Part shown: positions 1 to 34,999 of the stretch, piece after piece | How positions within the stretch are numbered: position 1 is the first letter of the stretch | Layout: each line of letters begins with the position of its first letter | NCBI GenBank assembly: GCA_002070275.1 | Contig: MWCY01000030.1 | Span: 1 to 34,999, forward strand | From: Candidatus Hydrogenedentes bacterium ADurb.Bin170 | Lineage (GTDB): Bacteria; Hydrogenedentota; Hydrogenedentia; Hydrogenedentales; CAITNO01 | Direction: 5' to 3' | Length of the DNA stretch: 34,999 nt | Translations under genes and position numbers: made by a program | The notes under the pieces: model-generated | What the model was told of the DNA's origin: nothing | The model's input: the letters and a program-made list of their open reading frames with translations, nothing else | The model's database searches: none

Positions 1-66
1 CTCCCCCCGTCGACCCTGCCTCTCCCCCCGTCGACCCTGCCTCCCTCCGTCATTCCTGCCTCCCCC
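1..66. repeat. Tandem half-repeats left of element copy A
   Basis: GTC-anchored units recur at about 9, 30, 49 and 68, so the spacing is 21, 19 and 19 bases. The last is the first arm of the element at 67-290. Units have the form C-rich run, CGTC, then ATTCCTGC or the variant GACCCTGC. They resemble the outer half of the element's terminal repeat, always pointing toward the element. The array is cut by the window edge, so its full length is unknown. No coding sense is apparent. Confidence 0.75.
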
Positions 67-290
67 CGTCATTCCTGCGAAGGCAGGAATCTTAACCCGG
101 GTATGGACGCCTTTGCTTGCACACCGCCCTGATCCGCACCAAAGCCTTCAGGGTACACACATACAACCACAAATCATTGCACCGCTCTTTTGGGATATGT
201 CTTGATCGTATACCCGCGCTGTTGCCAACAACGGCACGACCCTTATAAATAGCCCCTCGCGTTAAGATTCCTGCCTTCGCAGGAATGACG
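67..290. mobile_element. MITE-like element, copy A (29-bp terminal inverted repeats)
   Basis: Bases 67-95 and 262-290 are perfect inverted repeats (29 of 29). Each begins CGTCATTCCTGC and ends GGAATCTTAA. Each terminal repeat is itself a hairpin: ATTCCTGC and GCAGGAAT flank a four-base loop. The 166-bp interior has no convincing gene. It shares blocks with the copy at 22936-23138, including GGTATGGACG just inside the left end and ACCCTTATAAATA near the right end. This is the structure expected of a non-autonomous element or REP-doublet (BIME-like) unit. No transposase or RAYT gene is present in the window. Because the flanks are themselves repeats, no target-site duplication can be distinguished. 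Confidence 0.7.
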
Positions 291-396
291 TTGGCGGCGA
301 GTGCGTAGGAATGACGCGGGCGACAGGCGTGCCGGTGGCGTGAACAAATGACGGTATACGCAGGAATGACGCGAAGTGCGGAAATGACGACGTAGC
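291..396. repeat. Degenerate AATGACG repeats right of copy A
   Basis: AATGACG recurs after the right terminal repeat, near 309, 347, 367 and 385, in the orientation opposite to the left-hand array. Spacing is irregular and units have diverged (AGGAATGACG, CAAATGACGG, GGAAATGACG), so this looks like a decayed arm of the same array. It makes the whole 1-396 block a large imperfect inverted repeat centred on the element. Confidence 0.55.
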
Positions 397-609
397 CGGG
401 GCAACGGCGTTCCCAGGCTGGCGGAAAATATGTTTTGAGTCATCGTATTTTGATGCAGAGTCCATATAAGCCACAGGCAATATCTCCGTCTCCGATGCGT
501 CATTGATCCGAAATGATCCGACATTTCGTTGCAATTTTCTGCGGCGGTGTGTACTATAGACATTTGCGCTCCGAACGGCAAAGGGCTCAGGAGCAGAAAA
601 GAGGCTTGT
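397..609. other. Intergenic leader upstream of sulfatase
   Basis: No gene is supported here. GGCGTTCCCAGG occurs at 406-417 and recurs near the second element copy at 23366-23377. A weak promoter-like stretch (TTGCAA, then TATAGA after about 20 bases) lies around 538-563, but its spacer is too long to call with confidence. An AGGAG at 589-593 and GAGG at 601-604 precede the chosen sulfatase start. Confidence 0.4.
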
Positions 610-2130
610 ATGAAACGGCGGGACTTTTTAAAAGCGGCAGCGTTCAGTACCATGCTGACTTCCTGTGTCGGCCATGAAACAGTATCACACCACCCGGAAG
701 CACCCCGGCAGAATTTTGTTTTTATTCTTGCCGACGATCTCGGCTGGACCGATCTCGGTTGTTTCGGAAGCAGTTTCTACGATACACCCTGCCTTGACCG
801 CCTTGCCGGGGAAGGGATGCGCTTTACTGATGCCTATGCCGCCTGTCCCGTGTGCAGTCCCAGCCGTGTCAGTATCATGACAGGGAAGTACCCTGCACGG
901 CTCCATACAACGGACTGGTTTGGCGCACCCCAGCCCGATACAGTGGAAAATCATCCGACCCGGGACAAAGCGCTTCTTCCGGCGCCTTATGTGGAGCAGC
1001 TTCCCCTGAGCGAGGTTACCCTTGCCGAAGCCTTCAAAGAAGCGGGCTACCGCACGTTTTTTGCCGGCAAATGGCATCTGGGCGGCAAAGGCTTTTATCC
1101 GGAAGACCAGGGCTTTGATATCAACAAAGGCGGCTATGAAAAAGGAAGCCCCAATTCCTATTACTCGCCCTATCAGAACCCGAAGTTGACGGACGGGCCG
1201 GAAGGGGAACACCTCCCCAGACGACTTGCGGAAGAAAGCGTCGCTTTTCTGGAAAAGAACGGCAAAAAGCCCTTTGTTCTGTTTCTTTCCTTCTATTCCG
1301 TACATACACCGCTGAAAGGTCGGGAGGATCTCGTGCGAAAATATGAGGCGCGGGCAAAAGAACAAAACCAGGAGCAAGCCGTTTACAAGGAAATAGACGG
1401 CAGACAGGTCCGTCAGGTTCAGAATGATCCGCAATATGGCGCCACCGTGGAAGCCATGGACGAATCCGTCGGCATGGTTCTCGGAGCCTTGAACCGGCTC
1501 GGACTGTCGGAATCAACAGCGGTGTTTTTTACTTCCGATAATGGCGGGCTTTCCACCTCCGAGGGCACGCCGACCAGCAATGTTCCCCTGCGTGCGGGGA
1601 AAGGCTGGCTCTACGAAGGCGGGATACGGGTTCCTCTGATTGTGCGCTGGCCGGGTCATACCGCTGCCGGCAGCGTTTCATCAAGACCGGTAGCCGGCAC
1701 GGACTTTTATCCGACTATGCTGGAAATAGCAGGGCTTCCCGCCCGACCGCACCAGCATTGCGACGGCATGAGTGTTGTGCCCTGTCTGCAGGGGAAGAAC
1801 AGCAAGGAAGAACGCCCCCTCTTCTGGCATTACCCGCACTACGGTAATCAGGGCGGATCGCCCGGAGCGGCAGTACGGATGGGTCGGTACAAACTCCTGG
1901 AATTCTTCGAGGATAACCGGATTGAACTGTATAATCTGCAGGAAGATCCGGGCGAAACAGAAAACCTTGCCGATGAAATGCCCAATTATGCCGACGCCTA
2001 TCTGGAGCTGCTCCACGACTGGCAGCAAGAATGCGGGGCACGCTTTCCTTCGCCTAACCCGAAGGCAGCGGCACAACCGGAATCGTCTGGAAAAAAGAAA
2101 ATCTCGCCTAAAAGCATCTATCATAAATAA
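610..2130 (+). CDS. Sulfatase (formylglycine type), Tat-exported, probably a lipoprotein
   Basis: Type I sulfatase of 506 residues, which would hydrolyse sulfate esters on a polysaccharide or glycosaminoglycan-like substrate. The start at 610 is chosen over an in-frame ATG at 529 because it gives a proper export signal: MKRRDFLKAAA is a twin-arginine motif, followed by LTSC (Cys19), a lipobox. Residues 42-43 (ADDLG) are the N-terminal metal ligands. Cys82 in CSPSR is the residue converted to formylglycine. SDNGG and the RAGKGWLYEGGIRVP stretch are typical of the arylsulfatase/GalNAc-6-sulfatase branch. A sulfatase-maturating enzyme would be needed and is not identified here. The gene is single and convergent with the oppF-like gene, 21 bp away. 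The family is certain; the substrate is unknown. Confidence 0.93.
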   Translation: MKRRDFLKAAAFSTMLTSCVGHETVSHHPEAPRQNFVFILADDLGWTDLGCFGSSFYDTPCLDRLAGEGMRFTDAYAACPVCSPSRVSIMTGKYPARLHTTDWFGAPQPDTVENHPTRDKALLPAPYVEQLPLSEVTLAEAFKEAGYRTFFAGKWHLGGKGFYPEDQGFDINKGGYEKGSPNSYYSPYQNPKLTDGPEGEHLPRRLAEESVAFLEKNGKKPFVLFLSFYSVHTPLKGREDLVRKYEARAKEQNQEQAVYKEIDGRQVRQVQNDPQYGATVEAMDESVGMVLGALNRLGLSESTAVFFTSDNGGLSTSEGTPTSNVPLRAGKGWLYEGGIRVPLIVRWPGHTAAGSVSSRPVAGTDFYPTMLEIAGLPARPHQHCDGMSVVPCLQGKNSKEERPLFWHYPHYGNQGGSPGAAVRMGRYKLLEFFEDNRIELYNLQEDPGETENLADEMPNYADAYLELLHDWQQECGARFPSPNPKAAAQPESSGKKKISPKSIYHK

Positions 2131-2151
2131 AGGGGCACAGGCGATACCCGA

Positions 2152-3132
2152 TCAGTTTGCCCGTTTGCGCATCTGCACGGCACAGGCGACCTGATGTTCC
2201 GGAGAAAGGGGTTCCAGATGCTGCTTCCGTGTTTTGCACTCTTCTTCCGCGAGGGGGCAGCGCGGGTGGAAAGGACATCCTGAAGGCGGGTTGATGGGGC
2301 TGGGCACTTCGCCCGGTATGATGATACGCCGCTTTTCTTTTGTGACCTTTGCAACAGGTACCGCCGCCAGAAGGCTCAGCGTGTACGGATGCACCGGATC
2401 TTCGAAGAGGGCGGAGACCGGGGCAGTCTCCACAATGTGCCCCAGATACATCACAGCGACATGTGTGGAAATGTGGCGCACCACATCAAGATTGTGGCCG
2501 ATAAAAAGAAAGGTGATGCCCAGGCTCTCCTGCAGATCCTGAAGCAGATTCAGAATCTGCGCCTGAATGGATACATCGAGCGCCGAGACAGGTTCATCGG
2601 CAACAATGAATTCCGGCTCGACAGCAAGCGCACGGGCAATCCCGAGCCGCTGACGCTGCCCGCCGCTGAATTCATGGGGGTAGCGGTCGCCTGCAGACGC
2701 CGGCAGCCCCACCCGGTCGAGAAGCAGGGCGATCTGCCGGTTCAGCCCGCTGCGGGGCACGATTCCGTGGAAAAGGAGCATTTCCCGAAGCATGGCGTGA
2801 ACGGTCATTCGGGGGTTCAGTGATCCGAAAGGATCCTGAAAGATAATCTGCATTCTCTTGCGCAGTTCCCGCATCCGGGCGGAGTCGGCTCGCAGCACAT
2901 CCTCTCCGTCAAAATATACCTGCCCCGCATCCGGCTCGATCAGCCGCAGGAGACAGCGCCCGGCGGTTGTTTTGCCGCTGCCGCTTTCTCCGACCAGACT
3001 CAGTGTCGTACCCCGGTCAATGGAAAAAGAGATATTGTTGACGGCATGTACCGCTCCGGTGACACGGGAGAGTACGCCGGTGCGAATGGGGAAGTGCTTG
3101 ATCAGCCCTTGTACGGAAATCAGTGGCGCCAT
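2152..3132 (-). CDS. oppF: OppF/DppF-type ABC transporter ATP-binding protein
   Basis: Second ATPase subunit of a peptide/nickel/oligosaccharide-type ABC importer, 326 residues, cytoplasmic. Visible motifs are Walker [10 protein letters not shown], signature [15 protein letters not shown], Walker [13 protein letters not shown] and the H-loop GHN. The C-terminal oligopeptide-transporter extension has the Cys cluster [15 protein letters not shown]. The start at 3132 has AAGGG upstream at good spacing and overlaps the end of the oppD-like gene by 13 bp, indicating coupled translation. No permease or binding-protein gene lies beside it, which is unusual for this transporter class. The substrate cannot be told from the ATPase; oppF is a family-level label. 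Confidence 0.92.
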
Positions 3133-4169
3133 AAGTCTTTCCCTTCTTCATCTGCATCCGGATGAGGCTGGTACAGCCAGCAGGCTGTCTGATGGGATGC
3201 GCCGGAAGGGTGAAGGGCAGGCTCCGCACGGCGGCACAAGGGCATGGCTTTATCGCATCGGGGATGAAAGCGGCAGCCCGCAGGGAAATGAGTCGCCGGA
3301 GGCACCGTCCCGGGAATAGCACTCAGGCGGTCGCCCTGCTTTTCCTTTCCCGGAAGCGAGGCGAAGAGTCCCTGTGTATAAGGATGGCGCGGCTCATTAA
3401 AGAGCGCCTCCACCGTCGCAGTCTCCACAATCCGCCCGGCATACATAACCGCAACCCGGTCTGCTGTTTCTGCCACCACCGCCAGATCATGGGTGATCAG
3501 CAGCAGTGCAAGCCGGGATTCGGTCTGCAGCTCCCGCAGCAGCTGCAGGATCTGCGCCTGAATGGTGACATCCAGCGCCGTGGTCGGCTCATCAGCAATC
3601 AACAGTTTCGGCGCACAGGCGAGCGCAAGGGCGATCATCGCCCGCTGCAGCATGCCGCCGGAAAGCTGATGCGGGTAGTCGTCCATCCGCTGTTCCGGCT
3701 CGGGAATACCCACCTGCCGGAGCAGGGCGACAGAGGCCTGGCGCGCCTCGCTGCGGGAAAGCTGCTGATGCAGCCTCAACACGGCCGTCATCTGATCGCC
3801 TATCCGGAAAACAGGGTTGAGAGAAGTCATGGGCTCCTGAAAAACCATGCTGATGTCGTTTCCCCGCAGGTCGCGCATGGCTTTTTCCGGAAGCTCCAAG
3901 AGCGATTTTCCGTCAAAAACAACAGAGCCCGAAGCGATGCGCCCGGGCGGAGAAGGGATCAGCCGGAGCAGCGACAGGGCAGTCACGCTTTTCCCGCATC
4001 CGCTTTCACCCACCAGTGCCAGCGTTTCGCCGCTGTGCAGTGCAAAGGAGACTCCATCCACTGCCCGGGCAGTCCCCTGATCAGTCTGAAAAAGAACAGT
4101 CAGCCCCGATACCTTCAGGAGCGGTTCGGCAGCTTCCGATGAAGATTTGGCTGCAGCACCTGTATTCAT
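3120..4169 (-). CDS. oppD: OppD/DppD-type ABC transporter ATP-binding protein
   Basis: First ATPase subunit of the same ABC importer, cytoplasmic, 349 residues from the ATG at 4169. An in-frame GTG at 4181 would add four residues; neither start has a strong ribosome binding site. Motifs are Walker [10 protein letters not shown], signature [12 protein letters not shown], Walker [13 protein letters not shown] and H-loop THD. The C-terminal [14 protein letters not shown] cluster belongs to the oligopeptide-transporter extension; related OppD/DppD proteins are reported to bind an iron-sulfur cluster there. It lies between the WbsX-like gene (32 bp upstream) and the oppF-like gene (13-bp overlap). 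The two ATPases form the usual heterodimer, but the membrane partners must be encoded elsewhere. Confidence 0.92.
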
Positions 4170-4201
4170 GATTCTGAGCACTTACTTTGTGGAGGCATTG
4201 T

Positions 4202-5329
4202 TCATGCGCCGAATACTTTTTTGACTGCTTCCAGATACGCCAGGCCGTGCTCTACATCTGGTTCCAGATAACTGCCTTCTGTCCACTCGTTCCAGCAGTT
4301 GATGGAAAAGCTGTTTTGGCATTGCGGATGGCTGTCCAAAAAGGCACGCACCTCTTCCAGTGCTTTCCGGAACATTTCGGGCGTGTTCCCGGAAAAAGAC
4401 GGCATGAAGGGATAGCCCCTGTTAATGTACGGGTCATCGCCGTGGCAGCGGGGAGAAGAATCCCAGCCCATGGTGACGTTGGGGAAGTAAGGGACGCCGA
4501 ATCGGGTGCTGTTTCTTTCCCATACAGGCAGAATCTTTTCAAGCACATCCCCGTAGGGCACCTGGGGGAAGCGGGTTAAATGTACATCATGTACCCAGAC
4601 ATAAGAGCTGACGCTATCGAAACCGATGGCTTCAATGAGCTGTTCCGGCTCTTTGATCACTTTTTCATTGGGCAGAATCTGCACGCCCCACGCAACCGCA
4701 TTCAGATGCACTCCAGGAAGCCCGGCGGCCACTGCCTTCTCACGGAAGCGTTTGAAGACGGCTGCTGTCTCTTCCACGCCGCCGAAGCCCTGAATGAGCG
4801 TATGCAGTTCATAGAGACTGAAATAGGGACAACCGTCAATACGCCAGTAGGAGGGATGGGAGAAATACTTTTCAATCAGCACATCCGTCATACGGTCGAA
4901 GGTTTCAGCGGTGACTCCGCCGGGATAAAGCAGTTTGGACTCGTCGCTGTACCGTGCAGGAAAGATATCGACCCAGTCATGGTTTGCCCACATGAGCGCA
5001 AATTCCAGGCGCTGCACGTTGGCGGCTTTCATGAAGCCTTCTTCCACGCCCCGCTCAAGAAAAGGGCCGTCGTTGTAGAAATACCAGTCAAAAATAAAGG
5101 TATTGATGCCATGATCCGCCGCTGCATCTATTTTCTGCGCCATCTGGATTGGATCCGATTCATCGGTATAGCCCCAGAGTGGCTGCTTGGGCTGATTGTG
5201 CCCGTAAAAACGCGGCTTTGCCTGTTTCACCAGTTCCCATTCAGTCCAGCCGTCGCCCAGCCGTTCCTGATTGCGTTTGTCCGGGTGATAGTTGGGAAAG
5301 TAATAACTTGCAACCCTGTACTTTACCAT
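4202..5329 (-). CDS. WbsX/GH99-like glycan-processing protein
   Basis: Protein of 375 residues of the Glyco_tranf_WbsX (GH99-like) family, found in polysaccharide biosynthesis loci and as possible endo-acting hydrolases. Diagnostic features are the N-terminal YYFPNYHPD, the GDGWTEWELVKQAKPRF stretch, FDWYFYNDG, WANHDW near residue 115 and the C-terminal WNEWTEGSYLEPD. No signal peptide is seen, so it is predicted cytoplasmic. The start at 5329 has AAGGA about nine bases upstream. It is first in a tight run with the two OppD/OppF-type ATPases, suggesting it acts on a sugar brought in by that transporter. That link is inference. The activity of this family is poorly defined, so no reaction is assigned. 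Confidence 0.85.
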   Translation of the reverse strand: MVKYRVASYYFPNYHPDKRNQERLGDGWTEWELVKQAKPRFYGHNQPKQPLWGYTDESDPIQMAQKIDAAADHGINTFIFDWYFYNDGPFLERGVEEGFMKAANVQRLEFALMWANHDWVDIFPARYSDESKLLYPGGVTAETFDRMTDVLIEKYFSHPSYWRIDGCPYFSLYELHTLIQGFGGVEETAAVFKRFREKAVAAGLPGVHLNAVAWGVQILPNEKVIKEPEQLIEAIGFDSVSSYVWVHDVHLTRFPQVPYGDVLEKILPVWERNSTRFGVPYFPNVTMGWDSSPRCHGDDPYINRGYPFMPSFSGNTPEMFRKALEEVRAFLDSHPQCQNSFSINCWNEWTEGSYLEPDVEHGLAYLEAVKKVFGA

Positions 5330-5384
5330 GATGAATTCCTTCAGTGCATGAATGGTTTAATCGTGGAAATACCGGCAGGCGGGT

Positions 5385-6611
5385 TCAGCGCCTGCGCAAA
5401 AGGCTGCGCCCGCGCCGACGTTTTGCTGCTGCAGGGGCCGGTGCGTCTTGCGGCCGGTACAAAGTCAGAATTTTCGGGGCACCCTCATAGTTGCGCCGTT
5501 CAATATTATAGCCCAGCGTCTCTTCGATGGCAGCCAGTGCGGCGTGATCGGAGGGGGCGACCAGTGTAATCGCGTCTCCTTCCTGAGCGGCACGGGCGGT
5601 GCGCCCGATTCGGTGCAGATAATCATCTGCATTTTCCGGAATATCATAGTTGATCACATGAGATACGTCATCGATATCAAGGCCTCTCGCAGCGACGTCC
5701 GTGGCTGCCAGCAGCTGGTATTTGCCCTGCCGGAACCCCTCCAACGCCCGCTGGCGCTGCTGTTGCGGCAGGTCGCCGTGGATGATGGCTGTTTTGAATT
5801 TGCCGCCCTTCAATGCCCTGCCCACTTTTTCCGTACGCTGGATGGTGCGCATAAAAATCAGGCCGGAATCAATGGATTCCTCTTTCAGAAGGCGGAGCAG
5901 CATGGTCAGTTTGTCGTTTTCACGGACAGGAACAACCAGCTGCCGTACTGTGTCCACCGGTTTGCTGATGGCTCCGGCACTGATCCGCTCGGGATTACGC
6001 ATCATATCCCGGGCGAGCCGTTCCAGTGCAGGAGCAAAGGTGGCGGAAAACATCAGATTCTGTCGCTGCCGGGGCAGTGTTTTCAGAATTCGGCGGATAT
6101 CGGGCAGAAAACCCATGTCCAGCATGCGGTCGGCTTCATCGAATACCAGAATCTGCAATTCTTTGAAGTGTATGTGATTCCGGGACAGATGATCCAACAG
6201 GCGACCGGGTGTGGCTACAATCACTTCGCAGCCTTTCTGAAGTCGCTGCGTTTGAGTGTGCATGCCCACACCGCCGTAGATGGGAACGCATCGCAGGTTC
6301 AGCGCTTTGCAGTAGTCTTCCATAACGGTGGCTACCTGCTGGCAGAGTTCGCGGGTGGGCAGGAGAACAAGCATGCGGTTAAAGCCCGCACGGGATTGCA
6401 CCAGCCGCGTCAGACCGGGCAGCACGAAGGCAAGCGTTTTGCCTGTACCTGTTTGCGCAGTCGCAATCAGGTCACGCCCCGTCAGCGATGCCGGGATTGC
6501 CTGCAGCTGAATAGGGGAGGAATGGCTGATTCCGGCACTCTGAAGTACCTTCAGGCACCGGGGGTCAAGGTCGAAGTCGGAAAACTGATTCGTAGGGGAT
6601 GTGTCATTCAT
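5385..6611 (-). CDS. rhlE: DEAD-box RNA helicase, RhlE type
   Basis: ATP-dependent RNA helicase of 408 residues, expected to remodel RNA in ribosome assembly, mRNA decay or cold adaptation. Motifs in order: Q motif (F13 and PIQLQAIP near 33-40), Walker A AQTGTGKT (52-59), PTREL, TPGRLLD, DEAD (158-161), SAT (189-191), then the second RecA domain with ARGLDIDDV and HRIGRTAR. The short basic tail KRRRGRSLLRRR is typical of RhlE-like proteins. The start at 6611 has GAGG a few bases upstream. It is 55 bp upstream of the WbsX-like gene on the same strand and may be co-transcribed, although no functional link is evident. RhlE versus other minimal DEAD-box types is a best guess. Confidence 0.93.
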   Translation of the reverse strand: MNDTSPTNQFSDFDLDPRCLKVLQSAGISHSSPIQLQAIPASLTGRDLIATAQTGTGKTLAFVLPGLTRLVQSRAGFNRMLVLLPTRELCQQVATVMEDYCKALNLRCVPIYGGVGMHTQTQRLQKGCEVIVATPGRLLDHLSRNHIHFKELQILVFDEADRMLDMGFLPDIRRILKTLPRQRQNLMFSATFAPALERLARDMMRNPERISAGAISKPVDTVRQLVVPVRENDKLTMLLRLLKEESIDSGLIFMRTIQRTEKVGRALKGGKFKTAIIHGDLPQQQRQRALEGFRQGKYQLLAATDVAARGLDIDDVSHVINYDIPENADDYLHRIGRTARAAQEGDAITLVAPSDHAALAAIEETLGYNIERRNYEGAPKILTLYRPQDAPAPAAAKRRRGRSLLRRR

Positions 6612-6937
6612 AAGAGCCTCATTATAAACTATTTGCCTCTGTAATGCGAAAGATGGAATTTATTTTAAGCATGAGCCCGGTAAAGCCTTCGGTCTGTTTT
6701 CGTTGAAAAGGGGGGCTGCAGGAAAAAAGAAAAGAGAAACGCACATTTTTTGACCTGCGAGGCGCACTCTTTTATGAGGCAGTGCCTGCTGAAAAAACTT
6801 TCTCTTTACTTGTCTTTTTGTGAAAAACGTGGTATTCTGTCTTTTTGGGTCAGAATCAAGTCGGGACGGTTTGGGCTGGTTTTGCCGTGGGTGGCCAATG
6901 TCAGGCTGAAGGGTTATCCGACAGAAGGAGTATTTCT
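6612..6937. other. Divergent promoter region, helicase and uxaC
   Basis: A 326-bp non-coding stretch between two outward-facing genes. A uxaC-directed promoter candidate is listed separately. On the minus strand TATAAT occurs at 6626-6621, but it lies so close to the helicase ribosome binding site that it may not be a real -10. No operator palindrome or structured leader was recognised. Confidence 0.5.
6810..6838 (+). promoter_or_regulatory. Predicted sigma-70-like promoter for uxaC
   Basis: TTGTCT at 6810-6815 (four of six to the -35 consensus), a 17-base spacer, then TATTCT at 6833-6838 (four of six to the -10 consensus). It would leave a leader of about 90 bases before the uxaC start. The call rests on spacing and consensus only. 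Confidence 0.45.
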
Positions 6938-8374
6938 ATGACGATGAATGCAGCTGCTTTTATAACAGATGATTTTCTGCTTGAAACCGAATATGCCCGG
7001 GATTTATACGACAATTTTGTCCGCAATCTGCCCGTTATCGATTTTCATTGCCATCTGCCTTCGGAACTGGTCGCAAGCGATCACCGCTTCAAAAATATGA
7101 CGGAGATCTGGCTCAAGGGCGACCACTATAAATGGCGGCTCATGCGCACCAATGGTGTTGCGGAAGCGTTTTGTACCGGCGATGCGAGTGACCGTGAGAA
7201 ATTTGAAAAGTGGGCGGAGACCGTACCTTACTTACTAAGAAACCCGGCGTACCACTGGACGCACCTCGAACTGAGAAAACCTTTCGGCATTACGGATCGG
7301 CTTCTTGAGCCGGAAACAGCAGAAGAAATCTGGGAGGAGTGCAACAGTATGCTTGCATCGCCGGATTTTTCCGCCCGGGGTATTCTGAAGCAGATGAATG
7401 TTGCCCTGATTTGTACCACGGACGATCCGGTGGATGATCTGGAATCGCACAGTCTGGTACAGGAAGACGGCACCATGGAAATGCAGATGCTGCCGACCTG
7501 GCGCCCTGATAAAGCGCTTACTGTGGATCAGCCCGATCTGTTCAATGCCTGGATTGCCCGTCTGGAAGAGGCATCCGGTATATCTTGTGATACCTATGAG
7601 GCTTTTCTGGAAGCGCTGCGCAAGCGTGCGATTTTCTTTAAACTCCGGGGCTGCAAGATTGCGGATCACGGTCTGGAAATCCCCTATTCCTGTGCGTACA
7701 ATCCGGAAACGGTTTCCCGTGCCTTCTCCGATGCCCGGAAGGGGCTCATTCCTGATCCGGATCATGTGATGCAGTACCGCTCCTCCCTTATGTATGAGCT
7801 TTGCGTGCTGAATCATCAGATGGACTGGGCGCAGCAGCTCCACCTCGGACCTCTTCGCAATACGAATACCCGCATGTTCAACCATCTGGGGCCTGATGCC
7901 GGTTATGATTCGGTGGGCGATCATGCCATGGCGAAGGAACTGGCGCGCTTTCTTGATCGCCTGGATGCGCAGAGCCTGCTGACCCGCACCATCATTTACA
8001 CCATCAATCCTGCCCTCAACATGATGGTTGCGACTATGGCAGGCAACTTTCAGGAAGGACCTGTGCCCGGAAAGATTCAGTTCGGCAGCGGATGGTGGTT
8101 CAATGATCAGCTGGACGGGATGTATGACCAGATGGAGACCCTCTCGCAGACGGGATTGCTCAGTCGCTTCGTCGGCATGGTCACGGACAGCCGGAGTTTC
8201 CTTAGCTTTCCCCGCCATGATTATTTCCGTCGGCTCCTGTGCAATATGCTCGGAAATGACATGGCAAAAGGGCTGATTCCGAAGAAGCCTGACCGTGTCG
8301 GCAGGATGCTGGTGGATATTTGCCATCAGAATGCAATCCGCTATTTCGGTTTTGATTTGCCCGGCGTGATGTAG
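6938..8374 (+). CDS. uxaC: Uronate isomerase (glucuronate/galacturonate isomerase)
   Basis: Converts D-glucuronate to D-fructuronate and D-galacturonate to D-tagaturonate, the first cytoplasmic step of hexuronate catabolism. It belongs to the amidohydrolase superfamily. At 478 residues it is close to the family's usual 465-475. Key features are DFHCHLP near residues 35-41 (metal-binding His37 and His39), the WLKGDHYKWRLMR block, TTDDP, and FGSGWWFNDQ near the C-terminus. The start at 6938 has AAGGAG at 6925-6930; an in-frame upstream ATG at 6845 lacks conserved sequence and sits at the promoter. A strong terminator follows. It is monocistronic: no uxuA/uxaB or kinase gene is adjacent, so the rest of the pathway lies elsewhere. 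It fits with sulfatases that would expose uronic acids. Confidence 0.95.
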   Translation: MTMNAAAFITDDFLLETEYARDLYDNFVRNLPVIDFHCHLPSELVASDHRFKNMTEIWLKGDHYKWRLMRTNGVAEAFCTGDASDREKFEKWAETVPYLLRNPAYHWTHLELRKPFGITDRLLEPETAEEIWEECNSMLASPDFSARGILKQMNVALICTTDDPVDDLESHSLVQEDGTMEMQMLPTWRPDKALTVDQPDLFNAWIARLEEASGISCDTYEAFLEALRKRAIFFKLRGCKIADHGLEIPYSCAYNPETVSRAFSDARKGLIPDPDHVMQYRSSLMYELCVLNHQMDWAQQLHLGPLRNTNTRMFNHLGPDAGYDSVGDHAMAKELARFLDRLDAQSLLTRTIIYTINPALNMMVATMAGNFQEGPVPGKIQFGSGWWFNDQLDGMYDQMETLSQTGLLSRFVGMVTDSRSFLSFPRHDYFRRLLCNMLGNDMAKGLIPKKPDRVGRMLVDICHQNAIRYFGFDLPGVM

Positions 8375-8400
8375 TTCTCCGCCCGCATTCATGAATTCTG

Positions 8401-8436
8401 TCCCGGACAGGCTTGCCGTATCTGTCCGGGATTTTT
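8401..8436 (+). terminator. Intrinsic terminator after uxaC
   Basis: Perfect 10-bp stem TCCCGGACAG (8401-8410) with CTGTCCGGGA (8422-8431), an 11-base loop and a run of five T at 8432-8436. It rules out the upstream in-frame start at 8391 for the following lipoprotein gene. Confidence 0.9.
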
Positions 8437-8510
8437 GTTGCTCTTTTCAAAAGAAAAGGGTTGTGATAGAATTGACTGGCGGTCAGATTTACCTGATGGA
8501 GAAAATCACC

Positions 8511-9062
8511 ATGTTTGCCTTTCCCCAAAAAATACTGCTTCCGGGCGTCGTACTCCTGTGCGTTTTATGTCTGGCGGGCTGCAAGCCGAAAGAGCGCGAT
8601 GACCTGACCGGGAAAGGGACGGGTGACTGGTATCTGCAGGGGAAGGTGATTTTGCATGGTGATGTGGTGGACTTTCAGCCGGGCAAAAAATTTAAAATTC
8701 AAACACGGCTGATTTCAGAATCTTCTGTTCCCGTGCTCAATAAGGTGAGGATGGCGGGGAACTACTCCATTAATATGGAGGAATACCCTCATGAAATAGA
8801 CATGAATATCAACAGACTTTATTTCGGCTGGCTCCCTGTCAAAATACCCGAAATTTCCACGCTGGGTATTTTTAAAATGCAGAAGAAAGAAAGCGAAGTC
8901 ACCCTGTATCTGAATCCAGGCATACGAAATGAACGCCGGCCCATGCCTGTGACGCTGGACACAGAAAGAGGGCCCGTTTTTGTGGCAACAAGATCTCTCG
9001 CCAAATCGCAGGAAGATGAATCCGGCTGGCTGAACCGGGCGGTGGATCTGCTCTTCCCTTGA
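8511..9062 (+). CDS. Small lipoprotein of unknown function, possibly TIGR03067-like
   Basis: Predicted lipoprotein of 183 residues. The start at 8511 is preferred because GGAG lies nine bases upstream and the resulting N-terminus, MFAFPQKILLPGVVLLCVL followed by LAGC, is a clean lipoprotein signal. ATG at 8496 is an alternative. The mature part is mostly beta-predicted. The segment HEIDMNI, then TLGIFKM, then tLYLNPG and RRP recalls the planctomycete TIGR03067 pattern (IDL, then GIYKLEGD, then RP), but the match is loose and judged by eye. It follows the uxaC terminator and is convergent with the glycosyltransferase gene. No function is assigned. Confidence 0.8.
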   Translation: MFAFPQKILLPGVVLLCVLCLAGCKPKERDDLTGKGTGDWYLQGKVILHGDVVDFQPGKKFKIQTRLISESSVPVLNKVRMAGNYSINMEEYPHEIDMNINRLYFGWLPVKIPEISTLGIFKMQKKESEVTLYLNPGIRNERRPMPVTLDTERGPVFVATRSLAKSQEDESGWLNRAVDLLFP

Positions 9063-9070
9063 TTCCGGCC

Positions 9071-9097
9071 GTTACTTCCTGTGCTCCCGGAAGTAAC
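9071..9097. terminator. Hairpin between convergent genes
   Basis: Perfect 9-bp inverted repeat GTTACTTCC / GGAAGTAAC with a nine-base loop, sitting exactly in the 48-bp gap between two convergent genes. Neither strand has a T-run after it, so it is a weak or factor-assisted bidirectional terminator at best. Confidence 0.4.
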
Positions 9098-9110
9098 AGC
9101 GGGAAAGCGT

Positions 9111-10037
9111 TCAGCCCTCTCTGAGCCGTCGGCAGATCCCGGCATAATACGCCACATTGGCAATGTAAAGGCCGGGCAGATACCAGAGTACCTGCGGACG
9201 GTGACCGATCCAGCGGAACAGGATGTACAGCGTCATGAGGCCGGTCACGGGCAGGAAAAGCAAAAGAGCGGACAGCATTCCCCGGGGGAAAAGGAAGGAA
9301 TAGGTTGCGTCGGCAGCTTTTTTCCGGACGAGCGGTGCAAAGTAGCCGAAAGTTTCATAGTGCCGCCACACACTTCGGAAAGTGCTGCGGTCAAGATGGC
9401 GGACCGGTGCGCCCGGCAGATAATAAAGAGCGATGCCGGAGCTCAGGCAGCGGAGACCCCATTCCACATCTTCCAGCACCTCCAGCGTTTCATCGAAAAG
9501 GCCTGTGCGCTCAAATATCGCTTTTTCGACGCTGGTGTTATGCGTGGGTACATGACGGTCCCGGATGGCTTTTTCTTTTCTGCCGGTAGAGCCGTACCAG
9601 TTGGAATAGCCATCCACCTTGCCCCACCAGCCCGGCGCCGTACCCAGAACTTCACTGTGGACGACACACAGATCCTTGCCCGCAGCAGCCGCCAGTTCTT
9701 TCGCACGCCGATGCAGCCGCAGATGCTTTTCAAACCAGGCATGATCTAGCAGATCTCCGTCGCTGTCCAGAAAAAGCAGCAGGGGCGCGCCTGCCGCCTG
9801 TACGCCTGTATTGCGCGCCTTGCCGATACCGCTGCGCATTGTGTGGCGTTTCAGCACAACAGGAAAGGGGAGGGGCGTTTCTGTTTCCCGAAGATTAATG
9901 GGCGGGTCGGAGCCGTCATCCACAAGAACCACTTCGAAAGCAGTATTCGTCTGCCCGGACAGCTGGTGCAGAAGACGCTGCAGCTCCCCGTGCCGGTTAT
10001 ACACAGGAATAATAATGGATGCCATGACTGTGTTCAT
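9111..10037 (-). CDS. Family 2 glycosyltransferase with C-terminal membrane segments
   Basis: Inverting GT-A glycosyltransferase, 308 residues, that would transfer a sugar from a nucleotide donor. The N-terminus has SIIIPVYNR and VLVDDGSD (DDGS near 40-43), then the metal-binding LDSDGD and, later, the acceptor-side ETLEVLEDVEWG. Two hydrophobic stretches near residues 250-270 and 283-300 would anchor it to the inner membrane. Its ATG overlaps the stop of the radical SAM gene as ATGA, so the two are translationally coupled. It is the last gene of the five-gene minus-strand operon from 14859. Donor and acceptor are unknown. Confidence 0.9.
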   Translation of the reverse strand: MNTVMASIIIPVYNRHGELQRLLHQLSGQTNTAFEVVLVDDGSDPPINLRETETPLPFPVVLKRHTMRSGIGKARNTGVQAAGAPLLLFLDSDGDLLDHAWFEKHLRLHRRAKELAAAAGKDLCVVHSEVLGTAPGWWGKVDGYSNWYGSTGRKEKAIRDRHVPTHNTSVEKAIFERTGLFDETLEVLEDVEWGLRCLSSGIALYYLPGAPVRHLDRSTFRSVWRHYETFGYFAPLVRKKAADATYSFLFPRGMLSALLLFLPVTGLMTLYILFRWIGHRPQVLWYLPGLYIANVAYYAGICRRLREG

Positions 10038-11071
10038 GGCTTCAATCCCAGCAGCACAGCAAGAATCGAGTAGGGATGGGTCATAATGTTTTCAGCCATG
10101 TTGCAGTTGTGTGTGCAGAAACAGCCGCCGTGCGCTTTTTCATGGGCAGCAAGAGCGTGCTTCATTTTCTGCTCAAGGGAATCCATCGGTTCCCGGAGCA
10201 GGTTTCCCGCAGAAGGCATCAGCTCGCACATGGACAGGCTGCCGTCGGCATAGATGACACGATGCAGCCGGGGCGCCTGGCACGGAACCAGCCAGCGCTG
10301 TTCTTTCAGACTTTTCAGGGATACCTGCCACAGGTACCGCTGATAGTGTTTTTTCAGCCGTCGCAGCAGCGCATTGTCTTTTTTGCTGTAGAGATAGGAG
10401 CCGAGTATGCCCAGGATTTCAGGGGTGTGTTCTTCCAGAAAAGAAAGGGGCGGAAGCGACAGGTCATTGTCTTCGGGAACACCCCGGAGCAGCAGCAGCG
10501 AATGATAATCCGGATCCAGACTGCGGACATATGCCATAAAACGCAGGAGTTCACCGGCATTGGCATTACAGACCACTGTATTGATTTTGAGGCTGATCCC
10601 TTCAATGGCACGGAGCCGCCTGTAACTTTCCATTGCACGGGCAAAGCTGCCTTTGCCCCGGATCAGGTCGTTCGTTTCTTCAAAACCATCCAGCGAAAGC
10701 GCAATGGTCAGCGGCTTCCGGTGCGCTCCGGCAATCTGTCTGACTGTTTGTTCAATGTGCTCCGGTGCCTGGCCGTTGGTGGGAATGGTCAGATCAGATC
10801 GGGGGAAAAGAGCGCAGATTTCGGGAAGCTGCGGATGCAGAAAAGGTTCGCCGCCGCCGATATCCAGCCACCGGGGCGCTCCCAGTTTTTGTGCCAGTAT
10901 TTCCGCTTCTTTCAGACTGAGATCCCGCGCACTTTTCTTCACAAAGCAGCTCCGGCAGCGAAGCGTACAACGCTCTGTAATATGCAGAATGACGTGGCGG
11001 AACCGTTTCTGAAAAAAGCGCGGCAGCGGAAGCCTCCGGACGGGACGCTGATTTGGAACAGGGTTCGCCAT
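10034..11071 (-). CDS. Radical SAM/SPASM-type enzyme
   Basis: Radical S-adenosylmethionine enzyme, 345 residues, cytoplasmic. Cys35, Cys39 and Cys42 in CTLRCRSC bind the catalytic 4Fe-4S cluster. GGGEPF (72-77) is the SAM-contacting motif, and IPTNG and ALSLDG follow. The C-terminal part has a SPASM-like set of cysteines: CQAPR, SMCELM and GGCFCTHNC. Its start shares one base with the TetR stop (TAATG), and its stop overlaps the glycosyltransferase start (ATGA). A second radical SAM gene with similar architecture at 29638 is also fused by ATGA to a GT2 gene. No precursor peptide gene is visible, so peptide modification is not supported; the substrate is unknown. Confidence 0.9.
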   Translation of the reverse strand: MANPVPNQRPVRRLPLPRFFQKRFRHVILHITERCTLRCRSCFVKKSARDLSLKEAEILAQKLGAPRWLDIGGGEPFLHPQLPEICALFPRSDLTIPTNGQAPEHIEQTVRQIAGAHRKPLTIALSLDGFEETNDLIRGKGSFARAMESYRRLRAIEGISLKINTVVCNANAGELLRFMAYVRSLDPDYHSLLLLRGVPEDNDLSLPPLSFLEEHTPEILGILGSYLYSKKDNALLRRLKKHYQRYLWQVSLKSLKEQRWLVPCQAPRLHRVIYADGSLSMCELMPSAGNLLREPMDSLEQKMKHALAAHEKAHGGCFCTHNCNMAENIMTHPYSILAVLLGLKP

Positions 11072-11694
11072 TACCCGCCTCTTTTCTGCTTCTGTACAGG
11101 AAGGCTGCGCAGCAGTCTGATCAGATCATCCGGCGTGAGCGGATGAGACCTGCAGGGTTTCCCGCTCAGGACGGTGACAACGCCTTCAAAAAAGAATCTG
11201 GACAGCAGGTGTTCCGGATCGGCGCCTGCATCTGTCATCAGCGTTGACAATTTCCGGTGCAATTGCTCCGTACACGCTACCGCACTCTCAGCAAGCACAC
11301 CCGGCTTCGGATCCCCAAGAAAAGCAGCGCGTGCAAAGAGGCATCCCCGGTAATCCGGTGAGGCTGCCCATATCTGGAGCAGGCTGCAAAAAGCGGCCAG
11401 GCCTTCAGACGGTTTTTCTGTCCGGCTGGCAAGAGTGGTGAAGAACCAGCCGCTCCATTGCATAAAATCGAGGTGTACTGCTTCAGCCAGCAGATGCTCT
11501 TTGCCGGGAAAATATTTATAAACAGTTCTTTTGGAAAGAGGGATTTCTTCGGCAAGCTTCTGGACAGACAGATCAAAGCCGCTTTGCCCGTGCAGTGTTT
11601 CTACAGCCCTTTTCAGGAGCGCACTGATTTTGATTTCCTGCGCTGTTACCGGCTTGAGATAGCTGTCACGGCTTATGTGGCAAGATTGTGCCAT
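11071..11694 (-). CDS. TetR family transcriptional regulator
   Basis: DNA-binding repressor-type regulator of 207 residues. The N-terminal helix-turn-helix is clear: LSVQKLAEEIPLSKRTVYKYF, in two adjoining parts around residues 42-62, followed by KEHLLAEAVH. The C-terminal ligand domain, about residues 75-200, is not recognisable beyond the fold. The start at 11694 lies 22 bp inside the preceding gene; GGAG sits about 13 bases upstream. It lies in the middle of an operon, so it probably responds to a compound handled by its neighbours. No matching operator was found upstream of 14859; a TetR-like palindrome does occur at 28589-28600, but any link is speculative. Confidence 0.88.
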   Translation of the reverse strand: MAQSCHISRDSYLKPVTAQEIKISALLKRAVETLHGQSGFDLSVQKLAEEIPLSKRTVYKYFPGKEHLLAEAVHLDFMQWSGWFFTTLASRTEKPSEGLAAFCSLLQIWAASPDYRGCLFARAAFLGDPKPGVLAESAVACTEQLHRKLSTLMTDAGADPEHLLSRFFFEGVVTVLSGKPCRSHPLTPDDLIRLLRSLPVQKQKRGG

Positions 11695-13940
11695 ATGGTA
11701 TGCAGCAGCTCCAGACTTTTCTGAACCAGATCTTCCGCTTCCTGTTTAATTTCATCTCCGTAGCCGCGGCGCAGGCGCAGGCGCAGCTCCGTCAGAGTGC
11801 GGGCATAAGGAACAACTTTCGGGCCCAGTTTTCGTGCTTTCTTGATGTTTTCCTGACCGTGCAGCGAGCAGATCGCTTCGTCACAGCCCCGGATAATGGA
11901 ACTGGCTTTCACCAGCAGTTCTCTGGTCTCGTAAATGGCGGGGGTGGCATAGATGAGATTGAACAGGGCATCTTTCGCCGCCCGGGCACTGTGAAGCTCT
12001 TCCAGCGACATCTCTTCGTCCCGTGCACGCAGTGTCGTCTCGATCTCCGCCACATCCAGCTCGTATTGCCGCGCCAGCTCCAGATCCACTTTGGTCTGCC
12101 GCTGGTCGGCTGTCAGGATGCGGCGTGCGAATACTTCACGCCAGTGCAGGCACACCGGCGCCTTTGCGATAAGGTACAGCTGTCCCTGTCCCGGAGACAT
12201 TTCAAGATGCTGCCGGCGCGGTGCCTGTGCCCAGGCACGGATACGAACCAGAGCCGTTGTATCGTATATTTCCATGTTGTCCGGTAAAGAATCGGGAAAA
12301 CTCAGATCGACAGAAGTTACATGCCCGGCGTCGTTGTTGATGAGATGGCAGAGGTAATAATCGGGCCCCTCCAGCCAGAAAATGGACAGAGCATCCTCGT
12401 CCTGCGCCAGAGGGGATTTCACGCTTTTGCGCACCGCCACTTTTATGCCGAAGGGATTATTTTCGCTCATGGGACGCGCATACAGAAATAAAGGCGCCAT
12501 CACACTCAGCCGCTCTATTCTGGTGCCCAGTTCCGCCCAGAGATCGCTGAAGGTCAGAAAAGGCCCGGTGAGCGAACGCTGGTAATGACCGTTCAGCCAC
12601 ACCGGTGTATTGTGATAGCAGTGTGCCATCCAGCCCCGTGCGCCGTTAGCCAGGGTCATATTCAGCATCATCCGCAGCTGAGGACTGGTGCTCCATTCAG
12701 GGGCGCCCGAAGCCCGGACAAACGCAGGGGCGGTGATCCACAGCTGCTGCCCGCCCATGAGCGGCAAATGGGTGCGAAGCGAGTCCTTTACGCTCAAGGC
12801 ATCGCCCGGCTTGAAATGAGAGAAGCCTGCCGCCGCAAAGTGAGGGGCATACAGGGGAAAGGTGTCTGCCTGGCGCGAGTGAAACACCACGGGATGGCGT
12901 GTATCCACCGCTGCAATTTTATCCCGGGCGCTCAGATAACTCTTGAAATAATGTTCCTCGGGATTGTCATGAATGTTCCAGGCAAAAATGCCACGGGATG
13001 TCGCATGGGGCTCGATATATGTACGGATCCACTCATCGCCTTTTTCTTCAAATTGTTCCAGCGGCCAGCGGAAAGTCGGGATCAGGCGCAGACCGAAGTT
13101 CTCAGCAAGATCCACAAGAATACTCCGGTTTTCATCGGTCATCACTTCCATGCGTTCCACGATGACGCAGTCATGATGATGGCGCGCAATGTCTTCAAAG
13201 GCGAGCCGCCAGTAATCAAAATAATTGATGTCCATCATGTTTGCCAGGCGGCTGACTGTATCGGCATCCATGGAGACGCCGAAGGGCAGGTGCTCATCCA
13301 GAAGGGGATATTTTCTGGGCGCAGACATGTCCGGCGAAACAGCAAAGTAAAAATCAAGTGTCTGCTGTTCTTCCGGGAGGAGCTCACGGAAACGAACCCG
13401 AGCAATTTCCACGGATTCTTCGCTGCGTGTGGATGCATAGACCCGCAAAGTGAATCGGGTGATTTCGCCGGGGAATCCGCGCAGCGGGATCATCAGCGCC
13501 GCTGTCCGCCAGTCGCCCGTCGTTTCCAGATGTACCAGATGCGCGCCGCCGGGGTAGCTCCACTGGCAGGCAAGCCGCGCATGCCGGGTCAGACCTCTGT
13601 AGGTGATTTCCACAAGCGGATACCGGGTACAGTCCAGAGGAAAGCGCTCGTCTTCCTCCGCCGAAACGGAGAGAGGCGCCCAGTAGAGGGCAGTGCTTTT
13701 TTTCAGATTGTCCAGAGGGCGGATATCCGTAAAAAAGCCCTGAAGCACCAGTCCGTTCGAAGAGGGCTTCGCCTGAGACACCACCTGCTGCCATTCTTTT
13801 TCTGCCGGATCGTCTTCGCATTTCCAGCTGTTCAGGCTGTCTCCGGAAAAATCAACATGCTGCAGCTTTGTAAGAGCTTCCGGGTCAGGGCCTGTCTGGA
13901 GTTGCCTCAGACACCCATGGTAACTGTAATTGGAGAGCAT
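11673..13940 (-). CDS. Large glycoside-hydrolase-like TIM-barrel protein, unassigned family
   Basis: Protein of 755 residues without a signal peptide. Residues about 45-215 look like a carbohydrate-binding beta-sandwich (many short strands and aromatic residues). About 225-520 resemble a clan-A type barrel: FGVSMDADT, LRLIPTFRWPLE, GIFAWNIHDNPEEH, PVVFHSRQ and ARGWMAHCYHNTPVW. Related barrels often carry an acidic DEP motif where this protein has DNP, so catalysis may be altered or lost. The last 150 residues are helical and charged. The start at 13940 has AGAGGA eight bases upstream but overlaps the binding-protein gene by 56 bp. It probably acts on the sugar sensed by that protein. No exact family is claimed. 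Confidence 0.75.
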   Translation of the reverse strand: MLSNYSYHGCLRQLQTGPDPEALTKLQHVDFSGDSLNSWKCEDDPAEKEWQQVVSQAKPSSNGLVLQGFFTDIRPLDNLKKSTALYWAPLSVSAEEDERFPLDCTRYPLVEITYRGLTRHARLACQWSYPGGAHLVHLETTGDWRTAALMIPLRGFPGEITRFTLRVYASTRSEESVEIARVRFRELLPEEQQTLDFYFAVSPDMSAPRKYPLLDEHLPFGVSMDADTVSRLANMMDINYFDYWRLAFEDIARHHHDCVIVERMEVMTDENRSILVDLAENFGLRLIPTFRWPLEQFEEKGDEWIRTYIEPHATSRGIFAWNIHDNPEEHYFKSYLSARDKIAAVDTRHPVVFHSRQADTFPLYAPHFAAAGFSHFKPGDALSVKDSLRTHLPLMGGQQLWITAPAFVRASGAPEWSTSPQLRMMLNMTLANGARGWMAHCYHNTPVWLNGHYQRSLTGPFLTFSDLWAELGTRIERLSVMAPLFLYARPMSENNPFGIKVAVRKSVKSPLAQDEDALSIFWLEGPDYYLCHLINNDAGHVTSVDLSFPDSLPDNMEIYDTTALVRIRAWAQAPRRQHLEMSPGQGQLYLIAKAPVCLHWREVFARRILTADQRQTKVDLELARQYELDVAEIETTLRARDEEMSLEELHSARAAKDALFNLIYATPAIYETRELLVKASSIIRGCDEAICSLHGQENIKKARKLGPKVVPYARTLTELRLRLRRGYGDEIKQEAEDLVQKSLELLHTIWHNLAT

Positions 13941-14859
13941 TCATCATATCCTCTGGTGACAGGGTACCTTCTGTTTTGAGAATGGTAACAGGAATGGTAG
14001 CCACTTTTGTTTCTTCAATTCCTTCCTTATCATTTCGTGCAAAGGCGGCAAGCCCCTTGACTATTGCCTGTGCCGACCCGGCCGCATCATCGACAACCAG
14101 TCCATGGACGGTACCATCTTCAAGACCTTTAAGGGTGGAGGGATCACTTCCGCAGCTCACCACGCGTACCCATTTTCCCCGGTTTTTTTCGAGAACAGCG
14201 CGCAGAATCATCGGGCCATGATAGTCCTGCATGCCCACAAAGGCGGCAATTTCAGGGCGGCTCTCAAGGCTGTCGATAACGTTTGCCCAGCCGAGCATGC
14301 GGTCTCCCTTGTCTTCCAGCACCGCATCTACAATGGCATAGCTGCCCAACGCTTCACGAAAACTTTCAATCCGCTGCTGTGTGGCAGGCCGGGTCTGGTC
14401 ATCGCAGAGCACCTGTATCTTGAGTCCTTCGGGAACAACTTCCCGGATCAGTGTGGCGAGCAGTCTTCCGCTTTCCCTGTTGTCTTTTCCGAGGAAAGCA
14501 AGATCGGTGCTGTTCGGCACTTCCTTAAAAAGGACGATGACCGGTATGCGCTGCGCCAGCGCTTCCAGAAAGTCTTTCTGCTTGGCCGCTTTTGCCGGGC
14601 AGATCGCCAGAGCCTTCACGCCGGCGTCGATCATTTTTTGCGCCAGTGCTTCCTGCTGTTCCGCTGTGGGCGGTGCAGGTACCCGGAAATCCAGTGTCAT
14701 GTCCAGCGATTTGGCTGCAGTCTGTGCTTCATCGCGCAGCTTTGTCCAGAAATCCGATGATGCATCTGCGAGTATGCCCACCCGAAGTTCTTCTGCGCCC
14801 GCATAGCCGGTAAAAATAGAAACGCCCAAAACAAGCACTAAAAGCAGCGAAGGTTTCAT
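13885..14859 (-). CDS. Periplasmic sugar-binding protein, RbsB type
   Basis: Type I periplasmic binding protein of 324 residues (Peripla_BP_4 fold). It has a cleavable signal peptide (MKPSLLLVLVLGVSIFTG, with cleavage likely near AGA/EE). The mature start ELRVGILADASSDFW, then GVKALAICPA, IPVIVLFKE, ESGRLLATLI, AAFVGMQDY, VVSCGSDPS and DGTVHGLVVDD follow the ribose-binding pattern. The start at 14859 has AGGAG nine bases upstream. It is first in a five-gene overlapping operon that contains no ABC ATPase or permease, so it may deliver sugar to a transporter encoded elsewhere or act as a sensor. The ligand is unknown. Confidence 0.9.
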   Translation of the reverse strand: MKPSLLLVLVLGVSIFTGYAGAEELRVGILADASSDFWTKLRDEAQTAAKSLDMTLDFRVPAPPTAEQQEALAQKMIDAGVKALAICPAKAAKQKDFLEALAQRIPVIVLFKEVPNSTDLAFLGKDNRESGRLLATLIREVVPEGLKIQVLCDDQTRPATQQRIESFREALGSYAIVDAVLEDKGDRMLGWANVIDSLESRPEIAAFVGMQDYHGPMILRAVLEKNRGKWVRVVSCGSDPSTLKGLEDGTVHGLVVDDAAGSAQAIVKGLAAFARNDKEGIEETKVATIPVTILKTEGTLSPEDMMNALQLQLPWVSEATPDRP

Positions 14860-15064
14860 TTGATTTCAACTCCTGATTTTACAGTGAAATGCGGTGCCGA
14901 AAATCTCTTGCGGATTGGATTGCCCGCCTCATCATTGTACCTGCTTGCCCTGTGAAAAATACAGCGGATGCCGTTTTATGCCGATAGGGGGCGCAGATCG
15001 CCGGTAAAGTTGACACGCCAGGAGGAAATAAGAGACATTAATAGCGGGCTAAGGAATAAAAAAT
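14860..15064. promoter_or_regulatory. Divergent promoter region between sugar-binding operon and nan genes
   Basis: A 205-bp region that must drive both operons. Toward the minus strand, TACAAT (14938-14933) is a good -10 without a clear -35. Toward the plus strand, TTGACA at 15010-15015 is a perfect -35 without a clear -10. AGGAGG at 15020-15025 is a perfect ribosome-binding sequence with no start codon at usable distance. AAGGA at 15051-15055 serves the lyase gene. No obvious operator palindrome was found. Confidence 0.4.
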
Positions 15065-15970
15065 ATGATGAAACTTACCGGATTGATTGCGGCGACCTTC
15101 ACTCCCATGACAGACCAGGCGCAGATTAATCTGAAGCCTGTCGAAACTATCGTGGATAGACTCATCAGCCGGGGCATTACTGGGCTTTATGTCTGCGGCA
15201 GCACAGGGGAGGGGCCGTCTCTTACTGCAGAAGAACGGAAGGCGGTTGCCCGTGCCTATGTGGAAGCTGCGGGCGGGCGTATTCCTGTAATTGTGCAGGT
15301 GGGGCACAACTCCATTGAAGAGGCGCGGGCGCTGGCGGCGCATGCTGCCGAGATCGGTGCTGATGCCATCAGTGCGGTGTCTCCCTCGTATTACCTGCCG
15401 GAAAGCACTGCCGTCCTCGTGGAAACGCTGGGACACATCACGGATGCGGCGCCTGAGCTGCCTTTTTACTATTACCACATTCCCAAGCTGAGCGGGCTTT
15501 CCGTCAACATGATGGAATTTCTGAAACAGGCGCCCTCCCGCGTGCCCACGCTGGCAGGGATCAAGTTCAGTGCCCGTGAAATAGAAGTCATGCAGCAGTG
15601 TCTTGCTTTTGGCGGCGGGAGATACAACATCCTCTTCGGCGTGGACGAAACGCTTCTGAGCGGACTTGTCGCCGGAGCACACGGTGCAGTTGGCAGCACC
15701 TACAATTTTCTGAGCCCCCTCTACCAAAAAGTGATGCGTCATTTGAGCGAAGGGGATCTGGAAGCGGCGCAGCGCTGCCAGCTGCAGGCGGCGGGGATTA
15801 TAGAAGTCATCCTTCGCTATCACGGTCTGGCGGGACTGAAAGCGGCTATGTCTTTATCAGGCATTCCCTGCGGTCCTGTACGTCTTCCGCTTACACCGCT
15901 GCGTCCGGGCGAGCACAGCGCGCTGGAAAAAGAACTGCAGGTTCTGGGATTTCCGAAGGGGATTGGATAG
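15065..15970 (+). CDS. nanA: N-acetylneuraminate lyase (DapA/NanA family)
   Basis: Class I aldolase of 301 residues, expected to split N-acetylneuraminate into ManNAc and pyruvate in the cytoplasm. Key residues are GSTGEG (45-50), Tyr137 in FYYYHIP and the Schiff-base Lys167 in AGIKFS. The YYYHIP sequence resembles sialic acid lyases rather than dihydrodipicolinate synthase. Context makes the lyase role likely, because the next genes encode a mutarotase-symporter fusion and an AGE-family epimerase. AAGGA lies nine bases before the ATG at 15065; a second ATG follows at 15068. The family is certain; the sialic acid substrate is inferred from motif plus context. Confidence 0.88.
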   Translation: MMKLTGLIAATFTPMTDQAQINLKPVETIVDRLISRGITGLYVCGSTGEGPSLTAEERKAVARAYVEAAGGRIPVIVQVGHNSIEEARALAAHAAEIGADAISAVSPSYYLPESTAVLVETLGHITDAAPELPFYYYHIPKLSGLSVNMMEFLKQAPSRVPTLAGIKFSAREIEVMQQCLAFGGGRYNILFGVDETLLSGLVAGAHGAVGSTYNFLSPLYQKVMRHLSEGDLEAAQRCQLQAAGIIEVILRYHGLAGLKAAMSLSGIPCGPVRLPLTPLRPGEHSALEKELQVLGFPKGIG

Positions 15971-15974
15971 AAAA

Positions 15975-18578
15975 ATGCTGTTACGAAAACAGGGCAGGGT
16001 TCTTGCAGTCATACTGCTCCTTGTTGCTTCTGCAGCTGGAGCCACGATACCTCTTGACTGGGCTGCCCTGCCTCCGCTTCCGAATCCCGATGGGGTAGCA
16101 GGCATTTTCGCAGGATTTCATAACAATGCTGTGATTGCAGCCGGCGGCGCCAATTTTTCCGAGCCCGTATGGGAATCACCAAAAGTATTTCACGACGATA
16201 TTTACGTTCTCATCGGCAGGGAAGGGACAGACTGCCGATGGATTCACGGCGGTAAACTGCCCCGGCCCGTTGCCTATGGCGCCTCCGCTTCCACGAGCCG
16301 CGGCGTTGTCTGTCTGGGCGGCAATGATGCTGATGAGTGCTTTCGCGATGCCTTTCTGATGCAGTGGCAGGAACAGGAACAAAGCGTTGTCATGCAGCCC
16401 CTGCCGCCTCTGCCTGCGCCCTGCACCAACAGTACTGCCGCTGTGATCCGGGATCGGGTCTATGTGGCGAGCGGCTGTACCGGTCTTGAACTGGAAACGG
16501 CGCAGCGGAATTTCTGGATGCTGGATCTGTCTCTTTTCGGTACCGATGGATTCCGCTGGGAGGAGCTGCCTCCCTGGCCCGGACCTTCCCGTGCGCTTGC
16601 GGTAGTGGCGGCACAGCATAACGGTGTTGCGGACTGCGTCTATGTCATGAGCGGACGCCGGGTAAACGGGGAAGGGGTCACGGAATTTCTGAGGGATGTG
16701 TACGAATATATGCCGGGCAGGGCGGAGCCCTGGCACTATCGCACTGATACGCCCCGCTGCATCATGGCGGGCACCGGAATCGCTCTGGGGCAGAGCCACA
16801 TTTTTGTGCTGAGCGGAGCCGATGAAACGCTTTTCTATCAGACTGACCTCCTGAAAGATGCGCATCCGGGTTTTCCGAAGGAAGCCTTTGCCTATCACAC
16901 CATTACGGACACCTGGACGGCGGCCGGAACCACACCCGCAAATCAGGTGACCACGCCCGCCGTCAGGTGGGGACAGGATACAGTCCGTGACCCTGTTCTT
17001 ATGATCAGCGGTGAGATTCGTCCCCGTGTCAGGACGCCGCAGGTGTGGGCAGTACGGCCTGTTCCCGGCGCCAGTCGTTTCGGCACACTGGACTTTGTAA
17101 TGCTTGGCATTTATCTCGCCGCTATGGTGCTTTTGGGTGTCTTCTTTTCTTTTCGCAACAAAAACACGGACGATTTTTTCCGGGGCGGACAGCGTGTTCC
17201 CTGGTTTGTCGCCGGGCTGAGTATTTTTGCGACCATGCTCAGTTCCATAACCTTCATGGCGATCCCCGCAAAAAGTTATGCCACGAACTGGATTTTTTTC
17301 CTCTTTAATATGACCGTAGTCGCTTCGGCACCGCTGGTCATATATCTGTTCCTGCCCTTCTTTCGTAAAGTCGATGCTGTAAGCGCCTATCATTATCTGG
17401 AAAAACGATTCAACCGCTTCATACGCCAGTTTGCCAGCGCCTCTTTTGTCTTTTTTCAGCTGGGCCGCATGGGTGTTGTGCTCTATCTGCCTGCGCTGGC
17501 GCTGCGAACGATCACCCCGCTGACAGAACAGCAGAGCATTCTTTTGATGGGTGTCCTGAGTATTGTCTACTGCACGCTAGGCGGGCTGGAGGCGGTTGTC
17601 TGGACGGATGCCATTCAGAGCGCCGTGCTCATGGGCGGTGCTCTGTTCAGCCTGATTCTGATGCTGATCTATATTGACGGAGGGCTCTTCGGATTTTTTC
17701 AAACGGCGCATGCGCATGGAAAACTGGTTCTGTTTCAGGCGGATTTTTCCGTGTCCAGTTTTATGACTTCGGCGTTGTGGGTTGTGCTTCTGGGGGGCAT
17801 GGCGCAGAATCTGATTTCCTACAGCTCCGACATGTCTATTGTCCAAAGGTATATGTCGGTGCCGGATACTGCCCGGGCAAAAAAAGCGATCTGGACAAAT
17901 GCACTGGCATGTATTCCGTCTTCCTTGCTTTTCTTCGGCATCGGAACAGCCCTTTTTGTTTTTTACAGGCAGCATCCGGAGCGGCTTGATCCCACGTTTA
18001 AAACGGATGCCATTTTTCCGCTTTTTATTGCCCGGGAGCTGCCCGCCGGAGTGTCAGGACTGGTGGTGGCGGGGCTTTTTGCCGCTGCCCAATCCACCAT
18101 TTCCACAAGCATCAACAGCATGTCCACAGCGGTAGTCGAGGATTTTATAAAGCCCTGGCGTCTGCTGAAGACGGAGTCGGCTCTTCTGCGGCTGGGGCGT
18201 CTACTCACGGTTCTTTTCGGTGCGGCGGGTGTCGGGCTGGCATTGCTTTTCGCCTCTTCGGGCATCATGTCTTTGTGGGATCAGTTCATGACCATTCTTG
18301 GACTTTTCGGCGCACCCATGTGCGGTCTTTTCTGTCTCGGTATTTTTACGACCCGGGCAAATGCACCTGGCGCCATGATCGGCGCTCTCGCCGGAGCAGC
18401 GGGCCTTTTTCTGGTGCAGCGCTTTACCGCCGCCCATTTTCTGCTCTATGCTGTGGCGGGCATCGTATTCTGTTTTATTACAGGTTATGCTGCCAGTTTG
18501 CTGTTTTCCCGATCGGAGCGATCCATGCGCGGACTGACTTTGTACACTCTCGATGATACATTGGACCCGGATGCCTGA
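15975..18578 (+). CDS. Kelch sialic acid mutarotase fused to sodium:solute symporter
   Basis: Two-domain protein of 867 residues. An N-terminal signal (MLLRKQGRVLAVILLLVAS) leads to a Kelch beta-propeller, about residues 25-365, with repeats such as AVIAAGGANFS, VYVASG, VYVMSG and IFVLSG. This is the NanM/YjhT-type mutarotase, probably the cyclically permuted form. From about 370 it continues as an SSS-family transporter with many membrane segments (FGTLDFVMLGIYLAAMVLLG; DDFFRGGQRVPW). It would bind sialic acid, convert its anomer and import it with sodium. A TTG at 15963 is an alternative start that overlaps the lyase stop. The AGE-family gene follows after 22 bp. Such fusions are known in some glycan users but are not universal. 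Confidence 0.88.
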   Translation: MLLRKQGRVLAVILLLVASAAGATIPLDWAALPPLPNPDGVAGIFAGFHNNAVIAAGGANFSEPVWESPKVFHDDIYVLIGREGTDCRWIHGGKLPRPVAYGASASTSRGVVCLGGNDADECFRDAFLMQWQEQEQSVVMQPLPPLPAPCTNSTAAVIRDRVYVASGCTGLELETAQRNFWMLDLSLFGTDGFRWEELPPWPGPSRALAVVAAQHNGVADCVYVMSGRRVNGEGVTEFLRDVYEYMPGRAEPWHYRTDTPRCIMAGTGIALGQSHIFVLSGADETLFYQTDLLKDAHPGFPKEAFAYHTITDTWTAAGTTPANQVTTPAVRWGQDTVRDPVLMISGEIRPRVRTPQVWAVRPVPGASRFGTLDFVMLGIYLAAMVLLGVFFSFRNKNTDDFFRGGQRVPWFVAGLSIFATMLSSITFMAIPAKSYATNWIFFLFNMTVVASAPLVIYLFLPFFRKVDAVSAYHYLEKRFNRFIRQFASASFVFFQLGRMGVVLYLPALALRTITPLTEQQSILLMGVLSIVYCTLGGLEAVVWTDAIQSAVLMGGALFSLILMLIYIDGGLFGFFQTAHAHGKLVLFQADFSVSSFMTSALWVVLLGGMAQNLISYSSDMSIVQRYMSVPDTARAKKAIWTNALACIPSSLLFFGIGTALFVFYRQHPERLDPTFKTDAIFPLFIARELPAGVSGLVVAGLFAAAQSTISTSINSMSTAVVEDFIKPWRLLKTESALLRLGRLLTVLFGAAGVGLALLFASSGIMSLWDQFMTILGLFGAPMCGLFCLGIFTTRANAPGAMIGALAGAAGLFLVQRFTAAHFLLYAVAGIVFCFITGYAASLLFSRSERSMRGLTLYTLDDTLDPDA

Positions 18579-18600
18579 AACAGGAGAAAGGCTGTTTTTT

Positions 18601-19779
18601 ATGGAAGATCACCGGCTGCAGAATCTTGCGGAGCAGTACCGGAAAATGCTGCTGGATGACTGCGTTCCTTTCTGGTTTCCCCGTGCTGTGGACAACGAAT
18701 GGGGCGGTTATCTGCATTGCCTCGATCGGGACGGCACCCTCCTCGACTCTGACAAATCGGTCTGGGCACAGGGGCGTATGGCGTGGTTGCTGCTCACGAT
18801 GTATAACCAGGTGGAGAAACGCACGCAATGGCTTACCTGGGCGGAATCAGGCATTCACTTTCTGGAAAAACATTGCGTTGATCAGGACGGAAGATTCTTT
18901 TTTCATGTGACCCGGGAGGGGCTCCCGATCCGGAAACGACGTTATGCCTTCAGCGAAGCCTTTGCTGCGATTGCGCAGGCGGCATATGCCCGTGCGACCG
19001 GAAGTGATCGGGCAGCGGAGCGCGCTATTGACCTGTTCGAGCGTTTTGTCTTCCTTAATTTTACACCCGGCGCCGTGGCCGCCAAATTCACCGACACCCG
19101 TCCGCTCACCGGTCTGGCTTCCCGGATGATTACGCTGGTCACTGCCCGGGAACTGACGGAAAATCTGGGGGAACAGCCCGGGTTGAACGGCTGGATGGAG
19201 CGGGTCATCGGAGAAATTATTTCGCTTTTTGTCAAGCCCGAAGAGCGCTGCGTACTGGAAAGCGTTGCCCCCGACGGAAGCATTTCTGACCACTTTGATG
19301 GACGTATGCTGAATCCCGGCCATGCTATTGAAGCGGCGTGGTTCATTATGGAAGAAGGGCGTATACGTAAAGATAAAGCACTGGTCGAAGAAGGATGCCG
19401 CATGCTCGACTGGATGTGGCAGCGGGGCTGGGATCAGGAATACGGCGGCCTCTATTATTTCCGGGACCTGTACAACAGACCTGTTCAGGAATACTGGCAT
19501 GATATGAAATTCTGGTGGCCTCATAATGAAGCGCTCATCGCCACACTGCTCGCCTGGCGTCTGACCGGTGAGGAATCTTATGCCGAAAAGCACCTGCAGC
19601 TGCTTGACTGGTGCCTGGAGCATTTTGCCGATCCGGAACACGGCGAATGGTACGGTTATCTGCACCGCGACGGAACGGTTTCTGTTCCGCTGAAGGGGAA
19701 TCTCTGGAAAAGTTTTTTCCATCACCCCCGCTGTCTGTGGAAATGCTGGAATCTCTGCCGGGAAAATATTTCAGTGTAA
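18601..19779 (+). CDS. AGE-family epimerase (probable ManNAc 2-epimerase)
   Basis: N-acylglucosamine 2-epimerase family protein, 392 residues, the (alpha/alpha)6 barrel type that interconverts ManNAc and GlcNAc. Features include VDNEWGGYLHCLDRDG near residues 30-45, WAQGRMAWLL, RRYAFSEAFA, the NPGHAIEAAWF motif with the key His, and KFWWPHNEALIA near the C-terminus. The start at 18601 has AGGAGAAAGG nine bases upstream; an upstream in-frame ATG at 18553 overlaps the symporter gene and is rejected. Together with the lyase and symporter this is a Bacteroides-like lyase-epimerase-transporter (nanLET) route. No kinase or deacetylase is nearby, so later steps lie elsewhere. Cellobiose or mannose epimerase is the alternative, disfavoured by context. 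Confidence 0.88.
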   Translation: MEDHRLQNLAEQYRKMLLDDCVPFWFPRAVDNEWGGYLHCLDRDGTLLDSDKSVWAQGRMAWLLLTMYNQVEKRTQWLTWAESGIHFLEKHCVDQDGRFFFHVTREGLPIRKRRYAFSEAFAAIAQAAYARATGSDRAAERAIDLFERFVFLNFTPGAVAAKFTDTRPLTGLASRMITLVTARELTENLGEQPGLNGWMERVIGEIISLFVKPEERCVLESVAPDGSISDHFDGRMLNPGHAIEAAWFIMEEGRIRKDKALVEEGCRMLDWMWQRGWDQEYGGLYYFRDLYNRPVQEYWHDMKFWWPHNEALIATLLAWRLTGEESYAEKHLQLLDWCLEHFADPEHGEWYGYLHRDGTVSVPLKGNLWKSFFHHPRCLWKCWNLCRENISV

Positions 19780-19795
19780 TCCTGCCTGCCCCGGC

Positions 19796-22594
19796 TTAAA
19801 GATCCGCTATGCCTGTCAAGTCTGATTTCGTTCCAGAACGACCGACGCTGTCTTTCACCTCCACTTTCATCTCCTTGCCAGGGGTGCTGCTTTTTACTGT
19901 TACCGCCGCAGTCGTCCCGTATTCCTGTCCGTTTTCAAACCATTTAAAACTTAAAGGCATGACGGCGGGCGAAGTGACTACTGCTTTCCATTCATAATAA
20001 TAAGCCGGCGGATCCGGTATGATGCCCTGTGCGATAAGTGCCGCAATCTCGGCCTCTGTGGGCTCCTGCCGTAAAAATTTCTTCTCTATCATCACGTCAA
20101 GCACAGAGGTGAAGCTTTTGCTGTTACTTTTTTCTTTGCCTGCATGTACCACGACATCCCCGGTTTTCTGACTGAATTCGGGTACAGTGATCGTGATGGA
20201 ATTGTCATTCCAGTCCTTAAGTTGTGCCGCCACACCGCCGACAGTTACTTTATGCGTTTTGAAAAAATCACTATTCAAAATAATGTAACCGGCACTGTCT
20301 CTGGGCGCATTTTGGAAACCGCTTCCCTGGATGGTGACTGAGCAGCCGATGATTCCTTGCGACGGGGCAATGGACTGAATCTGAAGTTTTGTCTTTGTGC
20401 ACGGTCGGATATCAAGGGCATTAAAAGTGCTGGTGAGTGTTTTTTCCGCAAGATCCAGACGGGTGAAGCGGTCCTTTGTCGGAGCACCGTAATATTCCTC
20501 GTGATCAACATCGCCCAGCGAATAGCGGGTGCCCATAACGCCTGCCCCGATCATGCTGGCAATATTGACGGCACCGTCGCTGGCACCCCGGGTGTACCCT
20601 TCATAGCTGTCTTTGGCTTTTTCGATGAGCCAGGGGATCACCAGAGCGCCTTTGGCAATCTCGTTGCCCTCCACATAGGGCCGGTAATACCAGGTAAGTT
20701 CAACTTGTGCGCGCTTGCTCGTGACCCCGAAAAGGGCATGATATTTACTGCTCAGCCGGTACGAATCCTCTGCGTTCAGCAGACGCAGGTTTTCGTTATA
20801 AATTTCCGTGCCCGAACGCAGATCATATTTATGCCACAGTGCCGCATCGCCTGCAGGCGAGATGTCCATGGAAAAAAGCTGATCCAGCACCAGATTATAA
20901 GGCGTGGTGGTGTGGCTGTTGGCATAGCGCAGATCTCTGGTGCCTGGCGTATCTGCCTGCATCTGATCAATGCTTCTTCTCAAAGCGAAAAGCGTGTTGT
21001 CAATATTGCCCAGAGGCTGCGTAGCGGCATAGGCTTCCGAGCCTACCCGGTAAATTCCGCCGGGAGCGCCCAGTACATAGCGCATGCTTACGAGGGCACC
21101 GCCCATGTGAGGGCTGCCCCAGGTGACCAGTTTCTGAAAGGCAGTATGGCTGTTCGCACTGAAAAGCTGTATGCCTGCCCGGGCGACAAGTCCGCCCATG
21201 GAGTGGGCGACGATATACAGGCGCAGCTCCTGTCCGGCAGGCAGCATCGACAGCAGTGATTCAACTTCGGCATTGACCTCCCGGGCAAAAGCCTGATCCA
21301 GTCGCCCTCCGGGGATGCCGGGGGTATCCGTGAAAATGGGCTTATAGGTGGGATAGATAAACTCGTAAAAAGCGGTGCAGTCCAGTATGTCCTCTTTTGT
21401 GCGCAGCACATAGTCATAGAGCGGACTCCACACATCCTGCTTGTATGCGAAATACCAGGGATTTTCCGCCGATGCATTCAGCCCGTATTCTTTTTCCTCT
21501 TCATTATGCCCGTGAACAAGCACTACCATATTGACAATCTGCTTGTTCTCTTCCTCGTTTCTTTCTTCAGCCGTCAGATTTCCCCATACAGTTCTTTTAT
21601 GGGGAAGATCCTCAGCAGCAAAGAAACGCTCCAGCTGAGGCTGTGCCTTCCAGTTGTAACTCCCTTTAAAAGTGCCCAGCACATAGCGGATTTCCCGGGG
21701 ACGGCGAAGGGCTTTTTGCACATTCTTTTTCTGTGCCAGATCGGACATGATGGAATCAGGAAAATAAAAATCCGTGATTTCATAATCGCCCTTTGCATTT
21801 TTAGTAACCGGAAGATAGCTGATATGTCCCGGCAGGTCGTCATCGCCAAGCAGCAGATCGGATACACGGACTGCCGTCAGCGTGGTAGGATCCTGCCCGG
21901 CAACATCCGCAGCGGGAAAGGTCAGCGAGGGCGTGAAATCGGCGAATCTGCCGCCCATCCGGACCGGGTCAAAGGAATCAAAGGATACGATGCGCACGGC
22001 ACTTACGGGTTCAATATCGGTGGCACTGAGATCAGGAGAACTGTATTCTTTCGACAGAGTCAGTGAGGTGAGTGTGCCGGAAAGATTGATCGCCGGCAGT
22101 GTCAGTCTGGTTCCGTCGGGAAGAGAGGCGGCAAAGGGTTTCTTTCCCTGAAGGGTGCGGGCACCGGTGGAAAGATCGCTTCCCGATTCACCTTCGTGCG
22201 GATCGGGAGATTCGCCTTCCTCCTCTTCGTCATGATAAACGGTCATGCCCGACAGATACACCGCGCGGGTCTGTCCTTTTAAAACCGACACGTTGAGGGC
22301 ATACCGGATTTCGTTGTTCGTATCTACCGTGAAAATGTCCCAGCGGCCCGGCGACAGATAGATTTCAAATAAATACCCTTTGGGCAGACGGGAGTCCAGC
22401 AGATTGTCGCCGAGGTCATCATCATCGGAGGGACTGATATACAGTTCCACTACAGTTGGCGTACGGTCATTGACCACCTGCAGAATGCCATACCGCGCCG
22501 TGCTGTCTTCCGGGCAGCCTGTCAGCAGCGCACAGATGCAAATACAAAAACCAAACCCTGTAAAGGCCATCAGTGTTCTGATGAAGGCATTCAT
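19796..22594 (-). CDS. Large lipoprotein with lipase-like alpha/beta-hydrolase and IPT/TIG domains
   Basis: Protein of 932 residues. The N-terminal signal ends in LLTGC (lipobox Cys27). Residues about 30-350 are unrecognised and include an acidic linker (near 120-140). An alpha/beta-hydrolase follows at about 350-700, with LVHGH (oxyanion loop) near 360 and the nucleophile elbow VAHSMGG, Ser465. This is A-x-S-x-G rather than the usual G-x-S-x-G. KLVTWGSPHMGG fits triacylglycerol-lipase-like folds. An IPT/TIG Ig-like domain (SIAPSQGIIGCSVTIQGSGF) lies near 735, and another Ig/PKD-like segment near 880. AGGAG lies eight bases before the ATG. It is probably a surface lipoprotein hydrolysing esters or lipids. 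It is convergent with the AGE gene, 16 bp away. Confidence 0.85.
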   Translation of the reverse strand: MNAFIRTLMAFTGFGFCICICALLTGCPEDSTARYGILQVVNDRTPTVVELYISPSDDDDLGDNLLDSRLPKGYLFEIYLSPGRWDIFTVDTNNEIRYALNVSVLKGQTRAVYLSGMTVYHDEEEEGESPDPHEGESGSDLSTGARTLQGKKPFAASLPDGTRLTLPAINLSGTLTSLTLSKEYSSPDLSATDIEPVSAVRIVSFDSFDPVRMGGRFADFTPSLTFPAADVAGQDPTTLTAVRVSDLLLGDDDLPGHISYLPVTKNAKGDYEITDFYFPDSIMSDLAQKKNVQKALRRPREIRYVLGTFKGSYNWKAQPQLERFFAAEDLPHKRTVWGNLTAEERNEEENKQIVNMVVLVHGHNEEEKEYGLNASAENPWYFAYKQDVWSPLYDYVLRTKEDILDCTAFYEFIYPTYKPIFTDTPGIPGGRLDQAFAREVNAEVESLLSMLPAGQELRLYIVAHSMGGLVARAGIQLFSANSHTAFQKLVTWGSPHMGGALVSMRYVLGAPGGIYRVGSEAYAATQPLGNIDNTLFALRRSIDQMQADTPGTRDLRYANSHTTTPYNLVLDQLFSMDISPAGDAALWHKYDLRSGTEIYNENLRLLNAEDSYRLSSKYHALFGVTSKRAQVELTWYYRPYVEGNEIAKGALVIPWLIEKAKDSYEGYTRGASDGAVNIASMIGAGVMGTRYSLGDVDHEEYYGAPTKDRFTRLDLAEKTLTSTFNALDIRPCTKTKLQIQSIAPSQGIIGCSVTIQGSGFQNAPRDSAGYIILNSDFFKTHKVTVGGVAAQLKDWNDNSITITVPEFSQKTGDVVVHAGKEKSNSKSFTSVLDVMIEKKFLRQEPTEAEIAALIAQGIIPDPPAYYYEWKAVVTSPAVMPLSFKWFENGQEYGTTAAVTVKSSTPGKEMKVEVKDSVGRSGTKSDLTGIADL

Positions 22595-22900
22595 GCGAAT
22601 TCTCCTGTTGCAGTGCTGGCAACAGCATTGCTTTCACAGTAAGCGCCTGGCGATTTTTTGACTTTTGTTTGTTTGTCTCATAAGTATAGGTAAAACGTCC
22701 CAAAAAAAGAAATAGTTATAAAAGAGAATGTTTTTGCTGCTACGGCACTGCGTGCACGGAATGACAACACCGGGCCGGGGACGGAACCACGAATGAACAC
22801 GAATGAATACCAGGTGGCTGAGACAAATAACGATGTTGCAGAAATCTTGCTCCGGGGTAAGATCCCTGCAGTCGGGCTAGCACTTCCGCCTTATGAAACC
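22595..22900. other. Leader of the lipase-like gene; no gene seen
   Basis: On the minus strand TATACT (22688-22683) is a possible -10 for the lipase-like gene, without a good -35. The 10-base unit CACGAATGAA is tandemly duplicated at 22788-22807. The small plus-strand reading frame at 22793-22984 ends in the repeat element and is not a gene. Confidence 0.4.
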
Positions 22901-22935
22901 GCCATTCCTGCACACCCCGTCATTCCTGCACACCA
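22901..22935. repeat. Tandem half-repeats left of element copy B
   Basis: Two units, GCCATTCCTGCACACCCC and GTCATTCCTGCACACCAC, precede the terminal repeat with an 18-base period. They point the same way as the units left of copy A, but the linker sequence (CACACC) differs from the C-rich linker of copy A, so the two arrays expanded separately. Confidence 0.65.
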
Positions 22936-23138
22936 CGTCATTCCTGCGAAGGCAGGAATCTTAATCAGGGTATGGACGTCTTGATCTGCACATCGGTCTG
23001 TTCCACACCAAAGACTGCAAGACATACAAACACAAAATAAGCCTAACTTTTAAAGACTTTCCCGCGCAGTTGACAGCAACAGCATGACCCTTATAAATAA
23101 CATCTCGCGTTAAGATTCCTGCCTGCGCAGGAATGACG
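22936..23138. mobile_element. MITE-like element, copy B
   Basis: Bases 22936-22964 and 23110-23138 form inverted repeats matching at 28 of 29 positions and identical, except for one base, to those of copy A at 67-290. The total length is 203 bp against 224 bp for copy A. The interior shares GGTATGGACG near the left end, CACCAAAG and ACATACAA in the middle, and ACCCTTATAAATA close to the right end. Both copies keep the same order and orientation of these blocks, so the interior is part of the unit and not chance sequence between two REP hairpins. Confidence 0.7.
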
Positions 23139-23260
23139 CCGGGGGAGGCAGGAATGACGAGGGGGGAGGCAGGAATGACGAGAGGGGAGGCAGGAATGAC
23201 GGAGGGAGGCAGCCATGACGCCTGAGGGTGGACGTGACGGCGGAAGGGAGAAATGACAGT
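23139..23260. repeat. Tandem AGGAATGACG repeats right of copy B
   Basis: GGCAGGAATGACG recurs three times with a purine-rich linker (GAGGGGGGA type) at about 21-base spacing, near 23145-23200. More degenerate units (CATGACG, CGTGACGG, AAATGACA) follow up to about 23260. The orientation is inverted relative to the units at 22901-22935. Copy number is higher here than on the left. Confidence 0.7.
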
Positions 23261-23551
23261 GCCATGTGTAGGACTGGTGGAGGGGGTATGTCTCAGGGCA
23301 TCACTCCGCTGTGAATTCGAATGACTGTCTTCGTCGTAACACGCTTGTGTGCCAATAGGTCGATTGGCGTTCCCAGGGGAGCCGCTTTCAGTCTTTTATA
23401 TTGAACAGGCGATTATCCGCGTTTGTTGTCAATAGTGAATCCGCCAGCCTGATTTGGCGCAGGATAAACAAGTCTCTGATAATAAAAAGCGTAGTCAGTA
23501 CAAGCGCACAATCTTCGAAACGCGCTGAACGCACTTTTTCACTCTTCGCTC
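23261..23551. other. Intergenic, nothing recognised
   Basis: No gene, terminator or promoter could be supported. GGCGTTCCCAGG at 23366-23377 matches 406-417 next to copy A; CGTTCCCAGG is part of a repeat seen widely in environmental bacteria, so its presence near both copies may only reflect insertion into repeat-rich spacers. Confidence 0.4.
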
Positions 23552-24448
23552 TTATTGAAGAGGTTTACGAAAAGTAAAGATATGTCCGATCCACAGTGGC
23601 CAGTGCACCCCGAAAAAAGGAAAGGCGCAGGCATTTACCAGACGCACCGCATTCTGAATCACGCCGGTCATTCCCATTTCCCGCTGTAATGGTGCCGGTG
23701 AAATCGATTCCAGAAGAAAGCCGTGCTGCTCCAGCAGAAGGCGCATCCCTTTCAGTGAAAACAGGGTTGTATGCCAGGGCGGTGAAAAAACCTGATGCAG
23801 TGCCGGGAGCGGCGCTGAATATCTGCCCAGCCGGGCGATCTGTGCACCCAGAGCGGCAAAGCGTGCTGTAGGTTGAAGGCTGATCAGTACGCCCCCCGGC
23901 ACCAGAAGGCGGTGTGCCGCCTGAAGCCATTTTCCGTGCTCAGTCAGATGTTCAAAGACACTGGACAAAAGAAGGGCATCATAGACCCCTTCCCCCGGCA
24001 GTGCCTCCATCGGTTCCCGAAGTACTGTGAATCCCAATGCTTCACAATAAGCCGCCATTGCGTCGGACGGCTCCAGACCCTCAGCCGCAATACCCCGCTC
24101 TTTCAACCGAAGCAGAAGCCCGCCCCAGCCACAACCATGATCCAGAATCCTTCCCCGCACGCCAGACCGCCCCAGCGCATCACAAAGAGCATCGTACTGA
24201 GGAACAGCCGCCTTATTCCGTATTGCCGGATCTCCCTGACAATGCCCCGCCACCGCATAGTTTTTTGAATACGCTTCTGCAAGAAAAGCGGCGGAAGGCA
24301 TGGGATTCAACTGGAGGGTGCCGCAGTGGCCGCAACGGTCATAACGGTGCCTGTCCCGCGTGCCGAAAAAATGAAGTGATTTTGAAGCACAGGCAAGGCA
24401 ACGGGCGTTCCGGGAGAAATCCGGTGTATCTTTGCCGGCAGAAGACAT
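23552..24448 (-). CDS. SAM-dependent methyltransferase with N-terminal zinc ribbon
   Basis: Class I methyltransferase of 298 residues. Cys17, Cys20, Cys39 and Cys42 (CLAC and CGHC) form a zinc-ribbon-like knuckle. Then come the SAM-binding motif I ILDHGCGWGG (101-110), motif II GLEPSD, and YDALLLSSVFEHL, followed by LLVPGGVLI. This arrangement is common in sugar or O-antigen biosynthesis clusters (Methyltransf_23 group). The hydrophobic C-terminus (AFPFFGVHWPLWIGHIF) may associate with the membrane. The start at 24448 has AGGAAAG about nine bases upstream. It stands alone behind its own promoter candidate and the terminator of the small secreted-protein gene. The substrate is unknown. Confidence 0.88.
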   Translation of the reverse strand: MSSAGKDTPDFSRNARCLACASKSLHFFGTRDRHRYDRCGHCGTLQLNPMPSAAFLAEAYSKNYAVAGHCQGDPAIRNKAAVPQYDALCDALGRSGVRGRILDHGCGWGGLLLRLKERGIAAEGLEPSDAMAAYCEALGFTVLREPMEALPGEGVYDALLLSSVFEHLTEHGKWLQAAHRLLVPGGVLISLQPTARFAALGAQIARLGRYSAPLPALHQVFSPPWHTTLFSLKGMRLLLEQHGFLLESISPAPLQREMGMTGVIQNAVRLVNACAFPFFGVHWPLWIGHIFTFRKPLQ

Positions 24449-24496
24449 GCTCTTTTCTTTCCTGGGAAAAAGAAGGAAAATACCGATTCGCCCCTT

Positions 24497-24526
24497 ATTT
24501 TATCCCAACAGTGCAGCAAAGACCAA
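24497..24526 (-). promoter_or_regulatory. Predicted promoter for the methyltransferase gene
   Basis: Reading the minus strand, TTGGTC (24526-24521), an 18-base spacer and TAAAAT (24502-24497, five of six to consensus). It lies between the upstream terminator and the gene, leaving a leader of about 40 bases. Confidence 0.4.
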
Positions 24527-24538
24527 TGCCGCCCCGTG

Positions 24539-24582
24539 TAAAAAAAGAAAGAGGCGAGCATGCCCTACGGCATTCTCGCCTC
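24539..24582 (-). terminator. Strong intrinsic terminator after the small secreted-protein gene
   Basis: On the minus strand, GAGGCGAG, a single mismatch and ATGCC pair with GGCAT and CTCGCCTC around a four-base loop, giving a 13-bp stem. It is followed by TTTCTTTTTTT. It lies 40 bp after the stop at 24623. Confidence 0.9.
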
Positions 24583-24622
24583 AACCTATCAAGTCAAACA
24601 ATAGATGTTAAGAGTCCTGGAA

Positions 24623-25120
24623 TCAATTTCCGGGAGGCAGCAGGTGAGCATAGGACATTGCCATGCTCGTCGTGGCGACCATACCCTGAAGGTCGTTCGG
24701 TCCACCCACCCAGCTGATGCTGGCGGAACCGTTCTTTTTCGTGTCGACATCACGCGGACGGTCGGGAACTGCAACACCCTGAGCACCTTCCACACCCAGT
24801 GTAGAACCGCCAGGAAGCGATCCGATGGGATCCAGCGCTACCGGGCGGAAAGCCACGGCGGACTGCGGCGCAATGGTGAACGTATTGGCCGGATAGACGG
24901 GTCCCAGATTTACACCATCTTCAGAGAAATAGGTGATTTCGCACTGCAGCACATCAGTCACATTGCTCTTCAGGTAAATAAGGGTCATCAGACCGGTATT
25001 CGGCGGCCAGTTGGCACCGACGGGAGCGTTGTCTACGAACCAGGGAATAGAAAGAGAGCTCGCAAAAGCAATCCCTGCCACCATGGCCATAGCAACCATA
25101 ACCATTGTCATCTTTTTCAT
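24623..25120 (-). CDS. Small secreted protein of unknown function
   Basis: Protein of 165 residues with a textbook signal peptide (MKKMTMVMVAMAMVAGIAFA, cleavage after AFA or ASS). The mature part is beta-rich: IPWFVDNAP, GLMTLIYLKSN, CEITYFSEDG, TFTIAPQSAVAFRPV, then PDRPRDVDTKKNGS and ISWVGG. A single Cys is present in the mature chain. AGGAGGTG seven bases before the ATG is the strongest ribosome binding site in the window. With a near-consensus -35, an operator-like palindrome and a strong terminator, this reads as a highly expressed, regulated, monocistronic gene, perhaps for a surface or matrix protein. I recall similar sequences from environmental PVC-like genomes but cannot confirm that; no function is assigned. 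Confidence 0.88.
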   Translation of the reverse strand: MKKMTMVMVAMAMVAGIAFASSLSIPWFVDNAPVGANWPPNTGLMTLIYLKSNVTDVLQCEITYFSEDGVNLGPVYPANTFTIAPQSAVAFRPVALDPIGSLPGGSTLGVEGAQGVAVPDRPRDVDTKKNGSASISWVGGPNDLQGMVATTSMAMSYAHLLPPGN

Positions 25121-25227
25121 ACTTTTTCACCTCCTGTCTTCTGAAAATTCTGTAGTCTTTATATCGGCGACTAAGCCGTCTACAGTCTTTTCAACTTTTG
25201 TGTGAGTCAGCGTCCTTACTAACTCCA

Positions 25228-25250
25228 ACTAGTTTGTACCACAAACCAGT
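25228..25250. promoter_or_regulatory. Operator-like palindrome over the promoter of 24623
   Basis: ACTAGTTTGT and ACAAACCAGT form a 10-bp inverted repeat (one mismatch) around ACC. It covers the predicted -10 and part of the spacer, so a dimeric protein bound here would block the promoter. The binding protein is unknown. Confidence 0.5.
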
Positions 25251-25262
25251 TCGTTTTGTCAA
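25233..25262 (-). promoter_or_regulatory. Predicted promoter for the small secreted-protein gene
   Basis: On the minus strand, perfect TTGACA (25262-25257), an 18-base spacer and TACAAA (25238-25233, four of six). It predicts a leader of about 105 bases before the ATG at 25120, longer than most in this window. Confidence 0.5.
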
Positions 25263-25497
25263 GCTTTATTTTTAAAAAAGATCGAATTCTTTTTCACGCA
25301 AAAAACACAACGTGATATCGGGGAGGGAAAAGACTTTTTTGTTCTGTGTTTAAAGGCTTTTCTTTCATTTACCGATTAGAGCGGCGGTGTGCTTCCAGGA
25401 CGAATCTAAAAACAGGGGAAAACATAAAATAACGGAAAAAGCTGCATTGCTGAGTAAGTTTTTTTAAAATGGGTGGCACTTTAACCGCAAAAGCATG
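25251..25497. other. AT-rich intergenic, nothing recognised
   Basis: The AT-rich stretch upstream of the small secreted-protein promoter has long A and T runs but no gene or repeat that I can support. It could act as an UP-element or curved-DNA region for that promoter, or be the scar around the adjacent GxxExxY unit. Confidence 0.35.
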
Positions 25498-25545
25498 GAA
25501 AGATAGCCACGAAGGCACGAAGGGCACGAAGATTCATGAAGAAAA
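25498..25545. repeat. Left inverted repeat of the GxxExxY unit
   Basis: This 48-base arm pairs with 25948-25995 at 43 of 48 positions. It carries an internal 9-base rhythm: GCCACGAAG, GCACGAAGG, GCACGAAG. The gene inside reads toward this arm and stops 12 bp short of it. Confidence 0.85.
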
Positions 25546-25556
25546 CTACTTGTTGT

Positions 25557-25928
25557 TCAGAGCACCATTCTTTTTATGCCAGCTTTTAATAAAGGGACAT
25601 TAAAATTTATAATCAATCCGGTGTTTTTTCCGGACGGTTTTAAATAGCTAAGCAATTGAGCCTGATACAAAGGCAGAATCGTTTCTGTACTTTTCAATTC
25701 AACAATCAATTCATCTTCGACTAAAAAATCTACACGATACCCTCCCTCTATAGTCATCCCTTTATAGCAAACAGGGAGCGAAGTCTCTCTTGTAAAATGA
25801 AGCCCGCACAGCTCCATCTCATGTGCCAAACATTTTGAATAAACACTTTCAAGCAGTCCAGGTCCTAAATGCCTGTGAACTTCTACAGCACAACCGATTA
25901 CTTTATTTGACCATCGATCAAATTCCAT
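25557..25928 (-). CDS. GxxExxY family protein, PD-(D/E)XK nuclease-like
   Basis: Protein of 123 residues of the GxxExxY family (Pfam PDDEXK_3). The name-giving motif is GLLESVY (Gly24, Glu27, Tyr30), within HLGPGLLESVY. Nuclease-fold residues follow: Asp67 in RVDFLV, Glu77 and Lys79 in IVELKS, then Gln91 and Tyr95 in QLLSYLK. All PD-(D/E)XK positions are intact, so it may be an active metal-dependent nuclease. The biological role of the family is unknown. The start at 25928 has AAGGGAAGGG immediately upstream. The gene fills a unit with 48-bp inverted repeats and has AT-rich composition unlike its neighbours. It is complete, with no frameshift. Confidence 0.92.
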   Translation of the reverse strand: MEFDRWSNKVIGCAVEVHRHLGPGLLESVYSKCLAHEMELCGLHFTRETSLPVCYKGMTIEGGYRVDFLVEDELIVELKSTETILPLYQAQLLSYLKPSGKNTGLIINFNVPLLKAGIKRMVL

Positions 25929-25947
25929 TTTCCCTTCCCTTCTCTTT

Positions 25948-25995
25948 TTTTCTTCGTGAAGTTTCGTGCTCTTCGTGCCTTCGTGGCTCTCTTTC
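25948..25995. repeat. Right inverted repeat of the GxxExxY unit
   Basis: Reverse-complement partner of 25498-25545 (43 of 48 positions). It ends 11 bp before the stop codon of the next minus-strand gene at 26007, so the unit sits tightly against the GT-C gene without breaking it. Confidence 0.85.
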
Positions 25996-26006
25996 TGTGG
26001 GCATGA

Positions 26007-28445
26007 TCACTCGGCAAGCGTCACCATCCCCAGCGGTGCCACATCACCCCATTGCCCCAGTTTTGTGTCAAAGAAGCGCAGATCCATAGCGTATACGGCA
26101 GGTCTCGTGCGAAGCGGCACCCTGGCAATCACATAATCCCCGCCGGGCCACAGAGAAGTTACCGGGCTGGGCAGTACCGGCCAGCGGAAAATGCCCGCCT
26201 GTCCTGTCGCACTGCCGAAAGTCTGTGCCATGGTCCGGGCATCCACCTGCCCCTGAACAAGAATCCGCCAGTCCCGATCTATGATCCCGGTTGTACGGAA
26301 AATCAGATGTAGGAGGTAAAGCCCCTCCCCTTCCCTGCTCACACCGCATCCTGCATAGCCCACGGATTCATTCATCCATCTGATGGAACCCATCCCCTGA
26401 AAAAGCGTCTCCAGTCTGGATGCCGCTGCCTGCTGCAGTTCCTTCCGGAGCCCGAGCCACTCTTTCGAATGGCGCAGCCGGTACAGAGCGGTCAGATCCA
26501 GATTCAGCACATCCTCCTCCTTTTCCACCCGGGGCAGTGTTTCCTCTGTGCGCCGTGCGAGGACACCGAAGTATTTTTCACCCACCATGCCGTGGCGCCG
26601 GTCGTGGAAACGATCCACCAGTTCAAAACCCTCCTGTGCGAAAATATCCAGCCAGCGCTGTTCCTCTTCCGGCGTCCGGTATTCCGTTGTATAAACAGCG
26701 TAGTCGGCAAAGACCAGCATGGGTAAAATTTCTTCGATGTCGTGCGACCAGCCGAAATGACGGAAGGAGCGCCAGGGCTGAAGCGTCTCCGGCAGATCCC
26801 GGCGTTTCCAGGGATTACGGCGGCCCGGCAGATCAGGGCGGTACCGGGCTTCCTCGAGCCCCATGCCCCGCATATTCACCCGCACATAATTCGCTTCAAT
26901 GCCGCTGTAGGGGCGCACCTGTTCTTCTTTGAGCATGGCAAGAAAGATGCGGTCTTTGTAGCTCATCACTGCCGGTGCCCCCATGCCGCTGTATGCATAG
27001 GAGCCGTGAAGTTCTTCCTTGTACCACCAGAGCCCGGAATCGTCATAGCGCGCCATCATTTCCGGATCAGGTTCAAGCGGCAGAGCACGGGCGCATAACG
27101 TGCCGTAGGGTGCCACTGTGAGGTTGCCGTACTGAAAGAGAAGCACTGCCAGATAAAGCCCCTGCAGCAACGCCGCCGCCCTTCTTTCAGGCAGCATCAG
27201 AAAAGGAAGGGCGGAGAACAGTGCCAGTGCGGGCAGCGCCTGAAGGGCATAGCGGGGCGTGGCAAAACTCAGCACCAGTGTAAGCAAAAACCAGCTGCCC
27301 AGCAGCCACAAAAACAGCAGGCGTATCCCCGGATTGCGCCGGAAGCGACGGAAAACAACGGCACAGAGCATGCCTGCCACGCCTGCCAGAAACATGGGCA
27401 GAAACACGCCGTTATTAATCACCATCACGGGATAACGCCGCCAGGGGATTTTCCCTGCATCTTTTTCCGCAGCAGCAGGCGCCGGAGTTTCCGGATGGCT
27501 TGCCATTGCCGTCCGCGTGGATGCTGTATCATCTGCCGTCTTTTCCGGCGGTGTCTTCTGCCGGGGTCGGGGCGCTGAAACAGAAGATGTACGGTCTTTA
27601 TTCTTTGACAGCCAGGCGATCGGACTTCCCGTCTGGCGGATCAGCTCCGACGCTGTCCAGTACCGGTAAAAATGCTCACCGTGACTGATGTACCAGGGTG
27701 CGGCAATGGCAATTGTAACGGCAAGGATCAACGCTGCATTCATCAGAAGCCGTGCAAGCATCTTTCTGTTCCGCCTGCTTTCCAGAAGCCCGGTCACAAA
27801 AATGAAGAAGGCAGGCAAAAAGTAATACAGGGGACTGGTTATCCGGGCAAGAAGCGCAAAGCCGTTGAGCAATCCGAAAAAGAAGGCGCTGCGTGTACGG
27901 GTCAGAGACCGGCTGTGCAGCAGAACCGCCACCGCCCAGACGCAAAGCACCATGGACAGGTAGTCTGTCATGAAATAGCGGGATGCCGTGTAGATAAGCG
28001 GGGTAAAACTGACTACTGCCGTGCTGTAAAGAGCGTGGCGCCGGGAAAGAAACTTTCGGGCAATCAGATAAACCCCCGGAAGCATAAGGAGAAAGAAGCA
28101 AGTGCTGCAGAAAGCAAGCACGTCGGTGCTGCATCCGAAAAGCGCCATCACCAGCGCCCCTGTAAGCGGCAGCAACGGCGGATGAACAGGACTCTCGGAC
28201 TCAACCTCCACTTCCCAGGCATTCCGGAGGCGCTCAGCCAACGAGACATTTTCGTTTACCGGGAACAGTGCATCATAATAACTGCGGGCACTGAGCATAT
28301 GCAGTTCTTCATCACTCTGGATGCCGTGGTTGTCCGCACGAAGCCACCAAAGATTCATCACCAGGTGAAAAAGAAGCAGCAGAATCAGAGCAAAGTGCTC
28401 AAGACGAAAGCCCGAAGGGCGCAGTGCCGAAATCAATAAATGCAT
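26007..28445 (-). CDS. GT-C membrane glycosyltransferase (PMT/ArnT-like)
   Basis: Integral membrane protein of 812 residues. The start at 28445 has AAGGAT eight bases upstream; a longer frame from 28586 is not supported. The first periplasmic loop has the catalytic acidic pair (QSDEELHML) and SPVHPPLLPL, as in PMT/ArnT-type glycosyltransferases, which use polyprenyl-phosphate sugars. About ten to twelve membrane helices span residues 15-490. A Pro/Ala/Thr-rich insertion (about 278-332) interrupts the helices, probably on the periplasmic side. A soluble C-terminal part of about 300 residues follows (WYKEELHGSYAYSG, RHFGWSHDIEEILP). It is divergent from the GT2 gene at 28640. The acceptor is unknown. 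Confidence 0.88.
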   Translation of the reverse strand: MHLLISALRPSGFRLEHFALILLLLFHLVMNLWWLRADNHGIQSDEELHMLSARSYYDALFPVNENVSLAERLRNAWEVEVESESPVHPPLLPLTGALVMALFGCSTDVLAFCSTCFFLLMLPGVYLIARKFLSRRHALYSTAVVSFTPLIYTASRYFMTDYLSMVLCVWAVAVLLHSRSLTRTRSAFFFGLLNGFALLARITSPLYYFLPAFFIFVTGLLESRRNRKMLARLLMNAALILAVTIAIAAPWYISHGEHFYRYWTASELIRQTGSPIAWLSKNKDRTSSVSAPRPRQKTPPEKTADDTASTRTAMASHPETPAPAAAEKDAGKIPWRRYPVMVINNGVFLPMFLAGVAGMLCAVVFRRFRRNPGIRLLFLWLLGSWFLLTLVLSFATPRYALQALPALALFSALPFLMLPERRAAALLQGLYLAVLLFQYGNLTVAPYGTLCARALPLEPDPEMMARYDDSGLWWYKEELHGSYAYSGMGAPAVMSYKDRIFLAMLKEEQVRPYSGIEANYVRVNMRGMGLEEARYRPDLPGRRNPWKRRDLPETLQPWRSFRHFGWSHDIEEILPMLVFADYAVYTTEYRTPEEEQRWLDIFAQEGFELVDRFHDRRHGMVGEKYFGVLARRTEETLPRVEKEEDVLNLDLTALYRLRHSKEWLGLRKELQQAAASRLETLFQGMGSIRWMNESVGYAGCGVSREGEGLYLLHLIFRTTGIIDRDWRILVQGQVDARTMAQTFGSATGQAGIFRWPVLPSPVTSLWPGGDYVIARVPLRTRPAVYAMDLRFFDTKLGQWGDVAPLGMVTLAE

Positions 28446-28484
28446 GAGATATCCTTTTTCGCTTCCCTGATCCGGGAATAAAGT

Positions 28485-28493
28485 ACTATAGCA
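28485..28493 (-). promoter_or_regulatory. Extended -10 candidate for the GT-C gene
   Basis: On the minus strand TGCTATAGT reads as an extended -10 (TG-N-TATAGT, five of six to consensus). No good -35 is present, as is allowed for this promoter type. The distance to the start at 28445 is about 40 bases. Confidence 0.4.
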
Positions 28494-28588
28494 AAAAGGT
28501 ACGAAAGGAAACAGAGAATCTTCAGCCACCGGGTTGCATGTGCGCCGACGAAAACCGGGCACTGCTTCATGGTAAAATACCTCCATGA

Positions 28589-28600
28589 CTGACCGGTCAG
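28589..28600. promoter_or_regulatory. TetR-type operator-like palindrome
   Basis: CTGACCGGTCAG is a perfect 12-bp palindrome in the 194-bp gap between divergent glycan genes, 40 bp before the GT2 start. GACCGGTC centres are typical of TetR-family operators. The only TetR gene in the window is far away at 11071, in an operon lacking this site, so the regulator is not identified. Confidence 0.4.
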
Positions 28601-28639
28601 CAGGCCGCCCTGTTTGATAAAGGAAAAAACAAGAATATA

Positions 28640-29641
28640 ATGCAGACCCCTTTTTATTCGATTATCATCCCCACATACAATTCAGTGGGTACTTTAGTGC
28701 CTCTGCTTGACTCTTTGGAAAAGCAGAAAAGGGCAGACACGGAGATTATCGTGGTCGACGACGGTTCCACGGATAAAACAGCGGAAGCCGTCCAGCCCTT
28801 CAGTGTCCGTTATTTCAGACAGGAAGCCCGGGGCGGCCCTGCAGCGGCACGGAACCGGGGTGCCCGCGAGGCGCAGGGCGAATGGTTTATCTTTACCGAT
28901 GCGGACACACTTTACGAAGCGGACACGCTCAGGCAGATCATAACCGCTGTAGAAAAGAGCGACGGCGACGCTTTTGTCGGCACCTATGCCGGACGTCCGG
29001 CAAACTCCGGGTTTATGCCCCGGTATAAAGCCTTATGGGAATTAATCACCATTGATGAAGTACTGCTTTCCCGTGGCGGCCCCTTCATCCCTTATAACGC
29101 CTGGGCACCGAGACCGGGGATCGTCCGGCGGGAGGCTTTTGAAAACGTGAACGGTTTCAGTGAATCTTTCAGAGGGGCTGATCTGGAAGACGTTGAATTC
29201 GGTTACCGCCTGATAAAAGCGGGTTTCAAAATTTTCTTCTGCCCGAACATAAGAATCTCCCATCATTATCCCGCCACCTTCTGTAAAGAAATCCGGCCCT
29301 TCGCCCGACGGTGCCGTTTATGGATGACGCTGGATCACCCCGGAGAATTTGATGCCGCCGGAGAAGGGTCATTCCGGCAGGCGCTGACCCATTTATTCGG
29401 TTTTTCCGCTTTCCTTTTTCTGGTTCCGGCGCTGCTTATTCCTTATTTTTTCATTCCGGCGCTGCTCTTTCTGGTGCTTTATTTCACAGGAAACGGAAAA
29501 TTCATCTGCCGGGCATGGAAAGAAGAAGGAATGCTGTTTTCTTTAAGGGCAGCATTGACATGCTGGGTGCACACACTTGTTATGGGTGTTTTCGCCGGGC
29601 TGGGGCTGCTTCAGCGGTTCACGAAAGGATCATACCAATGA
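28640..29641 (+). CDS. Family 2 glycosyltransferase with C-terminal membrane segments
   Basis: Inverting GT-A glycosyltransferase of 333 residues. It has YSIIIPTYNS, IIVVDDGSTD (DDGS near 39-42), the metal-binding FTDADTLYEAD and FRGADLEDVEFGYRL. Two to three hydrophobic stretches from about 250 to 325 anchor it to the membrane. The ribosome binding site is weak (AAGGA about 15 bases upstream). Its stop overlaps the ATG of the radical SAM gene as ATGA, the mirror-image order of the pair at 9111-11071. It probably builds an envelope glycan. Donor and acceptor are unknown. Confidence 0.9.
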   Translation: MQTPFYSIIIPTYNSVGTLVPLLDSLEKQKRADTEIIVVDDGSTDKTAEAVQPFSVRYFRQEARGGPAAARNRGAREAQGEWFIFTDADTLYEADTLRQIITAVEKSDGDAFVGTYAGRPANSGFMPRYKALWELITIDEVLLSRGGPFIPYNAWAPRPGIVRREAFENVNGFSESFRGADLEDVEFGYRLIKAGFKIFFCPNIRISHHYPATFCKEIRPFARRCRLWMTLDHPGEFDAAGEGSFRQALTHLFGFSAFLFLVPALLIPYFFIPALLFLVLYFTGNGKFICRAWKEEGMLFSLRAALTCWVHTLVMGVFAGLGLLQRFTKGSYQ

Positions 29642-30741
29642 GCGGCCGATTCGCAACGCTGGCACGGGGCTATCTCAACCGCAGCACTCCCGGCTATATG
29701 ATTTTTTTTGTGACACCCTTGTGCGACTGTCGTTGCGTGATGTGCTTCAACCGCGAAGTGATCGATCATGCGGCGCATCGCTCACCGCTGCGTATTGAGG
29801 AGATAGAGCGCATAGCGCGCAACTTTCCCGGACTCCACCATGTAAACTTTTCAGGCGGGGAGCCTTTTCTGCGAAAGGACTTTGCTGCAATCCCTGAGCT
29901 TTTTTACAAGCACAGCGGAACCCGGCTTTTTGCCTGCCCCACCAACTCGTCTCATCCCGACCGGATCATCCCGGCAGTCCGCAGCATCTGTAAAAGCTGT
30001 CCGGATGCCTGGGTGCGCATCACACAGAGCATAGACGGTATCGGCGAAGATCACGATGCAATCCGCGGCAAAGCGGGTATTTTCGAATGCGTCAAAACAC
30101 TGAATCATGAACTGGCACTGCTGCGTAAAGAGCTGCCCAATCTCAGTGTCGGCATGGCAATGGTGCTTTCCAAGTTTAATCAGGGGAAAGAATACGACAT
30201 TCTGGAGTATGTCCATCGTACTTTCCGTTTTGATGACTTTGGCGCCCTCTATGTACGCGGCGACACCCACGATCCTGAAGCGGCGAAAATCAATAACGAA
30301 GCTTATGCCGCCTTCGTCCGTGCCTGCAGGGAAAAAACGGAGCAAAAAGCCACCGGGAAAAGCTGGACAGGAAAACTTTTCACTGCCATCACCCGGCAGG
30401 CTTCCGATCTGATCATGCAAAGCGTTGTCGAAGACCGTTTTGTCACGCCCTGCCGTGCCGGTAAAAATATGATTGTTATGGATGATGAAGGCAGAATCAG
30501 CCCCTGCGAAGTGCTGGAATATTTTATCAAAACAGGAATAAGCAGCCTCGATTCAGCGGTCATGGGGAGCATGCGGGAAAATGATTACGATATCCGTAAA
30601 ATCCTGCAGTCAGAAAAAGCCCGCACAATTGTTGCGCATATAAAAGAAAGTAAATGCCACTGTTCTTTTGAATGCGCCATGTCGGTCAATGTACTTTACA
30701 GTCCGAGCCTGTGGCCGGGTCTGATCAGGCATTTGTTTTGA
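29638..30741 (+). CDS. Radical SAM/SPASM-type enzyme
   Basis: Radical SAM enzyme of 367 residues. Cys29, Cys33 and Cys36 in CDCRCVMC bind the catalytic cluster; Cys31 is an extra cysteine inside the motif. SGGEPF (72-77) contacts SAM. C-terminal cysteines (TPCRAGKN, SPCEVLEYF, KCHCSFECAM) look like a SPASM/twitch auxiliary-cluster region. The start at 29638 has AAGGAT nearby and overlaps the GT2 stop by ATGA; an in-frame ATG at 29515 lies inside the GT2 gene and is rejected. It resembles the enzyme at 10034-11071 in length and motif layout, suggesting paralogues. No precursor peptide is adjacent; a sugar, lipid or protein substrate of the glycan pathway is more likely. Confidence 0.9.
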   Translation: MSGRFATLARGYLNRSTPGYMIFFVTPLCDCRCVMCFNREVIDHAAHRSPLRIEEIERIARNFPGLHHVNFSGGEPFLRKDFAAIPELFYKHSGTRLFACPTNSSHPDRIIPAVRSICKSCPDAWVRITQSIDGIGEDHDAIRGKAGIFECVKTLNHELALLRKELPNLSVGMAMVLSKFNQGKEYDILEYVHRTFRFDDFGALYVRGDTHDPEAAKINNEAYAAFVRACREKTEQKATGKSWTGKLFTAITRQASDLIMQSVVEDRFVTPCRAGKNMIVMDDEGRISPCEVLEYFIKTGISSLDSAVMGSMRENDYDIRKILQSEKARTIVAHIKESKCHCSFECAMSVNVLYSPSLWPGLIRHLF

Positions 30742-30769
30742 GCGAAACAGAACGCTTTTATTTTTTTTC
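30741..30769 (+). terminator. Weak terminator candidate after the radical SAM gene
   Basis: AGCG and CGCT flank an eight-base loop, followed by TTTATTTTTTTT. The T-run is good but the stem is only about four base pairs and overlaps the stop codon. It lies in the 16-bp gap to the convergent SGNH gene and into that gene's end. Confidence 0.35.
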
Positions 30770-31834
30770 ATACGCTGCGCTTGCGGAAAGCAAGCTATGG
30801 GCTGCCAATCCTTTGGCAATCCGTTGATAGCCGGGGCCTGTCAGGTGTCCATCCGGCACGGTCTGACCTGTTTCCAGAGGATTATCAACACCGAAAAAAA
30901 ACTCCTTTATCAGAATGACAGGTATGCCTGCCTCGCTGATCATTTTCTGGACAGGGGTATAAGAATCCCGGTTGTCCCACATAAGCAAGATGAATTTTCC
31001 GTTCGGGCAGCTCTCTTTAAACAGCCGATATGACTCAAGCAGCAGCTGTACTGTTACCTGATAATCATACTCTGAAAAGGTCCGGGGCAAAAACAGGTTC
31101 AGGTAGCGGACAGTACTGCTTTTATACAGCAGATCATATAAAAGCGCACGCCGGGGATGCGCATCTCTGAAATTTCCTTTATAAACCAGCTGGTCTTCTT
31201 CCAGTTCAAAACAGGGCATCATATCCGCCCATCTGTTAAATGCCGGCATCCCGCCGACGGCTCGTCTGGTATGAAAACCGAAAAACCAGTAGAAGGCAAT
31301 GCCGTCCTGTTCCTTTACTTTTGCTTCGATTTCCTTCCCCTGAAGTTTCAGATACATATGCTGGACAGAGCCGCCGGGGATGCCAAAATTGTAGGGCGTG
31401 TACCCGGGCTGTTCTTCTCCAAAATAATACGGCAGTGTTTCCGTATCATTGACCCCTACCCCGAAGGTGAAAGAGTCGCCGAAGAAAAGGGCGAATTTAT
31501 CCCGCTTCTCCCCGGACACCGGTGTGTGGCGCATACCATTTTGCAGGGTAAATGTCGAATCCAAAGGCGGACTGCCGTCCCTGAAAACAAAACTGCGCTT
31601 ATACGTTCCGTCATCGTTAATGACAAAACCTGCCTTCTGATCGTATTTTACAGGCGCTTTTTCTTCCACCAATTTATATTTTTCTGCGGGCGTGATATAG
31701 TGGAAAAAAGAATCAATCATAAAACAGCACAGGAAAAACACCAACAGAAAAGAAAAAACACCTGCAATCACTGAAAACGCTTTTGCGCAGAATAAAAACA
31801 TCCGGGAACGTTTTCTCTCCCCATTCTCTTTCAT
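30758..31834 (-). CDS. Membrane-anchored SGNH/GDSL-type hydrolase
   Basis: Protein of 358 residues with one N-terminal membrane anchor (about 13-40) and a periplasmic SGNH domain. FFGDSFTFGVGV carries the nucleophile Ser121; the C-terminal DGHLTGPGY supplies the Asp/His pair, as in AlgX/AlgJ-like acetylation enzymes and other SGNH esterases. It would add or remove an O-acetyl or similar ester on an exported glycan. The start at 31834 overlaps the stop of the GT-C gene by ATGA; a longer frame from 31924 is not used. It is third in a minus-strand run from the sulfatase-like gene at 34986. Whether it acts as an acetylesterase or acetyltransferase cannot be decided. Confidence 0.85.
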   Translation of the reverse strand: MKENGERKRSRMFLFCAKAFSVIAGVFSFLLVFFLCCFMIDSFFHYITPAEKYKLVEEKAPVKYDQKAGFVINDDGTYKRSFVFRDGSPPLDSTFTLQNGMRHTPVSGEKRDKFALFFGDSFTFGVGVNDTETLPYYFGEEQPGYTPYNFGIPGGSVQHMYLKLQGKEIEAKVKEQDGIAFYWFFGFHTRRAVGGMPAFNRWADMMPCFELEEDQLVYKGNFRDAHPRRALLYDLLYKSSTVRYLNLFLPRTFSEYDYQVTVQLLLESYRLFKESCPNGKFILLMWDNRDSYTPVQKMISEAGIPVILIKEFFFGVDNPLETGQTVPDGHLTGPGYQRIAKGLAAHSLLSASAAYEKK

Positions 31835-33495
31835 TGTAAGAATTCCTGTCCGGAGGGCGTACCCCTGCGCTGGTAGTGAATGAGGGTAATCCCAAAAAAA
31901 GCCAGTTCTTCTTCCCGAACGCACTGCTGTTCTATTTCTTTTTCCAGGAGGAAGAGATTTTCAGGCACTTCAAAAGGCTCCCACCAGGATCGAACAAGCC
32001 AGAAAGAACGAGGAAAAGACGCAAGAGCATGCCAGGGTGTCGGCTGGAAATTGAGATGCGTCCAGAGGGGTCGATTGGGATAGGCGCTGAAAAAACCTTC
32101 CCGGTCGTCCCGAGTAAGGCAGATATGGGTATGCTCGTGACCGGGCAGATAAAAGCGAAAAGACGGCAGCGTCACATGACTGCTGTGATATACAGGTTCA
32201 CCGGCGAAAGCATAAGAAGCCAGATACCGGGCGGCGCCGCGGTTATCCACTTTGTAGCGTACACCAAGCCGATGCTGCGGCACAGGATGCAGGGCATGCG
32301 CCATCCCGTCCGAGAGCAGCAGCCCCGTCAGGAGCAGGAAAACGCTGCCGATAACAATGCGCGTGCGGAAGCGCATTGATGCCCAGCCGCATGCCGCCAG
32401 AAGGGCAGCTGCGGGAGCACACCAGATGAAGAGACGAAGTTCATAATAAGAAAAGTCGCGAATCCGCCAGAGAACTGCGCTGCTGACCATGGGCAATCCA
32501 GCCCATAAGAGGAGAAGAAGCAGGTTCTGTCTGCTGTGGCGCAGCGCCCGGACACCGAAAAGGCAAAGCCCGGCACTGAGCAGAAAAAGGGGCCAGTAGA
32601 CGAGTGAACGGGGGCTGTAACCCGCAAAAAAAGTCTTGAACGTGATAAAAAGGGTCTTCAGTCCCGGCGGCGGGATCCACTGGACGGCAATGGCGGCAAC
32701 CACCTGAGACATGCGCCAGGCGAGCAGCAACGCAGGAAGGCTCAGCAGAAGTGCGGCGATATGGCACAACGCCCAGGGAATATAGCGTTTTTTATGCGCT
32801 CTGAACGTAAGCAGCAGATACAGATCCAGCACCAGAAAAAGCCAGGCGGAAAAAAAATGCGTCCACAAAGAGAGGCTCAGAAGAAGCGTAAGCGTTATCC
32901 ATTGCCAAAGCCGGTTGTCTCTCAATGCAGCGATGAAATTCCACAGTACCAGCACGGCAAGAAAAGTAAGCAGGCTGTAACAACGCAGCTCCTGAGCATA
33001 ATAACGGTGGAAGGGTGATACTGCCACAAGAAAAGCCGCCGCCAGTGCGGACAGTTCCGCAAAACGGCTATCCTGCGGCGAAGTTTCGGGAGTCGTGCGG
33101 TATTGCAGCAGTCCACGAAAGGCGCCATAGACGGCGGGCACCGTGATAACACTGAAGAAACAGGGCAGAAGCCGCAGCATAAAATCTGTGGCAAGGCTCC
33201 CGGAAATGGAAGATAGAATCCGGCGCCAGCCCAGAAGCAGCACGAGAAACAGCGGCGGATCATTACAGTAATCCATGTTCAGGAGGCGGTCACAGCGGGA
33301 TGCATAGTCGCTGAGATAAATACTGCACCCTTCATCGTACCACAGCCCTTCGCCCGCCAGGCCGTATAAGCGAAGCGCTGCTGCAATAAAACAAATCAAA
33401 AGAAGGAGACATACCTGCTTTGAAGAGCCTGCATCAGTCAGACAGCGAAACATGCGCATACACAAATTTCTATTCCTTTGAGGGATCTCTTTCAT
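31831..33495 (-). CDS. GT-C membrane glycosyltransferase (ArnT/PMT_2-like)
   Basis: Integral membrane protein of 554 residues. The first loop has GLWYDEGCSIYLSD (catalytic Asp/Glu, about 48-61) and NDPPLFLVLL, the PMT_2 counterpart of the HPPLY motif. About eleven hydrophobic helices run to residue 400, with a soluble C-terminal part of about 150 residues (RFYLPGHEHTHICL, SFWLVRSWWEPF). It would transfer a sugar from a polyprenyl carrier in the periplasm. The start at 33495 lies 21 bp after the sulfatase-like gene; the ribosome binding site is poor. The stop overlaps the SGNH start (ATGA). It is unlike the 812-residue GT-C protein at 26007 beyond family features. Confidence 0.88.
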   Translation of the reverse strand: MKEIPQRNRNLCMRMFRCLTDAGSSKQVCLLLLICFIAAALRLYGLAGEGLWYDEGCSIYLSDYASRCDRLLNMDYCNDPPLFLVLLLGWRRILSSISGSLATDFMLRLLPCFFSVITVPAVYGAFRGLLQYRTTPETSPQDSRFAELSALAAAFLVAVSPFHRYYAQELRCYSLLTFLAVLVLWNFIAALRDNRLWQWITLTLLLSLSLWTHFFSAWLFLVLDLYLLLTFRAHKKRYIPWALCHIAALLLSLPALLLAWRMSQVVAAIAVQWIPPPGLKTLFITFKTFFAGYSPRSLVYWPLFLLSAGLCLFGVRALRHSRQNLLLLLLWAGLPMVSSAVLWRIRDFSYYELRLFIWCAPAAALLAACGWASMRFRTRIVIGSVFLLLTGLLLSDGMAHALHPVPQHRLGVRYKVDNRGAARYLASYAFAGEPVYHSSHVTLPSFRFYLPGHEHTHICLTRDDREGFFSAYPNRPLWTHLNFQPTPWHALASFPRSFWLVRSWWEPFEVPENLFLLEKEIEQQCVREEELAFFGITLIHYQRRGTPSGQEFLQ

Positions 33496-33516
33496 GATGA
33501 TGTCCCGGGCAGAAAC

Positions 33517-34986
33517 TTAAAAATAACCCAGAGCACGCAGTTCTTCCATTGATTTCATATCGATACCGGCATACTGAGGCGGCCCGAAACGTGCCGATAA
33601 CTCCTCATGCTTTGCCCGGGCTGATTTTATTTTTTCCTGCAGTTCCGCTGCCTGCGGCAGTGCATCGGCTATGTTCCGTTTTTCGTCCGGATCTTCTTTT
33701 TGATGATAAATTTCCGGAGGCTTTCCATCGCCTTTATCATAAATTTTCAGATCCCCGTCTGTCATGCAGAACTCCCAGGAGGAAATATCCGGGCGATTAT
33801 GATCAAAATAGGCATAAACGGGGCGGCTCTCTGTTACCGTGAGAGCGCCCTGCGCATCAAAAAGCGGAGCTGCCTGCACATAGTCCGGAACAGCAGCACC
33901 TGCCAGCTGCAGCAGAGACGGATAAAGATCAGAAAGACTGACACGCCAGGGCACTCTCCGGTGCTGGCTCCCCTCCCCTGTCCGTATGATCAGCGGCACA
34001 TGCAGTTCTTCCTTATAGAGAGAGTTGTTATGCTTGAAAAAACCATGTTCTCCGAAGGCTTCCCCATGATCTGAAATCAGAGAAACGACAGTATGTCCCT
34101 CCACGCCTTTTCCCTGAAGACAGTCAAGCACACGGCCGAACTGCTCATCCACGCCGAGAATCTCCGCATCATAAAGGCTTATGAGATGCTCCAGTCCCTC
34201 CCGGCTCAGATGCAATAAATCCGGCATTTGAAACTTCTGTATGATTGCTCTGTCAAATTCAGAAAGTTCTTCCCGGGCCCGCTGGAGTGTTTTTCCGAAA
34301 AGCTTCTCGTACAGCGCCTCCCCGGGGGTATAGGGGCCGTGAGGATCCAGTTCATGGACATAAATGAAAAACGGCTCTTTTGCTTCTTCCTGAAGCCATT
34401 TGATAAGGGCATCTGTCTGCGGTACGACAGGTTCAACCGGCACATACCGGTAGTGATCAAAGCCCCGGGCAAATCCGAAGCCCTGTTGGCAATGGGGCGT
34501 ATACTGGAAACAGGCTGTCTGATATCCTCTTGCTTTCAGGGCTTCCGCCAGAGTGGTAAAGCTCTCGCGCAGAATCTGTATCTCAAAGCCCTGCGGATTT
34601 GTCTCGTCCCAATGCCAGAAACTCTCCTGCTCAAAACTGGTGACTACGGACTGATGAACCACAGGCAATACACCTGTGTATAAAGAAGAAACGGACGGCT
34701 TTGTCCAGGGAGCCTGAGAATAGCACTGCTCGAAAACCAGACTTTCCCGGGCAAAAGCATCAATGCGGGGACTCACGGGAAACGGATAGCCGTAACAGCC
34801 CAGATGATCCGCACGAAGGGCATCGGATAAAAATACAACAATATTGGGAAGTGGAGCCTCTGTCGGCGCCGGTGACCCGTCGGCAGCAAAAAGTTTTGAA
34901 TTTGAAAAGGCGGCAGCAAGCCCCGCGCCGCTGGCGGCAAGCCATGCGCGCCTGCTCATTGTACCGCCGGAAAAATACCTGTTCAT
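33517..34986 (-). CDS. Sulfatase-fold hydrolase/phosphotransferase with Thr nucleophile, Tat-exported
   Basis: Alkaline-phosphatase/sulfatase superfamily protein of 489 residues. The N-terminus has a twin-arginine signal (MSRRAWLAASGAGLAAAF, from residue 10). FLSDALRADHLG supplies Asp55 as a metal ligand; ISDHGEAFGEHG supplies the C-terminal Asp/His ligands. At the position of the sulfatase Cys/Ser is Thr95 in APWTKPSVSSLYTG, so formylglycine cannot form. A Thr nucleophile is the state in phosphatase/phosphotransferase members. It ends LRALGY, as many relatives do. AGGAG lies close to the ATG at 34986. It heads an apparent operon with a GT-C glycosyltransferase and an SGNH hydrolase, which fits adding or removing a phospho-group on a glycan. 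The gene is complete, just inside the window edge. Confidence 0.9.
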   Translation of the reverse strand: MNRYFSGGTMSRRAWLAASGAGLAAAFSNSKLFAADGSPAPTEAPLPNIVVFLSDALRADHLGCYGYPFPVSPRIDAFARESLVFEQCYSQAPWTKPSVSSLYTGVLPVVHQSVVTSFEQESFWHWDETNPQGFEIQILRESFTTLAEALKARGYQTACFQYTPHCQQGFGFARGFDHYRYVPVEPVVPQTDALIKWLQEEAKEPFFIYVHELDPHGPYTPGEALYEKLFGKTLQRAREELSEFDRAIIQKFQMPDLLHLSREGLEHLISLYDAEILGVDEQFGRVLDCLQGKGVEGHTVVSLISDHGEAFGEHGFFKHNNSLYKEELHVPLIIRTGEGSQHRRVPWRVSLSDLYPSLLQLAGAAVPDYVQAAPLFDAQGALTVTESRPVYAYFDHNRPDISSWEFCMTDGDLKIYDKGDGKPPEIYHQKEDPDEKRNIADALPQAAELQEKIKSARAKHEELSARFGPPQYAGIDMKSMEELRALGYF

Positions 34987-34999
34987 AACACTCCTGTCG

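Follow-up and report, generated by a model that had tools for sequence, protein, structure and literature searches.

A gene for a protein of only 123 residues that is closely enclosed by inverted repeats raises the question of whether gene and repeats form one element and, if they do, which part of it moves. The locus lies in the window, by which we mean the whole stretch of 34,999 nucleotides that was analysed; its features and those of its neighbour are as follows.

25557-25928, minus strand: GxxExxY gene (TIGR04256 / PF13366 PDDEXK_3), 123 aa, assigned from the ORF, profile matches and an AF2 model
25948-25995, minus strand: 5′ arm, upstream of the GxxExxY gene; minus strand, read toward the gene, GCCACGAAGGCACGAAGAGCACGAAACTTCACGAAG
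25498-25545, plus strand: 3′ arm, downstream of the GxxExxY gene; plus strand, read toward the gene, GCCACGAAGGCACGAAGGGCACGAAGATTCATGAAG
25508-25541, plus strand: four 7-nt cores of the 3′ arm, at 25508, 25516 and 25525 (CACGAAG) and at 25535 (CATGAAG), with spacings of 8, 9 and 10
25952-25985, minus strand: four cores of the 5′ arm, with plus-strand starts at 25979, 25971, 25962 (CACGAAA) and 25952
26007-28586, minus strand: PMT_2-type glycosyltransferase gene, neighbour of the unit; the two genes also have adjacent orthologues in genome G013

The original prediction described a complete GxxExxY gene inside 48-bp inverted repeats that match at 43 of 48 positions and leave gaps of 11 and 19 nt to the gene, all of which was confirmed: the arms are 48 nt each, 90% complementary and 402 nt apart. 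Their inverted-repeat alignment score was 71, while shuffled flanks reached 25 at most. A 9-base CACGAAG rhythm had also been proposed; the cores are real, but their period is not fixed at 9, the steps being 8, 9 and 10 nt in both arms, and those of the 5′ arm, counted from its outer end inward, mirror those of the 3′ arm. The AT-rich composition ascribed to the unit holds when it is compared with its neighbours (GC 0.37-0.42 around the unit versus 0.51-0.60), but it is not confined to the unit, since low GC reaches ∼500 nt further on the 25.0-25.5 kb side.

The window protein matched TIGR04256 (GxxExxY) with an E-value of 3.5e-42 and 143.5 bits (cut-off 35) over positions 3-116 of the 116-position profile, and PF13366 (PDDEXK_3) with an E-value of 1.8e-39 and 135.1 bits (cut-off 22); by both curated models, the gene is classed as a full-length member of the GxxExxY / PDDEXK_3 family. 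These models name the protein only. All nuclease positions had been said to be intact, and E27, D67, E77 and K79 are indeed present, as is an unbroken GxxExxY motif; among 43 homologues (the window protein included), E27, D67 and K79 are invariant and E77 nearly so. We take these residues to fit the E...D...ExK active site of the PD-(D/E)XK superfamily, with a predicted catalytic role. An AF2 model of the protein (pLDDT 92.9) has the order helix-helix-beta-meander-helix-strand. Its best Foldseek match was the Cas4-like SSO0001, followed by lambda-exonuclease-type enzymes, none of them at E ≤ 0.001, and SSO0001 was again the best match with VIA-align (Z 9.6, 100 residues, rmsd 4.4 Å). The other nearest solved folds were PD-(D/E)XK nucleases, among them Hjc and exonucleases of the lambda type, with restriction enzymes also near. 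These matches point to a PD-(D/E)XK fold of the RecB/Cas4/lambda-exonuclease type and would fix the superfamily, not a function; nuclease activity is predicted. A sequence search of the PDB with the window protein gave only chance matches (E ∼0.3-0.5), and a curated profile search matched it to no transposase family. At two loci of other genomes (L045 and L052), arm sequence seems to be translated into the predicted GxxExxY N-termini (HRDTECTE and EPRNTQNTRKD), so that some annotated starts may be wrong.

GxxExxY matches occurred in 58 of the 68 genomes of the phylum, with up to nine per genome. At ∼110 loci, the 330 nt upstream of the gene were aligned to the reverse complement of the 330 nt downstream, and a score of at least 30 was taken as positive. 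Inverted arms were thus found at 94 of 108 GxxExxY loci, as against none of 28 PhdYeFM antitoxin loci that served as controls in the same genomes. The presence of the gene beside similar repeats in other genomes, as the original prediction had it, was seen directly within the 68 genomes, and the view of gene and arms as one unit held up. Each arm is a series of 7-nt cores (CACGAAG, CACAGAG, CGCAGAG, CGCAAAG, CACGGAA, CACAGAT, ACAGGAT, CGCGAAT and others), mostly three in number. Both arm orientations occur, toward the gene in 70 cases and away from it in 19. Two loci, L076 (G054, contig C223) and L083 (G023, contig C182), carry two tandem GxxExxY genes with arms around each; at L076 both proteins are identical over the domain, which suggests local duplication through the arms. 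Outside the phylum, in Bacteroidota and Gemmatimonadota, clear CACAGAG-type arms flank GxxExxY in records of Bacteroides finegoldii and Bernardetia, and in Gemmatirosa full CGCAGAG hairpins lie on each side of the gene. For the alphaproteobacterium Sphingomonas the arm score was not above that of shuffles, and a CGCGAAG-type upstream arm was recognised by eye. In Sphingomonas parapaucimobilis (L306, 1471-1899) the GxxExxY ORF is placed between fabD and fabG and stops 2 nt short of the latter; CGCGAAG cores occur upstream of the ORF and probably also inside its own 3′ end. Inspection of the GxxExxY records of Fusobacteria, Treponema, Persicobacter and Prevotella revealed no clear arms, and a contig search with the window protein alone as query found only two relatives, both in Bacteroidota.

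The type of core follows the protein and not the genome in which it resides. When 87 genes were labelled by core (11 states) and the labels were placed on the protein tree, 21 changes were required, compared with a minimum of 51 and a mean of 59 in 1000 shuffles. Pairs of GxxExxY genes in the same genome shared a core in 6 of 81 cases, versus 12% of all pairs, and the copies within a genome mostly come from different branches and cores, not from recent identical copies. Between genomes, the fraction of pairs with a common core rose as the proteins became more alike: it was 1% where they are 30-40% identical, 65% at 60-70% and 88-100% above 70%. Linked inheritance accounts for part of this correlation. 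In between-genome pairs, however, the median alignment score of the arms was 24, versus 10 for DNA of equal length 100 nt outside; the arms persist over protein distances at which flanking DNA is saturated, which suggests that they are under constraint.

Arms are also dispersed at sites of their own. Exact triple CACRRAG arms numbered 726, in 50 of the 68 genomes, and the reversed pattern was found only a handful of times. As to whether arms travel with the gene, the answer differs on its two sides: the gene is rarely found without arms (94 of 108 loci are armed), but arms are common without the gene, those 726 comparing with 201 GxxExxY genes of all types in the 68 genomes. When one arm per genome was sampled, 27 of 30 had no GxxExxY gene within 1.5 kb; many of the sampled arms formed doublets, most commonly convergent, and singlets occurred too. 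Across genomes, the number of GxxExxY genes correlated with the number of arms (rho 0.57), and arms of the matching core were in excess where the matching gene type was present, with gene-type labels resting on about half of the GxxExxY genes (the loci sampled). The median number of CACRRAG arms was 14.5 in genomes with a CACxRAG-type gene and 3 in those with other types only (p = 0.002), while, of the genomes with an ACAGGAT-type gene, 7 of 10 contained ACAGGAT triples, versus 11 of 58 others (p = 0.002); when the two flanking arms per gene were subtracted, the ACAGGAT count test gave p = 0.04. G067 has 15 ACAGGAT arms and no CACRRAG arms. Exceptions to the match are G030, which holds 73 arms and no detected GxxExxY gene, G027, and G024 and G058, which bear ACAGGAT arms without a sampled ACAGGAT-type gene. 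Most of the genomes surveyed are drafts in fragments, with a good number of arms at the ends of contigs. In G030, CACAGAG arms ∼120 nt apart enclose no gene and make up an element of ∼195 bp that is both tandem and dispersed (L257, L407 and contig C4).

These gene-less copies bear on the original prediction of a minimal mobile or selfish unit and on a rival reading, a minimal autonomous transposon in which the nuclease would move its own gene, the arms would be terminal inverted repeats and the gene-less copies would be MITE-like deletion derivatives. The compact arms-gene-arms anatomy agrees with such a transposon, as do the arm-spacer-arm copies that resemble MITEs, including the tandemly amplified element of G030, and the units that stand in tandem, gene included, in G054 and G023. 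The history of the gene's sites does not. In G013, the one further genome sampled from the genus, an orthologue of the window unit occupies the corresponding site: the same glycosyltransferase is the neighbour, the GxxExxY gene is split over two contig ends and the flanking CACGAAG arms are partly eroded. Over 88 shared codons, the two proteins are 77% identical, with dN ∼0.16 and dS 1.5-3.2 (NG86); the resulting dN/dS of ∼0.05 is only approximate because dS is near saturation. The codon comparison places the window gene under strong purifying selection, and this together with the shared site argues that the unit is not freshly hopping, so that a fresh transposon was rejected. In a second genus (g21), one site is also shared: the sister species G034 and G035 have arms and gene there, G037 has arms ∼110 nt apart and no gene, and G036 only degenerate traces. 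Shared sites in two genera would speak for vertical descent of GxxExxY, yet its protein branches are mixed across hosts. The copies in one genome are, as noted above, mostly of different branches and cores. GxxExxY was found on only 8 of 72,556 plasmids, no copy was found in phages, and viral contigs queried with two sub-alignments gave no relatives. Unlike MITEs and small IS, moreover, the unit encodes no recognised transposase, its arms consist of repeat cores and not of a unique TIR, and the gene copies are site-stable at the two sites compared. With the arms mostly gene-less as well, the minimal mobile unit did not survive, and an autonomous transposon is unlikely.

The arms behave otherwise. 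Three sites of G013 (C78, C102 and C58) carry solo arms that are missing from the matching G000 sites, and at a fourth (C172) the arm is probably missing from G000 too, other repeats intervening; the junctions at these sites are not alignable, the intergenic DNA being too diverged at genus distance, and no precise insertion junction or target duplication emerged. Since the site of the gene is kept while solo arms are species-specific, arms come and go more quickly than the gene does. Arms and gene-less hairpins seem, then, to disperse, while their partner, the gene, mostly stays resident.

A similar arrangement is known for REPINs, in which an enzyme gene is flanked by inverted short repeats and the repeat is dispersed as inverted doublets and singlets; the RAYT gene is mostly inherited vertically, and presence of the matching gene goes with a larger number of repeats (PMC8049555). 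The GxxExxY gene, too, is enclosed by a dispersed repeat in inverted orientation, which occurs as hairpin doublets and singlets; the gene is mostly site-stable, and repeat type is matched to gene type. It is not a RAYT, for which an HUH Y1 transposase is the defining enzyme: GxxExxY is a predicted PD-(D/E)XK nuclease. The arms also differ, being 7-nt cores at 8-10 nt spacing where REP is a palindrome, and a single genome can hold as many as nine copies of the gene, with different core types, versus one. The reading we favour, by analogy and with a probability of roughly 55%, is that of a REPIN/RAYT-like two-part repeat system in which the PD-(D/E)XK protein would act on its own arms and disperse gene-less hairpins. 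On this view the nuclease gene lies inside a pair of inverted repeat copies, each built from some three to four 7-nt cores spaced by 8-10 nt. The protein would recognise its own cores, probably as a folded hairpin or as single-stranded DNA, and would nick or process the arms so recognised. Arms and arm-spacer-arm hairpins without the gene would then occasionally be copied into further intergenic positions, and the gene copy itself would mostly stay put, maintained by selection. We infer these acts of binding, cutting and nuclease-driven dispersal from the anatomy, the repeat-protein association, the conservation and the dispersal observed above.

The same anatomy could instead matter at the level of RNA, as in the intervening sequences (IVS) of 23S rRNA: the arms would pair in a transcript around the ORF, the stem would control expression as an RNase III site or a stabiliser, and pairing would preserve the repeats. 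The arms are complementary within each locus, and in the IVS of Coxiella terminal inverted repeats form a 28-bp stem around an S23p ORF (PMC4990558). The IVS with its S23p/four-helix-bundle ORF resembles the window unit in having a small ORF inside inverted repeats and a unit of ∼430-500 nt, but the window unit lies outside rRNA, its protein is unrelated and its arms are tandem cores that are dispersed elsewhere. An Rfam scan of the window gave no match and no rRNA, and a 23S rRNA intervening sequence was rejected for this unit. The 23S_rRNA_IVP genes of the same genomes, which also lie inside inverted tandem repeats in 24 of 27 cases, agree with an RNA-level role; pairing alone, however, leaves unexplained the exact core of each branch, the dispersed solo arms and the occurrence of both arm orientations, and we regard such a role as improbable.

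A resident host module for defence or DNA repair was weighed too, in which the nuclease would read the repeat as an operator or self-mark and the repeats would spread by ordinary recombination. Purifying selection, the stable site and a fold close to those of Cas4, restriction enzymes and lambda exonuclease would suit such a role. Against it, there is no fixed partner gene, each annotated locus having neighbours of its own (radA, ade, fabD/fabG and others), and gene-less hairpins that track the gene type are not accounted for by a module of this kind, which is quite improbable. Coincidence, terminators or an assembly artefact can hardly be the answer: inverted repeats are common as terminators and contig ends are where many of the arms lie, but arms also occur in finished plasmid records of other phyla, and a chance inverted repeat was rejected by the control loci (0 of 28) and the shuffle tests.

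Should the REPIN/RAYT-like reading be true, it would represent a second system of this kind with an unrelated enzyme, implying that partnerships between host and repeat arose more than once; it would give a role to GxxExxY, a large and sporadic nuclease family, and explain the dispersed CACGAAG/CACAGAG/ACAGGAT repeat families. The pairing of repeat code to protein is a directly testable specificity map. A broader proposal, on which we would stop somewhat short of even odds, is that GxxExxY and its arms are a widespread class of intragenomic repeat propagation, independent of HUH/RAYT, in which each PD-(D/E)XK nuclease lineage would have its own repeat code (7-nt core and spacing) and keep up a stock of gene-less hairpins, in several bacterial phyla; the IVP genes could form a second such class with another code. 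Among the open-access papers searched, none linked GxxExxY with arms or dispersed repeats, and the novelty of the association is provisional.

Some further repeats were encountered along the way. The inverted tandem repeats around the PF05635 four-helix-bundle (23S_rRNA_IVP) genes outside rRNA (L156-L185, 30 genomes) have units that differ from the GxxExxY cores, among them GGGTCTA, AGGCTTT and AATTGAC. The genome to which the window belongs, surveyed by searches and in ∼1.25 Mb of contigs, has one intact GxxExxY gene and one remnant, the latter on C52 with a degenerate CACGAAG/CACGAAT repeat adjoining its start, and solo arm-like sites on C104, C87, C6, C41 and C3. Positions 22899-23440 of the window are occupied by a multi-copy repeat of GTCATTCCTGCGAAGGCAGGAAT type, with tandem runs of 18 and 21 nt, which has far more than 100 matches in this genome, many at contig ends. 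A further dispersed element (GCCAAT...ATTGGCGTTCCCAGG) at 23349-23377 recurs in the same genome and beside arms in G013 (L376-L378).
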